A stretch of 64,000 nucleotides of DNA from Gordonia insulae (lineage in GTDB: Bacteria > Actinomycetota > Actinomycetes > Mycobacteriales > Mycobacteriaceae), in assembly GCF_003855095.1 (NCBI RefSeq), contig NZ_CP033972.1:4774001-4838000 (forward strand), written 5' to 3'. Positions 1 to 64,000 of the stretch are shown in pieces (position 1 is the first letter of the stretch; each line of letters opens with the position of its first letter). The notes beneath the pieces were generated by a model. The model saw only the letters and a program-made list of their open reading frames with translations, did not search any database and was not told the DNA's origin. A program made the position numbers and the translations under genes.

Positions 1-2
1 AG

Positions 3-632
3 GCGGGACCTGCCGTCGGTGTGGGGCCGTGGCAGACCGACCGTGACGGCCCGCTGCCGACGGATCCGCGATACGACGCCGACCTCCTCGCCGAGGGCGA
101 CACCCGTAACGTCGTCGATGCCTACCGCTACTGGACCCGCGAGGCGATCGTCGCCGACATCGACACGCGGCGCCATCCGTTCCACGTCGCGATCGAGAAT
201 TTCGCCCATGACGCCAACATCGGGACGGTGGTGCGCACCGCCAATGCGTTCGCCGCGGCCGCGGTGCACATCGTCGGCCGGCGACGATGGAATCGTCGCG
301 GGGCGATGGTGACCGATCGCTATCAGCATCTGCTGCACCATGATTCGATCGCCGAGCTGTTCGACTGGGCGCACCGCGAGGGTCTCGCGGTGGTCGCGGT
401 GGACAACACGCCCGGCGCCCAGCGCCTCGAGGCCGCCGAACTGCCCCGGCGGTGTGTGCTGCTCTTCGGTCAGGAGGGACCCGGGGTCAGCGACGATGCA
501 CAGCGGCACGCGGACCTGACCGTCTCCATCGCGCAGTTCGGGTCGACGCGCAGTGTCAATGCCGGTGTGGCGGCGGGTATCACGATGCATGCGTGGATAC
601 AGCAGCACGCCGATCTCGATCGGGCCTGGTAG
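3..632 (+). CDS. TrmH/SpoU-family RNA methyltransferase, 5' end outside window
   Basis: Predicted SAM-dependent 2'-O-ribose methyltransferase of the SPOUT (TrmH) class, acting on rRNA or tRNA. All three SpoU motifs are visible: an N-x-x-T-VVRTAN motif near the start of the domain, LLFGQEGPG in the middle, and QFGSTRSVNAG near the C-terminus, which together build the trefoil-knot SAM site. The frame is open to the left edge of the window. Homologues have residues before the first possible internal start (GTG at 21), so the true start is probably upstream. It resembles M. tuberculosis Rv0380c from memory. The target nucleotide cannot be told from sequence. It is convergent with, and immediately adjacent to, the MOSC gene. 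Confidence 0.88.
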   Translation, partial: AGPAVGVGPWQTDRDGPLPTDPRYDADLLAEGDTRNVVDAYRYWTREAIVADIDTRRHPFHVAIENFAHDANIGTVVRTANAFAAAAVHIVGRRRWNRRGAMVTDRYQHLLHHDSIAELFDWAHREGLAVVAVDNTPGAQRLEAAELPRRCVLLFGQEGPGVSDDAQRHADLTVSIAQFGSTRSVNAGVAAGITMHAWIQQHADLDRAW

Positions 633-1622
633 TCAGGAGGGCGATCGGCGCAGCAGTTCGGCGACGCGGTTGGCGGTGTCGAATGCCAGGATTCGGCCGG
701 AGTCCGCCATCCGGCGAACGCGGGTCGGTGGCTGCGGCGGTGTGACGGTGAGGATGTCGCCGACGTGGACGTCGCCGGTCCGGACGACGTCGGCGTAGAC
801 ACCGAGATAGCGGTCCGACGTCGCCGCGACCGCGCGGGTGAGGCGCTTGTCGAGGGGTAGGCCGACGTGGGCGCGACTCGGCACGACGCAGCGCACCGTC
901 TTCATCACCACATGCAGTTGGGCGCCGCCCAGATCCACTGTCGCGCCGGTCCACTCGGACTCCGGGAGGCCGCGCCCGGTGCCGTCGATCACCACGTTCG
1001 GCCGGAAACGTCGGGTGGCGACGCTGTCGTCGCCGATCGCCTCGGCGATGGTGGCAGCGCTCGCCTCCGACAGCAGGTGAATCGGGCAGAGGTCGACGAA
1101 AGTACCAGGGGGAGTGGCATTTCGGGTGATCGTGGCAAGTGCTCGGGCATTCATGTCGGAGATCTTCGGGAGCCGCTCGTCGGGAGCGATACCCAGGTCC
1201 TGGGCCAGCGCCCGAGGGGCGAGGGTGCCGAGACGTTCCCGCCACGGCAGACGATGGGCGCGGGGGTCCGCGGGCAGCGGCACCAGGCGCACATCGCGGT
1301 CCAGTCGCGACGACAGTGCGGCGTGGATCGCGGGGTCGTCGCTGCGGTGTTCGGTGCCGTCGGGAGCCGTCACGATGACCGCCGGTGCATGTCCCGGCCC
1401 GGCGTCGGGGCCCGGGGGAGTCACGTAGCGCGCGGAGAACACGAGCACGGCCGGCAGCCTGCGTGCCGAGATCGTGGTGTCGCGCTCGACGTCGTGCAGT
1501 GCCCAGAGCCGGTCGCCGTGGACGCCGCGTCGGCGCAAGGTGGCGGTCTCGAGTTGTTCGCCGGCCATGGACTTGACCGGGTGGCGCCACAGCTGCGTGA
1601 CGTGTGCTGACGGGCTGCTCAT
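633..1622 (-). CDS. MOSC-domain protein (molybdenum cofactor sulfurase C-terminal family)
   Basis: A 329-residue protein with an N-terminal MOSC beta-barrel (HPVKSMAG...GDRLWAL) followed by a MOSC domain. It carries the expected cysteine in KTVRCVVPS; in mARC/YcbX-type proteins this cysteine ligates the molybdenum. Family members are Moco-carrying reductases of N-hydroxylated compounds or Moco-sulfur carriers. There is no C-terminal 2Fe-2S ferredoxin domain, unlike YcbX, so any reductase role needs an external electron donor. The ATG start has a GAGG Shine-Dalgarno element about 8 bases upstream. A molybdopterin oxidoreductase lies about 25 kb away, but no Moco biosynthesis gene is adjacent. 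Confidence 0.85.
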   Translation of the reverse strand: MSSPSAHVTQLWRHPVKSMAGEQLETATLRRRGVHGDRLWALHDVERDTTISARRLPAVLVFSARYVTPPGPDAGPGHAPAVIVTAPDGTEHRSDDPAIHAALSSRLDRDVRLVPLPADPRAHRLPWRERLGTLAPRALAQDLGIAPDERLPKISDMNARALATITRNATPPGTFVDLCPIHLLSEASAATIAEAIGDDSVATRRFRPNVVIDGTGRGLPESEWTGATVDLGGAQLHVVMKTVRCVVPSRAHVGLPLDKRLTRAVAATSDRYLGVYADVVRTGDVHVGDILTVTPPQPPTRVRRMADSGRILAFDTANRVAELLRRSPS

Positions 1623-1723
1623 CGGTCACCTCGGGGGTCGGCTACGCGGCGTGTGGGTGTGCCGCACAGGGTAACCGATCGTTCACTTGCGCAATCATCG
1701 CGTCCGAGGAAGAGTTACGAGCC

Positions 1724-2869
1724 GTGTCGACTCTGCGGTTGCGCTCTGCGATCTTGTCTGTCCTGACCCCGATGCTTCTCGTGATGGGAGTCGTCGCGAG
1801 CGGCACCGCCACCGCGGCACCGACCGCGACCGCCCCGGCCGCGTTCACCCCGGCGCAGCTGGTCGGGCCGTACGCCTCCGACGTCCCGCCGACCGGCACG
1901 TACATCCCGGTCCTCGACGGCTTCGCGGAACTCCGCCGGGCCCACCCGTCGATCATCGCGTCGAACCTGCAGAAGGTGAAGGCGATCAACAACTCCGCGA
2001 CACGCGCGCAACAGGCGGACGCGATCGCGGTCAACTACGACGATCGGCTGGTCTCGCTCTCCGACGCGCTCGGTGACCGGCTGGGCACGGTGTTCCGTCA
2101 ACTCCTGGCCGCGGGCAAACTGCCCAAGGTCGACGCGCTGGCCGGCGGCGACACCGCGCGGGCCGGTCTGCCCCTCGGCACGACGTTGCTGGAGAAGGAG
2201 TACTACGACAACCCGCGGCCGTTCGTGGTGGCGCCCACGTCGATCAAGCGGTACGACAAGCCGGGTGGTCACCTGTATGCGGAACTCGTGAACAACGGGT
2301 CGTACCCGTCGGGGCACACCAACATGGCCTACTGGAAGGGCGCGCTGCTCGCCTACTGGCTCCCGGAGCTCGGTCCGCAGATCATCGCGCGCGCCGGCGA
2401 GATCGGCCGCAGCCGAATCGTGCTCGGCGTGCACTATCCGCTGGACGTGATGGGTGGCCGGATCATGGGCACCGACATCGCCGCCGCCCGGCTGGCCGAT
2501 CCGCGATTCGCGCAGCTGATCGATCAGGCGGGGGCGCAACTGCGCGACCAACTGCGTCGCTCCGTCGGAATGTCGTTGACGGACTTCATCGCCCGTGACA
2601 CGCCGTACCTGACGACACAACAGGCCGTCAGCGAGCACCGGAACCTGATGACGTACGGGTTCCCCGTCGTGTCGCCGGGGCAGGTCAACGGGATCCCGGC
2701 GTCGGCGGCGGCGCTGCTGCGCAGCCGATTCCCCGGCCTGACCGACGGCCAGCGACTGGACATCCTGCGGCGCACCGCGATTCGCACGGGCTATCCGCTG
2801 GACCGATCCGGTGCCAACGGTGGCTGGCTGCGCATCGACCTCGCTGCGGCATACGCGGTCACACCCTGA
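1724..2869 (+). CDS. Secreted PAP2-type acid phosphatase
   Basis: A 381-residue exported phosphatase of the PAP2/class A acid phosphatase family. It has the three-part vanadium-haloperoxidase-type active site: a KEYYDNPRP motif, PSGHT with the catalytic histidine region, and SRIVLGVHYPLDV with the nucleophilic histidine. GTG 1724 was chosen because a GAGGAAGAG ribosome site precedes it and translation opens with a signal peptide (basic start, hydrophobic stretch, ATAA-P cleavage region). An in-frame start at 1604 would bury that signal. Apart from the signal peptide there are no membrane spans, so this is a soluble periplasmic or secreted enzyme rather than a lipid-phosphate phosphatase. Substrate unknown. 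Confidence 0.87.
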   Translation: MSTLRLRSAILSVLTPMLLVMGVVASGTATAAPTATAPAAFTPAQLVGPYASDVPPTGTYIPVLDGFAELRRAHPSIIASNLQKVKAINNSATRAQQADAIAVNYDDRLVSLSDALGDRLGTVFRQLLAAGKLPKVDALAGGDTARAGLPLGTTLLEKEYYDNPRPFVVAPTSIKRYDKPGGHLYAELVNNGSYPSGHTNMAYWKGALLAYWLPELGPQIIARAGEIGRSRIVLGVHYPLDVMGGRIMGTDIAAARLADPRFAQLIDQAGAQLRDQLRRSVGMSLTDFIARDTPYLTTQQAVSEHRNLMTYGFPVVSPGQVNGIPASAAALLRSRFPGLTDGQRLDILRRTAIRTGYPLDRSGANGGWLRIDLAAAYAVTP

Positions 2870-2885
2870 TCGGGTACCACCACGG

Positions 2886-3944
2886 TCACGCGGTGACCGG
2901 CTCCTCGAGTGACGGCACGTGCAGCACCTCGCGGTTGCGGTAGTGGCCGAGTGCGCTCAAGGCGATACCCAGGACCGCCCACGCGGTCAGTACGAGCCAG
3001 GGCTGTGTGGCGTCCGCATCGGGGAAGTAGCTCAGGTCGCGCACCAGGGTGGCGCCCGCGCCGGGCACCAGGAACTGCCCGATCGCACCCCAGGGTGTGG
3101 CGAGGAACTGCACGGGCATCGTGGCCGCCGACAAGGGGTTGCCGACGAACATGGTGATCACCGCGCCGACGGCGATTCCCGGCGGCCCGATCAGGGAGTT
3201 CATCCCCACCACGAATGACGCGGTGCCCAGGACCGCGAGCGAGATCCCGGCGCAGAGCAGGAAGAAGTTGCCGGGCAGTATGCCGAACCAGGTGTGCGTC
3301 ACCAGCGTCACGCTGACCCCACCGAGGATGGCGAACACGACCAGTGCGACGAGCCGTCGGGTGACGCCGGCGACGAGTAGTGAGATCAGGATGCCGCCGA
3401 GCAGGCCGGCCAGTACGAGAGGGAACCCGAGGGCGCTCAGGCCCGAACCGTTGGGATCGTCCCCGGCGAGGGGCACGACGTCGGTGGTCGTGACGGTGGT
3501 CGTCACCGGGTTGACGCCGGGCCGGGCGGACTGGGCCGACATCTGCTGCTGCATCGAGCCGGCCACGCCTTTGAGAATCGAGACGACTGCGGGACCCGCG
3601 GCGGACGCGATCAGCACTTCGGGAGCGCGTCCGGCGACGATCGCACCGTCGATGTCGCGGGTCCTGATCGCGGTGATCGCCTCGTCGCGGGTGGCGTAGG
3701 TCGAGGTGTCGAAGACCCCCGGTGCGTTGGTGTCGAGATTCTGCTCGACCTGTGCGACCGCGATCTGGGGGCCCACGATCCCGACGGGGAGATCCTTGGC
3801 GGACGAGGTCGCGACTGGCCACAGGAAGGCCAGCACGACGACGCCGATGGCTACCGCCGCCAGCAGCGACATGATGAGGGTCTTCGACCAGGTGGTCACC
3901 GGGCCGGTCGGGGGTGATGCGGCGTTGGTGGATGTCTCGGTCAT
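2886..3944 (-). CDS. YhgE/Pip-like multi-span membrane protein (ABC-2 permease-like)
   Basis: A 352-residue membrane protein: one N-terminal span (about residues 22-45), an extracytoplasmic Thr/Ser-rich domain of about 130 residues, then five or six spans, and a short charged tail. This layout is that of the YhgE/Pip or ABC-2-type permease-like proteins often found beside a TetR regulator. No ATP-binding partner is adjacent. It is divergent from the TetR gene across 73 bases, so the regulator likely controls it. Export of a hydrophobic compound, lipid or drug is the usual guess; nothing in the sequence fixes a substrate. Confidence 0.75.
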   Translation of the reverse strand: MTETSTNAASPPTGPVTTWSKTLIMSLLAAVAIGVVVLAFLWPVATSSAKDLPVGIVGPQIAVAQVEQNLDTNAPGVFDTSTYATRDEAITAIRTRDIDGAIVAGRAPEVLIASAAGPAVVSILKGVAGSMQQQMSAQSARPGVNPVTTTVTTTDVVPLAGDDPNGSGLSALGFPLVLAGLLGGILISLLVAGVTRRLVALVVFAILGGVSVTLVTHTWFGILPGNFFLLCAGISLAVLGTASFVVGMNSLIGPPGIAVGAVITMFVGNPLSAATMPVQFLATPWGAIGQFLVPGAGATLVRDLSYFPDADATQPWLVLTAWAVLGIALSALGHYRNREVLHVPSLEEPVTA

Positions 3945-3981
3945 GGCGAGCCCGCCCTCTCAAGGAGATTGTTCGTTCTCT

Positions 3982-4011
3982 TTGAAGGTGACTATACAGA
4001 ACATGTATTCT
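3982..4011 (+). promoter_or_regulatory. Promoter of the TetR gene, probably leaderless
   Basis: TTGAAG (3982-3987) and TATTCT (4006-4011) are separated by 18 bases. The -10 ends six bases before the ATG at 4018, and no Shine-Dalgarno sequence is present, so transcription probably starts at or next to the A of the start codon. Confidence 0.6.
3994..4008. promoter_or_regulatory. Candidate TetR operator
   Basis: Inverted repeat ATACA-GAACA-TGTAT lies between the -35 and -10 of the TetR promoter, inside the 73-base divergent gap, in an AT-rich patch unusual for this window. An overlapping AGAA-N6-TTCT repeat sits at 3998-4011. Autorepression and control of the divergent membrane protein are inferred. 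Confidence 0.5.
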
Positions 4012-4017
4012 TTTTGT

Positions 4018-4605
4018 ATGCCCCGCCTGACTCGAGAGACCGCGCAGTCCCGACGGGACGCGATCGTCGCCGCGGCGCTGCGGATGATGGCGACCCAGGG
4101 GGTCGCGCACACATCGATCGCCGACATCTCCGCGGAATCGGGATTGTCGACGGGCTCGATCTACTCGCACTTCTCGGGCAAGGCAGAGATCTTCGCCGAA
4201 GGTGCGGCAGCGGTGATCGGCCGGCGGGCTCAGGCGCTGCTGGAGGAAGGATTCGACGCACGGGAACCGCGATCACCGCGCGAGATCGTCGGCCGCCTAC
4301 TGGGTGCCCTCGACGAGGACGAGGTGCCACATCGCCTCGTCCTGCAGATGTGGGCGGAGGCGACCGTCGACGAGGAGATCAGCGAAGTCGTCGATCGTGC
4401 GGTGGGCCGGATTCGAACCGCCTACCGGGCGGCGATCGGGCCGTGGGTGGCTGCGCAGAAGGGTTCGATCGACATCGACGCCGTCGTCCGCGGGATGGTG
4501 GCACTCTCGCAGGGCTACATCGTCCACCGGGCGCTGTTCGGGCCATTGGCGCTCGGGGAGTACCTCGGCGGAGTCGGCGTGGCGCTCGACGATCGGGAGG
4601 AGTGA
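4018..4605 (+). CDS. TetR/AcrR-family transcriptional regulator
   Basis: A 195-residue regulator. The N-terminal TetR helix-turn-helix is clear: ALRMMATQGVAHTSIADI followed by SGLSTGSIYSHFSGKAEIF, the usual recognition helix and SHF-xK signature. The C-terminal ligand domain (about residues 70-190) has no recognisable specificity. ATG 4018 was chosen over a longer upstream frame because it starts right at the conserved domain and fits a leaderless promoter. The divergent membrane protein at 2886-3944 is the likely target; the inducer is unknown. Confidence 0.9.
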   Translation: MPRLTRETAQSRRDAIVAAALRMMATQGVAHTSIADISAESGLSTGSIYSHFSGKAEIFAEGAAAVIGRRAQALLEEGFDAREPRSPREIVGRLLGALDEDEVPHRLVLQMWAEATVDEEISEVVDRAVGRIRTAYRAAIGPWVAAQKGSIDIDAVVRGMVALSQGYIVHRALFGPLALGEYLGGVGVALDDREE

Positions 4606-4627
4606 GGGACCGGCAGGCTGGTCCGGA

Positions 4628-5347
4628 TCAGGACTCGCTCTGCAGGTCGGATTCGGTGGACACCACGTCGGCGGCCGACTTCTTGGCCACCCGGCGACGC
4701 CGGTACCACTCGACGAACATCGGCAACACCGACAAGACCACGATCAAGATGAAGATCGGCTCGATCAGCTTCTGCACGATCTCGAATCGACCCAGCCAAT
4801 AGCCCAGCAGGACGATTCCCGCACCCCAGACGATGGCGCCGACGACGTTGTAGACGAAGAAGACCGAGTATTTCATCCGCGCGGCGCCGGCGACGATCGG
4901 CGCGAGCGTACGGACGATGGGCACGAAGCGGGCGAGGAAGATCGTGATCGGGCCGCGCTTCTCGAAGAACTCGTGTGCCTCGATGAGATAGCGCTCCTTG
5001 AGGAAGCGGGCGTCCGGCTTGAACATGCTGGTGCCGACATACCGGCCGATCCAGTAACCGATCTGTCCGCCGATGATGGCCGCGATCGGGATGAAGATCA
5101 GCAACTGCCAGAGCGATGCGAACTTGTCGATCCCGTCCTTGCCGCCGGCCGCGACCACCATTCCGGCCACGAACAGCAGCGAGTCGCCCGGCAGGACCGG
5201 GAAGAGCACCCCGGACTCGATCAGGATCACCAGGAGCAGGCCCCAGAAGGCCCAGGCGCCGAAGTACCCCAGGAGGGTCACCGGGTCGAGGAATCCCGGC
5301 ATGAGGGCGACGTTTGTCGTGGTCTGGGCGAGAGCGGAGTCGATCAC
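4628..5347 (-). CDS. DedA-family membrane protein
   Basis: A 239-residue polytopic membrane protein of the DedA/SNARE-associated family. It contains the FxESG...PGD motif (LLVILIESGVLFPVLPGDSL) and the FLARFVPIVRT...AG motif that forms the conserved acidic/arginine core. It resembles Rv0364 by recall, which also neighbours fba. DedA members include UptA, shown to move undecaprenyl phosphate back across the membrane; in this order the lipid would be decaprenyl phosphate. Its ATG overlaps the stop of the upstream DUF368 gene (ATGA), so the two are translationally coupled. Role inferred from family. Confidence 0.9.
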   Translation of the reverse strand: MIDSALAQTTTNVALMPGFLDPVTLLGYFGAWAFWGLLLVILIESGVLFPVLPGDSLLFVAGMVVAAGGKDGIDKFASLWQLLIFIPIAAIIGGQIGYWIGRYVGTSMFKPDARFLKERYLIEAHEFFEKRGPITIFLARFVPIVRTLAPIVAGAARMKYSVFFVYNVVGAIVWGAGIVLLGYWLGRFEIVQKLIEPIFILIVVLSVLPMFVEWYRRRRVAKKSAADVVSTESDLQSES

Positions 5348-6363
5348 GACGGATCAGCGTACCTGTCGAAGCTGAATGATCGCTGGGAGCCGGGAGCCGG
5401 GTCTGCCCTCCCGGCGCGTCGCTGGACCAGCGCGACGACGCCGACGACCGCTGCGCCGAGCACGAACAGTGCCAGCGCCGCCGGCCAGTCGGAGCCGACA
5501 GCCATGACCTGCCCCTCGTCGGTCTGCCACGGCCACAGCGCCCGCAGTGAACCCAACAGCAACCCGGCCGCGCTGACCATAGCCACGGTGTGATGGTTCC
5601 TCAGCAGTTTCTCCAGGATGCGGACGAACGACGCCAGGCCCACCAGCGCGCCGAGTCCGAAAACGGCCAGGTAGGTGAGGTCGCCATTGTCGACGGCCGC
5701 CATCGTCGGTGCGTACAGGCCGACGACGAGGAGGAAGAACGAACCGCTCACCCCGGGTAGCACCAGCGCGCAGATCGCGATCGCGGCCGCTCCGAACACC
5801 ATGGTCAGCGGGGGATCGGAGATCTCGCCACGGGGTAGGGAGGTCAGCGCGAACGTCGCTGCCGCCATGACGATGAACAGGGCGGCGGCGCGCAGTCGCG
5901 AACTCGGGGCGTGCAGCGCGCCCGGTCGGATCTCCAGGAGCGGGATGACCACCGACATCGCGATCATGCCCATGAACAGCGCTTTGGAGTTCACCGGCTG
6001 ATCCGTGACGAAACTCTCCATCACGCCCGCGATCGAGATCACTGCGAGCGCCATGCCGATGGCGACCGGGATCAATAGCCACCACTCGACGTCGCGTGCC
6101 GCCGAACGCCAGTCGCCGCGGGTGAGCATCATGCGGGGGACGTCGAGGACGTGCTTCGCGGAGGCGATCAGGCGGGTGTAGATCCCGGTCACCAATGCGA
6201 CCGTTCCGCCCGAGACGCCGGGCACTGTCTCGGCGACACCGATCAGGGCGCCGCGGGCCAGGTCTCCGGCGACCGTGCGGGGCCGAGGCCGGAGAGGCGG
6301 CGCGAGGGGTTCGGCGGTGTCGGACGTGTCGGCGGACGCTGTGGCCGGAGGGTTCGTGGACAT
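5344..6363 (-). CDS. DUF368 membrane protein (PopT-like polyprenyl-phosphate translocase candidate)
   Basis: A 339-residue polytopic protein with the DUF368 signature: ARGALIGVAETVPGVSGGTVAL near residue 35, repeated as ALVLPGVSGSFFLLVVGLY about 180 residues later. The two inverted repeat halves are typical of this family. Work on PopT identified DUF368 proteins as undecaprenyl-phosphate translocases. ATG 6363 opens a short disordered cytoplasmic tail before the first repeat. A TACCAT hexamer (6372-6377 on this strand) would give a near-leaderless transcript, with GTG 6366 as an alternative start. It is the first gene of a two-gene operon with the DedA gene. Confidence 0.88.
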   Translation of the reverse strand: MSTNPPATASADTSDTAEPLAPPLRPRPRTVAGDLARGALIGVAETVPGVSGGTVALVTGIYTRLIASAKHVLDVPRMMLTRGDWRSAARDVEWWLLIPVAIGMALAVISIAGVMESFVTDQPVNSKALFMGMIAMSVVIPLLEIRPGALHAPSSRLRAAALFIVMAAATFALTSLPRGEISDPPLTMVFGAAAIAICALVLPGVSGSFFLLVVGLYAPTMAAVDNGDLTYLAVFGLGALVGLASFVRILEKLLRNHHTVAMVSAAGLLLGSLRALWPWQTDEGQVMAVGSDWPAALALFVLGAAVVGVVALVQRRAGRADPAPGSQRSFSFDRYADPS

Positions 6364-6519
6364 CACGAGACATGGTACGGATTTCTCGGCATACCGGTCA
6401 TAACCGACGTCGAGGTCACAGAAGACCCGGTGCTGCACATGCGGGAACCGGGCTTGACATACTGAACGGGAGTGACCGACTCGCAAGCGCGCAAACCTTA
6501 CCCGGTTGGAGGACGTGAG

Positions 6520-7557
6520 ATGCCCATAGCAACCCCCGAGCAGTACGCGGAAATGTTCGACAAGGCAAAAGCAGGGGGCTATGCGTTCCCGGCGATCAAC
6601 TGTACGTCGTCGTCGACGATCAACGCGGCCATCAAGGGCTTCGCGGACGCCGGTAGCGACGGCATCATCCAATTCTCCACCGGCGGTGCCGAATTCGGTT
6701 CCGGCCTGGGAATCAAGGAGATGGTGACCGGCGCTGTCGCGCTCGCTGAGTTCGCCCACGTGATCGCGGCGAAGTACGACGTCACGATCGCACTACACAC
6801 CGACCACTGCCCGAAGGACAAGCTCGACACCTACGTGCGCCCGCTGCTGGCGGTCTCGCAGGAGCGCGTCGACGCCGGCAAGAACCCGCTGTTCCAGTCG
6901 CACATGTGGGACGGCAGCGCCGTTCCGCTGGACGAGAACCTCGAGATCGCCAAGGACCTGCTGGCCAAGGCCGGAGCGGCGAACATCATCCTGGAGATCG
7001 AGATCGGTGTGGTCGGCGGTGAAGAGGACGGCGTCGAGGCAGAGATCAACGACAAGCTGTTCACCACGCCGGAGGACTTCGAGAAGACCCTCGACGCGCT
7101 GGGCGCGAGCGACTCCGGTAACCGTTACCTGCTCGCCGCGACGTTCGGCAACGTCCACGGCGTCTACAAGCCGGGCAACGTCAAGCTGCGTCCCGATGTC
7201 CTGAACACCGGGCAGGAGGTCGCGACCAAGAAGCTCGGCCTCGCCGACGGCAGCAAGCCGTTCGACTTCGTCTTCCACGGTGGTTCCGGCTCGCTGAAGA
7301 GCGAGATCGACGAGGCGCTCAGCTACGGCGTCGTGAAGATGAACGTCGACACCGACACCCAGTACGCCTACACCCGTCCGATCGCCGGGCACATGTTCTC
7401 CAACTACGACGGGGTGCTCAAGGTTGACGGCGAGGTCGGTAACAAGAAGACCTACGATCCGCGGGTCTGGTCGAAGCTGGCCGAGGCGTCGATGTCCGAG
7501 CGCGTCATCGAGGCATGCACCGACCTCAAGTCGGTCGGCAAGTCCATCAGCGCCTGA
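6520..7557 (+). CDS. fbaA: Class II fructose-bisphosphate aldolase
   Basis: Zinc-dependent aldolase that interconverts fructose 1,6-bisphosphate with DHAP and glyceraldehyde 3-phosphate in glycolysis and gluconeogenesis. The 345-residue protein is close to mycobacterial Fba throughout. Visible sites include the zinc-binding HTDHCPKD (around residue 93), EIEIGVVGGEEDG, the second zinc histidine in FGNVHGVYKPG, and FVFHGGSGS. ATG 6520 was chosen because GGAGG lies 7 bases upstream and it matches the known MPIATPE N-terminus; a GTG at 6472 is in frame but less likely. A TTGACA box lies at 6454-6459 without a good -10. A strong hairpin terminator follows. Confidence 0.97.
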   Translation: MPIATPEQYAEMFDKAKAGGYAFPAINCTSSSTINAAIKGFADAGSDGIIQFSTGGAEFGSGLGIKEMVTGAVALAEFAHVIAAKYDVTIALHTDHCPKDKLDTYVRPLLAVSQERVDAGKNPLFQSHMWDGSAVPLDENLEIAKDLLAKAGAANIILEIEIGVVGGEEDGVEAEINDKLFTTPEDFEKTLDALGASDSGNRYLLAATFGNVHGVYKPGNVKLRPDVLNTGQEVATKKLGLADGSKPFDFVFHGGSGSLKSEIDEALSYGVVKMNVDTDTQYAYTRPIAGHMFSNYDGVLKVDGEVGNKKTYDPRVWSKLAEASMSERVIEACTDLKSVGKSISA

Positions 7558-7576
7558 TCAGACACGGTCTCGAAGC

Positions 7577-7606
7577 GACAGCGCCCGGGTGATCCCGGGC
7601 GCTGTC
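7577..7606 (+). terminator. Hairpin terminator after fbaA
   Basis: Perfect 13-bp stem (7577-7589 pairing with 7594-7606) around a four-base TGAT loop, 20 bases past the fbaA stop. There is no U-tract, as is common in actinobacteria. Confidence 0.75.
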
Positions 7607-7655
7607 TGCGTTGTCAGGTGGCGCAGCAGATCGCGCTGCTGAGATCAGCCCCGTG

Positions 7656-7702
7656 AGCCGCCGCCGAGGGGATATCCCCTCGGCGAGGGCTCAGGGGGCC
7701 GA
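7656..7702. repeat. 47-bp palindrome-bearing repeat, copy 1
   Basis: Contains the perfect 20-bp palindrome CCGAGGGGATATCCCCTCGG (7664-7683), extended by one pair to 7663-7684. Eight bases further on is CAGGGGGCCGA (7692-7702). The stop codon of the nuclease-like gene lies inside its tail. A second copy with the same spacing lies on the other side of that gene. Confidence 0.85.
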
Positions 7703-8524
7703 AGTTTGCCGCCGCGTCCGTCGCGGGCGGTGGCGATCCGCGTCTGTGACGGCGGTGATGTCGGCGATCGTCTCTGCCCAGCCGTAGATGACGTCGTCGT
7801 ACGTCAAGCGCATGGTGATCAACCCTGAAGCGAGTGTCTTCCGGTCGCGGCGTCGGTCATTCGCGTAGTTCTCCGGGCTGGTGTGGTGGAGTTTGCTGTC
7901 GCACTCGAGCAGTAGACGGCCCACCTGCAGATCGACATAGCCGACGCCTGGGATCTTCGGCTGGACGACGACGTGAAAGCCCCGTGCGCGCAGCCGGAGT
8001 CGGACCGCGCTCTCGGTGCCCGATTGCGCGCGGGCATCGCATCTGAGCATCCGGTCCTCGATCTCCCGACTGGACTGTGGCATTTCCGATCGCAACGACC
8101 GGATACTCGTCCCCGACGAGTTGAGCAGTGAGTCGCACACGACGATCCAGTCCTCGCGACTCATGCAGCGAGCTGCGACCATCAGCGCGACCGGCGCCGG
8201 ATCGATCGGGGTCAGTACCGGCAGCGGGCGGCCCGGCGTTCGGCAGAAGTCTCGCCGCGCGTGGTGTCGGGAGCCCCGTACGTGCAGGTCGTCGTACCCC
8301 GGCGGGATCCAGAGGCCGTGGTGTCGCAGCGCGGAAACGCAGCTCATCGCGCCTCCTCGACGTACCGCCTCGACCACGTTCTCGTCCGCAGTCGGTGTCG
8401 CGTACCAGCCGGGCCGCGGGCGAATGAGTGCGCTCTCGCGAACTGCTCGGCGCAACTCGGCGTCGGTGGTTCCGTTTCTGAGCAGCTGACTTCTGCTGTA
8501 GACGTTGGGTTCGAGTTCTTCCAC
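7691..8524 (-). CDS. AbiEi-like / DUF559 nuclease-fold protein
   Basis: A 277-residue protein with two parts. The N-terminus (SRSQLLRNGTTDAELRRAVRES) resembles the winged-helix AbiEi antitoxin-type domain. The C-terminal third (SGTESAVRLRLRARGFHVVVQ...VGYVDLQVGRLLLECDSKLHH) resembles DUF559/Vsr-like PD-(D/E)xK nucleases, with Glu, Asp and ExDxK in plausible catalytic positions. Such two-domain genes occur in several copies in mycobacterial and Gordonia genomes as orphans of abortive-infection or toxin-antitoxin type; their activity is unproven. Start is GTG 8524. No toxin partner is adjacent. Flanking 47-bp repeats suggest that the gene arrived or moves as a unit. Confidence 0.7.
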   Translation of the reverse strand: MEELEPNVYSRSQLLRNGTTDAELRRAVRESALIRPRPGWYATPTADENVVEAVRRGGAMSCVSALRHHGLWIPPGYDDLHVRGSRHHARRDFCRTPGRPLPVLTPIDPAPVALMVAARCMSREDWIVVCDSLLNSSGTSIRSLRSEMPQSSREIEDRMLRCDARAQSGTESAVRLRLRARGFHVVVQPKIPGVGYVDLQVGRLLLECDSKLHHTSPENYANDRRRDRKTLASGLITMRLTYDDVIYGWAETIADITAVTDADRHRPRRTRRQTSAP

Positions 8525-8582
8525 GTCATGTCAGACGCAGCAGAGTCCGGTTCGGCTCCCGTCGACTGAGATGAGCACCCTC

Positions 8583-8629
8583 AGCTGCCGCCGAGGGGAT
8601 ATCCCCTCGGACCGGCCCCAGGGGGCCGA
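8583..8629. repeat. 47-bp palindrome-bearing repeat, copy 2
   Basis: Same orientation and layout as copy 1: 20-bp palindrome at 8591-8610, then CAGGGGGCCGA at 8619-8629 after the same 8-base gap. The 28 bases ending with the palindrome differ from copy 1 at a single position; the 8-base gap is not conserved. Confidence 0.85.
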
Positions 8630-8648
8630 TCTCAGCCGGCGGAGCGCC

Positions 8649-8912
8649 TCAGAGTGCGGCGAGGCCGACGATCACACCGACGGCCAGCGCGATCATCACG
8701 ATCGCGGCGATGACGACGGGCGGGTCGATGCGCCGGCGGGTCGGCCGGGGTGACGGCATCGGGCGCGCGGCCGACCGCCGGATGTGCAGCGGGTGGGTCG
8801 GTGGTTCGTAGTACGCGCGTGGCGGGGTCTCGGGCGAGCGGGTCACCGGCGTCTGGTGATGGACCCAGGTTTCGTGTCGAGGCAGTCGGGTGGTTGGTCC
8901 GTTGCCGGTCAC
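8649..8912 (-). CDS. Small tail-anchored membrane protein, unknown function
   Basis: An 87-residue protein not recognised as any named family. The first 60 residues are polar and rich in Pro, Arg and Thr. The C-terminus is one clear membrane span (PPVVIAAIVMIALAVGVIVG) ending two or three residues later. That makes it a tail-anchored protein with a cytoplasmic N-terminus. GTG 8912 was chosen because it overlaps the stop of the upstream DUF4878-like gene (GTGA), implying coupled translation; an ATG at 8933 is in frame. Partnership with the upstream membrane protein is inferred from position only. Confidence 0.65.
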   Translation of the reverse strand: MTGNGPTTRLPRHETWVHHQTPVTRSPETPPRAYYEPPTHPLHIRRSAARPMPSPRPTRRRIDPPVVIAAIVMIALAVGVIVGLAAL

Positions 8913-10948
8913 TGGGGCGTGCACACCTTCCAATCATCGCCGGACTTCTGCAGGTTGATCGTCACCGTCTGCGGGGTGTCGGGGCGGCTGCTGTGCACCG
9001 CATTGACCTCGACAACAGCCTGGTTGCCGCCGTCGCCGGTGACCTTGACCGCCTTGACCTCGCTGACCTGGATGAGCTCGTTGCGGGCCCGCTGGCCGTC
9101 GTAGATCTTCTGGAAATCGCTATCGCTGATCGACGTGTAGAACTGGTTGCGCTCGCCGCAGGTGACCGACCGCAGGGTGTCCAGATCACCCTCGTAGAGC
9201 GCGGTGGAGAACTTCTTGGCGGCGTCCGCGGCCTCGTCGGCAGGAGCCGGGGGTCGCAGGTTCATGTAGGCGAACACCGCGCCGACAGCCGCGATCACGA
9301 CGATCACGGCGGCGCCCACCAGCCACGGCCAGCGACGTCGCCCGCCGGACTCGGTCGACTTCGCCTTCGACGCCGGCCCGTCACCCTTGCCCGGAATGAC
9401 CTCGGGCGGCTTGTGGGCCGTCGTCGACCAACCCTGTGTCGACGATCCTTGCGACGACGTTCCTTGCGCTGACGATCCCGGTGATGACGCCGCGGCAGTG
9501 CCCGCAGCCGCGGCCGCCCCGGCCGCGGCAGCTGCCGCGACCGGCTTGGTGACCGGTCGGGTCTCGGTGTCCGATTCGTCGGTCGAGTCGTCGGCGGCGA
9601 AGGCCTTCGTCGGGGCCACATCATCGCCGTCGGTGGTCCCCGAGTCGGCAGCTGCGGAGTCAGCGGTCGCCTCGTCGGCGGTTTCGGCCGGGGAGTTGTC
9701 GTCACCGCCGAGGGCGTCGATCTCCTCGAGGTCGTCGAGCTCCTCGGCGTCGGGCAGGTCGTCACGACGGATCACGGTCGTCGCGGAGTCGGTCGGGCCG
9801 ATGCCGCCGCCAACCTTCTTGGGCTTGTCGTCGGCGGGCGCGTCCTCGGTGTCCTCGCCCGCATCGGCAGCGGCGGCGCCGGCAGCCGATGCGCCGAGTG
9901 CGTCGATGTTCTCGAGATCGTCGAGTTCGCTGATGTCGGGCATCTCGTCGCGCCGGATCACCTTGGTGGCCGAGTCGATGCCGCGTCCGCCCTTCGGCTT
10001 CGGCTTCGGGCGGGCGGCCTCGGGGGAGCTCTCCGCGGGAGCCTGCACGTCCTCGGTCGCGGCGTCCGCAGAGGGGTCGTCCGCGGTGGGTGCGTCCGCG
10101 GTGGGGTCGTCCGCTGTCACGTCGACGTCGGACGCGGCCTCATCACGAGCGGCGTCGTCGACCGGTTCGTCGGATTCGATTGCATCGGTGTCTGATTCGC
10201 CGGTTTCGGTGTCGTCCTCGCCGTCGACGACCGTGTCGTCGGCGTCCTCGGCCACTGCTGCGTCGGCCACTGCTGCGTCGTCCACTGCTGCGTCGGCCAC
10301 TGCCGTGTCATCCACCGCCGCGTCGTCCACGGCCGATTCGCTCTCGGCGTCATCGACGTCATCGACGATCGCGGAGTCATCAGAGACATTCGACACACTC
10401 TCGGCGTCGTCGGGATCCTCGCGGCCCGATTCGTCCCCGGCGTCGCCGTCGGCCGGCGCGTCGGCACCGTCGGCGTCGTCTCCGGCTGCGTCTTCTGCGG
10501 TGGCGGCAGCGATATCGGAAGCCTCGCCTTCATCGCCCTCGGCGCCCTCGACGTCGGCGGTCCCGGCAGCGGTGCCCTCGTCGGCGGCGGTGGCGTCCTC
10601 GGCACCCTCGACGGGGTCCGGGTCGCCGGCCGTGTCCGCGTCGGTCCCGTCCGCCTCGGTCGCATCGGCGTCGGGTGCGACATCGTCCGCAGCGCGCTCG
10701 GTGCCGTCGGTCGTCGGGCCCTGCGTCGACGTCTCGTCGTCGCCGACCGCGTCTTCCGAGGTAGAGCTGGTTCCACCGTCTGTGTTCGTCGCGTCGGTCA
10801 CCGCTGCGTCGTCGCCCTTCGTGCTGTCGACCCAGGAATCATCCGGGCCCCGGCGGCCGCTCCCGGCCGTGTGGTTCCTACCGCGATCACGCCACGCGGA
10901 GAGGGCGCGACCGAACAACGATCCCTTGTCGTCCTGCGATGAAGGCAT
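8909..10948 (-). CDS. Large acidic single-span membrane protein with C-terminal DUF4878-like domain
   Basis: A 679-residue protein similar in layout to Rv0361. Residues 50-310 are an extremely acidic, low-complexity Asp/Ala/Thr tract with DAAVADAAV-type runs. Two near-identical segments follow, centred on T328 (TKVIRRDEMP) and T390 (TTVIRRDDLP), each continuing into an LDDLE-x-IDALG sequence. Next come an Ala-rich linker, a basic stop (GGRRRWPW), one membrane span (about 538-561) and a roughly 110-residue extracytoplasmic domain with a cysteine pair (VTCGERN...WKVCTPQ). The intracellular part looks like a scaffold or signalling segment. Function is unknown. Confidence 0.8.
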   Translation of the reverse strand: MPSSQDDKGSLFGRALSAWRDRGRNHTAGSGRRGPDDSWVDSTKGDDAAVTDATNTDGGTSSTSEDAVGDDETSTQGPTTDGTERAADDVAPDADATEADGTDADTAGDPDPVEGAEDATAADEGTAAGTADVEGAEGDEGEASDIAAATAEDAAGDDADGADAPADGDAGDESGREDPDDAESVSNVSDDSAIVDDVDDAESESAVDDAAVDDTAVADAAVDDAAVADAAVAEDADDTVVDGEDDTETGESDTDAIESDEPVDDAARDEAASDVDVTADDPTADAPTADDPSADAATEDVQAPAESSPEAARPKPKPKGGRGIDSATKVIRRDEMPDISELDDLENIDALGASAAGAAAADAGEDTEDAPADDKPKKVGGGIGPTDSATTVIRRDDLPDAEELDDLEEIDALGGDDNSPAETADEATADSAAADSGTTDGDDVAPTKAFAADDSTDESDTETRPVTKPVAAAAAAGAAAAAGTAAASSPGSSAQGTSSQGSSTQGWSTTAHKPPEVIPGKGDGPASKAKSTESGGRRRWPWLVGAAVIVVIAAVGAVFAYMNLRPPAPADEAADAAKKFSTALYEGDLDTLRSVTCGERNQFYTSISDSDFQKIYDGQRARNELIQVSEVKAVKVTGDGGNQAVVEVNAVHSSRPDTPQTVTINLQKSGDDWKVCTPQ

Positions 10949-11123
10949 CGTCGTCTACACCCCGCTCTCTCCGAATCAGATGTGGTCGGCGTCCCCGTGC
11001 CGTGGTGATCCCCGCCGAGTCGGTCGCGTCGTGGCCGATCGCGCCATTCACCCTAGCGAATACCTCCGGCAATCAGCACTCGGTGGGCGTCGAAGTACTC
11101 CGTATGGGTGCTTGAATGGAGGC

Positions 11124-11561
11124 GTGACTTCCTTCGGAGATCTGCTCGGACCACAACCGGTGCTGTTGACCGGCGACGATGAAGCCGAATCGGAACTGCT
11201 CAACGGCGCAGATCCGGCCCGGACCGCGGCTGCGCACCCCACTGCGTCGATCGCATGGGCGTACCTGGCCGACGCGGCGCTCGACGCATCCGACGACGGT
11301 GCCGACGTGTCGAAGGTGATCGCCGCCTACGCGTATGCGCGAACCGGCTATCACCGCGGCCTGGACCAGCTGCGCCGGCACGGGTGGAAGGGGTTCGGCC
11401 CGGTGCCCTGGAGCCATGAACCCAACCAGGGCTTCCTGCGGTGCGTCGGTGCGCTCGCCCGTGCGGCCAAGGCCGTCGGCGAGGAGGACGAGTACCTCCG
11501 TTGCCTCGATCTCCTCAACGACAGCGACCCGGCTGCAGCGCAGCATCTCGGACTCGCTTGA
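11124..11561 (+). CDS. DUF3151 family protein
   Basis: A 145-residue soluble protein of the DUF3151 family, the same length as Rv0360c by recall. It has an alpha-helical, TPR-like feel: ASIAWAYLADAAL, VIAAYAYARTGYHRGLDQLRRHGWKGFGPVPWSHEPNQGFLRCVGALARAAKAVGE. The GWKG-PVPWSHEPN stretch is the most distinctive part. GTG 11124 gives the family length. It is divergent from the acidic DUF4878-like gene and overlaps the following FUSC gene through a TTGA junction. No biochemical function is known. Confidence 0.88.
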   Translation: MTSFGDLLGPQPVLLTGDDEAESELLNGADPARTAAAHPTASIAWAYLADAALDASDDGADVSKVIAAYAYARTGYHRGLDQLRRHGWKGFGPVPWSHEPNQGFLRCVGALARAAKAVGEEDEYLRCLDLLNDSDPAAAQHLGLA

Positions 11562-12661
11562 CCGACTGGCTGCGCCGACGGCTGAACGGACTACCGCCGC
11601 CGGTGCGGCAGCGGGTTCGGCGACTGTGGTTGTCGCTGGTCCCCATCGGACAGTGCGCGATCGCGGCGGGCGCAGCATGGTGGATCGCGGTGAACATCTT
11701 CGGTCACCCGCAGCCGTTCTTCGCGCCGATCGCCGCGGTGGTGTCGCTCGGTCTGTCGCTCGGCAAGCGCTGGCGACGCTCGGTGGAGTTGGTCGCCGGG
11801 GTCACCATCGGCATCCTGATCGGCGACCTTCTCGTCTCGCAGATCGGATCGGGGACGTGGCAGATCATGCTCGTCGTCGCGCTGGCGATGGCGGTGGCGG
11901 TCTTCCTCGACAACGGTCCGCTGATCCCGATGCAGGCCGCATCGTCGGGCGTCCTGGTCGCGACCCTGCTGCCGCCCGGGGGCGTCGGTGGCTTCCACCG
12001 CGCGATCGATGCGTTGATCGGCGGCGTGGTCGGGATGATCATCGTGGCGTTGTTCCCGGTGAACCCGGCCCACCGGGCCCGTCGCGACGCGGCGGGACTC
12101 CTGGCGACGATGCGGGACTCGGCCCGCACCCTCGTCTCCGGCCTCCGGGAGGGTGACGCCGACGTCGTCGCGTCCGCACTGGAATCGGCGCGCGGGACGC
12201 AGGAGGCGATCAACGAGATGCGCGCCGACATGCGGGGTGGCCGAGAGGTGAGCACGATCTCGCCGCTCTACTGGAACGCGCGCGAACGCCTGGCCCGCAT
12301 CTCCGCGACCGCCGATCCGATCGACAACGCGGTCCGCAACTTCCGGATCATCGCGCGGCGCGCGCTCGGCATGACGCAACGCGGTGAACCCCTGCGACCC
12401 GAGATCGTCGACATCCTCGCCGACGTCGGGGAGGCCTTCGAGGTGCTGCGGGAGATGATGATCGCCAAACCGGGCGAGGAGCCCGACCAGGCCGACGCGG
12501 CGCGGGTGCTCCGCACCGTCGCGCGCAAGGCCAAGGCCGAGCTCGTCTCCGACAGCACACTGTCGGAGACGGCGGTGATGGCAGAGCTGCGATCCATGCT
12601 CATCGACATGTTGATGATCGCCGGGCTGCGTCGCTCGTCGGCGATGGCCACACTGCGCTGA
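11558..12661 (+). CDS. FUSC-family (aromatic-acid-exporter-like) membrane protein
   Basis: A 367-residue protein with about six N-terminal membrane spans (residues 25-170, including GHPQPFFAPIAAVVSLGLSLGKRWRRS and VELVAGVTIGILIGDLL) and a helical cytoplasmic C-terminal half. This matches the FUSC/ArAE family (YccS/AaeB-like). Start TTG 11558 overlaps the DUF3151 stop codon as TTGA; an upstream frame exists but would run deep into that gene. Family members are proposed exporters of aromatic acids or similar organic anions. Substrate unknown. Confidence 0.8.
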   Translation: MTDWLRRRLNGLPPPVRQRVRRLWLSLVPIGQCAIAAGAAWWIAVNIFGHPQPFFAPIAAVVSLGLSLGKRWRRSVELVAGVTIGILIGDLLVSQIGSGTWQIMLVVALAMAVAVFLDNGPLIPMQAASSGVLVATLLPPGGVGGFHRAIDALIGGVVGMIIVALFPVNPAHRARRDAAGLLATMRDSARTLVSGLREGDADVVASALESARGTQEAINEMRADMRGGREVSTISPLYWNARERLARISATADPIDNAVRNFRIIARRALGMTQRGEPLRPEIVDILADVGEAFEVLREMMIAKPGEEPDQADAARVLRTVARKAKAELVSDSTLSETAVMAELRSMLIDMLMIAGLRRSSAMATLR

Positions 12662-12695
12662 CCTGGTCGTACGGGGACCGAGTTAGGGTCGCCTC

Positions 12696-12725
12696 TTGTC
12701 ATATATGCGAGAACGTGCATATATT
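12696..12725 (+). promoter_or_regulatory. Promoter of the CDF exporter gene, probably leaderless
   Basis: TTGTCA (12696-12701) and TATATT (12720-12725) are spaced 18 bases apart. The -10 ends eight bases before ATG 12734, and no ribosome-binding site is present. Confidence 0.6.
12701..12724. promoter_or_regulatory. Candidate metal-sensor (ArsR/SmtB-type) operator
   Basis: Perfect inverted repeat ATATATGC-N8-GCATATAT fills the spacer between the promoter elements of the CDF gene. AT-rich imperfect or perfect 12-2-12-like palindromes over the promoter are typical of ArsR/SmtB metal sensors such as NmtR/KmtR. No sensor gene is in the window, so the regulator would act from elsewhere. Confidence 0.55.
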
Positions 12726-12733
12726 GACGACAA

Positions 12734-13648
12734 ATGGGCCACTCACACACGCACACGCATGGGGACTCGACCGGATCCGTCGCGAATCGCCGGATCTGGC
12801 CGATGGCGGTTGCCGTCGCGATCATCTGCGGGTACTTCGTCGTCGAGCTGGTCACCGGCCTCCTCGTCAACTCGCTGGCGCTGATCGCCGACGCCGGGCA
12901 CATGCTGACCGACGTCGTCGCGCTGGTGATGGGGCTGGTGGCGCTCCTGCTGGCCAAACACGGCTCGACGACCGATGATCGCAGCTTCGGCTGGCACCGC
13001 GCCGAGGTCTTCACCGCCGTCGCGAACGCCGTCTTGCTGATCGGTGTCGCGGTCTTCGTGCTCTACGAGGCGGTGAAGCGAATCGGCACCGACCCGGAGG
13101 TGCCCGGGCTGACCCTCATCGTCGTCGCCATGATCGGGTTGCTCGTCAACCTGGCGGTGATGCTGCTGCTGCGCGCGGACGCGCAGGAATCGATCGCGGT
13201 GCGCGGCGCGTACCTCGAGGTCCTCGCCGATGCCGTGGGCAGTGTCGGCGTGCTCATCGCCGGTGTCGTCGCACTGACCACCGGGTGGGGGTACGCCGAC
13301 GTCGTGGTGGCCGTGCTCATCGCACTCTGGGTGGTCCCGCGCGCCGTGCGGCTGGCCCTCGAGGCGCTGAGGATTCTCAATCAGCAGGCGCCCGCGCACA
13401 TCGACGTCGATTCGCTGCGCCGGGATCTCGCGGCAATTCCCTCCGTCGACGACGTGCACGACCTGCATGTGTGGACGCTGACCACCGGAATGGACGTCGC
13501 CACGGTGCATCTGGGCAGCAACGGATCCAACCGCGAGGTGTTGACCGCCGCGCAGGCCGTCCTCACCCGGCACGGTCTGGAACACGCGACCGTGCAGATC
13601 GATCCGCACGACGTCCGCGAACGCTGCCACGACGAACTGAAGTGGTGA
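12734..13648 (+). CDS. Cation diffusion facilitator (CzcD/ZnT-type) metal exporter
   Basis: A 304-residue CDF antiporter that exchanges cytoplasmic Zn(II), Co(II) or similar for protons. The N-terminus is histidine-rich (HSHTHTHG). Six spans follow, with the metal-site motif HMLTD in span 2 (DAGHMLTDVVAL) and the paired LADAVGS motif in span 5. The cytoplasmic C-terminal domain has the ferredoxin-like fold of the family (VDDVHDLHVWTLTTGMDVATVHL, then HATVQID). HxxxD in span 2 with a Leu-Ala-Asp in span 5 suits zinc or cobalt. Expression is probably metal-induced through the palindrome over its promoter. Confidence 0.93.
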   Translation: MGHSHTHTHGDSTGSVANRRIWPMAVAVAIICGYFVVELVTGLLVNSLALIADAGHMLTDVVALVMGLVALLLAKHGSTTDDRSFGWHRAEVFTAVANAVLLIGVAVFVLYEAVKRIGTDPEVPGLTLIVVAMIGLLVNLAVMLLLRADAQESIAVRGAYLEVLADAVGSVGVLIAGVVALTTGWGYADVVVAVLIALWVVPRAVRLALEALRILNQQAPAHIDVDSLRRDLAAIPSVDDVHDLHVWTLTTGMDVATVHLGSNGSNREVLTAAQAVLTRHGLEHATVQIDPHDVRERCHDELKW

Positions 13649-13715
13649 CCCCGGCCGCTCGGCCGGCGCGAAAATCCGCCTGACAGAACGCGGATCGACG
13701 GTCATGCTGGCAACC

Positions 13716-14363
13716 ATGCCCGACGACCAGCTCTTGTCCCTGACCCGTAAACCCGACCGCGGCGGTGACCGCGCGCTCCTCGACGAGATCCTCGACGAGG
13801 CGCACGTCGGAGTACTGTCCACGGTCACCGACGACGGGCTGCCGTGGTCGGTGCCGATGCTGGCTGCCCGTGACGGTGACCGTCTGCTGATCCACGGGTC
13901 GTCGGGAGCGGGTGCCCTGCGCCGGGTGGCAGCGGGTGCGCCGGTGACGTTCACGGCCTTCGTCGTCGACGGTCTCGTGGTCGCCGGGACGCTCTTCGAC
14001 CACTCGGTGAACTATCGGTCGGCGGTGGTCCGGGGAACCCTGGTGCACGTCGACGACGTCACCGACGCGGCGCGAGCACTCGACGTGTTCTCCGATGCGG
14101 TGCTACCCGGCCGGAGCGCCGAGGTACGCGATCACACCCGAAAGGAGTTGTCCGCGACGCGGATTCTCGCGCTGCCCATCGTCGAGGGGCAATGGCTGTG
14201 CAAGGCTCGGTCGGGTGGGCCGGGAACCACCGACGATTCCACCGGCTGGACCGGACACATCCCGATGCACATCGCCTACGAGGAGCCGGTCACCGAAACG
14301 CCCGGCGAACTGCCGGACTCGGTGGCCCGGCTGTATCGAGCACGCCCTACCGCCAGAAGATGA
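13716..14363 (+). CDS. Pyridoxamine 5'-phosphate oxidase-fold (FMN-binding) family protein
   Basis: A 215-residue split-barrel flavin-binding protein of the NimA-like PPOX group: VGVLSTVTDDGLPWSVPMLA, LLIHGSSGAGALRR, VTFTAFVVDGLVVA, NYRSAVVRGTL. These proteins bind FMN, F420 or heme and act as small-molecule reductases; the substrate is unknown. ATG 13716 is favoured because a CATGCT hexamer (13703-13708) lies seven bases upstream with CTGACA 17 bases before it. ATG 13704, four codons longer, is the alternative. It converges on and overlaps the M50 protease gene by 17 bases. Confidence 0.85.
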   Translation: MPDDQLLSLTRKPDRGGDRALLDEILDEAHVGVLSTVTDDGLPWSVPMLAARDGDRLLIHGSSGAGALRRVAAGAPVTFTAFVVDGLVVAGTLFDHSVNYRSAVVRGTLVHVDDVTDAARALDVFSDAVLPGRSAEVRDHTRKELSATRILALPIVEGQWLCKARSGGPGTTDDSTGWTGHIPMHIAYEEPVTETPGELPDSVARLYRARPTARR

Positions 14364-15201
14364 ACAGATTCCAGCCGTAGGTCGCGAGCGCGCTCGGCAC
14401 GCCGGAGAGCCCGAACAGCCAGTAGATGACGTCGAAGAAGGCCCGGTTGAGGAACGGGATGAACAAGAGGGCGAAGACGATCAGGAAACCGTACGGCGCG
14501 ATCTTCTGCATCGAGAATCGGGTCTTGTCGGACAGATACGGCTCGACGGCACCGTAGCCGTCGAATCCCGGCACCGGCAGGATGTTCAGCACCGCCGCGG
14601 TGATCTGCAGAAACGCCAACATCGACAGTGCCGCCCACAGATTGAGATGGTCGGGCGACAGGTAGATCGTGCCATCGGTCGACTGGACGCCCGGCGTGGA
14701 CGACAAGCCGGACTGCACGGCGATCAGCAGCACGACGCCCAGCACGGCGTTGGTCGCGGGCCCCGCCAACGACACGATCGTGCGCTGCGAACGCGTGAAG
14801 CCCCGCTGGTCCACGTAGACGGCGCCGCCCGGAAAACCGATGCCGCCCAACAGGATGATCAGCAGCGGCAGCCCGATCGAGAGTCCGGGATGCGTGTAGC
14901 GCAACGGATTGAGGGTCAGATAACCGCGCAATTCGGCGTTACGGTCGCCGAACCGGAATGCGGTCACCGCGTGTGCGAACTCGTGGAGACACAGCGAGAT
15001 GACCCAGCCGGCGAGGACGAACAGCAGCGTGCCGCCGATCGACTGGGCGTTGCGCCCCGGCTCCGACGTCGCGACCAGCCAGCCGCCGACAGCGGCGGCG
15101 ACGACCAGTCCCAGGAACACCGGGCCCGGTCGGATCGCGCGCAGGATCTCCCGGGTCGTCGGCCGCGCGCCGCGTCCGGCAGCGGCAGGGAAAGCGCTCA
15201 T
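14347..15201 (-). CDS. Site-2-protease-type (M50) intramembrane metalloprotease
   Basis: A 284-residue membrane protease with the zinc motif HEFAH in LCLHEFAHAVTAFRFGD and the distal aspartate motif NILPVPGFDGYG, so the catalytic centre is intact. It has five or six membrane spans and no PDZ or CBS domain. It resembles Rv0359 by recall. Unlike the regulated SigK/SigL-type Rip1, the substrate of this subgroup is not established. ATG 15201 overlaps the upstream gene's stop (ATGA), so the two genes are one transcription unit. Confidence 0.88.
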   Translation of the reverse strand: MSAFPAAAGRGARPTTREILRAIRPGPVFLGLVVAAAVGGWLVATSEPGRNAQSIGGTLLFVLAGWVISLCLHEFAHAVTAFRFGDRNAELRGYLTLNPLRYTHPGLSIGLPLLIILLGGIGFPGGAVYVDQRGFTRSQRTIVSLAGPATNAVLGVVLLIAVQSGLSSTPGVQSTDGTIYLSPDHLNLWAALSMLAFLQITAAVLNILPVPGFDGYGAVEPYLSDKTRFSMQKIAPYGFLIVFALLFIPFLNRAFFDVIYWLFGLSGVPSALATYGWNLFIFWR

Positions 15202-15830
15202 GGGCACACCAGCTTCATGTCCACATGATGCCGGTAGAAGGTGGACCGTTTCAGCACGCGTGGGGTGAGTGTGCCCTCCCGCTCGACGACGATGTTCGTC
15301 CCGCCGGTCTGCGCGGCCCGCCCGAGGTGCCACCGACCGGGCCAGATCGGACGGATGACCCGTGCCCGCAGCCCCGGGGCGTGCGGGAGCGGCTCGATCT
15401 GTACCCCGCGGACCTCACCGGTGAACAGGTGCTCGCTGTCAACGTAGGTCTCGCCGTGCAGCTTCTCGTCGTCGGCGCCGAGATGGCGGGCCACACCGAC
15501 CAGCACGCTGGCCGCGTCGTCGCGGATCAGCGGAACGTCGCGGGCGCTGCCGTGCTCGGCGAGGGTCTGCGCCGCGGAGCCGTGCGGCAGGCGGTAGATG
15601 CGGGTCGCCCGGGTGGCGGCCGGTGGCGTGTAGGCGACCTCGACGTCGAGCCGTTCGGCGAGCATGAGCGTGGCGATGACCAGCGACAGGAACGCGTCGG
15701 CGCCGTCGGCCCCGGTCGGGGCCACGACGACCCGGGACACCTCCGGATCGGTGAGATGGTCGGTGACCGCGGCGCGCACGGCCTGTTTGCCGCTGCCCAC
15801 CCGGGACTCGCTGATCGGCACAAATGACAC
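15198..15830 (-). CDS. Conserved protein of unknown function (Rv0358-like)
   Basis: A 210-residue soluble protein. No named domain is recognised. It has alternating beta/alpha character (VSRVVVAPTGADGADAFLSLVIATLMLAERL) and a C-terminal beta-rich part (GRWHLGRAAQTGGTNIVVEREG). It is translationally coupled to the M50 protease downstream, as in mycobacteria by recall, and divergent from purA, so it may be an accessory or partner of that protease. That link rests on position only. Confidence 0.8.
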   Translation of the reverse strand: MSFVPISESRVGSGKQAVRAAVTDHLTDPEVSRVVVAPTGADGADAFLSLVIATLMLAERLDVEVAYTPPAATRATRIYRLPHGSAAQTLAEHGSARDVPLIRDDAASVLVGVARHLGADDEKLHGETYVDSEHLFTGEVRGVQIEPLPHAPGLRARVIRPIWPGRWHLGRAAQTGGTNIVVEREGTLTPRVLKRSTFYRHHVDMKLVCP

Positions 15831-15902
15831 GCGAATAGCGTATCGGGGGGTCAGAACCAGTAGGGTTGGCCTGTTGTTCAGCGCGCCAACTCAAAGGAGT
15901 AA

Positions 15903-17195
<1,293 letters not shown>

Positions 17196-17218
17196 CAGTA
17201 GCAGCTTCGAGGGGCACG

Positions 17219-18772
17219 ATGGCGCGGGGCAGCCGGGACTACGGATCGATCCTGCTCGGCTCGGCGTCGGAGCGTGGGTCCAGACAGCGGATCCGCATCC
17301 AGACGCTGCTGACCGTGTTCATCGTCGTCGCCAACCTGATCGGTGCGATCCTGGCGATCGCCTTGTCCGCGGTGGGTATCCCGCAGCCGTCGGTGTTCCA
17401 GGCGGATCTGTGGTGGGTCAACTTCATCGCGGTGCCGGTGTATGTGGTCGTCGCGTTCGTGGTGGGCACGGCACTCGGCACCGTCGTGGTGGTCCGCGAT
17501 CTGCGCTGGGCGATCCGCGATCAGAAGCCGACCGCCAAGGACGCGCGCCGCGCGCAGCGCGCGCCCTGGCGGCTGGTGCTGATCCAGGGGGTGCTCTGGG
17601 GAGTGGCCACCGTCATGTTCACGATCATGTACGGGGTCCTGGACCCGGACCTGATCCCCAAGACGTTCTTCGTCGTCGGGTTGAGCGGTTTCGTCGTGGT
17701 GGCGGTGTCGTATCTGCTCATCGAGTTCGCGTTGCGTCCGGTCGCCGCGGAGGTCATCACCGCCGGTTACGGGCGCCGCAAACGCAGCGGGGTCCGATCG
17801 CGATCGATCGTCTCGTGGATCGTCGGGTCCGCCATCCCCATCGTCGGCATCCTGTTGGTCGTGTTCTTCGGCGCCTTCCGCGAGGACACCTCGAAGCTCG
17901 ACCTGTTCGTCGGGGTCACCGTCCTGGCGGTGATCGCGCTGTCGACCGGGCTGCTGTTGACCGTGCTGATCAGCGTGAGCGTCACCGCGCCGATCCGAAG
18001 TGTGCGCAACGGTATGAAACGGGTACAGCGGGGTGAGATCTCCGACGACGACCTCGTGGTCTACGACGGCACCGAACTCGGTGATCTCCAGGTGGGGTTC
18101 AACGGCATGGTGACCGGACTGCGGGAACGGGAACGGGTCCGGGACCTGTTCGGTCGGCACGTCGGGCGCGACGTTGCCGCGGCTGCGCTGCAACGAGATC
18201 CGGAGCTCGGCGGCTCCGAGCGGATCGTCGCGGTGGTGTTCGTCGACGTGATCGGCTCGACCACGCTGGCCGCCGGCCGTACCCCGACCGAGGTGGTCGA
18301 GATACTCAACCGGTTCTTCGCGGTGATCGTCGGCGCCGTCGAGCGGCGGCAGGGCCTGGTCAACAAATTCGAGGGCGATGCGGTGCTGGCGATCTTCGGC
18401 GCGCCGATCGATCTCGACGACCCGGCCGGTGCGGCGCTGGCCGCGGCACGCGAGATCGCGGCCGGGCTCGCCGAGCGGGTGCCCGATCTGTCCGCGGGCA
18501 TCGGCGTGAGCTACGGACGGGTCGTGGCCGGAAACGTCGGCGCCATCGAACGATTCGAGTACACGGTGATCGGCGACGCGGTCAACGAGAGCGCCCGGTT
18601 GTCGGAGCTGGCCAAGCGGGACCCGACGCGGCCGCTCGCCTCCGAGCGGGCCGTCGAGGCAGCGGGTTCGGAAGCGCGACGGTGGGAACGGCAGGAGGCC
18701 ACCACCTTACGCGGGCGCACCGAGGAGACGGTCGTGTTCGCGGCGCTCGTCAGTGAACTCTCCGATCGCTGA
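17219..18772 (+). CDS. Six-span membrane class III adenylate cyclase with HAMP domain
   Basis: A 517-residue cyclase making cAMP from ATP. Layout: six membrane spans (about residues 28-265), a HAMP linker (SVTAPIRSVRNGMKRVQRGE), then a C-terminal class III catalytic domain. Catalytic residues are present: metal-binding aspartates in VVFVDVIGSTTLA (about 340) and FEGDAV (about 385), the adenine-selecting lysine in NKFEGDA, an aspartate in VIGDAVNESARL, and the transition-state Asn/Arg pair in that same motif. The type matches mycobacterial Rv3645 and Rv1318c-1320c, some of which respond to lipids. GAGGGG precedes ATG 17219. It is likely co-transcribed with purA. Confidence 0.9.
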   Translation: MARGSRDYGSILLGSASERGSRQRIRIQTLLTVFIVVANLIGAILAIALSAVGIPQPSVFQADLWWVNFIAVPVYVVVAFVVGTALGTVVVVRDLRWAIRDQKPTAKDARRAQRAPWRLVLIQGVLWGVATVMFTIMYGVLDPDLIPKTFFVVGLSGFVVVAVSYLLIEFALRPVAAEVITAGYGRRKRSGVRSRSIVSWIVGSAIPIVGILLVVFFGAFREDTSKLDLFVGVTVLAVIALSTGLLLTVLISVSVTAPIRSVRNGMKRVQRGEISDDDLVVYDGTELGDLQVGFNGMVTGLRERERVRDLFGRHVGRDVAAAALQRDPELGGSERIVAVVFVDVIGSTTLAAGRTPTEVVEILNRFFAVIVGAVERRQGLVNKFEGDAVLAIFGAPIDLDDPAGAALAAAREIAAGLAERVPDLSAGIGVSYGRVVAGNVGAIERFEYTVIGDAVNESARLSELAKRDPTRPLASERAVEAAGSEARRWERQEATTLRGRTEETVVFAALVSELSDR

Positions 18773-18808
18773 GTCCGGGCGCTCCGTTTCCCGGTCGGCG
18801 CACCGGGA

Positions 18809-20404
18809 TCAGAGGTCCTCGCGATCCATCTGTCCCTCCGCGAAGTCGAGGCGCCGCAGGGCGGTGCGCAGCACCTCGTCGTCGATGTGGCCCTCGTCGC
18901 GCTCGTTGATGAACACCGACCGCTGAATCCGCAACAGCTCGAGGCGCATTCGGTTGCCGGCGGCGGTGGGGCTCTCGCCGATGTCCTCCGGTCCGCGCCC
19001 GAGTTCCTCCCACGCGACGTTGCGCTGGGTGGTCACCCACTTGCGCAGCATCATGACCTGGTGCCGGTTCGGGTCGTCGTCGGCGAGTTCGGCCGCCATC
19101 TCGTCGAGCCGTCGCTCTGATTCCCGGGAGGCGCGGTCCTGGGCCCCGGCGAACGCGAGTCGGTCCTGTTCGGCGTCGTCGGCGGCCACCCCGAGCCGTC
19201 GGATCACCCAGCCGAGCGAGGTTCCCTGGATGAGTAGGGTGCCGACCACCACCACGAAGGTGAGGAACAGGATCTCTGCGCGCGCCGGAAACGTGCCGCC
19301 GGAATCGGTGGTCATCGGTATCGCGAAGGCGGCCGCCAGCGACACCACCCCGCGCATGCCCGCCCACCCCACGACGAACACCGCGCGCGGCGGTGGTTGC
19401 GGTTCGCGTTCACGGATCTTCGACGAGAACACGCGTGGCAGGTACGTCGCCGGGTAGACCCAGATGAACCGGACGACGATGGTGGCCAACAGAACCACCG
19501 TGGCATCGATGGCCACCTGTATCCAGGATTCGCCGGCGAGGCCGCGGATCAGGAACGGCAACTGCAGGCCGATGAGCAGGAACACGAACGATTCCAGGAT
19601 CGCGTCGATCGACTTGCGGACCGCGTCGTCCTGCAATCGGGTGGCATAGCCCAGGCGTACGGACCGCTGACCCAGGAACAGCCCGGCGACGACCACCGCG
19701 ATGACGCCGGACGTGTGGGCCTCCTCGGCGACGAAGTACGTCCCGAACGGCACGATGATGCCGATCGCGGTCTCCATCGGCGGGTCGGTGAGCCACAACC
19801 GGAGCCACGAGACGGCGTAGCCCACGGCCAAGCCGATGACGAGGCCGCCGACGGCGGCGATGAAGAAGGTCGACACGCCCTCCCACAGCGACGCGGTCGC
19901 GCCGACCGCCGCCGCCAACGCCACGCGGAACGCGGTCAGGGCGGTTGCGTCGTTGAGGAGGCTCTCGCCGCCGAGCAACGTCATCAGCCGTCGCGGCAAC
20001 CCCACGCGCCGCCCGATCGCCTGAGCCGAGACCGCGTCCGGCGGGGCGACCACCGCGCCGAGCACGAGTGCGGCCGCCAGCGGCAGATTCGGCACGGTCC
20101 AGTAGGCGACCAGACCGACGACGATCGTGGAGAACAGCGGCAACCCGATGGCCAGCAGCCCGATCGCCCGGCGGTTGGCGCGGATGGCCTGGTACGAGCT
20201 GTCCTGGGCCGCCGAGTACAGCAGCGGCGGCAGGATCAGGAACAGTACGATCTCCGGGTCGAGCTCCACCTCCGGGGTGCCCGGAATCCAGCCGATACCC
20301 AGACCGACCAGGACGAGGATCAGCGGTGCCGACAACCCGTATCGGCGGCACAGGGCGGCGACGATGACGGCGACCACCGCCACCAGCAACAGCGATGCGC
20401 TCAC
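18809..20404 (-). CDS. CPA1-family Na+(K+)/H+ antiporter
   Basis: A 531-residue monovalent cation/proton antiporter of the NhaP/YjcE group. About twelve spans carry the transport core: LGAVVAPPDAVSAQ and GGESLLNDATALTAF with the catalytic Asn-Asp pair. A cytoplasmic C-terminal tail of about 130 residues is charged and helical (DEMAAELADDDPNRHQVMMLRKWV). It resembles Rv2287 by recall. Role: pH and sodium homeostasis at the plasma membrane. It converges on the cyclase gene with no recognisable terminator between them. Confidence 0.92.
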   Translation of the reverse strand: MSASLLLVAVVAVIVAALCRRYGLSAPLILVLVGLGIGWIPGTPEVELDPEIVLFLILPPLLYSAAQDSSYQAIRANRRAIGLLAIGLPLFSTIVVGLVAYWTVPNLPLAAALVLGAVVAPPDAVSAQAIGRRVGLPRRLMTLLGGESLLNDATALTAFRVALAAAVGATASLWEGVSTFFIAAVGGLVIGLAVGYAVSWLRLWLTDPPMETAIGIIVPFGTYFVAEEAHTSGVIAVVVAGLFLGQRSVRLGYATRLQDDAVRKSIDAILESFVFLLIGLQLPFLIRGLAGESWIQVAIDATVVLLATIVVRFIWVYPATYLPRVFSSKIREREPQPPPRAVFVVGWAGMRGVVSLAAAFAIPMTTDSGGTFPARAEILFLTFVVVVGTLLIQGTSLGWVIRRLGVAADDAEQDRLAFAGAQDRASRESERRLDEMAAELADDDPNRHQVMMLRKWVTTQRNVAWEELGRGPEDIGESPTAAGNRMRLELLRIQRSVFINERDEGHIDDEVLRTALRRLDFAEGQMDREDL

Positions 20405-20461
20405 CGGAGAAACCTATCCCGTCGAGGACGTCGGCGCGGTCCGTGTTGTGCGCGGAACCGG

Positions 20462-20467
20462 GATAAT
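20462..20467 (+). promoter_or_regulatory. -10 element for the UBP zinc-finger gene
   Basis: GATAAT, seven bases before ATG 20475, with no ribosome-binding site; consistent with a leaderless start. The -35 is unclear. Confidence 0.4.
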
Positions 20468-20474
20468 GGTCGGC

Positions 20475-20840
20475 ATGCGCATCTTCCGACGGGGTTCCGA
20501 CGACCGATCCGACAGCGCGGGGGGTGGTTCGTCGAGCAGCGGGACGTCCACCGGGACGTCGGCGCGATGCCCGGAACTCGGCACCTACGGCATCGACATC
20601 AACGCCGATCCCGGCCCGCGCATGGGCGACATCGGCGCCTGCGAGGAGTGCACGCAGCTCGGCGAACATCATTGGGCTCACCTGCGCATCTGCCTGGACT
20701 GCGGTCACGTCGGTTGTTGTGATTCCAGTCCGCGGCGGCATGCCACCGCCCATTTCGAGGAGAGCGGCCACCCGGTGATGCGGTCGGCCGAACCCGGTGA
20801 GGTGTGGCGTTGGTGCTTTCTGCACGAGGCGATGGGCTGA
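20475..20840 (+). CDS. UBP-type zinc-finger domain protein
   Basis: A 121-residue protein with a Ser/Gly-rich, probably disordered first 30 residues, then a ZnF-UBP domain. Metal ligands are visible as CPELG, CEECTQLGEHHWAHLRICLDCGHVGCCD, then HATAHFEESGHP and a closing CFLHE. In eukaryotes this fold binds the ubiquitin C-terminus. Bacterial stand-alone copies are common in actinobacteria and their ligand is unknown. Start ATG 20475 fits the -10 spacing; ATG 20466, three codons upstream, is possible. It is divergent from the antiporter gene. Confidence 0.85.
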   Translation: MRIFRRGSDDRSDSAGGGSSSSGTSTGTSARCPELGTYGIDINADPGPRMGDIGACEECTQLGEHHWAHLRICLDCGHVGCCDSSPRRHATAHFEESGHPVMRSAEPGEVWRWCFLHEAMG

Positions 20841-20917
20841 GCGCGGTATCGCCCGCGGCCCCGGGTGATCCTCGTCGAGGAACGCGATCTGCACGCTGTC
20901 GTGCGCTGAACTGCACG

Positions 20918-20923
20918 TAGGAT
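20918..20923 (+). promoter_or_regulatory. -10 element for purT
   Basis: TAGGAT ends six bases before ATG 20930; no Shine-Dalgarno sequence. Probably leaderless. Confidence 0.45.
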
Positions 20924-20929
20924 TTGGGC

Positions 20930-22561
20930 ATGACGTCAGACAGTCACAGCGCTCCCGAGGCGTCGGTGCCGGCCGGCGGGGAGGCCGCACCGGTGCGGGA
21001 CGAACCCGACACCCCGGTGGCCGCACCCGCCGTGGGGCCACCCGCGGCGATCGGCACGCCGTTGAGTCCGTCCGCGACCCGGGTGATGATGCTCGGTGCC
21101 GGCGAACTGGGCAAAGAGGTGATCATCGCCTTCCAGCGTCTCGGTGTCGAGGTGATCGCGGTGGACCGTTACGCCGACGCGCCCGGTCACCAGGTCGCCC
21201 ACCACGCCGAGGTCGTCGACATGACCGACGGCGACGCGCTGCTCGCCCTGATCGACCGGTATCGGCCGCATTACGTGGTGCCGGAGATCGAGGCGATCGC
21301 CACCGACGCTCTCGTCGAGGTGGAGCGACGTGGGCTGGCCGAGGTCGTCCCCACCGCACGCGCGGTCGTCGCGACGATGAATCGTGAGGGCATCCGCCGT
21401 CTCGCCGACGAGGAACTCGGCCTCCCGACGTCCCCTTATCTCTTCGCCTCGTCGTTGGAGGAACTCGAGGTCTCCGTCCAGGAGATCGGCTTCCCGTGTG
21501 TGGTCAAGCCGGTCATGTCCTCGTCGGGCAAGGGCCAGACCGTGGTCCGCGCACCCGCCGACATCGGCATCGCCTGGGACACCGCGACGACGGGCGCGCG
21601 GGTCGCGGGCGAGCGCGTGATCGTCGAGGGATTCATCGAGTTCGACTACGAGATCACGTTGCTGACGGTCCGCGCGATCGACCCGGCGACGGGCCGGTTG
21701 GCGTCGCATTTCTGTGCGCCGATCGGTCACCAGCAGGTCGCCGGTGACTACGTGGAGAGCTGGCAGCCCCACGAGATGAGCACTGATGCGCTGGGTGCGG
21801 CGACCTCGATCGCCGCACGTGTCGCCACCGCCATGGGTGACGGAAAACTGGGTGGCCGAGGCATTTTCGGTGTCGAGCTGTTCGTCAAGGGTGACGACGT
21901 CTACTTCTCCGAGGTCAGTCCGCGACCGCATGACACCGGGCTGGTCACCCTGGCCACCCAACGGCTCTCCGAGTTCGAGATGCATGCGCGCGCGATTCTC
22001 GGTCTGCCCGTCGACGTCACGCTGGCATCGCCGGGAGCGTCCGCGGTGATCTACGGCCAGCTTGACGAGCCGGCGATCGCCTTCGAGAACGTTGCCCGCG
22101 CGCTCGCCGTCCCGGAGACCGACATCCGGCTGTTCGGCAAGCCGGTCAGTCACCATCGTCGCCGGATGGGTGTGATCACGGCGACCGCCGACGACATCGC
22201 CACCGCCCGTCAACGCGCGGTGCAGGCGGCGTCCCTCGTGACGCCGGTGGCGGGACGCCCGTTCGAGCGGGCCGCACCGCCGCCGGCCGCCGCACCGGCC
22301 GTCCCCCCGACCGCGACCCGGCCGGCGCAGCCGCCACCTCCGCGTCCGGCAGCAGCACCGCGGGGTGCACCGGCCGGACCACCGCCGGGTGCACGGCCGG
22401 GGCCGATGCCGCCGCGTGGGCCGATGCCGCCTCGCGGTGTCCCGCAGCGCCCGGGTGGGCCACCGCCGCCTCGGCCGGTACCGCCTGCGGCCGGCCGGCC
22501 TGCAGGTCCGCCACCGCCGCCGCGTCCGTCCGGCAACCCGTCGCGCGCCTCGGTCGACTAG
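20930..22561 (+). CDS. purT: Formate-dependent GAR transformylase with long proline-rich C-terminal tail
   Basis: Uses formate and ATP to formylate glycinamide ribonucleotide, the folate-independent version of the third purine step. The enzyme core is an ATP-grasp fold: nucleotide-site [11 protein letters not shown] near residue 50, [27 protein letters not shown], and [27 protein letters not shown]. The family is usually about 390-400 residues; here the protein is 543. An extra N-terminal 45 residues are Pro/Ala-rich, and the last hundred or so (from about 440) are almost entirely Pro, Ala, Arg and Gly. The tail is in frame with no sign of a missed stop. Start ATG 20930 fits a leaderless promoter. 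Confidence 0.93.
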
Positions 22562-22564
22562 CCC

Positions 22565-23044
22565 GTGTCCCTGGGAGGGGAACTGCTCGTCGGAGCGGTC
22601 ATCCTCGTCGGATTGCTGGGCATCGTCTTCCCGATCCTGCCCGGTGGATTGCTGGTCATGGCCGCGATCGGCGTGTGGGCGGCCATCGTCGGCGGGTGGG
22701 CGTGGGGGATCTTCGCGGCCGCCGCGCTGGTCATCGTGCTCGGCGAGGTCATCAAATATCTCGTCGCGGGCAGGTCACTGAAGTCCGACGGCATCCCGAA
22801 CATCACCATCGCGGTCGGTGGCGTGCTCGGCATCTTCGGGTTCTTCGTGATCCCGGTGATCGGTCTGTTCATCGGCTTCGTCCTCGGGGCGCTGCTCGCC
22901 GAACTCGTCCGCACCCGCAACCTGCGCGCGGCCTGGCGGGGAGCGGTGTCCGCGTCGAAGGCGGCGGTGATCACCATGGGGATCGAGTTGTTCGCCGCGT
23001 TGCTGGGGACGGCGATCTGGCTTGTGGGAGCAGGGATCTGGTGA
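22565..23044 (+). CDS. DUF456 membrane protein
   Basis: A 159-residue, very hydrophobic protein with about four or five spans and the glycine-rich repeats of DUF456: LLGIVFPILPGGLLVMAAIGVWAAIVGGW and GVLGIFGFFVIPVIGLFIGFVLGALLAEL. GTG 22565 starts three bases after the purT stop, so the two genes are probably co-transcribed. No function is established for the family. Confidence 0.82.
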   Translation: MSLGGELLVGAVILVGLLGIVFPILPGGLLVMAAIGVWAAIVGGWAWGIFAAAALVIVLGEVIKYLVAGRSLKSDGIPNITIAVGGVLGIFGFFVIPVIGLFIGFVLGALLAELVRTRNLRAAWRGAVSASKAAVITMGIELFAALLGTAIWLVGAGIW

Positions 23045-23140
23045 CCCCGCCTGGAACGCCATCGCCGGCAGCACTTTCTCACCGCAGGCGTCGTCGGTCG
23101 CCGGCTCACTGGCGAACCCGCATCGGCAGAGGAGGGACGC

Positions 23141-24496
23141 GTGGTCGAACGGTCGGCGGAGGATGCCACATCTCCGGCATCTCCATCCCGTGGCATGGTG
23201 CTGCTGTGCGTACTCGCCGTCGCGGCCGGGATCGCCATCGGATTCGTCGGTGGGGTGTTCCGTTGGTGTCTACGGCATCTCGATCAATGGCGGGTCGACG
23301 TGCTGCAGTGGTCAGCAGATCTCCCGGGGCCGGGGTGGCTCATACCGATTGCCGTCACCGCCGTGGGCGCGACGATCGGCGCGATCGTCGTCCGGGTCGT
23401 CCCGCTGGCGGCGGGGAGCGGGATTCAGCATGTCGAGGCCGTTGACCGCGGCGAAGCCGATCCTCCTCCGCTGCGGGTGGTGCTGGCAAAGTTCATCGGC
23501 GGGTTGATCGCGATCGGCTCCGGGCTGATCCTCGGTCGTGAGGGTCCGACCGTACACATGGGTGCGGCCATCGGTGCCGAGGCAGGCAGACGAGCACGCC
23601 TGGGCGTCAACGACATCCGGCTCATGCAGACATCGCTCAGCGGCGCCGGCCTCGGGGTGGCCTTCAACGCACCGATCGGTGGCGCGCTGTTTGCCTTCGA
23701 AGAGGTGGCCAAGAGCTTTCGACTCCGCCTGGTCATCCCGACGCTGCTCGCGGTGTCTGTGGCCGTGGCCTGCTCGCGCCTCGTGCTCGGAGACCGGTCC
23801 GATTTCATGGTGGCCGAGGTCGAGACGCCGTCGATCGTCGTCTTGCCGGTGTTCGTGGTGTTCGGTCTCGTGACCGGCGTCCTCGGTGTCGCCTACAACC
23901 GGGTGATCCTTGGCGCGATCGCCCTCGTGCGCCACTTCGGGCACGTCCCGCCCATTGCCAAGGCAACCGTGATCGGCGGCATCATCGGTGCACTCCTCGC
24001 GATCGACCCGTTGACCGCTGGGGGCGGGGACACGTTGTCCCAGCAGATCTTCGACGGCGGCAGCATGGTCCTCCCCGTTGTCGCAGGTCTGCTCGTGGTC
24101 CGTTTTCTCGCCGGACCGTTGTCGTATGCTGCCGGAACTCCTGGCGGACTCTTCGCGCCGATGCTGGCCGTCGGCGCACTCTGGGGCGTCTTGTTTGCCG
24201 CGCTCGCGGATCTGCTTCTCCCGGACGATCAGCCTTCACTGCGGATCGCCATGGTGATCGTGGGTATGTCCGCACTGTTCGGCGCGAGCGTGCGCGCACC
24301 CATCACCGGAGTGGTGCTCGTCGTGGAGATGGTCGCGACCACGAGTGTGACCATCCCGATGGCCGTCGCCACCGCATGCGCGGTACTCGTTGCGCACCTG
24401 GCGGGTTCGCCACCCATCTACGACTCGTTGCGCGAGCAGATGTTGGTGGACATGCCACCCGGGCCCGGCAATCCGGAAGGCACCGCCAGAGCGTGA
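23141..24496 (+). CDS. ClC-family chloride/proton exchanger
   Basis: A 451-residue ClC transporter. The selectivity filter pieces are present: GSGIQ (usually GSGIP), GREGPTVHMGA with the gating glutamate near residue 133, PGGLFAPMLAVGA, and a late tyrosine in PPIYDSL. The internal proton glutamate is also kept (LFAFEEV, near 186), which points to a 2Cl-/H+ exchanger rather than a channel. No CBS domains. GTG 23141 has GGAGGG six bases upstream. Likely roles are acid-stress charge balance or halide homeostasis. The final Gln in the first filter motif departs from the usual proline. Confidence 0.92.
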   Translation: MVERSAEDATSPASPSRGMVLLCVLAVAAGIAIGFVGGVFRWCLRHLDQWRVDVLQWSADLPGPGWLIPIAVTAVGATIGAIVVRVVPLAAGSGIQHVEAVDRGEADPPPLRVVLAKFIGGLIAIGSGLILGREGPTVHMGAAIGAEAGRRARLGVNDIRLMQTSLSGAGLGVAFNAPIGGALFAFEEVAKSFRLRLVIPTLLAVSVAVACSRLVLGDRSDFMVAEVETPSIVVLPVFVVFGLVTGVLGVAYNRVILGAIALVRHFGHVPPIAKATVIGGIIGALLAIDPLTAGGGDTLSQQIFDGGSMVLPVVAGLLVVRFLAGPLSYAAGTPGGLFAPMLAVGALWGVLFAALADLLLPDDQPSLRIAMVIVGMSALFGASVRAPITGVVLVVEMVATTSVTIPMAVATACAVLVAHLAGSPPIYDSLREQMLVDMPPGPGNPEGTARA

Positions 24497-24588
24497 CCGT
24501 GCCGTACGGACGCCGGGATGGGATGTGACAGCATGATTCCCGCTGTTCGACTCTTCACTGGTGCCGGCTCACGTCCGGCATGCAGACG

Positions 24589-26910
24589 TCAGCGAGTGAC
24601 CGGACGCCCGGTGGCGACCGGCTGCTCGCCGGGCTCGATCCGCACGATGACCTGCTTGGACGTCGGGGTGTTGCAGCCGTCGGCCACCGACGCGCGGGGT
24701 ATGAGCGCATTGCCTTCGGGAAAATACAGTGCTGCGCAACCCTTCTTGGTCGGATACGAGACGACCCGGTAGCCGCGCAGAGCACGGTCGGGTTCGCCGG
24801 GCCACTCACTGAAGATGTCGACGGTGGCCCCGTCCTCGAGACCGAGCTCGGCGATGTCCTCGGGATGGAGGAACACGACGAACCGTCCGTTCGAGATCCC
24901 TCGATAGCGGTCGTCCAGCCCGTACATGGTGGTGTTGTGCTGGTCGTGTGCCCGGAGTGTCTGCAGCATCAGGCGGCCGGGTGGGCATGTCACGTGTTCC
25001 GGGTGATGGATGGTGAACTGCGCCTTGCCGCTCGGTGTGGGAAAGGTGCGCGAGTCGCGGGGCGGGTGCGGCAGCATGAAGCCGTGGTCGCGGTGGATGC
25101 GCTCGTTGAAGTCGTCGAAGCCGGGGATGACATGCTCGATGGCGTCGCGGATGGTGTCGTAATCCGCCTCGAACCGGCGCCACGGAATCTGCATGTCCCC
25201 CAACACTCGTTCCCCGAGTCGGCAGAGGATCGAGACGTCGGACAGCAGCCCCGGCGCGACCGGTGGCAATTCGCCACCGCTCTGGTTCACGAAGCACACC
25301 GTGTCCTCGACGGTGGTGATCTGTCGCCCGGTGGCCTGCTCGTCGTACTCCGTCCGGCCGATGACCGGCAGGAGTAGCGATTCCTTTCCGGTGACCGCAT
25401 GGGATCGGTTGAGTTTCGTGGTCACCGACACCGTCAGGTCGACCGAACCGATGCCCGAGTCGGCACGGTTGGAATCGGAGATGGCCGCGATCAGGTTGCC
25501 CGCCATCGAGAACAGGACCCGGATCTCGCCACGATCGATGGCATTCATCGCGTTGACGGTGTCCAGTCCGTGCGCCCGGGGCGGCTCGAACCCGAACTCG
25601 GCTCCCAATGCGTCGAGGAACGGGTCGGGCATCTGCTCCCAGATGCCCATCGTCCGATCGCCCTGCACGTTGGAGTGTCCGCGAATCGGTGACGCGCCGG
25701 CCCCGGGTTTGCCGATGTTGCCCTTGAGCATCAGGAGATTCATGATCTCGGCGATCGTGCCGACCGCCTTGCGGTGCTGGGTGATACCGAGCGCCCACGT
25801 GATGATGGTCGCGTCGGAGTTCAGGTAGCGCTCGGCGAGTTCCTCGATCTCGGCGGCATCGAGCCCTGTGGCGGCGAGTACCTCGTCGTCGTCGAGGGCC
25901 AGGATGTGCTCGCGATAAGCCTCGAAGTTCTCGCAGTGCGCGTTGATGAAATCCCAGTCGAGGACGTTCGTCGGGTCGACCTCCTCGGCGAGCAGCACCC
26001 GCTTGGCGATGGCCTGGATGAGGTGCATGTCCCCACCGATCTTGATGTGGACGAACTGATCCGACAGCTTCAGGCCGTCGCCGATGATCCCGATCGGCTT
26101 CTGCGGATTCTTGTACCGCATCAGCGAAGCCTCCGGGAGGACGTTCACACCGACCATCTGTCCACCGTTGACCTTGGTGTCCTGCAGTGCATTCAGCATG
26201 CGTGGGTGATTGGTGCCGGGATTCTGGCCCATCACCATCACGAGGTCGGCATGGGCGAAGTCGTCGTAGTGGACCGTCGACTTGCCGAGGCCGATGGCCG
26301 GGGTCATTCCCGCGCCGGTGGCCTCGTGACACATGTTCGAGCAGTCCGGCAGGTTGTTCGTCCCGAATGCGCGGGCGAACAGTTGGAACAGGAACGCGGG
26401 CTCGTTGGTGATCCGGCCACTGGTGTAGAACACGGCCTCGTCGGGTGTGGCGAGACCACGGAGCTTGTCGGCGACGAGGTCGAGCGCCTCGTCCCAGCCG
26501 ATCGGCCGGTAGTGGTCGGAATCGGCACTCTTGTACATCGGTTCGACGATGCGACCTTGCAGCCCGAGCCAGTACTCGGACTTGGTCGCGAGCTCGGACA
26601 GCGAGTGCTGTGACCAGAATTCGGTCGGGATGGTGACCGGCGTCGACTCCCAGACCACCGACTTCATGCCGTTCTCACAGAACTCGAGCGGTTTGCTCTT
26701 GTCGGGGTTCGCCCAGGCACAGCTGGGGCAGTCGAAGCCCTTCTTGTGATTGATGGAGAACGACACCTTGGCGGTCCGTTCGGCATCGAGCTCACCCATC
26801 GCCGGCACCATAGCGTGCTCGATGGCCTGCAAACCCACCGCCCAGGTGTGCGGCGGCCCGACTTTCAGGTGAGCATCGGTGAAATCGTCTGTGGGGGGTC
26901 GACGGGTCAC
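24589..26910 (-). CDS. FdhF/YdeP-family molybdopterin oxidoreductase
   Basis: A 773-residue bis-MGD enzyme of the DMSO-reductase superfamily, FdhF/YdeP branch, similar to Rv2900c by recall. N-terminal cysteines are in GFDCPSCAWANPD and EFCENGMKSVVWE. Molybdopterin-binding stretches include IGWDEALDLVADKL, VMVMGQNPGTNHPRML, NLLMLKGNIGKPGAGASPIRGHSNVQGDRTMG and a C-terminal beta-barrel region with GRFVVFLHPEDIAELGL. No ferredoxin-type subunit or membrane anchor is adjacent. The family is annotated as formate dehydrogenase-like or acid-resistance-associated, but its substrate is uncertain. GTG 26910 was chosen: an AGAGGA site lies about five bases upstream, and the longer frame adds only a basic, unconserved stretch. 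Confidence 0.88.
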   Translation of the reverse strand: MTRRPPTDDFTDAHLKVGPPHTWAVGLQAIEHAMVPAMGELDAERTAKVSFSINHKKGFDCPSCAWANPDKSKPLEFCENGMKSVVWESTPVTIPTEFWSQHSLSELATKSEYWLGLQGRIVEPMYKSADSDHYRPIGWDEALDLVADKLRGLATPDEAVFYTSGRITNEPAFLFQLFARAFGTNNLPDCSNMCHEATGAGMTPAIGLGKSTVHYDDFAHADLVMVMGQNPGTNHPRMLNALQDTKVNGGQMVGVNVLPEASLMRYKNPQKPIGIIGDGLKLSDQFVHIKIGGDMHLIQAIAKRVLLAEEVDPTNVLDWDFINAHCENFEAYREHILALDDDEVLAATGLDAAEIEELAERYLNSDATIITWALGITQHRKAVGTIAEIMNLLMLKGNIGKPGAGASPIRGHSNVQGDRTMGIWEQMPDPFLDALGAEFGFEPPRAHGLDTVNAMNAIDRGEIRVLFSMAGNLIAAISDSNRADSGIGSVDLTVSVTTKLNRSHAVTGKESLLLPVIGRTEYDEQATGRQITTVEDTVCFVNQSGGELPPVAPGLLSDVSILCRLGERVLGDMQIPWRRFEADYDTIRDAIEHVIPGFDDFNERIHRDHGFMLPHPPRDSRTFPTPSGKAQFTIHHPEHVTCPPGRLMLQTLRAHDQHNTTMYGLDDRYRGISNGRFVVFLHPEDIAELGLEDGATVDIFSEWPGEPDRALRGYRVVSYPTKKGCAALYFPEGNALIPRASVADGCNTPTSKQVIVRIEPGEQPVATGRPVTR

Positions 26911-27129
26911 GGGGATCCTCTCAGGCCGAAGATGAGGAAACGTCGGCCGAGGGCGCGGCACGACGACTTCACTGTGCCAAAGAATATCCGGAATCGGCTG
27001 TCGGCGCGGTCGGTGTGCGGAAGACTCGCTGGGACGGGTCGGCCCGTGGCGTCAGGATGGGGACACGGAACATTCCGGTGTACCGCGGTAGACGTCGTGG
27101 GCCGACCGACGCCGAACTGAACGACCGGG

Positions 27130-28011
27130 TCAGGCGCGTGCTTCCGGCCGGACCGGGTGCCGTGACCCGAGCGGCACGATCATCGGTGCGCCGAAGATCG
27201 GGTCGGCCATCACGTGTGACTGCAGACCGAACGCATCGAGCAGGAGCTCGGATGTGATCACCTCGGCCGGCGTGCCGTGTGCGACCACCTGCCCGGACCG
27301 CATCACGAAGAGCGAATCACTGTAGCGCGCAGCAAGGTTGAGGTCGTGCAGGACCATCACCACCGTCTTGCCGTGCTCGGTGCGCAGCGCATGCACGAGG
27401 TCGAGGATCTCGACCGAATGCGCGAGGTCGAGGTAGGTGGTCGGCTCGTCGAGCAACAACAGGTCGGTCTGCTGGGCCAGGGTCAGCGCGATCCACACCC
27501 GCTGTCGCTGACCACCGGACAGGGCGTCGATCGAGCGGTCGGCGAAGTCGGCGGTGGCCGTCTGTTCGAGGGCCCACTCCACCGCGGCCTCGTCCTCGGG
27601 GGTCGCCTGCTGGTACCACCGCTGGTGCGGGTGGCGGCCCCGGGCGACCAGCTCGCCGACGGTGAGTCCTTCGGGCGCAACAGGATTCTGCGGCAGCAGG
27701 CCCAGCGTGCGGGCCACGGTCTTCGGCCGCATGCCGTTGATGTCCTCGTCGTCGAGGTACACGGTGCCCGCACGCGGCGGCAACAGCCGGGAGAGTGCGC
27801 GCAGTAGGGTCGACTTTCCGCAGCCGTTGGGGCCGATGATGGTGGTGATCGCGGCGTCGGGGATGGTGATGTCGAGGTCGTCGATGACCACCCGGTCGTC
27901 ATAGCCGACCCGGAGGCCTTCGGCTCGCAGCCGCGAGGGCGGTGCCGGGGCGCCGGCAACCTCCACGGCGGTGACGCCCGCGCCGTCGAGCCTCGCGTCG
28001 GAGTTGTTCAT
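27130..28011 (-). CDS. Iron-siderophore ABC transporter ATP-binding protein
   Basis: A 293-residue ATPase of the FepC/FecE group. Walker A is GPNGCGKST, the Q-loop is LLPQNP, the signature LSGGQRQRVWIAL, and Walker B plus catalytic Glu LLLLDEPTTYLD, with the switch histidine in VLHDLNLAARYSD. The LDEPTT-x-LD and NLAARYSD wording is typical of siderophore importers. A 30-residue N-terminal extension precedes the domain. ATG 28011 overlaps the stop of the permease gene upstream (ATGA). It is the last gene of a three-gene importer lacking an adjacent binding protein. Confidence 0.93.
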   Translation of the reverse strand: MNNSDARLDGAGVTAVEVAGAPAPPSRLRAEGLRVGYDDRVVIDDLDITIPDAAITTIIGPNGCGKSTLLRALSRLLPPRAGTVYLDDEDINGMRPKTVARTLGLLPQNPVAPEGLTVGELVARGRHPHQRWYQQATPEDEAAVEWALEQTATADFADRSIDALSGGQRQRVWIALTLAQQTDLLLLDEPTTYLDLAHSVEILDLVHALRTEHGKTVVMVLHDLNLAARYSDSLFVMRSGQVVAHGTPAEVITSELLLDAFGLQSHVMADPIFGAPMIVPLGSRHPVRPEARA

Positions 28012-29132
28012 ACCGTGGCCTTTCGGGACATCGCGATCATGAGGTAGATGAGGAATGGCCCACCGATCGCTGCGGTGACGATGCCCACCGGCAGGCCGCC
28101 GGGCAGGACCGTCCGGCAGAGCAGATCGCCGCCGAGCACCAGGAGCGATCCGAGAAGGCCGGAGGCGAGCGGGGTGGGCAGCGGGGAACCGGTGAGCCGC
28201 AGGGCGATCTGTGGGGCGAGCAGCGCCACGAACGAGATCGGGCCGGCCGCCGCCACACAGAGGGCGGTCACCACGACCGCGCCGATCAGCACCACCGTGG
28301 TGACCCGGCCGGCGTTGATACCGAGGCCGCGCGCGACGTCGGGACCGAGGCCGAGCACACCGATCGGCCGGGACAGTCCGACGACCATCACCACTCCGAC
28401 GGCGAACGCGATGAGCGACGGCCAGACGTCGGACCACGTCGACTGGGACACCGAGCCGACCAGCCAGGTCTGGGCGCGCGCCGCGTCGCTGATCTGCGCG
28501 CGGGTGAGCATGTAGGCGGTGACGGCCTGCAGCATCCAGGTGACGCCCACGCCGATGATGACCAGCCGGAAGGGGTCGATGCCGATGTTCGAGGAGCGGC
28601 CCGGCCACGCGAGCAGATACATCACGATGGCGGTGACGAAGCCACCGATCAGGGCTGCGAACGGGATACCCGCACCGGCCAGCCACGCTCCCCATGACGT
28701 CGAGAAGGCGATCGCGGCGACCGCGGCGGCGCTCGCGCCCGCGGTGATGCCGAGGATGTCCGGGGTGGCCAGTGGATTGCGCGCGAGCATCTGGGTCAGC
28801 GCGCCGGCCATGCCGAATCCGAAACCGACCAGCAGTGACACCAGGGCGCGGGGCAACGAGACGTCGAAGACCACCACGTTCTCGATGCGGGTGCCGCCTC
28901 CGAGCAGCACACGGGCGACATCGACCGGACTCATCGGGTAGTCGCTGATACCGACACTGAGCAGGAAGAACAGCAGCGTGACGCCGACGCCGACCGCGAC
29001 CACCGCGAGCATTCTCGGCCGGACGACCCACGACGACGGACCGACACGGATCACCCGCCGGTGACGACCTCGTCGCGGTGCGGGTTCCCCGGGGTCGGGG
29101 ATCATCGGTTCGGGACGGATGTCGACGGTCAT
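28008..29132 (-). CDS. Iron-siderophore ABC transporter permease (FecCD family), second subunit
   Basis: A 374-residue FecCD-type permease with a basic 40-residue cytoplasmic N-terminus followed by about nine or ten spans. Family motifs: LPRALVSLLVGFGFGMAGALTQMLARNPLATPDILGITAGA near the start of the core, and AAAGPISFVALLAPQIALRLTG, the loop that contacts the ATPase. It forms the importer heterodimer with the permease at 29129-30187, with which it overlaps (ATGA). The substrate is probably a ferric siderophore; its identity is not readable from sequence. Confidence 0.92.
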   Translation of the reverse strand: MTVDIRPEPMIPDPGEPAPRRGRHRRVIRVGPSSWVVRPRMLAVVAVGVGVTLLFFLLSVGISDYPMSPVDVARVLLGGGTRIENVVVFDVSLPRALVSLLVGFGFGMAGALTQMLARNPLATPDILGITAGASAAAVAAIAFSTSWGAWLAGAGIPFAALIGGFVTAIVMYLLAWPGRSSNIGIDPFRLVIIGVGVTWMLQAVTAYMLTRAQISDAARAQTWLVGSVSQSTWSDVWPSLIAFAVGVVMVVGLSRPIGVLGLGPDVARGLGINAGRVTTVVLIGAVVVTALCVAAAGPISFVALLAPQIALRLTGSPLPTPLASGLLGSLLVLGGDLLCRTVLPGGLPVGIVTAAIGGPFLIYLMIAMSRKATV

Positions 29133-30187
29133 ACGCTGGCCAGCTTACGTTTGCGGACAAGGGCGATCAGGAACGGTGCTCCGACCAGTGCCAGGACCAC
29201 ACCGACCTGGACCTCGCCGGGACGGGCGATCACGCGGCCGAGCACGTCGCAGACGAGGACGAGAACCGCCCCGAGGAGCGCGGAGTAGGGGACTATCCAC
29301 CGATAGTCGGGGCCGGTGAACGCGCGTGCGATGTGCGGGACCACGAGGCCTAGGAACACGATCGGCCCGCAGGCCGCCGTGGCGGCGCCGACGAGCAGGG
29401 TGATGGTGAGGATGCCGACACAGCGGATCAGGACGACCCGCGAGCCGAGCGCCTTCGACATGTCGTCGCCGAGGCTGAGCACGTTGAGGAAGTAGCCGCT
29501 GCCCAGCGCGAGGACGAGTCCGAGGACGATGAACGGCAGGCTCGCCGAGAAGACGTCGAGGCCACGGCCCGTGGTGGCGCCGACGTTCCAGAAGCGCCAT
29601 GCGTCGAGGGTGACGCTGTCGGACAACACGATCCCGGACGTGATGGCGAGCAGCAGCGCGGACAGTCCGGTGCCGGCGAGGATCAGCGTCAACGGGCTGG
29701 CCCCCGACAGGGCGGACAGGCCGAACACGGCGCTGGCCGCGATCAACGCGCCGATGAGACCGAAGGCCATGTAGGCGATCGGGCTCTGGATGCCGAGGAC
29801 GTAGACGCCCAACACCACCGCACACGCGGCTCCGGCGTTCACACCGAGCATGCCGGGGTCGGCAAGTGGGTTGCGCGTGTGACCCTGGGCCAGCGCCCCG
29901 GCCGCCCCGATCGCCAGGCCCACCGCCAGGCCGAGCACCGTACGCGGGAACCGCAGATCCCAGACGATGCCGTACGTGTCACCGGCGCCCGGGGGTGCCG
30001 CGGGCGATTCGAGTACGACCCACGGGACCCCGTGGAAGTCGGTGAACCGCAGATGCGGCCATCCGCCGGCCTGCAGGGCATCGAGAACCTCCCCGACGCC
30101 CAGGGCGCGGGTTCCGATCGCGATCGAGGCGAACAAGGCGACCACGAGTACCGCGACGAGCAGCACTATTCCGGTCATACGACGCAC
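29129..30187 (-). CDS. Iron-siderophore ABC transporter permease (FecCD family), first subunit
   Basis: A 352-residue FecCD permease, first gene of the operon. Core motifs: FPRTVLGLAVGLAIGAAGALAQGHTRNPLADPGMLGVNAGAA and TAACGPIVFLGLVVPHIARAF. GTG 30187 is taken as the start because a TAAGGT hexamer (30196-30201, this strand) lies eight bases upstream, giving a leaderless transcript; ATG 30178 three codons in is the alternative. That hexamer sits inside a GGTAAGGTAACC element resembling a DtxR/IdeR box, which would make the operon iron-repressed. Confidence 0.92.
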   Translation of the reverse strand: MRRMTGIVLLVAVLVVALFASIAIGTRALGVGEVLDALQAGGWPHLRFTDFHGVPWVVLESPAAPPGAGDTYGIVWDLRFPRTVLGLAVGLAIGAAGALAQGHTRNPLADPGMLGVNAGAACAVVLGVYVLGIQSPIAYMAFGLIGALIAASAVFGLSALSGASPLTLILAGTGLSALLLAITSGIVLSDSVTLDAWRFWNVGATTGRGLDVFSASLPFIVLGLVLALGSGYFLNVLSLGDDMSKALGSRVVLIRCVGILTITLLVGAATAACGPIVFLGLVVPHIARAFTGPDYRWIVPYSALLGAVLVLVCDVLGRVIARPGEVQVGVVLALVGAPFLIALVRKRKLASV

Positions 30188-30189
30188 AA

Positions 30190-30206
30190 AGGGTTACCTT
30201 ACCAAC
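30190..30206 (-). promoter_or_regulatory. Possible IdeR/DtxR-type iron box over the importer promoter
   Basis: On the minus strand, GTTGGTAAGGTAACCCT resembles the TAGGTTAGGCTAACCT consensus only in part: GGTAAGG and GGTAACC half-sites match, but symmetry is imperfect. It covers the putative -10 of the ferric-siderophore permease gene, where an iron repressor would be expected. Confidence 0.35.
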
Positions 30207-30366
30207 GGTCGATGGGAGGCCTGCGGCCGCCGACCGCGCGCATGTCGTTTGCATAACGAAAGAGATACGAGCCTGTGAGGGAGCTGAGTGGTGCGTAACG
30301 ATGCGCTTGGTGCGAGCCGATAGTCCCACCAGTCACACAGTCACGCCGACAACGGAGGAGAGGTTG

Positions 30367-30852
30367 ATGAAGACATCACTCAAGCGTGCGGGGGCCGCAG
30401 TCCTGGCGACCGTCGGAATTGCTGCCGGCACACTCGCCGGGACCGCGCCCGCGCAGGCCGCGACGCCGGGCGACCTGCAGATCACCGGTGGCATCGAATG
30501 CCACTTCGGCCAGTGGGGTCAGCCCTGGAACAAGGCCTGGTACATGTACCGCTGGATGACCGTGAAGAACATCGGCGGTTCGACGATGCACAACGTGATC
30601 CTCAACGAGATCAACGGCGCATCGGTCCGGGTCAAGGAACTCAAGCCGGGTGCCACGATGTCCAAGTGGGACAACAAGGCCAATCGGTGGGTGCGCCCCA
30701 TCGAGACCCGCTGGTTCGGTTGCTTCCCGGCGACCATCTCGGGCTGGACCTTCGGTGACGAGGCCGAGAACCTGACGAACAACTTCGGGTATTGGCAGAA
30801 CTGGCGCAACCAGGAGAATCCTCCCGCCGCGAACAACACCGCGGGGAACTGA
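30367..30852 (+). CDS. Small secreted protein, unknown function
   Basis: A 161-residue protein with a Sec signal peptide: KR start, hydrophobic AAVLATVGIAAGTLAG, and cleavage after APAQA-A. The mature protein is about 130 residues, rich in Trp, Asn and Gly (FGQWGQPWNKAWYMYRWMTVKNIGG), with exactly two cysteines (IECHFG and GCFPATIS) likely joined by a disulfide. It ends in a short polar tail. No family recognised. A strong GGAGGAG ribosome site precedes ATG 30367, and a perfect 15-bp terminator follows. It lies between an iron importer and fprA on the other strand; any role in iron metabolism is speculation. Confidence 0.8.
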   Translation: MKTSLKRAGAAVLATVGIAAGTLAGTAPAQAATPGDLQITGGIECHFGQWGQPWNKAWYMYRWMTVKNIGGSTMHNVILNEINGASVRVKELKPGATMSKWDNKANRWVRPIETRWFGCFPATISGWTFGDEAENLTNNFGYWQNWRNQENPPAANNTAGN

Positions 30853-30908
30853 CCCAGAGAGGACTGCGCGACGCGAGACGACGTCTCGCCTCGCGCGCCC
30901 TCTACCGA

Positions 30909-30942
30909 CAAAACGGCGACCGGATCACCGGTCGCCGTTTTG
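30909..30942. terminator. Bidirectional intrinsic terminator
   Basis: Perfect 15-bp stem around an ATCA loop, with AAAA on the left and TTTT on the right edge, between the secreted-protein gene (plus) and the fprA end (minus). The run of T on either reading strand suits termination in both directions. Confidence 0.85.
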
Positions 30943-30958
30943 CTGTCTGTCTGTCTGT
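30943..30958. repeat. CTGT tetranucleotide repeat, four units
   Basis: Four perfect CTGT units directly after the terminator, outside any coding sequence; a slippage-prone microsatellite. Confidence 0.8.
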
Positions 30959-30974
30959 CGGTCGGGCTCGGGCC

Positions 30975-32372
30975 TCAGGCCGTGGGGCGCGAGACCTTGT
31001 CGGGCTCCGACGCCGCGATCATGTCCTCACGCTCGACGACCTTCACGCGCTCGCGACCCTCGGCGGCGCCCAGGGCGCGCTCGTGCTCGTCGAGGCGGTA
31101 CCAGCCGTCCCAGGTGGTGAAGGGAATGCCCTTGCTCTCGAGCAGCTCGATGACGGCGTCCTCGGAGGGCCGGCCCGGCGAGAGCAGCGCCTCGTTGGTC
31201 ATGTCCTCGAGGATGCAGTCGACGGTCTCGTTCGCGTCACCCTTGGTGTGGCCGATGAGCCCGACCGGGCCGCGCTTGACCCAACCGGTGGTGTAGATGC
31301 CGGTGAGGTGCTTGCCCTCGTCGAAGACTCGGCCGGCCTCGTTCGGGATCACGCCGGCCTGCTGGTCGAACGGGATCTTCGGCAGGTTGTCGGACAGGTA
31401 GCCGACGGCGCGGTAGACGGCGCCCAGGTCCCAGTCGGTGTACTTGCCGGTCGGCTTGACGTTGCCGGTGCCGTCGAGCTGGGTGCGCTCGGTGCGCAGT
31501 CCGACGACCGTGCCGTCCTCGCCGAGGATCTCCACCGGGCTCTCGAAGAAGTGCAGGAACAGCTTGTGGATCGCGCCCTGCTTGGGGTCGCGGATCGCGT
31601 AGTTCTCGATGATCGTCGCGACCTGGTCGGTGATCTTGCTGCCGCGACGCGCGACGGCCGAACCCTCGTCGTACTCGATGTCCTCGGGCGCGACCACGAC
31701 CTCGATGTTCGGCGAGTGGTCGAGTTCCTTGAGCTCGAGCGGGGTGAACTTGGCCTGTGCCGGCCCACGACGCCCGAAGACGTGCACCTCGACGGCCTTG
31801 TTGCTCTTCAGACCCTCGTAGACGTTGGCCGGGATCTCGGTCGGCAGCAGCTCGTCGCCGGTCTTGGCGAGCACACGCGCGACGTCGAGGGCGACGTTGC
31901 CGACACCGATGACGGCGACCTTCTCTGCCTCGAGCGGCCAGGTGCGCGGGAAGTCGGGATGGCCGTCGTACCAGGCGACGAACTGCGCGGCACCGTAGCT
32001 GCCCTCGAGGTCGACGCCGGGGATGTCGAGGACCCGATCATCGGTGGCGCCGGTGGAGAACACCACCGCGTCGTAGAGGTCCTGGAGTTCCTCGAGCGTG
32101 ATGTCGGTGCCGTAGTCGACGTTGCCGAGCAGGCGGATCTGCGGCTTGTCGAGCACCTTGTGCAGCGCGGTGATGATGCCCTTGATCCGCGGGTGGTCGG
32201 GGGCGACGCCGTAGCGGATCAGACCGAACGGTGCCGGCATGCGCTCGTAGAGGTCGATGCTGACACCACGGTCCTTCGCGGTGTCGGACTTCATCAACGC
32301 GTCTGCGGCGTAGATCCCTGCGGGACCCGCTCCGACGATGGCAACCCGCAACGGGCGACTGTTGTCACTCAT
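30975..32372 (-). CDS. fprA: NADPH-ferredoxin reductase (FprA type)
   Basis: A 465-residue FAD flavoprotein that moves electrons between NADP(H) and ferredoxin, supplying for example cytochromes P450. FAD site: VAIVGAGPAGIYAADAL at residues 9-25. NADP site: VAVIGVGNVALDVARVL near residue 155, followed by VFGRRGPAQAKFT. The C-terminal FAD-contacting TGWVKRGPVGLIGHTKGDANETV is kept. It is close to mycobacterial FprA (Rv3106) and adrenodoxin reductase. There is no ferredoxin gene beside it and no fused ferredoxin domain. A perfect palindrome lies about 120 bases upstream. Confidence 0.95.
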   Translation of the reverse strand: MSDNSRPLRVAIVGAGPAGIYAADALMKSDTAKDRGVSIDLYERMPAPFGLIRYGVAPDHPRIKGIITALHKVLDKPQIRLLGNVDYGTDITLEELQDLYDAVVFSTGATDDRVLDIPGVDLEGSYGAAQFVAWYDGHPDFPRTWPLEAEKVAVIGVGNVALDVARVLAKTGDELLPTEIPANVYEGLKSNKAVEVHVFGRRGPAQAKFTPLELKELDHSPNIEVVVAPEDIEYDEGSAVARRGSKITDQVATIIENYAIRDPKQGAIHKLFLHFFESPVEILGEDGTVVGLRTERTQLDGTGNVKPTGKYTDWDLGAVYRAVGYLSDNLPKIPFDQQAGVIPNEAGRVFDEGKHLTGIYTTGWVKRGPVGLIGHTKGDANETVDCILEDMTNEALLSPGRPSEDAVIELLESKGIPFTTWDGWYRLDEHERALGAAEGRERVKVVEREDMIAASEPDKVSRPTA

Positions 32373-32489
32373 GGAATAGGTGCTTTCCGTGGCTCTGTAG
32401 GACTCCGCGAAGAGTCGGTCATGGTGGCCGCTGTTGCGGCGCCTATCCCTTCTACGGTAGGCGCTGATCGCCCACGACCAAAATCTCTT

Positions 32490-32505
32490 GTGAGGTTTAC
32501 CTCAC
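32490..32505. promoter_or_regulatory. Perfect palindrome upstream of fprA
   Basis: GTGAGGT-TT-ACCTCAC in the 149-base gap between the substrate-binding-protein gene and fprA. The two-base centre is too small for a good RNA hairpin loop, so an operator is more likely than a terminator. The regulator is not identified. Confidence 0.5.
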
Positions 32506-32521
32506 TCACACCGGCGGGTGG

Positions 32522-33559
32522 TCAGGATTTGCTCGCGGCCTGCGCGATCGGCCCGACCGCCTGATCGGCGACCCACGGAATCGTCAGCACAGTGGGCACC
32601 GACATCGCACTGCCGACCTGCTGGTCGAGGTAGACGGTCCGGCCCTCGGTCACGACGGGCAGCTTGGTCCAGGTCGGATCCTTCTTGAGTCGCTCGTTGG
32701 CGCCCTCCCAATCGACCGCGACGACGACGTCGACGTCGTTGAGCATGTTCAGGTTCTCCGCGGAGATCTCGCCGTAGAAACCGTTGGTGATGGCCGGCTT
32801 CAACGACTCCGGGAACGTCAGGCCGTAGTCGGCGAGCGCCTGACCGCGACCGTCCTGTGCGCTGAACACCGAGACCGCGCCGGTGGGCAGCGCGGAGATC
32901 ACCACACCGGTCTTCCCGGCGAACTCGGGGTGCTTCGCGCGGACGCCGGCGAGGAAGTCGTTGGTCTCGCCGATCTTGGCCTCGGCCGCTCGGGGGAGAC
33001 CCACGGACCGGCCGATCTCGGTGGTCTGCACGTCCCACGGGATCTGCCAGTTCGGGTACTCCTTGGGGCCGACGATGGTCGGCGCAGCCTTGCTGAGCAC
33101 GTCGTACTGCTGCTGCGTGGCGGCCGCGCCGACCGCGGTCACCAGGTCGGGGTCGGTGGCGAGGGCCTTGGCGATCTGGTCACCGAACTGGGCGGCGGTC
33201 TGCGGCAGGATGACCGGCTCGGCGTCGCCCAGTAGGTCGGCGTTCCACGGTGCCGACCGCTGGGTGGGATCGGCGAACGGGGCGATGGTCGTCGGGGTGA
33301 TGCCGAGCGCCAACAGGGTGTCGGCGTCTCCGACACCCATCGCGGCAACGCGTTTCGGGGCCGATTCGACGGTGGTCGTCCCGTATCGGTGGTCGATGGT
33401 GACCGGCAGCGCGCCCGCTTCCGGCGCCGGCGCCGATGCCGAGGTCGCCGAGTTCTCGTCGGGCGGGGTGCAGCCTCCGACGGCCAGGGCGGCGGCCGCG
33501 GTCACGGCCACGGCACCCAGACGGATCGGACGGGGGAGTCGTACTGGAGATGTGTGCAT
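32522..33559 (-). CDS. Periplasmic iron-siderophore-binding lipoprotein (FecB/BtuF-like)
   Basis: A 345-residue ABC-importer substrate-binding protein. The signal peptide ends in a lipobox (LAVGG-C at about residue 29), so it is anchored by lipid. The mature part is a class III helical-backbone binding protein: VTIDHRYGTTTVESAPKRVAAMG, LALGITPTTIAPF, ATDPDLVTAVG, GKTGVVISALPTG. ATG 33559 was chosen because GAGG lies 7-8 bases upstream and the signal peptide starts there; a longer frame from 33604 adds a basic, unconserved stretch. It probably serves the ABC importer at 27130-30187, from which it is separated by two genes, but an importer elsewhere is possible. Confidence 0.88.
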   Translation of the reverse strand: MHTSPVRLPRPIRLGAVAVTAAAALAVGGCTPPDENSATSASAPAPEAGALPVTIDHRYGTTTVESAPKRVAAMGVGDADTLLALGITPTTIAPFADPTQRSAPWNADLLGDAEPVILPQTAAQFGDQIAKALATDPDLVTAVGAAATQQQYDVLSKAAPTIVGPKEYPNWQIPWDVQTTEIGRSVGLPRAAEAKIGETNDFLAGVRAKHPEFAGKTGVVISALPTGAVSVFSAQDGRGQALADYGLTFPESLKPAITNGFYGEISAENLNMLNDVDVVVAVDWEGANERLKKDPTWTKLPVVTEGRTVYLDQQVGSAMSVPTVLTIPWVADQAVGPIAQAASKS

Positions 33560-33653
33560 CGATGCCTCACGTCGACGTTGACCGGATGACCCCACCGTAA
33601 CCACGCCGCCCGCCCCCGATGACGCCCGGAATCACCCCCTCGTCGGTGGTCGA

Positions 33654-33659
33654 TAGACT
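33654..33659 (+). promoter_or_regulatory. -10 element for the rhodanese-metZ operon
   Basis: TAGACT ends seven bases before ATG 33667, with no ribosome-binding site; leaderless start likely. Confidence 0.45.
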
Positions 33660-33666
33660 TCGCGGC

Positions 33667-34185
33667 ATGGCACAGGGCGCATCTGACCGCGATCAACCGG
33701 ACCCCGGGGATCGCGGCGACGGCACGCCCGTGGACGAGCCGCCCGCCGCCCCGTCGTGGCGGAACGCCCTGCCGTTTCTGGTGGCGCTGGGCGTGGTGGT
33801 CGTCGCGGCTGTCGGTATCGGCATCTCGTATCTGGTGCGGCCGGCCGACGATCGGATGAGCACCGAGGCGCATGTTCAACATGCGATCAACAACGCCTAC
33901 ACCGCGCGCAACGACCTCGACTACGCCAAGTTCCGGGACGCGACGTGTGCCGCCGATCTGTCGTCGACGACGTTCCCGAGTGAATCGACGTTCCTCGGGG
34001 ACAACCGGCGCTCGTTCGACGAGAACGGCCACATCGTGATCCCGGAGATCTCCGGCGTGACCGTGGACGGAGACCGGGCGACCGCGCAGGTACATTGGCA
34101 TTTCGATGAGAAGTCCGACCAGAACCAGGTGACCGAGATGGTCGTGGTGCGAGAAGACGGGGACTGGAAGGTGTGCACGTCGTGA
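33667..34185 (+). CDS. Single-span membrane protein with DUF4878-like extracytoplasmic domain
   Basis: A 172-residue protein: a polar, acidic cytoplasmic N-terminus (about 45 residues), one span (NALPFLVALGVVVVAAVGIGI), and a roughly 105-residue outer domain. The outer domain has the same pattern as the C-terminal domain of the protein at 8909-10948: AINNAYTARNDLDYAKFRDATCAAD at the front, and WKVCTS at the end, with one cysteine in each. They are probably paralogous. It is the first gene of a coupled unit with a rhodanese and metZ (GTGA overlaps). Function unknown. Confidence 0.78.
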   Translation: MAQGASDRDQPDPGDRGDGTPVDEPPAAPSWRNALPFLVALGVVVVAAVGIGISYLVRPADDRMSTEAHVQHAINNAYTARNDLDYAKFRDATCAADLSSTTFPSESTFLGDNRRSFDENGHIVIPEISGVTVDGDRATAQVHWHFDEKSDQNQVTEMVVVREDGDWKVCTS

Positions 34186-34595
34186 GCTATTCGGGAGACA
34201 TCACGCCGCAGGAGGCGTGGGAGAAGCTGGAGAACGATCCGAAGGCCGTGCTGGTCGACTGTCGCACCCGGGCCGAGTGGGCCTTCGTCGGCGTGCCGGA
34301 TCTCGAGGTGATCGGCAAGCAGACCGTCTTCATCGAGTGGACCACTTTCCCCGACGGGGTGCCGAACAGTTCGTTCGTGGACCAGTTGCGGGCGGCCGGC
34401 GTGTCCGACGACAACGAGGTCATCTTCATCTGCCGCTCGGGACATCGATCCATCGGCGCGGCCCAGGCGGCCACCGCTGACGGCGTGTCGGCGGCCTACA
34501 ACGTGCTCGACGGTTTCGAGGGCGGGCTCGACGAGAACGACCACCGTGGCGCCACCGGGTGGCGTGCCCTGAACCTCCCGTGGCGGCAGTCGTGA
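34182..34595 (+). CDS. Rhodanese-domain sulfurtransferase (Rv0390-like)
   Basis: A 137-residue single-domain rhodanese, collinear with mycobacterial Rv0390 by recall. The active-site loop FICRSGHRSIGAAQ carries the catalytic cysteine, preceded by AVLVDCRTRAEWAFVGVPD and closed by YNVLDGFEGGLDENDHRGATGWRALNLPW. The cysteine would carry persulfide sulfur. GTG 34182 overlaps the stop of the previous gene, and its own stop overlaps the GTG start of metZ. The fixed pairing with O-succinylhomoserine sulfhydrylase suggests it delivers reduced sulfur to that enzyme, but this is inference. Confidence 0.9.
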   Translation: MSYSGDITPQEAWEKLENDPKAVLVDCRTRAEWAFVGVPDLEVIGKQTVFIEWTTFPDGVPNSSFVDQLRAAGVSDDNEVIFICRSGHRSIGAAQAATADGVSAAYNVLDGFEGGLDENDHRGATGWRALNLPWRQS

Positions 34596-35791
34596 GCAGG
34601 CAACTGCCCGAAGGGGTTTCGCCGGACACGTTGGCGGTGCGCGCCGGGCTGGACCGGTCCGGGTTCTTCGAGACCTCCGAGGCGCTGTATCTGACCAGCG
34701 GCTACGTGTACGACTCGGCCGAGGCAGCCGAGCGGGCCTTCACCGGTGAGGACGAGCGATTCGTCTACTCCCGTTACGGCAACCCCACCGTGGCGATGTT
34801 CCAGGAGCGGCTCCGGCAACTCGAGGGTGCCGAGGCGTGCTTCGCCACCGCCAGCGGCATGGCCGCGGTGTTCGTCGCCCTGGGTGCGCTGCTGAAGACC
34901 GGCGACCGGTTGGTGGCCGCACGCAGCCTGTTCGGCTCCTGCTTCGTGGTCTGCAACGAGATCCTGCCCCGGTGGGGCATCGAGACGGTGTTCGTCGACG
35001 GTGAGGACCTCGACCAGTGGGAATCGGCACTGTCGACGCCGACGACAGCGGTGTTCTTCGAGACACCGTCGAATCCGATGCAGACCCTGGTGGATGTCGC
35101 CAAGGTCACCGAGATGGCACACGCCGCGGGTGCAAAGGTGGTGCTGGACAACGTCTTCGCCACTCCGCTGCTGCAGAGCGGCCTCGACATGGGTGCCGAC
35201 GTCATCGTCTACTCCGGGACCAAACACATCGACGGCCAGGGTCGGGTGATGGGCGGTGCGGTGCTGGGCGCCAAGGACTACATCGACGGTCCGGTGCAGA
35301 CCCTCATGCGGCACACCGGTCCGGCGCTGAGTCCGTTCAACGCCTGGACGATGCTCAAGGGCCTCGAGACGATGCGCCTGCGACTCGACGCCTCGGTGTC
35401 GTCGGCGCTGCGCATCGCGCAGTTCCTGGAGGACGATTCGCGGGTCCGCTGGGTGAAGTACCCGTTCCTGAAGTCGCATCCGCAGTACGACCTCGCGACG
35501 GCGCAGATGTCCGGTGGCGGCACCGTCGTCACCTTCGAGATCGGTGACCTCGACGGCGTCGACGGGAAGAAGCGTGCCTTCGAGGTGCTCAATGCGCTTC
35601 GCGTGGTGGACATCTCGAACAACCTCGGTGACTCGAAGTCGTTGATCACCCATCCGGCCACGACCACCCACCGCGCGATGGGTCCGGAGGGTCGGGCCGC
35701 GATCGGTGTCACCGACTCGGTGGTGCGCCTGTCGGTGGGCCTCGAGGGTGTCGACGACCTGCTCGCGGACCTGGATCAGGCGCTCGGCTGA
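34592..35791 (+). CDS. metZ: O-succinylhomoserine sulfhydrylase
   Basis: A 399-residue PLP enzyme of the Cys/Met metabolism family that makes homocysteine directly from O-succinylhomoserine and sulfide. Features: YSRYGNPTV, ATASGMAAVFVAL, FFETPSNP, VLDNVFATP, and the PLP lysine in VYSGTKHIDGQGR. The C-terminus has THPATTTHR and GVTDSVVRLSVGLE. The GQGRVMGG context after the lysine is typical of the sulfhydrylase (MetZ) rather than of gamma-synthase. GTG 34592 overlaps the rhodanese stop codon (GTGA). It converges on the isochorismate synthase gene with only three bases between stops. Confidence 0.93.
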   Translation: MSRQLPEGVSPDTLAVRAGLDRSGFFETSEALYLTSGYVYDSAEAAERAFTGEDERFVYSRYGNPTVAMFQERLRQLEGAEACFATASGMAAVFVALGALLKTGDRLVAARSLFGSCFVVCNEILPRWGIETVFVDGEDLDQWESALSTPTTAVFFETPSNPMQTLVDVAKVTEMAHAAGAKVVLDNVFATPLLQSGLDMGADVIVYSGTKHIDGQGRVMGGAVLGAKDYIDGPVQTLMRHTGPALSPFNAWTMLKGLETMRLRLDASVSSALRIAQFLEDDSRVRWVKYPFLKSHPQYDLATAQMSGGGTVVTFEIGDLDGVDGKKRAFEVLNALRVVDISNNLGDSKSLITHPATTTHRAMGPEGRAAIGVTDSVVRLSVGLEGVDDLLADLDQALG

Positions 35792-35794
35792 CGA

Positions 35795-36901
35795 TCAGCT
35801 GTCGGCGATCCCCAGCGCCGTGAGCACGGTGCGTAATTTGGCCGTCGTCTCGTCCAGTTCTGCCTGCGGGTCGGACTGCGCGACGATCCCGCCACCGGCC
35901 CACGTGCGCAGGTGATGTCGATCCTCGGCGAGTTGTAGGCACCGGATGGTCACCATCCACTCGCCGTCGCCCGCGGCATCACACCAGCCGACCGCGCCTC
36001 CGTACAGCCCCCGCGGCTCCTCGACTTCCCGGATGAATTGCGCGGCAACATCACTCGGCGTGCCACAGACGGCGGGCGTAGGACTGAGCAGCAGTGCGAG
36101 GTCCAGCGCGGTGACCGAGTCGTCGCGCAGGGTCGCCCGGATCGGTGTCGCGAGATGCCAGATCTCGCCGGTGGCACGGACCTCGGGCGTCGACGGTGCT
36201 TGCAGATCCGCGCAGATCGGACCGAGGCGGTCGCGCAGGTAGTCGACGACGAACGCGTGCTCGGCGAGGTCCTTGCCCGACGCCGCGAGCGCGGCTGCCG
36301 CGGCACGATCGGTCTCCGGATCCGACGACCGGGGCGCGGAACCGGCGTACGGTTGCGCGGTCACCACGCGACCGTCCTTGCGTAACAACACCTCCGGGCT
36401 GGCGCCGAGCAACCACGAGCCGTCGCCGGTCGCCGCGCCGACGTTCACGCCGAAGGCGTTGTGCTCGGTGTTGCCGTGCGCGAGTGCGCCGAGCAGATCC
36501 TCGACGTCGGCGGCCGGTGCGATCGCGAGGTCCACCGCGCGCGCCAGCACCACCTTGTCGACGGCGCCGTCGGCGATCGCCTTGATGGCGCGGGTCACGC
36601 GGTCGCGGTGGACCGGGCGGTCGGGGTGGTAGGTCCTCGACGTCACGTCGTGGCGTCGGGGCCGCGCGCCCGCGAGCGGCGCGGAGTCGTGCGTCAGTGC
36701 GACGGGTGCGACCAGCGCCGCGCGATCGTCCGGGTCGAAGGGGATCGCGCCGGTGATCGCGTCGACCGCTCCGGTCCGGACGGCGTGGGCGGCGTCCGCT
36801 GTCTCGGTGAAGCGGCGCCGGTGGCCGTGACCGCGCACTGTGCCGTGGGGACGGGACAGCACGAACACCACGGGGGAGACGCCGTCGTCGGGAAACGCCA
36901 T
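35795..36901 (-). CDS. Isochorismate synthase
   Basis: A 368-residue chorismate-utilising enzyme converting chorismate to isochorismate. Motifs: KVVLARAVDL, GASPEVLLRKDGRVVTAQPYAGSAPR, GEIWHLATPIRATL, LLSPTPAVCGTPSDVA, and GLYGGAVGWCDAAGDGEWMVTIRC. The length fits EntC/DhbC and Rv3215 rather than MenF with its longer N-terminus. The product could feed 2,3-dihydroxybenzoate or salicylate siderophores, or menaquinone. No isochorismatase, MenD or siderophore NRPS is in the window, so the pathway is open. The iron importer lies about 6 kb upstream. Confidence 0.88.
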   Translation of the reverse strand: MAFPDDGVSPVVFVLSRPHGTVRGHGHRRRFTETADAAHAVRTGAVDAITGAIPFDPDDRAALVAPVALTHDSAPLAGARPRRHDVTSRTYHPDRPVHRDRVTRAIKAIADGAVDKVVLARAVDLAIAPAADVEDLLGALAHGNTEHNAFGVNVGAATGDGSWLLGASPEVLLRKDGRVVTAQPYAGSAPRSSDPETDRAAAAALAASGKDLAEHAFVVDYLRDRLGPICADLQAPSTPEVRATGEIWHLATPIRATLRDDSVTALDLALLLSPTPAVCGTPSDVAAQFIREVEEPRGLYGGAVGWCDAAGDGEWMVTIRCLQLAEDRHHLRTWAGGGIVAQSDPQAELDETTAKLRTVLTALGIADS

Positions 36902-36990
36902 GCCCTCACGCTACCGGCGTCGTCGATCGGGAGTTTTGCGCAGGCTGAATCAAAATTGACACCCCGGTGCGCGATGGGCGAACCTTGGTG

Positions 36991-37095
36991 CAGGTCATGA
37001 GTGCCAGTGACAAGCCCCGGCTCGCTGGTCGGCAACCCTCCTCCGCGGTGGGGTGCTCCGGGTGACGACCTGGCCGTGGTCGAGGTGATCACGGC
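36991..37095 (+). promoter_or_regulatory. SAM-IV riboswitch
   Basis: The sequence follows the actinobacterial SAM-IV pattern: outer stem CAGGTC (36991-36996) with GACCTG (37067-37072), the core GTGCCAGTGACAAGCCCCGG then CTCGCTGGTCGGCAACCCTCC, and GGTGGGGTGCTCCGGGTG. The AGCGAC-like joining segment and CGGCAACC are the SAM-binding core shared with SAM-I. A further hairpin, GCCGTG...CACGGC (37073-37095), lies between the aptamer and the AAGGAG ribosome site (37109-37114), so control is probably at translation start or by stem exchange there. It precedes the PLP enzyme at 37123. Confidence 0.88.
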
Positions 37096-37122
37096 AAGCG
37101 CGGATTCCAAGGAGCATTTGTC

Positions 37123-38427
37123 ATGACCGCTGTTCTCTCAGCACCCTTCCTCACACCCATCGCCGAGCTCGGTCCGGCGCACCCGTCCATCGCGCCGCTC
37201 GCGCAGGTCGTCGGTGCCGACGAGTGCGTGCCGCTGCGTGCAGGCGATTCGGCGCGCTACGCCAACCTCGACTACGCGGCCAGCGCGCCGGCCCTGACGG
37301 CGGTGGCGCAGACCGTGCAGGCGTCCCTCGCGCAGTACGCCAGCGTGCATCGTGGTGCCGGCCACCTGTCGCAGGTCACCACCCGACGCTATGAGGAAGC
37401 CCGCGAAACGGTCCGGGCGTTTGTCCGCGGCCGTGTGGACGACGCGGTGGTGTTCACCCGCGGCACCACCGACGCGATCAATCTCGCGGCGCATGTGACC
37501 TGCGGTGACGTCGTGGTGCTCGACATCGAGCACCATGCGAACCTGCTCCCGTGGTGCGCACCGGACCGCACCGGATCATCGCGGGTGCGGGTCGTGCCGG
37601 CATGCGCCACGATCGAGGACACCCTTGCGGCGCTCGACGCCGAACTCGCCTCCGCGCCGGCCGCGCTCCTCGCGGTGACCGCGGCGTCCAACGTCACCGG
37701 TGAGGTCCTGCCGATCGGCCGTCTCGCGTCGATCGCCCATCGGCACGGCGCGCGCATCCTCGTCGATGCCGCCCAACTGGTGGCTCATCGTCGGGTGTCG
37801 ATGGTCAGCCACGGCATCGATTACCTGGTGTTCTCCGGTCACAAGCTCTACGCACCGTTCGGTGCGGGCGTCCTGATCGGCCGCGCCGACTGGCTCGACG
37901 CCGCCCCGCCGTATCTCGCCGGTGGCGGCGCGTCCGCGAGCGTGGACTTCGGAATCACCGGTGCCGACGCCGCGGTCGAGTGGCATCGCGGACCGGCGCG
38001 GCATGAGGCGGGGTCGCCGAATGTACTCGGCGCCATCTCGATCGCGGCGGCGTGCACGGCGCTGGCCGACATCGGGTTCGATTCCATCGGTCTGCACGAG
38101 GAGGCGCTGCGTGCCCGTCTCGACGACGGGCTCGCCGCGATCGACGGCGTGACCGCATTGCGGATCTTCGACGACTCGACGGATCGGGTGGGGATCGCAG
38201 GCTTCGACGTCGCCGGCCACGCACCTCGGGCGGTCGCCGAGTACCTCAGCTCTGATGCGGGCGTCGGAGTGCGGGACGGGAAGTTCTGCGCGCACCCGTT
38301 GTTGAAGCGGTTGGGTCACCCCGACGGCGCTGTCCGGGCGAGTTTCGGGCTCGGGACCGGCTCCGACGACATCGACCGACTGACCGATGCCCTGACGCGG
38401 CTGACCACGAGAGCGAGGACATCGTGA
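37123..38427 (+). CDS. Class V aminotransferase-fold PLP enzyme, cysteine-desulfurase-like, under SAM-IV control
   Basis: A 434-residue fold-type I PLP enzyme of the class V group. Features: YANLDYAASAPAL opening, VHRGAGHLSQVTT, FTRGTTDAINLAAH, EHHANLLPW, LLAVTAASNVTGEVLP, VDAAQLVAHRRV, and the PLP lysine in VFSGHKLYAPFGAGVLIG. A cysteine in VRDGKFCAHPLL occupies the place of the SufS-group persulfide cysteine. It is therefore most like a SufS-type cysteine desulfurase, but no Fe-S assembly genes are near and the riboswitch ties it to SAM/methionine supply. ATG 37123 has AAGGAG eight bases upstream. The next gene overlaps its stop (GTGA). Confidence 0.85.
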   Translation: MTAVLSAPFLTPIAELGPAHPSIAPLAQVVGADECVPLRAGDSARYANLDYAASAPALTAVAQTVQASLAQYASVHRGAGHLSQVTTRRYEEARETVRAFVRGRVDDAVVFTRGTTDAINLAAHVTCGDVVVLDIEHHANLLPWCAPDRTGSSRVRVVPACATIEDTLAALDAELASAPAALLAVTAASNVTGEVLPIGRLASIAHRHGARILVDAAQLVAHRRVSMVSHGIDYLVFSGHKLYAPFGAGVLIGRADWLDAAPPYLAGGGASASVDFGITGADAAVEWHRGPARHEAGSPNVLGAISIAAACTALADIGFDSIGLHEEALRARLDDGLAAIDGVTALRIFDDSTDRVGIAGFDVAGHAPRAVAEYLSSDAGVGVRDGKFCAHPLLKRLGHPDGAVRASFGLGTGSDDIDRLTDALTRLTTRARTS

Positions 38428-38879
38428 CCATCGAGTTCGTTCACCAGACACCGGCGACCATCAGCATCGGCCGACCCGGCCTGCAGGTCGCCGTGGCGGG
38501 AGATCCGCTGGCGCAATCTTTTCCGATCGTGGTGCGGCGCTCGACGCTGCGCGATGCCCAACGCGCCAGGTCACTGCTGAGGGCAGGCACGCACGATCCG
38601 GCGAACTTCGTCGTGGCGCTCGAGGTCGAGGCCGCGATCGCGCCACACCCGGCATCGGCCCGCGCGTCTGCCGCGGATGAACCCGTACGCGCCGACGACA
38701 CCGAGACGATCCGCTACGTCGGGACGCCCCGCGGTCTGGTCTCCCTCATCCGCGACATCTACGTCGCCGAGATCGCCGATGCGGTGATCATTGTGCCGCT
38801 CGACGGGTCGGCGACCGCCGCTCGGGTGCGCGAGCAGGTGCTGCCGGTGCTCGATCCCGCGCGGGGCCGCGTCGCCTGA
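38424..38879 (+). CDS. Stand-alone C-terminal domain of a luciferase-like monooxygenase
   Basis: A 151-residue protein that reads like the last third of a bacterial luciferase-like flavin monooxygenase: a hinge FPIVVRRSTLRDAQRAR, then RYVGTPRGLVSLIRDIYVAEIADAVIIVPLDG, the strand and helix that close the barrel in SsuD-type enzymes, and VREQVLPVLD at the end. The N-terminal TIM-barrel half with the flavin site is absent, and no remnant of it lies upstream, where the PLP-enzyme gene overlaps the start (GTGA). It therefore looks like a deliberate short protein, not a decayed gene. A sulfur-related partner role is inferred from the operon. Confidence 0.6.
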   Translation: MTIEFVHQTPATISIGRPGLQVAVAGDPLAQSFPIVVRRSTLRDAQRARSLLRAGTHDPANFVVALEVEAAIAPHPASARASAADEPVRADDTETIRYVGTPRGLVSLIRDIYVAEIADAVIIVPLDGSATAARVREQVLPVLDPARGRVA

Positions 38880-38911
38880 CCGAATCCCGGATGTCCCTCC
38901 CGGTCCCTGAA

Positions 38912-38941
38912 TTGACACCTGTTCTTACCGCTCAGTAGGGT
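38912..38941 (+). promoter_or_regulatory. Promoter of the secreted-protein gene at 38968
   Basis: Consensus TTGACA (38912-38917) and TAGGGT (38936-38941) with an 18-base spacer. Expected transcription start near 38948, giving a leader of about 20 bases that carries a GAGGGGGAG ribosome site. Confidence 0.7.
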
Positions 38942-38967
38942 TCTGCCATCTTTGCGAGGGGGAGAAC

Positions 38968-40242
38968 ATGGTTCGGGGTAGTGGTGTGTCGATGCTCGGT
39001 CGCCTGGCAGTGGCGTCGATCGTGGTGGTCTGTGCGGTGATCGGGGTGGCCTCGACGGCCGGGCCGGCGCAGGCGGGCACCTACCAGCGGTACCTGGACC
39101 TGCCCCTGACCAACCGATTCGCCGATCAGCATGGCGGCGGGGTCAATCGCGGTCTGCCGACGGACCTCGACAGGCTTCGCGGCCTGCTCCAGGAGGCCCG
39201 CTCCGACGGTGTGGCGCCGAAACACTATGCCGCCCTGCTCTTCCAGTACCGACTCGTCCAGGCGACGACCGAGGCCGGCATCGAACTGGCCACCTGGGAT
39301 CCCGCGAAGGGATTCCACGCGACCCGAGCGACGATGATCAAGAGCTACCGCTACTACGAGAACTTCCAGATCGCTCACCGCGGGCTGCAGTGGGCGGGCA
39401 TGGCCGGCATGGTCGGCGCCGATTTCGGCGGCGGCACAGCCGATGTGGTTCTCGCCGGCGACATCTACCGCATCCAGGGGCTGCAGCCACTCGCGGCCGC
39501 GATCATCGACAAGGCCGTGTCGGTCGCCGGTCCGGGTGTTGTCGGTGTGTTCCCGGCGGGACTGCGCAATCTCGCGTACCACGCGGACAAGATCACCCCG
39601 GCCGATCTGGACTGGTTCTCGCGGCAGATCCTGGTGATGCAGAAGGCGATCTTCACCGATCTGATGCCGCTACACGTCGCCTACGTCAAGGACGGGCTGC
39701 GCGGCATCGACGAGTTCCGCGCCGCCGGCCTCATCGACGACGGGATCGCCGGGGCGTGGCGCGACATCGCGTCCAACGACGATGCACGGGTGGCCCGGGG
39801 CAACGAGACCCTGCTGCGGCGTGAGCAATACGACGTGGTGGGTTGGCAATTCGACAACGTGCGCAACTATCGCAAAGCCGACGGCGTCGGGGCCGCGCTC
39901 ACCTACGCGATGACCCTGGCCGGCTCGCCCTCCATCGCCGGGGTTCCCGCACTGCGCAACTTCATCTCGTTCACCTACCGGGACCGGATGGCTGACGGCC
40001 GTACACTCCGAATCGCCACCCCGATCCCCGATTGGGACTGGTCGGTCTTCGACCTGCGGTGGAAGTACGTCACCACCGAGTTGCTGCCGCGATATCAGGA
40101 CATGCTGAACCACAACCACTCTGCGTTGATGGCTCAGATGAAGGTGCCGTACGAGACTCAATTCGAGTCGCATCGCCCGATCGTCAACCTACACAAGATT
40201 CTCGGGGATGCGCTGGCGCACACCAGCGTCACGGTGTCTTGA
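38968..40242 (+). CDS. Large secreted protein of unknown function
   Basis: A 424-residue protein with a signal peptide (RLAVASIVVVCAVIGVAST, cleavage near GPAQA-G). The mature 385 residues are mainly helical, with many aromatic residues and short motifs such as NRFADQHGGGVNRGLPTDLDRLRG, KSYRYYENFQIAHRGLQWAGMAGMVGADFGGGTADVVLAGDIYRIQG, and WDWSVFDLRWKYVTTELLPRYQDMLNHNH. There are no cysteines in the mature part that I can see and no membrane spans. I do not recognise the family. It has its own strong promoter and is followed by a convergent gene, so it is monocistronic. Confidence 0.8.
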   Translation: MVRGSGVSMLGRLAVASIVVVCAVIGVASTAGPAQAGTYQRYLDLPLTNRFADQHGGGVNRGLPTDLDRLRGLLQEARSDGVAPKHYAALLFQYRLVQATTEAGIELATWDPAKGFHATRATMIKSYRYYENFQIAHRGLQWAGMAGMVGADFGGGTADVVLAGDIYRIQGLQPLAAAIIDKAVSVAGPGVVGVFPAGLRNLAYHADKITPADLDWFSRQILVMQKAIFTDLMPLHVAYVKDGLRGIDEFRAAGLIDDGIAGAWRDIASNDDARVARGNETLLRREQYDVVGWQFDNVRNYRKADGVGAALTYAMTLAGSPSIAGVPALRNFISFTYRDRMADGRTLRIATPIPDWDWSVFDLRWKYVTTELLPRYQDMLNHNHSALMAQMKVPYETQFESHRPIVNLHKILGDALAHTSVTVS

Positions 40243-40386
40243 CACGTTCGTTCGCTCGTAGATCCTATCGGTGGGTACCGACAACGTCGCACACCTGACC
40301 GCGCATACGTGAGAACACTTGAGCGAGAACGACAGTGATGAGCTCACCCCGACGGTGACCCGGGCTCGCAGCGCTCGAATGCCGAC

Positions 40387-41421
40387 TCAGGCTTCGCCGC
40401 GCTCCCACTGCTCGATCAGTGCCGACTCGGCGTCGCCGGTCAGCGTGCCGTAGAGCTTGAAGCGCGCCATGCCGCCGTCGGGGAAGATGTCCATGCGGGC
40501 CTCGGTCATCGGACGATCGAGATCGAGCACGAACCGGTGCCGCGTGTCCGGCTGTAAGTCCGTGCGCGGCAACACCTCGAACCATTCGCCGTCCTCGCCG
40601 TCACGCCCGCGGACAGATGCGGCGCCGGGGGCGTTGCCGAGAAAGTAGCTGGTGTCGAGCTCCACGAGGTTGATCTGGCCACGTCCGGCGAGGCGGACCT
40701 GCACCCAGTCGTTGCCCGAGTCGCGGCGCCGCGACGTCTCCCAGCCCTCGCCCATGTGGCGGGCGCGGCCGGGCATCAGCAGATTGTTGGGCGAGCTGTA
40801 GAACATGTTGGAGCAGGCCGTGATCAGGCCGCCGTTCTCCAGCGCCGCGAGGTCGAAATGTCCGTAGCGGAAGTAGTGCGGATTCGGCACGCCGCGCCCG
40901 TGCACGCGAAAGCGCGCGATGCCGCCGTCGGGGTACATGGACAGGCGTACATGGGTGAAACGGTTCTTGGCGTCGACCTTGAACGGATTGCGGGTGTCAC
41001 CCTCGGCCGGGCTCTTCTCGACGATGGTGACCCATTCGGTGTCGTCCAGCAGTTGGTCGACCGAGGCCACGCCCTCGACCGCGGCCGCCTCGACGGAGAT
41101 GAACGGCGGATAGTTGCCCTTGAACCAGGACGTGTCGACCACGACGCCGTAGACGACGCCCGGCGCACCGAGTCGCACGATCGCCTGGTCGACGCCGTCG
41201 GATCGCCGCCGACGCGTCTCCCAGCCGTCATAGATCTGACCCTTGTGGCCGAACGTGGCCGGCTGGTACTGCGCGGGCGGTGACTTGATGAGGTTCTGCG
41301 CCTCGGCGAACAGGTCGTCGTTGGTCCACAGCACCGCACCGCCCAGGTCGCGAAGCGCGAGGTCGGGCATGGAGGTGAAGTGCGGGCGACTGCCCGTGGA
41401 GGTCGGAGGCTGCGGAGTCAC
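40387..41421 (-). CDS. alc: Allantoicase
   Basis: A 344-residue allantoicase that hydrolyses allantoate to ureidoglycolate and urea in purine (ureide) breakdown. It has the tandem jelly-roll repeat of the family: first copy GQIYDGWETRRRR...DQAIVRLGAPGVVYGVVVDTSWFKGNYPPFISVEA and DGGIARFRVHG; second copy GEGWETSRRRDSGNDWVQVRLAGRGQINLVELDTSYFLGNAPGAASV and DGGMARFKLYG. GTG 41421 is consistent with a TACGAT -10 eight bases upstream (41430-41435); ATG 18 codons in is an alternative. No other ureide genes adjoin it. Confidence 0.93.
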   Translation of the reverse strand: MTPQPPTSTGSRPHFTSMPDLALRDLGGAVLWTNDDLFAEAQNLIKSPPAQYQPATFGHKGQIYDGWETRRRRSDGVDQAIVRLGAPGVVYGVVVDTSWFKGNYPPFISVEAAAVEGVASVDQLLDDTEWVTIVEKSPAEGDTRNPFKVDAKNRFTHVRLSMYPDGGIARFRVHGRGVPNPHYFRYGHFDLAALENGGLITACSNMFYSSPNNLLMPGRARHMGEGWETSRRRDSGNDWVQVRLAGRGQINLVELDTSYFLGNAPGAASVRGRDGEDGEWFEVLPRTDLQPDTRHRFVLDLDRPMTEARMDIFPDGGMARFKLYGTLTGDAESALIEQWERGEA

Positions 41422-41482
41422 GATTTCTGATCGTAGGGGGGCGTTTGCCTTTGTTCGAATCCGAGCGCATACTTGCGCACGG

Positions 41483-41511
41483 CAACTAATTGCACTCTAC
41501 AACTAATTGCA
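41483..41511. promoter_or_regulatory. Candidate MarR operator, two direct 12-bp sites
   Basis: CAACTAATTGCA occurs twice (41483-41494 and 41500-41511), 17 bases start to start. Each site has CAA/TTG symmetry. Both lie in the gap between the divergent allantoicase and MarR genes, 42 bases before the MarR start. Confidence 0.55.
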
Positions 41512-41552
41512 AAGAGAAAGTAAAAACCGGCGCTCGGGGAAGGCGGTCGAAC

Positions 41553-42065
41553 ATGCTCGATCAGGAAGCTGTGGACGATCTGTTCGATGTGCTCGCCCGG
41601 TACATCCGCATCCGCGATCGGGCTGTGCACACCACGTTCAAGACCGCCGACGGCGAGTTCGAGACGGCTGCCTTCAAGGGCCTGTTCCACCTGGCCCGAC
41701 AGTCCATGCGGTCGCGGGAACTCGCCGAGAGTCTCAACGCCGATCCGTCGACGGTGAGCCGTCACGTCGCCCAGCTCGTGGAACTCGGACTGGTCCGCCG
41801 GGAGGCGGACCCCGTCGACGGGCGCGCGATCCTGCTGGTCATCACGGATGCCGGCCGGGAACGCGTCGAGGCGATGAGGATGGTGCGACGTACCGCGATG
41901 GACCACGCGATGTCGGACTGGACCGACGACGAACTCTGGACGCTCGTGCGTCTGCTCGGGAGATTCGTCGACGCGGCCGAGTCGATCATCGCACCGCCAT
42001 GTGCGAAGGCGCCCACGTCACCGATGACGGGCGCGCCGGTAGATTTTGTGAAAGGACAGAAATGA
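41553..42065 (+). CDS. MarR-family transcriptional regulator
   Basis: A 170-residue winged-helix regulator: SRELAESLNADPSTVSRHVAQLVELGLVRRE is the recognition helix region, followed by the wing DPVDGRAILLVITDAGRERVEAM, and C-terminal dimer helices. ATG 41553 has GGGGAAGG upstream; a longer frame to 41490 would run through the operator sites. Its stop overlaps the start of the MFS gene (ATGA), the usual arrangement of a drug-responsive MarR with its own exporter. Inducer unknown. Confidence 0.92.
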   Translation: MLDQEAVDDLFDVLARYIRIRDRAVHTTFKTADGEFETAAFKGLFHLARQSMRSRELAESLNADPSTVSRHVAQLVELGLVRREADPVDGRAILLVITDAGRERVEAMRMVRRTAMDHAMSDWTDDELWTLVRLLGRFVDAAESIIAPPCAKAPTSPMTGAPVDFVKGQK

Positions 42066-43765
42066 CTGAATCATCGGCCGCCACGGGGACCGCGGCCCAC
42101 GATGACGTGGCGGGTGCGGGCCTGACCCACCGGCAGATCCTGACGATCCTCGCCGGCCTCATGATGGGCATGTTCCTCGCCGCCCTGGACCAGACGATCG
42201 TGTCGACCGCGATCCGCACGATCGCCGACGATCTGCAGGGCTACGACATGCAGGCGTGGGTGACCACCGCATACCTCGTCACGGCCACCATCGTGACCCC
42301 GCTCTACGGCAAGCTCTCCGACCTCTACGGGCGCAAGCCGTTCTTCCTGCTGGCCATCTCGATCTTCATCGTCGGTTCGCTGCTGTGCAGCATCGCGACG
42401 TCGATGTACGAGCTCGCCGCTTTCCGCGCGTTCCAGGGACTCGGTGCGGGCGGTCTGTTCACCCTCGCGCTGACCACCATCGGTGACATCGTGCCGCCGC
42501 GGGAGCGCGCGAAGTACCAGGGCTACTTCCTGGCCGTGTTCGGCACGTCGAGTGTTCTCGGTCCCGTGCTCGGTGGCCTCTTCGCGGGCCAGGCGACGAT
42601 CCTGTGGATCTCCGGCTGGCGCTGGGTGTTCCTGGTGAACGTGCCGATCGGACTCGTCGCGTTGTTCGTGGTCTACCGCGTTCTCAACTACGACCAGCAG
42701 AAGGGCGTCGGCGGACGTACCGACTATTGGGGCGCGAGCGCGCTCGCCGTGGCCGTCGCGCCACTGCTCATCGTTGCCGAGCAGGGACGTGAATGGGGCT
42801 GGACCTCCGGACTGTCGATGCTCTGTTACGCGGTCGGCGTGGTCGGTATCGCCGCGTTCATCTGGATCGAACACAAGATGGGCGACGACGCCCTGATCCC
42901 ACTCCGGGTGTTCAAGAGCCGGGTGTTCAGCCAGGGCATCGGAGTCTCGGTCATCGTCGGTGCGGTGATGTTCGGCGGCATCTCGATGCTGCCGCAGTAC
43001 TTCCAGGTGCTCCGCGGATCGAGTCCCATGGTGGCCGGTCTGCAGATGCTGCCGATGGTGCTCGGTCTGATGACCGGCTCCATCATCTCGGGCCAGCTGA
43101 TCTCCCGAACCGGGCGCTACAAGATCTTCACGATCATCGGATCCGTGCTGATCACTGTCGCCACCTTCCTGCTGCACACTGTTGGCACCGACACCCCGGT
43201 CTACCTGGTGATGCTGATGGCGGCGCTGCTCGGCTTCGGCCTCGGCAACCTGATGCAGCCGATCATGCTGGCGATGCAGAACATCTTGCCGCCGAAGGAC
43301 ATGGGGCTCTCGACCGGCACCGCGACCTTCTTCCGGCAGATCGGTGGCACGCTCGGTGTCGCGGTGTTCTTCTCGCTGCTGTTCTCCCTGATGGGGCCGA
43401 ACATCAAGGACGAGATGACCACGGCGGCAACTCAACCCGAGTATCGAACGGCGGTCGTGCAGGCGTCGCAGAGCACCGATCCGCAGGTCAGCGGATTCGC
43501 CAAGTCATTGATGGCGGCAGCACAGAATCCGGGCGCATCCACCTCGTCGTCGGACAGCGTGATGAGTGACACGTCGGTCATCGAGAAGCTGCCGACCGAA
43601 TTGTCGCAGCCGATCAAGGAGGGCTTCGCGAACTCGATGGATCGCGTCTTCCTCGCCGTGTCGATCATGTCGCTGCTCGCGATCATCGGCACCCTCACCT
43701 GGCGCGAACTACCTCTCCGCCAGGGGAAGCCGATCGGTGACCCGGAGTCGACGCTGACGACCTGA
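42062..43765 (+). CDS. MFS drug exporter, DHA2 (14-span, EmrB/QacA) family
   Basis: A 567-residue 14-span major facilitator. DHA2 motifs are present: MFLAALDQTIVSTAIRTIADDL (motif D1), GKLSDLYGRKPFF (motif A), RAFQGLGAGGLFTLALTTIGD (motif B), and GTSSVLGPVLGGLF (motif C, antiporter signature). A long outer loop lies between the last two spans (about residues 455-520). It exports drugs or other amphiphiles in exchange for protons. Translationally coupled to the MarR gene, and probably derepressed by its ligand. Confidence 0.92.
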   Translation: MTESSAATGTAAHDDVAGAGLTHRQILTILAGLMMGMFLAALDQTIVSTAIRTIADDLQGYDMQAWVTTAYLVTATIVTPLYGKLSDLYGRKPFFLLAISIFIVGSLLCSIATSMYELAAFRAFQGLGAGGLFTLALTTIGDIVPPRERAKYQGYFLAVFGTSSVLGPVLGGLFAGQATILWISGWRWVFLVNVPIGLVALFVVYRVLNYDQQKGVGGRTDYWGASALAVAVAPLLIVAEQGREWGWTSGLSMLCYAVGVVGIAAFIWIEHKMGDDALIPLRVFKSRVFSQGIGVSVIVGAVMFGGISMLPQYFQVLRGSSPMVAGLQMLPMVLGLMTGSIISGQLISRTGRYKIFTIIGSVLITVATFLLHTVGTDTPVYLVMLMAALLGFGLGNLMQPIMLAMQNILPPKDMGLSTGTATFFRQIGGTLGVAVFFSLLFSLMGPNIKDEMTTAATQPEYRTAVVQASQSTDPQVSGFAKSLMAAAQNPGASTSSSDSVMSDTSVIEKLPTELSQPIKEGFANSMDRVFLAVSIMSLLAIIGTLTWRELPLRQGKPIGDPESTLTT

Positions 43766-43772
43766 CCGACCG

Positions 43773-43852
43773 CCGACAGCAACACGAAACCGCCGACGGC
43801 GACCTCCACATCGAAGTGGACGTCGCCGCCGGCGGTTTCCGTGTTCTGTCGG
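43773..43852. terminator. 80-nt long hairpin between convergent MFS and ppa genes
   Basis: CCGACAG (43773-43779) pairs with CTGTCGG (43846-43852), and the arms between pair almost fully down to a six-base loop (ATCGAA), with only a bulge or two and a couple of mismatches. It fills the space between the two convergent stops and probably stops transcription both ways. Confidence 0.75.
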
Positions 43853-43862
43853 CCCGTAGAGA

Positions 43863-44375
43863 TCAGCCGCGCGACGGCTCGTTGGTCTCCTCGGGGTGCT
43901 TCTCGAGACGTTCCACGGCTTCCTGCGCGATCTTCTCGGCCTGGTCCTTGCCGACCCAGCCGCCGGGCTGGACCTCTTTGCCCGGCTCGAGGTCCTTGTA
44001 GTGCTCGAAGAAGTGCGCAATCGGGCCGAGCTCGTACTCGCTCACGTCGGTGATGTCCTGGATGTGATCCCAGCGGACATCGCCGGCCGGGACGCACAGG
44101 AGCTTGTCGTCGCCGCCGGCCTCGTCGGACATCGTGAACATGCCGACGATGCGGGCGCGGACGATGATGCCGGGGAACACCGATTCGGGCAGCAGCACCA
44201 TCGCGTCGAGCGGGTCGCCGTCCTCGCCGAGCGTGTTGTCGATGTATCCGTAGTCGGCGGGGTAACCCATCGACGTGTACAGGTACCGGTCCAGATAGAC
44301 CTTCCCCGTCTCGTGATCGACCTCGTATTTGTTGCGGCCGCCCTTGGGGATCTCGATGGTCACATCGAATTCCAC
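43863..44375 (-). CDS. ppa: Inorganic pyrophosphatase
   Basis: Hydrolyses pyrophosphate to phosphate, pulling biosynthetic reactions forward. The 170-residue soluble family I enzyme shows the substrate and Mg2+ sites [35 protein letters not shown] with the DxDPxD core, [20 protein letters not shown] and [16 protein letters not shown] 44375 was chosen: AGGAGGAA is five to ten bases upstream and the protein then begins with the family's (M)[11 protein letters not shown]. The five-codon longer ATG form would place the ribosome site inside the gene. Confidence 0.96.
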
Positions 44376-44507
44376 GATTCCTCCTGGCAAGTCATTTCGC
44401 TGGTGGTGATGGCAGCCGACGAGCAGTCGCCTGCGCAGATCGCCTCAACGATACTGTGAGGGCCAAGAGATCGGGGGTCGGACCCCACGGCGATATCCGG
44501 AGGTTTT

Positions 44508-45881
44508 GTGGGCGCACGGCGCAGATCCACCAGGCGCATGCTGCTGTGGACGATCATCTCGGTGGTCATCCTCGCGCTGATCGCGGCCGGTTCGGTCGCT
44601 GTCGCACTGCACCTCGACAAGTCCGACGAACTGCCTCCGGGGATACCGCCACAACCGGCCGCGATCACGGTGAACCCGCAGATCAAGGCGGTGTCCGACG
44701 CCGCGCCCGAGCCGACGGCGGCGGGCGTCCAGCAGGCCATCGCAGCTGCCGTTCGCGATCCCGCGCTGGGCCAGTTCACCGGGCAGATCAGCGACGCGCT
44801 GACCGGCGCGACCCTGTGGTCGGATGCGCCGACCCAACCTCGCGTCCCGGCGTCGAACGCGAAGATCCTCACCGCGAGCGCGGCGCTCCTCGGCTTGCCG
44901 CACGACAAACGACTGACCACGACCGTCATCGCCGGTCCCAACGGCCGCCTGATCCTGAAGGGGGCCGGCGACCCGACGCTCTCGGCGCAGCCCACCGGCG
45001 CGGACACGTTCTACACGGATGCACCGCGGATCGCCGACCTCGCGGCGCAGATCCGCAAGGCGGGCATCCCGGTGACGTCGGTCGCCGTGGACACCGGCGC
45101 CTACAGCGGGCCGACGATGGAACGTACCTGGGATCGTCAGGACATCGCGGGCGGCGACATCGCGCCGATCGAGTCGCTGATGGCCGACGGCGGGCGGATC
45201 GAGCCTCTCGACGAATACTCGCCGCGGGTGGAGAACCCGGCGGCGACCGCGGGGGAGGCGCTCGCGACGGCGCTCGGCGTCGACACTCGGGTCACCGAGG
45301 ACACCGCACCCGCGGGTGGACAGGTCGTCGCGTCGGTGACGTCGGCGCCGCTGGTGACCAGGGTGAACGACATGATGCGATTCAGTGACAACGTGCTCGC
45401 GGAGACGCTGTCGCTCGAACTGTCGGTGGCGCAGGGCGGTCCCGCCACCATCGCGGGTGGGGTGACCGCGGTGGAGAAGGTGCTGACCGAGCACGGCTTC
45501 GACATGTCCGGCGTGACGCTGCGTGATGCGTCCGGACTGTCCTACGCCAACCGGGTCCCCGCCGCCGTGCTCGACAAACTCATGGCCGCGGCGAGTGGCC
45601 CGTCGCAGCCGTTGATGCGGTCGATGCTCGACGGTCTGCCCGTCGCCGGCGGCACGGGAACGCTCGCCGACAGGTTCAACCCGCAGACCAACCCGGGCGC
45701 CGGATGGGTGCGTGCGAAGACGGGAACCCTCACCGGGGTGAGTTCGTTGACCGGGATAGTCCAGACCATCGACGGCCGGGTGCTCTCCTTCGCGCTGATG
45801 TCGGGGGGCACGTCACCGGCCGACGCCCGGCCCGCGCTCGACGCCGTGGCCGGCGAGCTGAGGGAATGTGGGTGTCGATGA
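44508..45881 (+). CDS. dacB: D-alanyl-D-alanine carboxypeptidase/endopeptidase, S13 (PBP4/DacB) family
   Basis: A 457-residue penicillin-binding protein with an N-terminal membrane anchor (MLLWTIISVVILALIAAGSV). All three active-site motifs are present: SNAK (SxxK, near residue 116), SDN (SxN) in MMRFSDNVLAE, and KTG near residue 404 in VRAKTGTLTG. The domain inserted between the first two motifs is typical of S13. It trims peptidoglycan stem peptides outside the membrane. GTG 44508 has GGAGG upstream. The next gene overlaps its stop (ATGA). Collinear with Rv3627c by recall. Confidence 0.92.
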   Translation: MGARRRSTRRMLLWTIISVVILALIAAGSVAVALHLDKSDELPPGIPPQPAAITVNPQIKAVSDAAPEPTAAGVQQAIAAAVRDPALGQFTGQISDALTGATLWSDAPTQPRVPASNAKILTASAALLGLPHDKRLTTTVIAGPNGRLILKGAGDPTLSAQPTGADTFYTDAPRIADLAAQIRKAGIPVTSVAVDTGAYSGPTMERTWDRQDIAGGDIAPIESLMADGGRIEPLDEYSPRVENPAATAGEALATALGVDTRVTEDTAPAGGQVVASVTSAPLVTRVNDMMRFSDNVLAETLSLELSVAQGGPATIAGGVTAVEKVLTEHGFDMSGVTLRDASGLSYANRVPAAVLDKLMAAASGPSQPLMRSMLDGLPVAGGTGTLADRFNPQTNPGAGWVRAKTGTLTGVSSLTGIVQTIDGRVLSFALMSGGTSPADARPALDAVAGELRECGCR

Positions 45882-47083
45882 CGAGCAGTGATGTGACCAG
45901 CGAGCTCGGGCACGGTGACGTCGAGTCGATCGGTGCCCGTATCGACTGGGGACTGGCCGCGGCGACCGGCAAGCGGTTGTCCCGACCGGGGCCCAAGACC
46001 ACCGCCTACACCCTGGACGCGGCTCACGCCGAGTTGGCCGACGCCGCGACGCGGGCGGAGGGTCCGGTCCGGGACGTCACCGGACTCGCCGACGGGTTGC
46101 GCGTGCCGACCACCCGCATCCTCGACCGCAAGGAGTGGGTCGATGCGGCGGCGCAGTCGATGCAGTCGATGCTCGGCGCCGGGAGCGGAGCGAGCGGGCC
46201 GGGTGGGAACGGCGCCGGGAGCGGAGCGAGCGGGCCGGGTGGGAACGGCGCCGGGAGCGGAGCGAGCGGGCCGGGTGATGCCGATACCTCGGATTCCGGT
46301 GGTCTGCTGGCGTCCATCGAAGGCGGCATCGAGAACCTGTCGGCCAAGGCCGGCGGCTTGCAGGCGGGTGGGCTCCTCGCCTTCCTCTCCGGGGCGATCC
46401 TGGGACAGTACGATCCGTTCACACCCGATCCGGAGACCGGTGAGCCCGGTGTGCTGATGGTCGTCGCGCCCAACATCATCTCGGTGGAACGTTCACTTCG
46501 CGTGGTGCCCAGCGACTTCCGGCTCTGGGTTTGTCTGCACGAAGTCACCCATCGGGTGCAGTTCTCGGCGAATCCGTGGCTGCGTCAGTACATGGTCGAC
46601 AACATCGCGCTGATCACGTCGGACGCGGGGGAGTCGACCGGGGAGATCGTGTCCCGGCTGACCGAGACGTTGCGCAGCAACAAGCCGCGCGAGAAGGGCG
46701 TGCTCGGCGCCGTGCAGCTGCTGCAGACGCCGGAACAGTACGACGCGTTCAGCCGGATGATGATGCTCGGCACCCTGCTCGAAGGTCACGCCGATCACGT
46801 GATGGATGCCGTCGGGCCGGTTCACGTGCCGACGGTGGCCGAGATCCGGCAGTCCTTCGACAAGCGTCGCGCCGCGCCGCGCAATCCGGTTCAGCGCATC
46901 ATCCGAGCGTTGATCGGGATGGATGCCAAACTCGCCCAGTACATCCGGGGCAAGGCCTTCGTCGACGAGGTCGTCGGCGCGGTCGGTATGACGGCGTTCA
47001 ACACCATCTGGACGTCGCCGGAGACGATGCCGCGCCCCAATGAGATCGACGAGCCGCGGGCATGGATGCAGCGGGTCTTGTAA
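45878..47083 (+). CDS. Zinc-dependent metalloprotease family protein (DUF2342/coenzyme F420-type hydrolase), with internal repeat
   Basis: A 401-residue protein of the zincin family annotated as DUF2342, like Rv3626c by recall. The zinc motif HEVTH is in LWVCLHEVTHRVQF, and a third ligand candidate is in TLLEGHADHVMDAVG. Between the N-terminal domain and the catalytic part is a low-complexity segment of almost three copies of GAGSGASGPGGN (36-bp DNA repeats). No signal peptide, so probably cytoplasmic. Start ATG 45878 overlaps the dacB stop, and the tilS gene starts 22 bases before its end. Substrate unknown. Confidence 0.85.
   Translation: MTSSDVTSELGHGDVESIGARIDWGLAAATGKRLSRPGPKTTAYTLDAAHAELADAATRAEGPVRDVTGLADGLRVPTTRILDRKEWVDAAAQSMQSMLGAGSGASGPGGNGAGSGASGPGGNGAGSGASGPGDADTSDSGGLLASIEGGIENLSAKAGGLQAGGLLAFLSGAILGQYDPFTPDPETGEPGVLMVVAPNIISVERSLRVVPSDFRLWVCLHEVTHRVQFSANPWLRQYMVDNIALITSDAGESTGEIVSRLTETLRSNKPREKGVLGAVQLLQTPEQYDAFSRMMMLGTLLEGHADHVMDAVGPVHVPTVAEIRQSFDKRRAAPRNPVQRIIRALIGMDAKLAQYIRGKAFVDEVVGAVGMTAFNTIWTSPETMPRPNEIDEPRAWMQRVL
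46175..46276. repeat. 36-bp in-frame tandem repeat, 2.8 perfect copies
   Basis: Copies at 46175-46210, 46211-46246 and partial 46247-46276, identical over their shared length. Each full unit encodes twelve residues (GAGSGASGPGGN), so copy-number change keeps the reading frame of the metalloprotease. Confidence 0.9.
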
Positions 47084-48012
47084 CCCGCACGGTCGCCGAT
47101 TTCGTCGACGCCCATCTGCCCCCCGGTGCGCCGGTGTGTGTCGCCCTGTCCGGCGGGGCCGATTCGTCGGCATTGGTCGCGGGCGCGCTTCGGGCCGGAT
47201 TGCCGGTGTGCGCGCTGGTGGTCGATCACGGACTGCAGGACGGATCCGCCGGGGTGGCCGCTGCGGCCGCCGACACCGCACGGCGACTCGGGGCGAGCGC
47301 GCAGGTTCTCACCGTCGAGGTGGGTACGGCAGGAGGTCTCGAGGCGGCCGCCCGCGACGCCCGTTACGTCGCACTGGACGACGCTCGCGACGGTCGGCCG
47401 GTGCTGCTCGGCCACACCGCCGACGACCAGGCCGAAACAGTGCTACTCGGGCTGGCGCGCGGCTCCGGTGCCCGATCGATCGCGGGTATGCGGCCGTGGC
47501 GTGAGCCGTGGGGTCGACCACTGCTGGGCATTCGTCGCACCGACACGGTGACGGCGTGTGCGGAGCTCGGGCTGCAACCGCATCACGATCCGCACAACGA
47601 CGATCGACGATTCACCCGGGTGCGGTTGCGCTCCGAGGTGCTCCCGCTGCTCGACGACGTCCTCCACGGTGGCGTCGTCGACGCGCTGGGCCGGACCGCG
47701 AACGCTCTGCAGGCGGACCTCGACGCGCTCGATGCGCTCGCCGACACGCAGTGGCCGGCCGCGTCGGTCGACGGTGAACTCGACGTCGAGACGATCCGCG
47801 GCGTTCCGACCGCCATCCGGACCCGAGTCGTGCGTCGCTGGCTGCTCGCCGTCGGCGCGACGGAACCGACGCACCGCGTGATCTCCGCAGTCGACGCCCT
47901 GGTCACCGACGAACGGTCACGCGGCCACGTCGCGATCGGCGGCGATCCGACGGCTCGGCGGGTCGTCATCCGGTCCGGACAGAGATTGACGGTCCGCCTC
48001 GTCGAACGCTGA
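47062..48012 (+). CDS. tilS: tRNA(Ile)-lysidine synthetase
   Basis: Attaches lysine to C34 of the minor tRNA-Ile so that it reads AUA instead of AUG; essential in most bacteria. The 316-residue protein has the PP-loop ATP motif SGGADSSAL near residue 30, HTADDQAETVLLGLARGSG, and a TilS substrate-binding region (HNDDRRFTRVRLRSEVLPLL). It is the short actinobacterial form without the extended C-terminal domain. ATG 47062 overlaps the metalloprotease gene by 22 bases. hpt, its usual partner, is 2 kb downstream, separated here by two unrelated genes on the other strand. Confidence 0.93.
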   Translation: MDAAGLVTRTVADFVDAHLPPGAPVCVALSGGADSSALVAGALRAGLPVCALVVDHGLQDGSAGVAAAAADTARRLGASAQVLTVEVGTAGGLEAAARDARYVALDDARDGRPVLLGHTADDQAETVLLGLARGSGARSIAGMRPWREPWGRPLLGIRRTDTVTACAELGLQPHHDPHNDDRRFTRVRLRSEVLPLLDDVLHGGVVDALGRTANALQADLDALDALADTQWPAASVDGELDVETIRGVPTAIRTRVVRRWLLAVGATEPTHRVISAVDALVTDERSRGHVAIGGDPTARRVVIRSGQRLTVRLVER

Positions 48013-48063
48013 GGCGGACCGTCGGGGTGGTTGGTTCAGTAGGCGCTGCCGGTCAGCGCGTGC

Positions 48064-48789
48064 TCACCTCCGAGGAGGTACGAACGGTGAGTTGATGGTG
48101 TTGAAGTAGTTGATCGCGCTGTAGATCAATGATCCACCGCCGCCGAGTGCGATGCCGGCGAGGCCGCCGAGCGAGGCGCCGAGTGGGATACCGGGCAGGC
48201 AGCCGAGTCCAGCGAGTGGGAGGCCGAGCAGGCATCCGGCGACCGCGCCGACGAGCGCGCCGAGGAGGGTGCCGACGATCGACGAGATCGACATGCCGGC
48301 GCTCAACTCCTGGTTGAACCTGGCCAATGCCTGGTCATCCCGCTCACGTTTGGTGCGCGGCGCGTCCGACTGCTTTGCCGCTGCGGCCGCACGGACAGGC
48401 TCGACCTGCGCGGGATCCAGCACGGTCGACCGGGAGACGTCCCGAGAGGGCACCAGGGTTGCGGTCTTTCCCGCGGTGCGGGCATCGATCGGGAATTGCC
48501 GATATTCCATTCGATAATTCAGCGGCATCCGGAACTTCTCCGCGCCGGCATTGTTTCGAATCACCAACATCCCGTTACCGGTGCTGATAGTGCCGTTGTG
48601 CACGGTCAGACTCATGGAGTCGGCCGTCTTGGACACGTCGTAGGTAACCGGCCCGGCTTGTGCCGGCGCGGCCTGGACGGATCCGGCGAACGCCGTAATC
48701 GCCGCTATGGCAAGAGAAATGATTGCGAGGACACGGAGTTGCAGGGCGGAGCTCCGTCGGGTCGATCCGGTGCGCCGGAATGTGAACAT
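48064..48789 (-). CDS. Secreted glycine-zipper protein, paralogue A
   Basis: A 241-residue exported protein. Signal peptide: ALQLRVLAIISLAIAAITAFAGSVQA-A. Then an N-terminal beta-type domain (ISTGNGMLVIRNNAGAEKFRMPLNYRMEYRQFPIDA), a charged helix with KRERDDQALARFNQELS, and a hydrophobic segment of about 60 residues made of GxxxG repeats (VGTLLGALVGAVAGCLLG...GASLGGLAGIALGGGG) holding two cysteines. It ends in NYFNTINSPFVPPRR. The paralogue at 49071-49811 shares every part. ATG 48789 starts just before the signal peptide; the longer frame does not. The glycine zipper suggests membrane insertion or pore formation, which is inference. Confidence 0.8.
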   Translation of the reverse strand: MFTFRRTGSTRRSSALQLRVLAIISLAIAAITAFAGSVQAAPAQAGPVTYDVSKTADSMSLTVHNGTISTGNGMLVIRNNAGAEKFRMPLNYRMEYRQFPIDARTAGKTATLVPSRDVSRSTVLDPAQVEPVRAAAAAKQSDAPRTKRERDDQALARFNQELSAGMSISSIVGTLLGALVGAVAGCLLGLPLAGLGCLPGIPLGASLGGLAGIALGGGGSLIYSAINYFNTINSPFVPPRR

Positions 48790-49070
48790 AGGCCAATCTT
48801 TCGGGTCGGTCGGCTCGGTCGGCATGAGCCACGGTTTGCGGGTGCAGATCGGTGAGTTTCGTTCGCAGAACAAATGATTCGGTCCCCGGGAATCGATTTG
48901 TCTACGGACAATTCACCTTCACAAATGCGTGTTCTGTTGTGGGTAAAAGTGTGTCGCGTGTGAAGAGATGTTGTCATTCGTGACGCGAGTGTGATGCCCG
49001 ACACACCGTTCCCGGGTTGGATGTCGTACGAATGACCTACTTCGTTACGCCTATCCGCCGTCCGGCGTCC

Positions 49071-49811
49071 TCAGCCTTGCGGGGCCGCCACTTCCTTGGG
49101 CGGCACGAACGGCTTGTTGATGGTCTGGAAGTACTGGACCGCCGCGTAGATGAGCGTGCCGCCGCCACCCAGGACGAGTCCGACGATGCCACCGAGCGTC
49201 GCCCCCGCGACCACTCCGGTGCACGCGGCGAAGATCGTCACCAGGCACCCGACGAACCCGCCGCCGACCGCTCCCACGATGAGTCCGACGAGCTGCGACA
49301 CCGTCATGCCGATGCTGAGCGTCTGGGTGAACTGGTTCAGCGCGCGGTCGTCACGCTGCTTCTTGGTCTTCGGGGCGTCCGGGTCGACCTGCTTGGCGGC
49401 CTGCGCGCGCAGGCCGTCGACCTGGGACTTGCTCACCGGGGTCGCCCGTGCGGGATTCTTCGACGGTGTCAGCGTGGTCGTGTTGCCGACCGTCTTCGCG
49501 TCGATGGGGAACTGTTTGTACTCCATGCGGTAGGCCAGTGGCATCCGGTAGACCTCTGCGCCGGCGGTGTTGCGGATCGAGAGCTGTCCGTTCTCGGTCG
49601 AGATCGAGCCGTTCTCGATGGCGATCTTGATCGATGAAGCCGTCGACGACGCCGTGTACTTCACGGGCGGCGGCGCGGCGGTGGCGGGTGCTGCCTGCGC
49701 GGTGCCGGCCACGGCGGTGGCGGTGGCCACGGCCAGTGCGGTGATCGAGAGGGTGTGAACGGCTGTGCGGGAGAATCGGGACGGACGGCTGGAACGCGGC
49801 GTGGAGGACAT
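49071..49811 (-). CDS. Secreted glycine-zipper protein, paralogue B
   Basis: A 246-residue exported protein aligned end to end with the one at 48064-48789. Signal peptide with cleavage after TAQA-A. The beta-type domain reads ISTENGQLSIRNTAGAEVYRMPLAYRMEYKQFPIDAKT, the charged helix KKQRDDRALNQFTQTLS, the zipper LVGLIVGAVGGGFVGCLV...GATLGGIVGLVLGGGG with two cysteines, and the tail YFQTINKPFVPPKEV. Same strand and 281 bases upstream of its twin, with a separate leader, so each may have its own promoter. Family possibly one of the actinobacterial DUF8020-like secreted groups; not certain. Confidence 0.8.
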   Translation of the reverse strand: MSSTPRSSRPSRFSRTAVHTLSITALAVATATAVAGTAQAAPATAAPPPVKYTASSTASSIKIAIENGSISTENGQLSIRNTAGAEVYRMPLAYRMEYKQFPIDAKTVGNTTTLTPSKNPARATPVSKSQVDGLRAQAAKQVDPDAPKTKKQRDDRALNQFTQTLSIGMTVSQLVGLIVGAVGGGFVGCLVTIFAACTGVVAGATLGGIVGLVLGGGGTLIYAAVQYFQTINKPFVPPKEVAAPQG

Positions 49812-50055
49812 TCGATCAGGTCTCTCGGATCGGTGAGGGCGGCTGGGGAGAGAGCGGGCTCACGACGAGTCCGCAACATCGAAAAGATCACATTTGCGAT
49901 CCCATTGTTGACCACTGTCGGTCGATCGTACAAGTCGGCCGAACGTCTTAACCTACGTTTGCTGCACGACCCGCCGAAATCCGCTGATCACCGTCGCCGG
50001 TCGGTGGAGTGGTGCTCGCTCACCGGTTTCGCGAGCGGCATGACAAGCTAGACAC

Positions 50056-50634
50056 GTGCAGTCCCCCAGTCCGAGTGGCACAGGCCCGTACGGCGACGAC
50101 ATAGAGGCGATCCTCATCACCGAGGATCAGATCCGCGAACGCACCCAGGAGTTGGCCGAGTCCGTGGCCGCGAGGTACGCCGCCATCGACGAGGATCTCG
50201 TCCTGATCGGTGTTCTCAAGGGCGCGATCATGTTCATGACCGATTTCGCGCGGGCCCTGCCCATCCCGTCGCAGATGGAATTCATGGCGGTCTCCAGCTA
50301 CGGCTCGTCGACGTCGTCGTCGGGTGTGGTGCGGATTCTCAAAGACCTCGACCGTGACATCGCCGGCCGCGACGTCCTCATCGTCGAGGACATCATCGAC
50401 TCCGGTCTCACCCTGTCGTGGTTGATGAAGAACCTGGCGACCCGGTCCCCGCGGTCGCTGGAGGTGTGCACCCTGCTGCGCAAACCCGAGGCGGTGCGCT
50501 CGCCGGTGGACGTCGCCGACGTCGGGTTCGACATCGCCAACGAGTTCGTCGTCGGATACGGGCTCGACTATGCCGAGCGGTACCGCGATCTGCCGTTCAT
50601 CGGGCGGCTGCGGCCCTCGGTCTACCAGAACTGA
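50056..50634 (+). CDS. hpt: Hypoxanthine(-guanine) phosphoribosyltransferase
   Basis: Salvages hypoxanthine and guanine with PRPP to IMP and GMP. The 192-residue protein has the PRPP loop [18 protein letters not shown], the flexible-loop region [23 protein letters not shown], the purine-binding [29 protein letters not shown], and [12 protein letters not shown]. Start is GTG 50056 without a clear ribosome site; the first 15 residues are unconserved. Divergent from the secreted paralogue B. It opens the long plus-strand run through ftsH, folate and pantothenate genes. Confidence 0.95.
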
Positions 50635-50828
50635 CGCTCTACCAGCGTCGAGTGGTGTCCGTAACGCCTCGGAACGGTTTTCCGTGGATGTTCGTTGACC
50701 GGTAGCCTCTACAAATACGGACAGCCGCGCGTCGTGATGCGCGGCCGGCCAAAGACGTCGACCGGGAAGGACAGTGGAACGGCACGGGCAGAGCCGCGCG
50801 GGCGCTCCCGGACCACCACCCAACAGGC

Positions 50829-53129
50829 ATGAACCGAAAGTCAGTCTTCCGCAACCTCGCCATCGTGGCGCTGATCGTGCTCGCCCTCTGGGGCTGGAGC
50901 GTGATGCGCGACTCCGGTCGCGAATACCGGTCTGTGGACACCTCGGTCGCGTTGACACAGCTCAATGTCAAGAACACCGACCGCATCGACATCGACGACC
51001 GCGAGCAGACGCTGCGGATCGAGCTCAAGGAGCCGATCAAGGTCGACGGCAAGGACGTCACCAAGATCAGCGCCAAGTACCCGGCGTCGGCCGGCGAACA
51101 GGTCTTCGACTCGGTCACGACGACCGGCGCCGCTTATCAGACCAACGTCAGCCAGCAGTCGGCGCTCTGGCAGATCCTCATCTTCATCCTCCCGATGCTC
51201 CTGCTGTTCGGCCTGTTCTTCTTCGTGATGAACCGGATGCAGGGCGGCGGCAAGGGCGGGGTCATGGGCTTCGGCAAGTCGAAGGCCAAGCAGCTCACCA
51301 AGGACATGCCGAAGACCACGTTCGCCGATGTCGCAGGCGCCGACGAGGCGGTCGAGGAACTCTACGAGATCAAGGACTTCCTGCAGAATCCGGCGCGCTA
51401 CCAGGCGCTCGGCGCGAAGATCCCCAAGGGCGTGCTGCTCTACGGTCCGCCCGGCACCGGTAAGACGTTGCTCGCGCGTGCCGTCGCCGGCGAGGCCGGC
51501 GTGCCGTTCTTCACCATCTCCGGCTCGGATTTCGTGGAGATGTTCGTCGGTGTGGGCGCCTCCCGCGTCCGCGACCTGTTCGAGCAGGCGAAGAACAACA
51601 GCCCGTGCATCATCTTCGTCGACGAGATCGACGCGGTCGGACGCCAGCGCGGTGCCGGCCTCGGCGGTGGCCACGACGAGCGTGAGCAGACCCTGAACCA
51701 GTTGCTCGTCGAGATGGACGGCTTCGGTGAGCGTTCGGGCGTCATCCTGATCGCCGCGACCAACCGGCCCGACATCCTCGACCCCGCGCTGCTGCGGCCA
51801 GGACGCTTCGACCGACAGATCCCGGTCGGCAACCCCGACATCGCTGGACGTCGCGCGATCCTCAAGGTGCACGCCCAGGGCAAGCCGATCGATTCGGATG
51901 CCGATCTCGACGGTCTGGCCAAGCGGACACCGGGCATGTCCGGTGCCGATCTGGCCAACGTCGTCAACGAGGCGGCCCTGCTCGCCGCCCGCGAGAACAA
52001 GAACACCATCACGGCCGAGATGCTCGAGGAGGCGGTCGATCGTGTGATCGGCGGCCCCCGTCGCAAGAGCCGGATCATCAGCGAGCACGAGAAGAAGGTC
52101 GTGGCCTATCACGAGGGTGGTCACACCCTCGCCGCCTGGGCGATGCCCGACCTGGACCCGATCTACAAGGTCACCATCCTCGCGCGCGGCCGCACCGGCG
52201 GTCATGCTCTCGCGGTGCCGGAGCAGGACAAGGACCTCATGACGCGGTCGGAGATGATCGCCCGCCTGGTCATGGCGATGGGCGGCCGCGCCGCCGAGGA
52301 GTTGGTGTTCCACGAGCCCACGACGGGTGCCTCGTCGGACATCGACCAGGCCACCAAGATCGCGCGCGCGATGGTCACCGAGTACGGCATGAGCGCCAAG
52401 CTGGGCGCGGTGCATTACGGCCAGGAGCAGGGCGACCCGTTCCTGGGCCGGTCGATGGGCAACCAGGCCTCCTACTCCGCAGAGATCGCCAGCGAGATCG
52501 ACGACGAGGTGCGCAGGCTGATCGAGGCCGCGCACACCGAGGCCTGGGCGATCCTGGCGGAGTATCGAGACACCCTCGATGTGCTGGCGACCGAACTCCT
52601 GGAGAAGGAGACACTCACCCGCAAGGATCTCGAGAAGATCTTCTCCAGCGTCGAGAAGCGCCCCCGGATCACCACTTTCAACGAGTTCGGTGATCGCACG
52701 CCCAGTGACAAGCCGCCGGTGAAGACGCCGGGCGAGCTGGCCATCGAGCGCGGCGAGCCGTGGCCGCCGGAGCCGGTGATGCCGGAACCGACACCGGAAC
52801 CCGTGGGTGCCGGCGCAGGTCAACCGGGCGGATACCCGAATCCTGCTCCGGGACAGGCATACCCGCCTGCATATCCGCCGCAGTCGGCGCCCGGCTACCC
52901 GCCCTACGGCGGACACCCCGGTCAGCAGGGCGGCTATCCGGGTCAGCCGACGCACGGCACCCGGCCGGACTACGGCGCTCCCCGCGACTGGTCGGCTCCG
53001 GGCTGGCCTCCGCAGGACTCGACTCCGGGCCCGCAGAACGGATCGGGTACGAATGGCAACGGCAGTAACGGCACCAACGGTGCCGGACGGCCTGACCAGT
53101 ACGGTCAGCCGGGCAATCCTGACAGGTGA
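50829..53129 (+). CDS. ftsH: ATP-dependent zinc metalloprotease FtsH
   Basis: A 766-residue membrane-bound AAA+ protease that extracts and degrades membrane and soluble proteins as a hexamer. Two spans (about residues 8-25 and 113-133) flank a small outer domain. AAA module: Walker A GPPGTGKT near 206, Walker [17 protein letters not shown], and [25 protein letters not shown]. Protease: HEGGH near 428 in [13 protein letters not shown]. After about residue 620 comes a 140-residue tail rich in Pro, Gly, Tyr and Gln; mycobacterial FtsH has a similar extension. A TTGACC box lies at 50695-50700. Confidence 0.97.
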
Positions 53130-53247
53130 CGAGCGACGGCCGGTCGCCCAACGGCCGGTCGGATCACGTTTCGCAGAACGGATCAATTGAGCGATGACGA
53201 TCAGTGAGCACGAGGACACCCACGTCGAGCTGGGAGCCAGGGGAGAG

Positions 53248-53868
53248 ATGAGCGGGTCCGACGGGCACATCGACGCCGACGACGTGACGTCGGCCGGCCA
53301 TCACTTCGACCAGGCCCGCGCCGAGGCGGCCATCCGTGAACTGCTGATCGCCGTCGGGGAGGATCCCGATCGGGAAGGGCTGCAGCGCACACCGACCCGC
53401 GTCGCCAACGCCTACCGTGAGGTGTTCGCCGGGCTCTACACGGACCCCAGTGAGGTGCTCGCCACCACCTTCGACGAGAACCACGACGAATTGGTGCTGG
53501 TCAAGGACATCCCGATGTACTCGACATGCGAGCACCACCTGGTGTCGTTCCACGGTGTCGCGCACGTCGGATACATCCCGGGTGTCTCCGGACAGGTGAC
53601 CGGACTGTCGAAGCTCGCCCGCCTCGTCGACCTCTACGCCAAACGGCCGCAGGTACAGGAGCGACTGACGAGCCAGATCGCTGATGCGATCGTCAAGCGG
53701 CTCGATCCGCGCGGCGTCATCGTCGTGATCGAGGCCGAGCACCTCTGCATGGCCATGCGCGGTATCCGCAAACCCGGTGCCAAGACCACGACATCGGCCG
53801 TGCGCGGAATGTTCAAGACGAGCGCGGTCTCCCGCGGCGAGGCCCTCGACCTGATCTCCCGCCCCTGA
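53248..53868 (+). CDS. folE: GTP cyclohydrolase I
   Basis: Converts GTP to 7,8-dihydroneopterin triphosphate, first step of folate synthesis. The 206-residue form has the zinc ligands in [12 protein letters not shown] and [11 protein letters not shown], plus [21 protein letters not shown] and the C-terminal [15 protein letters not shown] 53248 is chosen because GGGGAGAG stands directly upstream and the length fits the mycobacterial enzyme (about 202). An in-frame ATG at 53194 would add 18 residues of acidic, unconserved sequence and remains possible. Start of the folE-folP-folB-folK cluster. Confidence 0.94.
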
Positions 53869-53885
53869 GCCGGCACCCGGCCCCG

Positions 53886-54872
53886 ATGCTCCCGACCAAT
53901 CGCAACGGCCCAATCCCGGTGCCGGGCCGCAGCGGCCCGCACGCCCCGGTGCCGGCCGACCGCACCCTGGTCATGGGGGTCATCAACGTCACCGCGGATT
54001 CCTTCTCCGACGGCGGCCGCTACCTCGATCACCACGCGGCGATCGCCCACGGGCACGACCTGATCGCGCAGGGCGCCGACCTCATCGACATCGGCGGCGA
54101 GTCGACCCGACCCGGATCGTCACGTGTCGACCCGCGTGACGAGGCCGAGCGAGTGGCGCCGGTGATCAAGGGACTGGCCGGAACGGGCATCCCGATCTCC
54201 GTGGACACCATGCGGGCAGCGGTCGCGGAGGTCGCGATCGAGGCGGGTGCCAGCGTGATCAACGACGTCTCCGGCGGGCGCGCCGACGCCGACATGGCCC
54301 GCGTCGTCGCCGACTCCGGGCTGCCGTGGATTCTCATGCATTGGCGACCGATCGACCCGGCGAACCCCGACGTCCCGTTCGATGGCGGGAGCAGCCGATT
54401 CAGCCACGGCATCGGTGATGCCGGCGGCTACCGCGACGTGGTGGCCGAGGTGAGCGGCGAACTGCTGCAACAGGTCGACGCCGCAGTGGCCGCGGGCGTC
54501 GACCCGGATCGGATCATCCTCGATCCCGGCCTCGGTTTCGCCAAGACCGGCGAACACAACTGGGCGTTGCTGCATGCGCTGCCGACCTTTGTCGGCCTCG
54601 GTTTCCCGGTGCTCGTGGGCGCATCGCGCAAGCGCTTCCTGGGCACCCTGCTGGGTCGCGACGGCGAGCCGCGCCCACCGGCCGGCCGGGAGATCGCGAC
54701 GGCGGCGGTGTCCACACTGTCGGCGATGGAAGGTGCATGGGCGGTGCGTGTGCACGACGTCGAGAAGAGTCGCGACGCGATCGCGGTGGCGACCGCGTGG
54801 CGGCGGGGCGGCCGACGGGGCACGATCGATCCGCCGTCGCCGGCCGCGGGAACAGGAATGGTGAGCGGCTGA
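53886..54872 (+). CDS. folP: Dihydropteroate synthase
   Basis: Joins p-aminobenzoate to the pterin pyrophosphate; the target of sulfonamides. The 328-residue TIM barrel shows [55 protein letters not shown] and GASRKRFLG. It is a true FolP1-type enzyme with all pterin and pAba loops; about 30 residues precede the first strand and 25 follow the last helix, both longer than in mycobacteria and of low complexity. Starts 17 bases after folE. Its stop shares one base with the folB start (TGATG). Confidence 0.95.
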
Positions 54873-55246
54873 TGGCCGATCGGATCGAGCTGCGCGGCCT
54901 CGTCGTGCGCGGCAACCACGGCGTCTTCGAGCATGAACGACGCGACGGACAGGACTTCATCCTCGACATTGTGCTGTGGCTCGACCTCGCGGTCGCCGCC
55001 GCCTCCGACGAACTCGCCGACACCGTCGACTACGGCGCTCTCGCCCAGAAAGCCCACGACATCGTCGCCGGTGAACCGCGCAATCTCATCGAGGCGGTCG
55101 GCGGCGAGGTCGCCGAGTCGATCATGGATGACGAACGGATCGTCGCCTGCGAGGTGACGGTGCACAAGCCATCCGCCCCGATCCCGCTGCAGTTCGCCGA
55201 CGTCGCGGTGGTGACCCGACGGTCCCGCAAAGGGATGAGCAGGTGA
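54872..55246 (+). CDS. folB: Dihydroneopterin aldolase
   Basis: Cleaves 7,8-dihydroneopterin to 6-hydroxymethyl-dihydropterin and glycolaldehyde. The 124-residue protein has the family opening [25 protein letters not shown], the active-site Glu in [12 protein letters not shown], and the lysine in [14 protein letters not shown]. Forms octamers in relatives. Overlaps folP by one base and folK by four (GTGA), so the three are translated as a coupled series. Confidence 0.95.
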
Positions 55247-55764
55247 CCCGGGCGGTGCTCTCGGCCGGTTCCAACGTCGGCGACCGCCTCGCCCACCTGA
55301 CGTCGGTCGTCGACCGTGTCGCCGACGACCTCGTCGCGGTCAGCCCGGTCTACTCCACGCCCCCGTGGGGCGGTGTCGAGCAGGACGACTTCTACAACAT
55401 CACCCTGATCGTCGACGGCGACCGCGGGCCATACGACTGGCTGGCGCTGGGCGCGGAACTCGAGCAGGACGCCGACCGGACGCGCGAGGTCCGCTGGGGG
55501 CCGCGGACACTCGACGTCGACGTGATCACCGTCAGCGACGGCGACGACGTCGTCCGCAGCGACGATCCGCAGTTGCTGCTGCCACATCCGCGCGCCGCCG
55601 AGCGTGCCTTCGTCCTCGTGCCGTGGCTGGCGATCGACCCGGCGGCCACTTTGTGGACGCCGGCCGGCTTCGAGGCGGTCGCCGATCTCATCGAGCGGAT
55701 CGACCCCGCCGACATTGCCGGCGTCGTGCCGGTGACGGATCCGCCGCCGGTGAGGTCGCGATGA
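55243..55764 (+). CDS. folK: 6-hydroxymethyl-7,8-dihydropterin pyrophosphokinase
   Basis: Transfers pyrophosphate from ATP to 6-hydroxymethyl-dihydropterin, making the FolP substrate. The 173-residue protein has [14 protein letters not shown], the [12 protein letters not shown] loop, [14 protein letters not shown] with the catalytic aspartates, and [19 protein letters not shown] 55243 overlaps the folB stop, and the stop overlaps the DUF3180 start (ATGA). Confidence 0.95.
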
Positions 55765-56294
55765 CGTCGCCGCGACCCCGCTCCGGCCGTGACCAGGACG
55801 AGGAACCGGGCCTCGGGCCGACACGCCTGCGCGACCTCACCATCATCGGTCTCATCACGGCCGTCACGGTCTTCATCCTGGTCCGCTACAACTACGGCAG
55901 TCTGCCGCCGATGCCCCTGCTCGCCGGGCTGGTGCTCTACATCCTGGCGGCACTCGAGGTCGTCATCGCCTTCATCGTCCGGACCCGGGTGGCGTCTCGC
56001 GACGTCGGACGCGCCCGCGGGCAGCTGCATCCGCTGACCGCTGCCCGCGTCCTCGCGCTGGCCAAGGCGTCGGCGATCCTGGGTGCGCTCGCGGTCGGGG
56101 TCTGGGCCGGGCTGCTGGCGTTCCTGTGGACGCAGCACGACCTGTCGGCGGCCGACCACGATCGTCCGGGCGCGATCATCGGCGTCGTCGGCGGGATCGT
56201 CCTCGTCGCCGCGGCGCTGTGGCTCGAGTACTGCTGCCGGGCTCCCGACGACCCCACCGACGATGCCGTCGGCGGCCATCCGGGACCTGCCTGA
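55761..56294 (+). CDS. DUF3180 membrane protein
   Basis: A 177-residue protein with a polar N-terminus and four membrane spans ([79 protein letters not shown]). It belongs to DUF3180 and always follows folK in this order (Rv3605c by recall). The fixed coupling (ATGA overlap with folK) hints at a link to folate or pterin handling at the membrane, but there is no direct evidence. Confidence 0.88.
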
Positions 56295-56372
56295 CCCGGG
56301 CGAACCGGGCCTGACGTGCGGTGAATCGTGACTCTCCGCCCCCGGTTGGCCGATAACCCGGGCCTCAGGCGG

Positions 56373-56378
56373 TATGTT
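56373..56378 (+). promoter_or_regulatory. -10 element for the DUF6779 gene
   Basis: TATGTT ends seven bases before ATG 56386 without any ribosome site; leaderless start likely. The ATG inside the hexamer (56374) is therefore not the preferred start. Confidence 0.5.
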
Positions 56379-56385
56379 CACGGAC

Positions 56386-57627
56386 ATGACGACCTCGAAC
56401 GGCCGTTCCACCGAGTCGCGGCGATCCGGTAGATCGGTGGGACAGTGGCTGCTCGGTCTGCTCATCGTGCTGGCCATCGTTGCCAGCGTGCTCATGGTGT
56501 TCACCGACCAGTTGTCGGTGAGTGGCTCACTCGCCGTCATCGCGGCGCTCTGGGCCGCCGTGATCGGTGCGATCCTCGTCACCAAGTTCCGTCGCCAGGC
56601 CGAGAGTGCCGAGGCGAAGAGTCGGGATCTGCGGCTCGTGTACGAACTGCAGTTGGAGCGGGAGATCGCGGCCCGGCGCCAGTACGAACTCGACGTCGAG
56701 ACCACCATCCGCAAGGAGGTCAGCGCGGAGTCCAACGCGGAACTCGCCGACCTCAAGACGCAGGTGCTGGCACTGCGATCCAGTCTGGAGATGCTGCTCG
56801 GGGAGTCTCTGCCCGACACCCGCACGGCACTGCCGAGCGAGAAGTTGCGTGAGCTGGCATCCGGCATCGGGGACGACCGCCGCGTCCATCAGGGTTATGG
56901 CCAACCCTTCCGCACCGACGACAGCGTGTTGGCCGCCCAGGATTTCGCGGCGACTGCGCCCGCCGCCGATCTCGGTCGGCACATCCCCACCGACGTCGAT
57001 CCCAACGAGATGACCGAGGTCATCCCCATCATCACCGACGACGCCCCGATGTCGGGTCGCATCGCGACCGAGGTACCCGAGGAGCCCGTCGATCAGGTCG
57101 AAGACGCGGTGATCGCGGAGACCGATGAGACGACCTATGCGACTGCGGCATCCGGCGTCGCACCGACCGACGTGGTGACCGGCGGTCCCACGACGTACGT
57201 CGACGAGACCCCCACCGACGAGTGGGCGACGTCGGCGCAGGCGGCGCAGACGCAACCGACGGCCGACGGCCTGCCGGAGATCGACCCCGAGCCCGCCGCG
57301 CCCGAGCCCGCCGCGCCCGAGCCCGCCGCGCCCGAGCCCGCCGCACCCGAGCCTGAGGTCGAGGTCGAGCCGGAGGCGGCGGCCGTCCCGGAAACCATTC
57401 CTGACGACGAGCCGGTGGAAGCGACGCCCGGCCCGACGTTCGGCGCCCCCGGCCGCCACGAGACGACCGGTGACAGCGTGAGCCCGTCCCTGCAGGGACG
57501 TCGTCGTCGGCGTGATGACGACGACGGTGAGAGCGCGCATTCGGCCGGTCTGCCGGTGTCCGAACTGCTCAGCCAGCTCCGGCAGTCCAACGCGACCGGT
57601 GGCGGTCGCCGCCGTCGCGAGGACTGA
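56386..57627 (+). CDS. DUF6779-type membrane protein with coiled coil and disordered acidic tail
   Basis: A 413-residue protein, Rv3604c-like by recall. Two spans at the N-terminus (WLLGLLIVLAIVASVLMVF and LAVIAALWAAVIGAILV), then a coiled coil of about 85 residues (FRRQAESAEAKSRDLRLVYELQLEREIAARRQYELDVETTIRKEVSAESNAELADLKTQVLALR) followed by a long disordered tail rich in Asp, Glu, Thr and Pro, with four EPAAP repeats, ending in arginine clusters (QGRRRRRDDDD, GGGRRRRED). A cytoplasmic scaffold or envelope-associated role is plausible; function unknown. It has its own promoter between the folate and pantothenate genes. Confidence 0.82.
   Translation: MTTSNGRSTESRRSGRSVGQWLLGLLIVLAIVASVLMVFTDQLSVSGSLAVIAALWAAVIGAILVTKFRRQAESAEAKSRDLRLVYELQLEREIAARRQYELDVETTIRKEVSAESNAELADLKTQVLALRSSLEMLLGESLPDTRTALPSEKLRELASGIGDDRRVHQGYGQPFRTDDSVLAAQDFAATAPAADLGRHIPTDVDPNEMTEVIPIITDDAPMSGRIATEVPEEPVDQVEDAVIAETDETTYATAASGVAPTDVVTGGPTTYVDETPTDEWATSAQAAQTQPTADGLPEIDPEPAAPEPAAPEPAAPEPAAPEPEVEVEPEAAAVPETIPDDEPVEATPGPTFGAPGRHETTGDSVSPSLQGRRRRRDDDDGESAHSAGLPVSELLSQLRQSNATGGGRRRRED
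57289..57348. repeat. 15-bp in-frame tandem repeat, four copies
   Basis: Four units of GAGCCCGCCGCGCCC (one base differs in the last) encoding EPAAP in the disordered tail of the DUF6779 protein. Confidence 0.85.
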
Positions 57628-57799
57628 TCGACCCACCCCCTGAACAGCCGGTTTGCGCGTCATGACGGGCCGCCGACGATCCGACCGGCGTGAGGCCTGT
57701 CACAGGCGTTGGCCCCGAGGTGGGCGCAGGGCCTAACCTTGCTGCGTAACGTCTGGTACCCGCGCCGAAGCCGGGACTGGAACGAATCGGAGGACAGCG

Positions 57800-58798
57800 G
57801 TGACCTCACCGAACGATGGTCTCGGCCCACGCATGGGCGCATCGGGTGACCCCATGTCCGGCCTCTCCAACCTCCCCACCCCGGCACGCCTCACCGTCGG
57901 CGTGATCTCTGCCGGCCGGGTGGGCACCGCCCTCGGTGCCGCCCTCGAACAGGCCGGACATGTGGTCGGCGCCGTGGTCGCGCGATCCGAGTCCTCCCGA
58001 CGCCGCGCCTCCGAGCGCCTGCCCGAATCGGAGATCCTCGACCTCGATGCGGTCGTCGCACGCTCCGAACTGCTGATCCTCGCGGTTCCCGACGCCGTAC
58101 TGGCTGCGGTGGTCGACGACGTCGCGCGGTCGGGGTCGCTGCGCCCCAACACCCTTGTCGCCCACACCGCCGGCGCCAAGGGCGTCGCGGTTCTCGCGCC
58201 CCTCAGTGCACTCGGCGCGCTGCCCCTCGCCATCCATCCGGCGATGACCTTCGTCGGCACCGACGACGACACCGCGCGGCTGCGACAGTCGTGTTTCGGC
58301 GTGACCGCTGCCGACGAGGTCGGTTTCGCGATCGCGCAGTCGCTGGTTCTCGAGATGGGCGGCGAACCCGTCCGCATCGCGGAGACCGACCGCGTGCTCT
58401 ATCACGCGGCGCTGGCGCATGGCGCCAACCACCTGGTCACGCTGATCTCTGACGCGGTCGCTGCGCTCAACGCGGCCATCGACGGTCTCGACGGCGGCGC
58501 GGCGCGTGAAACCGCGACCGTCGACGGCAGCGGCACGCTCCTCGCCGAACGGATTCTGGGCCCGCTGGTGACCGCGTCGCTGCAGAACGTCCTCGAGCTC
58601 GGCCCGCGTGCGCTGACGGGCCCGGTCGCCCGGGGCGACGCGGCCGCCGTCGCCGACCACCTGGCTGCGCTCCGCAAGCTACCGTCCGGGCGGCCCGGCA
58701 CGGTCGGGATCGCCGAGTCCTACCGCGTGCTGGCCCGTCGCACCGCCGATTACACCGATGCACCGGCTGCGCTGCTCGATGTGCTGGAGGTGTCATGA
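57800..58798 (+). CDS. Rossmann-fold DUF2520 protein (F420/NADP-reductase-like)
   Basis: A 332-residue protein with an N-terminal dinucleotide fold, [22 protein letters not shown] near residue 33, and [18 protein letters not shown], followed by a DUF2520 all-helical C-terminal domain ([24 protein letters not shown]). The layout is that of 6-phosphogluconate- or ketopantoate-reductase-like oxidoreductases. It overlaps panC (ATGA) and is fixed beside panC-panD in this order (Rv3603c by recall), so a pantothenate-related reduction is conceivable but unproven. GTG 57800 has GGAGGA five to ten bases upstream. Confidence 0.85.
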
Positions 58799-59712
58799 CC
58801 ACGCCATTGTCCGAAAAGGCCTACACGCCAGGCGAACTCACCATCCACCGCGATCCGGCGACGCTGCATCGGGTCAGCCGGACATTGCGCCGGGCGGGTA
58901 AGCGGGTGGTGCTGGTGCCGACGATGGGCGCATTGCACGCAGGTCACCTCGAACTCGTCCGTGCAGCGAAGGGCAAGGGTGACGCGGTCGTCATCGTGTC
59001 GATCTTCGTGAACCCGCTGCAGTTCGGCGCGGGGGAGGACCTCGACGCCTACCCGCGCACCTTCTCCGACGACTGCGCACTGTTGCGGCCTCTCGGCGTG
59101 GAACTGGTGTTCGCACCGACCGTGGCCGGCATGTATCCGGACGGTCGTCGTACGATGGTGCATCCCGGTCCGGCCGGCGCCGTCCTCGACGGGATCGCAC
59201 GGCCGACCCATTTCGCCGGCATGCTGACCGTTGTCCTCAAACTGCTGAACATCGCTGCGCCGCATGCGGCGTACTTCGGCGAGAAGGACTATCAGCAGCT
59301 GGTGCTGATCAAGCAGATGGTCGACGACCTCGACGTGGACGTGGAGATCGTCGGAGTGCCGACGGTACGTGAACCCGATGGCCTGGCGATGTCGTCGCGC
59401 AACCGATACCTCGACGACGCCCAACGCGATCTCGCCACCACGCTGTCAGCGGCCCTGGTTGCCGGCACCCACGCGGCCGCGGGTGGCCGCGAGGCAATAC
59501 TCGCTGCGGCACAAGCAGTCCTGGACAGCCGCCCCGAGATCGAGGTGGACTATCTCGCGCTCACCGACCGCCAACTCGGCGAGCCTCCCGAGCGCGGCGA
59601 CGGGCGCCTGCTGGTGGCGGCCCGGGTCGGCGCCGCGCGCCTGATCGACAACGTCGGTGTCGCGATCGGCACGGGCTTCGCCGATCGCGATCCCCAACAG
59701 ACCACCCAGTGA
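58795..59712 (+). CDS. panC: Pantothenate synthetase
   Basis: Condenses D-pantoate with beta-alanine using ATP via a pantoyl-adenylate. The 305-residue enzyme has the nucleotidyltransferase motif [26 protein letters not shown], the pantoate-binding region, and the C-terminal ATP lid [16 protein letters not shown]...[16 protein letters not shown] (KMSKS-like). ATG 58795 overlaps the DUF2520 stop. Followed after 31 bases by panD. Confidence 0.97.
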
Positions 59713-59743
59713 CCCAATCCCACCTGACGAGAGGGGAACCCAC

Positions 59744-60163
59744 ATGTTCCGCACCATGATGAAGTCGAAGATCCACCGCGCCAAGGTCACCCAGGCCGAT
59801 CTGCACTACGTCGGTTCGGTGACCATCGACCAGGATCTGCTCGACGCCGCCGACCTGCTGGAGGGTGAACAGGTCACCATCGTCGACATCGACAACGGGG
59901 CACGTCTGGAGACCTACGTCATCGCCGGCGAGCGGGGGTCGGGGGTCATCGGTATCAACGGCGCCGCAGCGCATCTCGTTCACCCCGGCGATCTCGTGAT
60001 CATCATCGCCTACGGCATCCTCAGCGAGGCCGAGTTGACGGAGTACGCACCGTCGGTGGTCTTCGTGGACGACGCCAACCGCGTGCTCGAGGCCGGAATC
60101 GACCCGGCGCATGCTCCGGAGGGTTCCGGGCTGCGGGATCCGCGGGAACTCGTCCAGGCCTGA
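59744..60163 (+). CDS. panD: Aspartate 1-decarboxylase (proenzyme)
   Basis: Makes beta-alanine from aspartate for pantothenate. The 139-residue pyruvoyl-dependent proenzyme self-cleaves between Gly24 and Ser25 in HYVGSVTID. Other sites: [14 protein letters not shown] at the start, [20 protein letters not shown], and [18 protein letters not shown] precedes ATG 59744. The C-terminal 25 residues are unconserved, as in mycobacteria. Confidence 0.97.
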
Positions 60164-60164
60164 C

Positions 60165-60971
60165 ATGCTCCTGACCGTCGATGTCGGTAACACCAACATC
60201 CATCTCGGCGTCTTCGCGGGGTCGGGTGACCACGCGACGATGGTGCAGGACTGGCGGATCCACACCGATCCCAACCTGACGTCGGACGAGTTGGCGCTGC
60301 TGATCCGCGGGCTCCTCGGCTCCGACGTCGAGCAGGTGACCGGCGTGGCCGCGTTGTCGACCGTGCCGTCGCTGCTCCGTGAACTCCGGGTGATGGTGCC
60401 CCGCTATTACGGCAGCGGACACCACCTGCTGTTGGAACCCGGTGTGCGGACCGGCGTTCCGCTGCTCGTCGACAACCCGAAGGAGGTCGGCACCGACCGG
60501 GTCGCGAACTGCGTTGCGGCACATCACAACTATCCCAAAGGGCCGGTCGTGGTGGTCGCCTTCGGCACGGCGACGGTGGTGGATGCGGTGTCCGCGAAAG
60601 GTGAGTTCCTCGGCGGGGCGATCGCTCCCGGGGTCAACCTGGCCGTGGAGGCGCTGTCCGAACACACGGTGACGGTCCGGAAGGTCGAGCTCATGCCACC
60701 GCGCAGCGTGCTCGGCAAGAACACCGTCGAGGCGCTGCAGTCGGGCATCCTGTACGGCTTCGCCGGGCAGGTCGACGGACTCGTGGACCGGGTCCGCGAC
60801 ACCGTCGAGGGCTTCGACTCCGACGATGTGACGGTGGTCGCCACCGGCTACCTGGCGCCGCTGATGTTCGACGAGTGCGAGACGCTGACCGTCCATCACC
60901 CGTACCTCACGCTCGACGGTCTGCGGCTCGTCCACGAGCGGTCCAAACAGCAGCGCGGCCGCAACCGCTGA
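60165..60971 (+). CDS. coaX: Type III pantothenate kinase
   Basis: Phosphorylates pantothenate, first step of CoA synthesis, using a type III fold (ASKHA) that needs a monovalent cation and is not feedback-inhibited by CoA. The 268-residue protein has DVGNTNIHLGVF at residues 5-16, NPKEVGTDRVANCVAAH, VVAFGTATVVDAVSAKGEFLGGAIAPG, and GILYGFAGQVDGLVDRV. ATG 60165 starts one base after the panD stop codon. Together with panC and panD this completes beta-alanine to phosphopantothenate except for panB/panE. Confidence 0.96.
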   Translation: MLLTVDVGNTNIHLGVFAGSGDHATMVQDWRIHTDPNLTSDELALLIRGLLGSDVEQVTGVAALSTVPSLLRELRVMVPRYYGSGHHLLLEPGVRTGVPLLVDNPKEVGTDRVANCVAAHHNYPKGPVVVVAFGTATVVDAVSAKGEFLGGAIAPGVNLAVEALSEHTVTVRKVELMPPRSVLGKNTVEALQSGILYGFAGQVDGLVDRVRDTVEGFDSDDVTVVATGYLAPLMFDECETLTVHHPYLTLDGLRLVHERSKQQRGRNR

Positions 60972-61056
60972 CCGCCGGCGGCCGGGGGCGCGGGCTCGGT
61001 GAGCGGAATCGTCGCAGGTCTGGCGCCCCGCCGCGATGTGTGGCACACTATGCGCC

Positions 61057-61092
61057 GTGATCAAGAGCTGTCTGGAGTGTTGTCAGGGCTGA
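61057..61092 (+). CDS. Polycysteine short ORF (candidate cysteine-responsive leader)
   Basis: An 11-codon ORF from GTG 61057 reading VIKSCLECCQG, with three cysteines including a Cys-Cys pair. A CACACT hexamer (61044-61049) lies seven bases before the GTG with no ribosome site, fitting leaderless translation. Leaderless polycysteine ORFs upstream of sulfur genes are described in mycobacteria as cysteine-responsive attenuators. It ends 66 bases before the rhodanese-like gene. An overlapping ATG frame (MRRDQELSG...) exists but has no cysteine cluster. Confidence 0.6.
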   Translation: MIKSCLECCQG

Positions 61093-61158
61093 GTTCCGCA
61101 TCTGCGGCCGCCCTTCTTCGACGCCCCCCGCTCATCTCGATCACCTCCAGGACCTCTC

Positions 61159-61599
61159 ATGACTGCCGTCCTCGCATCCCATGATGCTGTCGCACTTTCC
61201 GCCGATCCGATCGTCGCGCCGTCCCCCGACGTCCCGCTCTCGGTTCAGGCCACCGACTATGCCGCGCTCGTCGCCGGCGGCGTGACCCCCGTCGACGTCC
61301 GCAGCCAGCGCAAACGTCAGCTCGACGGAGTGCTGTCCGGCGCCCTCGCGATCGACCCGACCGACATCCTGCCCCGGCTGACCCCGGGCACCACCGACTC
61401 GCTGCGGTCCGCCTCCGTGGATTCGCGCTGGCTGCTGGTCAGCGACGACGGGCATGAGGCCGAATGGCTGGCCTGGCACCTGCAGGCGCGCGGTGTCACC
61501 GGCGCGGTGTTCGTGGTCGGCGGCCACCGTGCGCTGCGGCGATCGGGTGTCACCGGTCGGATCAGCGACCAGGAGCTAGCGGCCATCTCGGCGCACTGA
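61159..61599 (+). CDS. Cysteine-free rhodanese-like protein
   Basis: A 146-residue single-domain rhodanese-type fold. The usual elements can be followed: TPVDVRSQRKRQLDGVLSGALAI, then RWLLVSDDGHEAEWLAWHLQARGVTGAVFVVGGHRALRRSG. In place of the active-site C-x-x-G-x-x-S loop the protein has SDDGHEAE, and it contains no cysteine at all, so it cannot carry a persulfide. The polycysteine leader upstream suggests expression under cysteine limitation; a sulfur-sparing regulatory or binding role is inferred. Start ATG 61159 has only a weak AGGA upstream. Confidence 0.78.
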   Translation: MTAVLASHDAVALSADPIVAPSPDVPLSVQATDYAALVAGGVTPVDVRSQRKRQLDGVLSGALAIDPTDILPRLTPGTTDSLRSASVDSRWLLVSDDGHEAEWLAWHLQARGVTGAVFVVGGHRALRRSGVTGRISDQELAAISAH

Positions 61600-61648
61600 C
61601 CGCACCGGCGACCGGCGTTCCCGGAACCGCGGGCAACGGTCGCGTCTC

Positions 61649-61654
61649 TATTGT
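61649..61654 (+). promoter_or_regulatory. -10 element for the aldehyde dehydrogenase gene
   Basis: TATTGT ends seven bases before ATG 61662; no ribosome site. Leaderless start likely. Confidence 0.45.
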
Positions 61655-61661
61655 CGAAGAC

Positions 61662-63119
61662 ATGACCACGTCACCTGCAGCACCCTGGACCAGCAAGATC
61701 TTCGACGGCGGTTGGATCGCCGGCGGCGCCGGGACCCTCGACGTCACCGCACCTGCCACAGGCGAGGTCATCGATACCGTCGGCGAGGCGAACACCGACG
61801 ACCTGAACGCGGCGGTGTCCGCCGCGACGTCGGCGCAGACGGCCTGGGCGGCGCGGCCCTACACCGACCGTGCGGCGGTGATGCGAACCGCCGCAGCGCT
61901 GCTCGCCGATGACCCGGGACGACTGACCCGCTGGTTGGTGCCGGAATCCGGCTCCGGGCAGGGCAAGGCCGCATTCGAGACCGGGCTGGTCATCTCCGAG
62001 CTCGACGAGGCCGCGGGCCTGGCGTCGCAGCCGTACGGCCAGGTGTTGCGAAGTCAGAAGCCGCGCATGTCGATCGGGCGTCACGTCCCGGTCGGCGTCG
62101 TCGGGGTGATCAGCCCGTTCAACTTCCCCGCCATCCTGTCGATGCGGTCGGTCGCACCCGCCCTCGCGCTCGGCAACGCGGTCATCCTGAAACCCGATCC
62201 GCGCACCCCGATCGCCGGCGGACTCGCCCTGGCCGACCTGCTGGCCGAAGCCGGCCTCCCGGAAGGTCTGCTGCACGTGTTGCCGTCGGGGGCGGAGGTG
62301 GGCGCCGCGCTCGTCGCGCATCCCGGTGTCCCGTGTATCTCGTTCACCGGCTCGACGGCGGCGGGCCGCAGGATCGGCGAGGCGGCGGCGCCTCTGCTCA
62401 AGAAGGTCCATCTCGAGCTGGGTGGCAACAACGCCCTGCTGATCCTGCCGGACGCGGACATCGACGCCGCGGCGTCGGCGGGCGCGTGGGGCTCGTTCCT
62501 GCACCAGGGGCAGATCTGCATGACCGCGGGCCGGCACCTGGTGCCTGCGCACCTGGCCGAGGAGTACACCGCGAAACTGGCCGAGAAGGCGCGTCACCTC
62601 CCGGTCGGTGACCCGACCGATCCCGACGTCGCGCTCGGGCCGATCATCGACAGCCGGCAACTCGAGAAGATCGATGAGATCGTGCAGTCGTCGGTGCGGG
62701 CCGGCGCCACGCTGGCCGCGGGCGGCACCCACGAAGATCTCTTCTACCGCCCGACGGTGCTCGGCGACGTGCCCACGGATTCACCGGCCTTCACCCAGGA
62801 GATCTTCGGGCCGGTCGCCCCCGTCACCGCCTACGAGACCGTCGACGAGGCCATCGACATCATCAACTCGTCGGAATACGGACTGTCGGTCGGCATCCTG
62901 ACCGGCAACGCGTTCAAGGCTTTCGCACTCGCCGATCGCATCCGATCGGGTGCCGTCCACATCAACGACCAGACGGTCGACGACGAGGCGGTGGCACCGT
63001 TCGGCGGTACCAAGGCGTCGGGCACCGGCGGGCATTTCGGGTCGTCGGTCAATCTGGACACCTTCTGTGACCTGCAATGGGTCACGATGCAGGCCGACAT
63101 CGAGCGGTACCCGTTCTGA
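61662..63119 (+). CDS. Aldehyde dehydrogenase (benzaldehyde/vanillin dehydrogenase-like)
   Basis: A 485-residue NAD(P)-dependent aldehyde dehydrogenase. Active-site residues are intact: Asn in VISPFNFPAIL, the catalytic Glu in HLELGGNNALLIL, and the catalytic Cys in LHQGQICMTAGR. NAD loop: FTGSTAAGRRIGEAAAP. C-terminal EIFGPVAPVTAYETVDEAIDIIN and PFGGTKASGTGGHFG are standard. Subgroup wording is close to benzaldehyde/aromatic aldehyde dehydrogenases; substrate not established. ATG 61662 follows a good -10, and the frame upstream of it lacks similarity. Confidence 0.92.
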   Translation: MTTSPAAPWTSKIFDGGWIAGGAGTLDVTAPATGEVIDTVGEANTDDLNAAVSAATSAQTAWAARPYTDRAAVMRTAAALLADDPGRLTRWLVPESGSGQGKAAFETGLVISELDEAAGLASQPYGQVLRSQKPRMSIGRHVPVGVVGVISPFNFPAILSMRSVAPALALGNAVILKPDPRTPIAGGLALADLLAEAGLPEGLLHVLPSGAEVGAALVAHPGVPCISFTGSTAAGRRIGEAAAPLLKKVHLELGGNNALLILPDADIDAAASAGAWGSFLHQGQICMTAGRHLVPAHLAEEYTAKLAEKARHLPVGDPTDPDVALGPIIDSRQLEKIDEIVQSSVRAGATLAAGGTHEDLFYRPTVLGDVPTDSPAFTQEIFGPVAPVTAYETVDEAIDIINSSEYGLSVGILTGNAFKAFALADRIRSGAVHINDQTVDDEAVAPFGGTKASGTGGHFGSSVNLDTFCDLQWVTMQADIERYPF

Positions 63120-63151
63120 GTCACCGACGGTCACGATCGGGCTGCGCACAC

Positions 63152-63157
63152 TAGGAT
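63152..63157 (+). promoter_or_regulatory. -10 element for the AAA/LuxR-type gene
   Basis: TAGGAT ends six bases before ATG 63164, no ribosome site; leaderless start likely. Confidence 0.45.
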
Positions 63158-63163
63158 CGAGCC

Positions 63164-64000
63164 ATGACCCGGCCGGCGCGCGCAGCCCAGCGTCGGGACG
63201 TCGTCGCCGAGTTCCGTTCCCGCCTCGACGAGCTGCTCGCCGGAGTCGACGATCCGTCGGGGGTGCGCTGCCTCATGCTGGTCGCGGACACCGGCGCCGG
63301 CAAGTCCCGTCTCCTGCATGAGGTGACGTCCGGGTCGTCGGTCCCGATCGGATGGGCGACGGCATCCGAGTTGTCTTGGCGGCAGCCCTATTCGGTCATC
63401 GCCGACGCGCTCGGGTGTGCCGTGCCGGAGCCCCTCGACGAGGATGCGGACCAGTTCTTCCTGAACCGCCTCGATGACCTCGCCGCATCGGGCCGATACC
63501 TGATCGTCGTCGACGATGCGCACAACGCCGACGCCGCCAGCCTGAACCTTCTGCAGGCGATCACCGACGCCGCGCGCGATCTGCCCCTGACCCTGCTCGT
63601 GGCCGCCAGGCCACTCCCGCAACGCGAGTACCTGACGCGGCTGACACGTCGACCCGACGTCGACGTCGTTGCGGTGCCGCCGATGGATGCCATGGACCTC
63701 GACGTCCTGGTGCGGGAACGACACGACGCCTGGCCGACCACGCGGTTGCGCGACGCGCTGGTTGTGGCACACGGGAATCCGCTGCACGCCGGCGCGATCC
63801 TCGACGAACTCGACCGCACCGGACAGTTGATCCGCGACGGCGACCGCGTCGATCTCGCCGCCGAGGCGCAGTCGCCGCCGGCGGCCGGCCTCGCCGATTC
63901 CATCGCGGCGCGCCTCGACGCGCTCGACCCGTCGTCGCACGACGTCCTGGTCACACTCGGGATCTGGGGCGGTCCCGTCGATCTCGGCCACATCGCCGCG
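63164..64000 (+). CDS. AAA+/STAND-type regulator, N-terminal part (probably LuxR family), truncated by window edge
   Basis: An open frame of 279 codons with no stop, running off the right edge. It opens with an AAA/STAND nucleotide-binding domain: Walker A ADTGAGKSRLL near residue 48, Walker B RYLIVVDDAHNAD near 110, then LPLTLLVAARP and a sensor-like LTRRPDVDVVAVPPMDAMDLDVLVRERH. This is the layout of the large LuxR (LAL/MalT-like) regulators, whose helix-turn-helix would be beyond the window. It therefore may be a ligand- or ATP-dependent activator, but the DNA-binding part is unseen. Confidence 0.7.
   Translation, partial: MTRPARAAQRRDVVAEFRSRLDELLAGVDDPSGVRCLMLVADTGAGKSRLLHEVTSGSSVPIGWATASELSWRQPYSVIADALGCAVPEPLDEDADQFFLNRLDDLAASGRYLIVVDDAHNADAASLNLLQAITDAARDLPLTLLVAARPLPQREYLTRLTRRPDVDVVAVPPMDAMDLDVLVRERHDAWPTTRLRDALVVAHGNPLHAGAILDELDRTGQLIRDGDRVDLAAEAQSPPAAGLADSIAARLDALDPSSHDVLVTLGIWGGPVDLGHIAA

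Follow-up and report, generated by a model that had tools for sequence, protein, structure and literature searches.

The SAM-IV riboswitch, whose structure has been published (PMC6890682), is reported in the accessible parts of the respective papers ahead of an O-acetylhomoserine sulfhydrylase gene in M. avium (PMC3774663), ahead of cg1478 in C. glutamicum (PMC3890552), and upstream of a cysteine desulfurase gene, listed under thiamine metabolism, in S. lividans (PMC8079986). The last case means that a link between a desulfurase and this riboswitch is already published. Control by a SAM riboswitch has also been predicted for MetC of M. tuberculosis, according to the accessible part of the source (PMC9232105). 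In Gordonia NB4-1Y, the accessible text describes the cysteine desulfurase RS04970 as higher on 6:2 FTSA and notes that sulfur-acquisition proteins tend to be poor in cysteine and methionine (PMC7661421). A shortened luciferase fold is known from LuxF, the non-fluorescent flavoprotein (PDB 1nfp and 4j2p), in which an internal deletion has been retained in evolution; as far as the accessible text goes, the protein forms a dimer over an exposed cleft and binds a flavin adduct (PMC4432964).

Here, we analyzed a stretch of 64,000 nucleotides of the Gordonia insulae genome, hereafter called the window, in which a SAM-IV element heads a desulfurase-like gene plus a gene for a half-barrel protein derived from luciferase-like (LLM) monooxygenases (ORF2). 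This arrangement differs from those of the known SAM-IV elements. No description of a SAM-IV element with such a gene pair was found in the open-licence literature, and the pair is not mentioned in the accessible parts of three Gordonia papers (PMC11852219, PMC9861168, and PMC11117675). The features of the locus are listed in Table 1.

Table 1. Features of the SAM-IV operon and its neighbors (window coordinates)
Feature	Position	Strand	Basis or remark
Rhodanese-domain protein (PF00581)	34173..34595	+	overlaps metZ
O-succinylhomoserine sulfhydrylase MetZ	34559..35791	+	NF005870, 764 bits, cut-off 618
Isochorismate synthase-like protein	35795..36901	-	TIGR00543, 239.6 bits, cut-off 224.75; divergent from operon
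SAM-IV riboswitch aptamer (RF00634)	36993..37106	+	cmscan
Shine-Dalgarno-like AAGGAG	37109..37114	+	2 nt past aptamer end, 8 nt ahead of ATG
SufS-like class V PLP enzyme, 434 aa, 6 Cys, 1 internal Met	37123..38427	+	Pfam/NCBIfam, structure alignment
Lys241 in SGHK, PLP lysine	37843..37845	+	alignment to SufS/Csd
Cys389 in GKFCAHP, SufS/Csd active-site cysteine	38287..38289	+	alignment to SufS/Csd
Start/stop overlap GTGA, 4 nt, PLP stop/ORF2 start	38424..38427	+	
ORF2, 151 aa, LLM-derived half-barrel, no Cys, no Met after start	38424..38879	+	GTG start
Gene after operon	38968..40242	+	DUF2515, just above Pfam cut-off (25.7 vs 24.3 bits)

SAM-IV riboswitch and SufS-like PLP enzyme

The SAM-IV riboswitch claimed in the original prediction was recovered by cmscan with a start two bases away from the earlier coordinate. 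RF00634 scored 111 bits (gathering score 38; E = 1.2e-19), and the match spanned the complete model (positions 1–116), so that a complete aptamer exceeded the curated cut-off, and from this match we infer a response to the ligand. Between the aptamer and the PLP start codon lie 16 nt, which include the AAGGAG motif, and the corresponding gap was 16–18 nt in 12 Gordonia genomes (that of G. insulae included) in which the PLP match started at residue 1. Since this gap is too short for a terminator, the element likely acts on translation in Gordonia, to which genus this reading applies; the gap was longer in the other genera. Of the 251 genomes searched within the family, 232 contained at least one SAM-IV element. 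Other SAM-IV elements in the same genomes preceded MetY-, MetX-, or MetZ-like genes (local BLAST), the first two names being reference labels that we take to apply and the MetZ label being given by similarity to NF005870. In the genome of G. insulae, a second SAM-IV element (G000:C1:1628777-1628896; L109) lies before genes that presumably resemble metY and metX. Two unusual arrangements were also observed. In L178, an S-box riboswitch (RF00162, 4593-4682, minus strand) and a SAM-IV element (4847-4961, plus strand) form a divergent pair ahead of a PLP gene that has no ORF2 beside it, and a region of L090 (G037) with LLM, transporter-like, and PLP genes holds four SAM-IV matches in approximately 6 kb.

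The protein encoded by the first gene matched Aminotran_5 in Pfam with 281 bits. Its best NCBIfam model was TIGR01979 (SufS), and the score of 276.8 bits was well under the family cut-off of 475.1, so that its substrate could differ. Its closest solved relatives were cysteine desulfurases of the SufS/Csd group (TIGR01979; PDB 8kg1, 1jf9, and 5xt5), with which it shares the class V fold, and Lys241 and Cys389 aligned with the corresponding PLP lysine and active-site cysteine, in agreement with the earlier claim of a SufS-like enzyme with a retained cysteine. Both residues were retained in 29 of the 30 loci with the best PLP matches; in the other locus (L087), the C-terminal part bearing the cysteine was absent. 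The enzyme differs from the SufS/Csd group in scoring below the TIGR01979 cut-off, in belonging to a subfamily with a Met-free core, in its presumed control by SAM-IV, and in being distinct from a separate SufS-like paralogue (roughly 32–41 percent identity) found in most of the same genomes. The PLP enzymes of L140, L145, L174, L178, L179, L181, L184, L090, and L091 carry a C-terminal tail with W-x-Y and a P-x-TR/PR-like motif as well as a near-terminal cysteine, which is possibly a relay cysteine. This tail is missing from the window enzyme.

Half-barrel anatomy of ORF2

The two genes behind the riboswitch overlap, as had been claimed; the overlap of 4 nt suggests translational coupling. An overlap of the same length was found in 12 of 20 Gordonia loci when the longest-ORF starts were used; a small gap was present in L074, and the start was ambiguous in the remaining loci.

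The window ORF2 protein gave no match in Pfam or NCBIfam, and a Pfam scan of 22 Gordonia ORF2 members gave no luciferase match. Longer members of the ORF2 family all matched PF00296 at E < 0.1 (6/6 scanned), and one of them, P0115, passed the cut-off (29.5 vs 27.9 bits, model positions 172-249 of 314). A profile of seven full-length LLM proteins termed LLM1, which had themselves been picked because the ORF2 profile matched them best among full-length proteins, matched all 86 ORF2-family rows (68 + 18, some proteins being counted twice) in the C-terminal part of LLM1. These profile comparisons place ORF2 among the homologues of the PF00296 family. ORF2 aligned with the beginning of the LLM monooxygenases and with their C-terminal part, and about 170 (160–180) internal residues were missing. 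Its predicted structure was confident and showed an LLM-like fold. The E-values obtained with Foldseek were modest (the best being 7.4e-5 and 1.9e-4), and many superpositions had an rmsd above 5 Å, which may be expected when half a fold is compared with a whole one. In a PDB sequence search with the Gordonia ORF2 profile, only weak matches were obtained, with DNA polymerase theta first, followed by ClpC domains and by YtnJ/MoxC at E of about 0.8; the link between ORF2 and LLM is based on the later profile and fold work, not on this search.

ORF2 is thus about half of an LLM barrel, and not an LLM tail without the barrel. The kinship of the 151-residue protein with the luciferase family had been predicted correctly; the accompanying claim, that it matches the C-terminal third only and has no flavin barrel, did not hold, since both ends of the barrel are present and its middle is missing; the label "headless" is therefore a poor description of the protein. 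With the complete (beta/alpha)8 barrel lacking, a role of ORF2 as a stand-alone LLM monooxygenase was rejected, and because of the missing part, reduced-flavin-dependent oxygenation by ORF2 alone appears unlikely from its sequence. The nearest precedent is LuxF, with which ORF2 shares an internal deletion within a luciferase fold that is kept by selection. The deletion in LuxF is milder: this protein has lost one strand and three helices, according to the accessible text (PMC4432964), whereas ORF2 has lost roughly half of the barrel and is encoded in a sulfur-type operon.

The nearest full-length relatives of ORF2 that we found were the NtaA/DmoA-like LLM1 proteins of actinobacterial sulfur loci (L160–L162, L164, L167, and L173). 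The N- and C-terminal blocks of LLM1 align with ORF2, and the residues between these blocks are absent from ORF2. In all six loci, LLM1 lies beside genes that we take, in part from local BLAST, to be LLM2 and transporter-like genes. Two LLM1 proteins were scanned; both were closest to TIGR03860 and scored 236 and 210, below the cut-off of 279.7, which was exceeded by LLM2 of L160 (NtaA/DmoA family, 411.8). L173 (1-15680) is a sulfur-type locus with an S-box riboswitch before transporter-like genes and with LLM1, LLM2, an ORF2 relative, and SfnB-type enzymes. Its ORF2 relative is located between LLM2 and an SsuD-like LLM (443 bits, cut-off 510), which is followed by an SfnB enzyme (470.7 bits, cut-off 430.9). 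In L176, a flavin reductase gene (PF01613) precedes the ORF2 relative.

Distribution, selection, and composition of the gene pair

The first search for ORF2 yielded 68 matches, and every match bearing an organism name was from Gordonia; by genome, 25 of 61 had ORF2 matches, all of them of this genus. When the ORF2 profile was searched at the level of the order, 62 of 397 genomes matched. Of these, 28 were outside the family of G. insulae, and 27 of them matched only in open frames of at least 382 aa, which, from those read, were taken as full-length LLMs; the other, G041 (an 86 percent complete draft), matched in a 134-aa frame. Twenty loci around short ORF2 matches were read. Ten of them, from six other genera (L140–L148 and L154), had the order SAM-IV, PLP gene, and ORF2, and the other ten had an ORF2 relative without this arrangement.

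Among the 251 genomes of the family, 157 had a PLP orthologue (E up to 1e-75) and 151 had an ORF2 match (E up to 1e-4). At least 104 of the 150 PLP places listed were followed on the same strand by an ORF2 match no more than 1.5 kb away, and these represented at least 12 of 17 genera. No ORF2 was detected alongside the other 46 listed PLP genes, among which were every listed gene of genera g24 (15) and g92 (6) and 6 genes of Gordonia. The organism names among the relatives listed were Gordonia, Rhodococcus, Rhodococcoides, Prescottella, Nocardia, Mycolicibacterium, and Mycobacterium; a few relatives bore no genus name. ORF2 relatives also occur without the PLP gene, and the gene pair is therefore not obligatory. 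Six loci of genus g23 (L150–L153, L155, and L156) contain ORF2 relatives without SAM-IV or the PLP gene. The neighbors in several of the g23 loci are a membrane-protein gene, presumably TerC-like, and an NRPS-like gene, the latter of which also flanks some SAM-IV operons.

In Gordonia, the median dN/dS of ORF2 was 0.266 (range 0.07–0.45; 251 of 253 pairs from 23 sequences) and that of the PLP gene was 0.245 (range 0.08–0.39; 351 pairs from 27 sequences), the pairs not being independent of each other. Both genes are under purifying selection in this genus. The position of ORF2 next to the riboswitch and the PLP gene is conserved in several genera. In the ORF2-less loci read, no full-length monooxygenase gene was found directly 3' of the PLP gene, as judged on heuristic gene calls by eye in L090, L091, L094, L095, and L098–L103 and by local BLAST labels in L178–L181, L184, and L185. 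The original prediction thus survived the two checks that had been proposed for its refutation.

ORF2 is markedly poor in sulfur amino acids, and the PLP enzyme is markedly poor in methionine. None of the 11 operon ORF2s (the window, L140–L148, and L154) contained Cys or internal Met, compared with 5 of 152 mechanically called ORFs of 110–230 aa that were likewise free of both, a comparison whose Fisher value comes out too low because the ORF2s are related. The same was true of 21 of 22 Gordonia ORF2 members; wider relatives were less strict (49/68). The eight LLM1 proteins had 0–1 Cys and no internal Met. The core of the PLP enzyme was Met-free in 28 of the 31 enzymes counted, and the other three had 1, 1, and 2 Met; the SufS-like paralogues had 4–10 Met in 14/14, the spans used for the two counts being alike and not identical. 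The window enzyme, with its one internal Met, is outside the 31. A SAM-IV element was located upstream of 28 of these 31 PLP genes; none was found near L094 and L097, and for L185 the list gave no SAM-IV position. In the six Gordonia PLP enzymes without ORF2 (L098–L103), the active-site cysteine was the sole cysteine of the core. This composition makes the pair look built for sulfur starvation; it is a clue to the conditions of synthesis rather than to the function of a protein. The undescribed sulfur-acquisition step that had been suggested to be switched on at low SAM was partly supported: its sulfur context was backed by the scarcity of Cys and Met and by the SfnB- and LLM-type genes adjoining ORF2 relatives, and the step itself is a candidate.

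Proposed function and alternative explanations

We give an even chance to the explanation that the locus is a low-SAM operon that frees the sulfur of cysteine for methionine synthesis, with ORF2 as a non-catalytic partner. When SAM runs low, the ribosome site would be freed by the SAM-IV element, and the PLP protein and ORF2 would be made together. The PLP enzyme, as a member of a nearly Met-free SufS-like subfamily, would most likely load Cys389 with sulfur drawn from cysteine or one of its derivatives; released as persulfide or sulfide, this sulfur would be used for homocysteine synthesis by MetZ/MetY, with the rhodanese encoded next to metZ as a possible intermediate carrier. ORF2 would go back to an NtaA/DmoA-like LLM monooxygenase that lost the middle of its barrel. 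It probably serves as a partner without catalytic activity, pairing with the PLP enzyme, with another ORF2 chain in a dimer, or with an LLM. The passage of cysteine sulfur to homocysteine is the simplest route that we infer. Such a transfer to methionine is useful only if cysteine or other organic sulfur is at hand.

It is unlikely, in our estimate, that ORF2 forms part of a composite monooxygenase, as a subunit that completes or regulates a full-length LLM encoded elsewhere, with the PLP enzyme processing the oxidised sulfur product. ORF2 relatives do adjoin full-length LLM, SfnB-type, or flavin reductase genes in L173 and L176 by family scans and in L104, L105, L149, L157, and L158 by local BLAST or presumed labels, and in G037 the PLP gene has LLM and transporter-like genes around it, together with four SAM-IV matches; however, the ten SAM-IV operons read (L140–L148 and L154) contained no full-length LLM in the same operon, as judged by eye. 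The precedent of LuxF raises the still less likely case of a homodimer that binds flavin or a flavin adduct and serves as a scavenger or store rather than as an enzyme, although the deletion in ORF2 is larger than that in LuxF. A desulfurase of the ordinary kind, serving Fe-S, thiamine, or tRNA thiolation and only incidentally regulated by SAM, would agree with the SufS-like sequence and the active-site cysteine and with the thiamine metabolism class of the S. lividans SAM-IV gene in the accessible text (PMC8079986). We regard it as improbable, since most genomes compared carry a separate SufS-like paralogue, and the paralogues were all Met-bearing, in contrast to the mostly Met-free PLP enzymes.

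Two further possibilities concern ORF2 itself. The absence of a Pfam or NCBIfam match for the window protein alone and the loss of half of the fold would suit LLM debris or a chance ORF, which we consider very improbable: the presence of ORF2 at at least 104 of the 150 listed loci in at least 12 genera, its dN/dS of 0.27, and its confident predicted fold refute this explanation as far as sequence can. Since SufE and SufU are comparable in size to a small partner such as ORF2, the position of a small gene adjoining a SufS-like gene would fit a sulfur acceptor of this type. This is the least probable of the readings, because the predicted fold is LLM-like and the absence of an acceptor cysteine in 11/11 operon ORF2s refutes a cysteine-persulfide carrier.

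Shortened PLP-like proteins bear on the role of ORF2. In four loci of genus g92 (L170, L171, L172, and L182), a second, shortened PLP-like gene (269–297 aa) stands before ORF2 and behind MetZ and another gene; a rhodanese gene was seen in three of these loci and SAM-IV in one (L170). The shortened proteins lack the lysine and the cysteine region, and their dN/dS was 0.11–0.36 (six pairs). In Gordonia G012 and G025 (L106 and L107), shortened PLP genes without the Lys and Cys lie beside intact ORF2 and SAM-IV. These cases suggest that the job of ORF2 does not always need a working desulfurase. Tentatively, the first strand and the last strands of a sulfur monooxygenase, which are neighbors in the closed barrel, may form a half-barrel that evolution has joined with a PLP protein of the class V fold, giving a dedicated low-SAM complex free of sulfur; as a PLP partner without Lys and Cys is still selected in some lineages, a structural or sensing role beyond desulfuration would be possible.

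To our knowledge, proteins that work after the loss of half of a closed barrel are rare. Here, a half-barrel protein, markedly sulfur-free, is kept over many genera beside a riboswitch-controlled desulfurase-like enzyme. The locus makes two questions testable, namely, how sulfur is supplied to methionine in actinobacteria at low SAM and what keeps a half-barrel folded and functional, and the answers would give meaning to a family whose members are now mostly named hypothetical.
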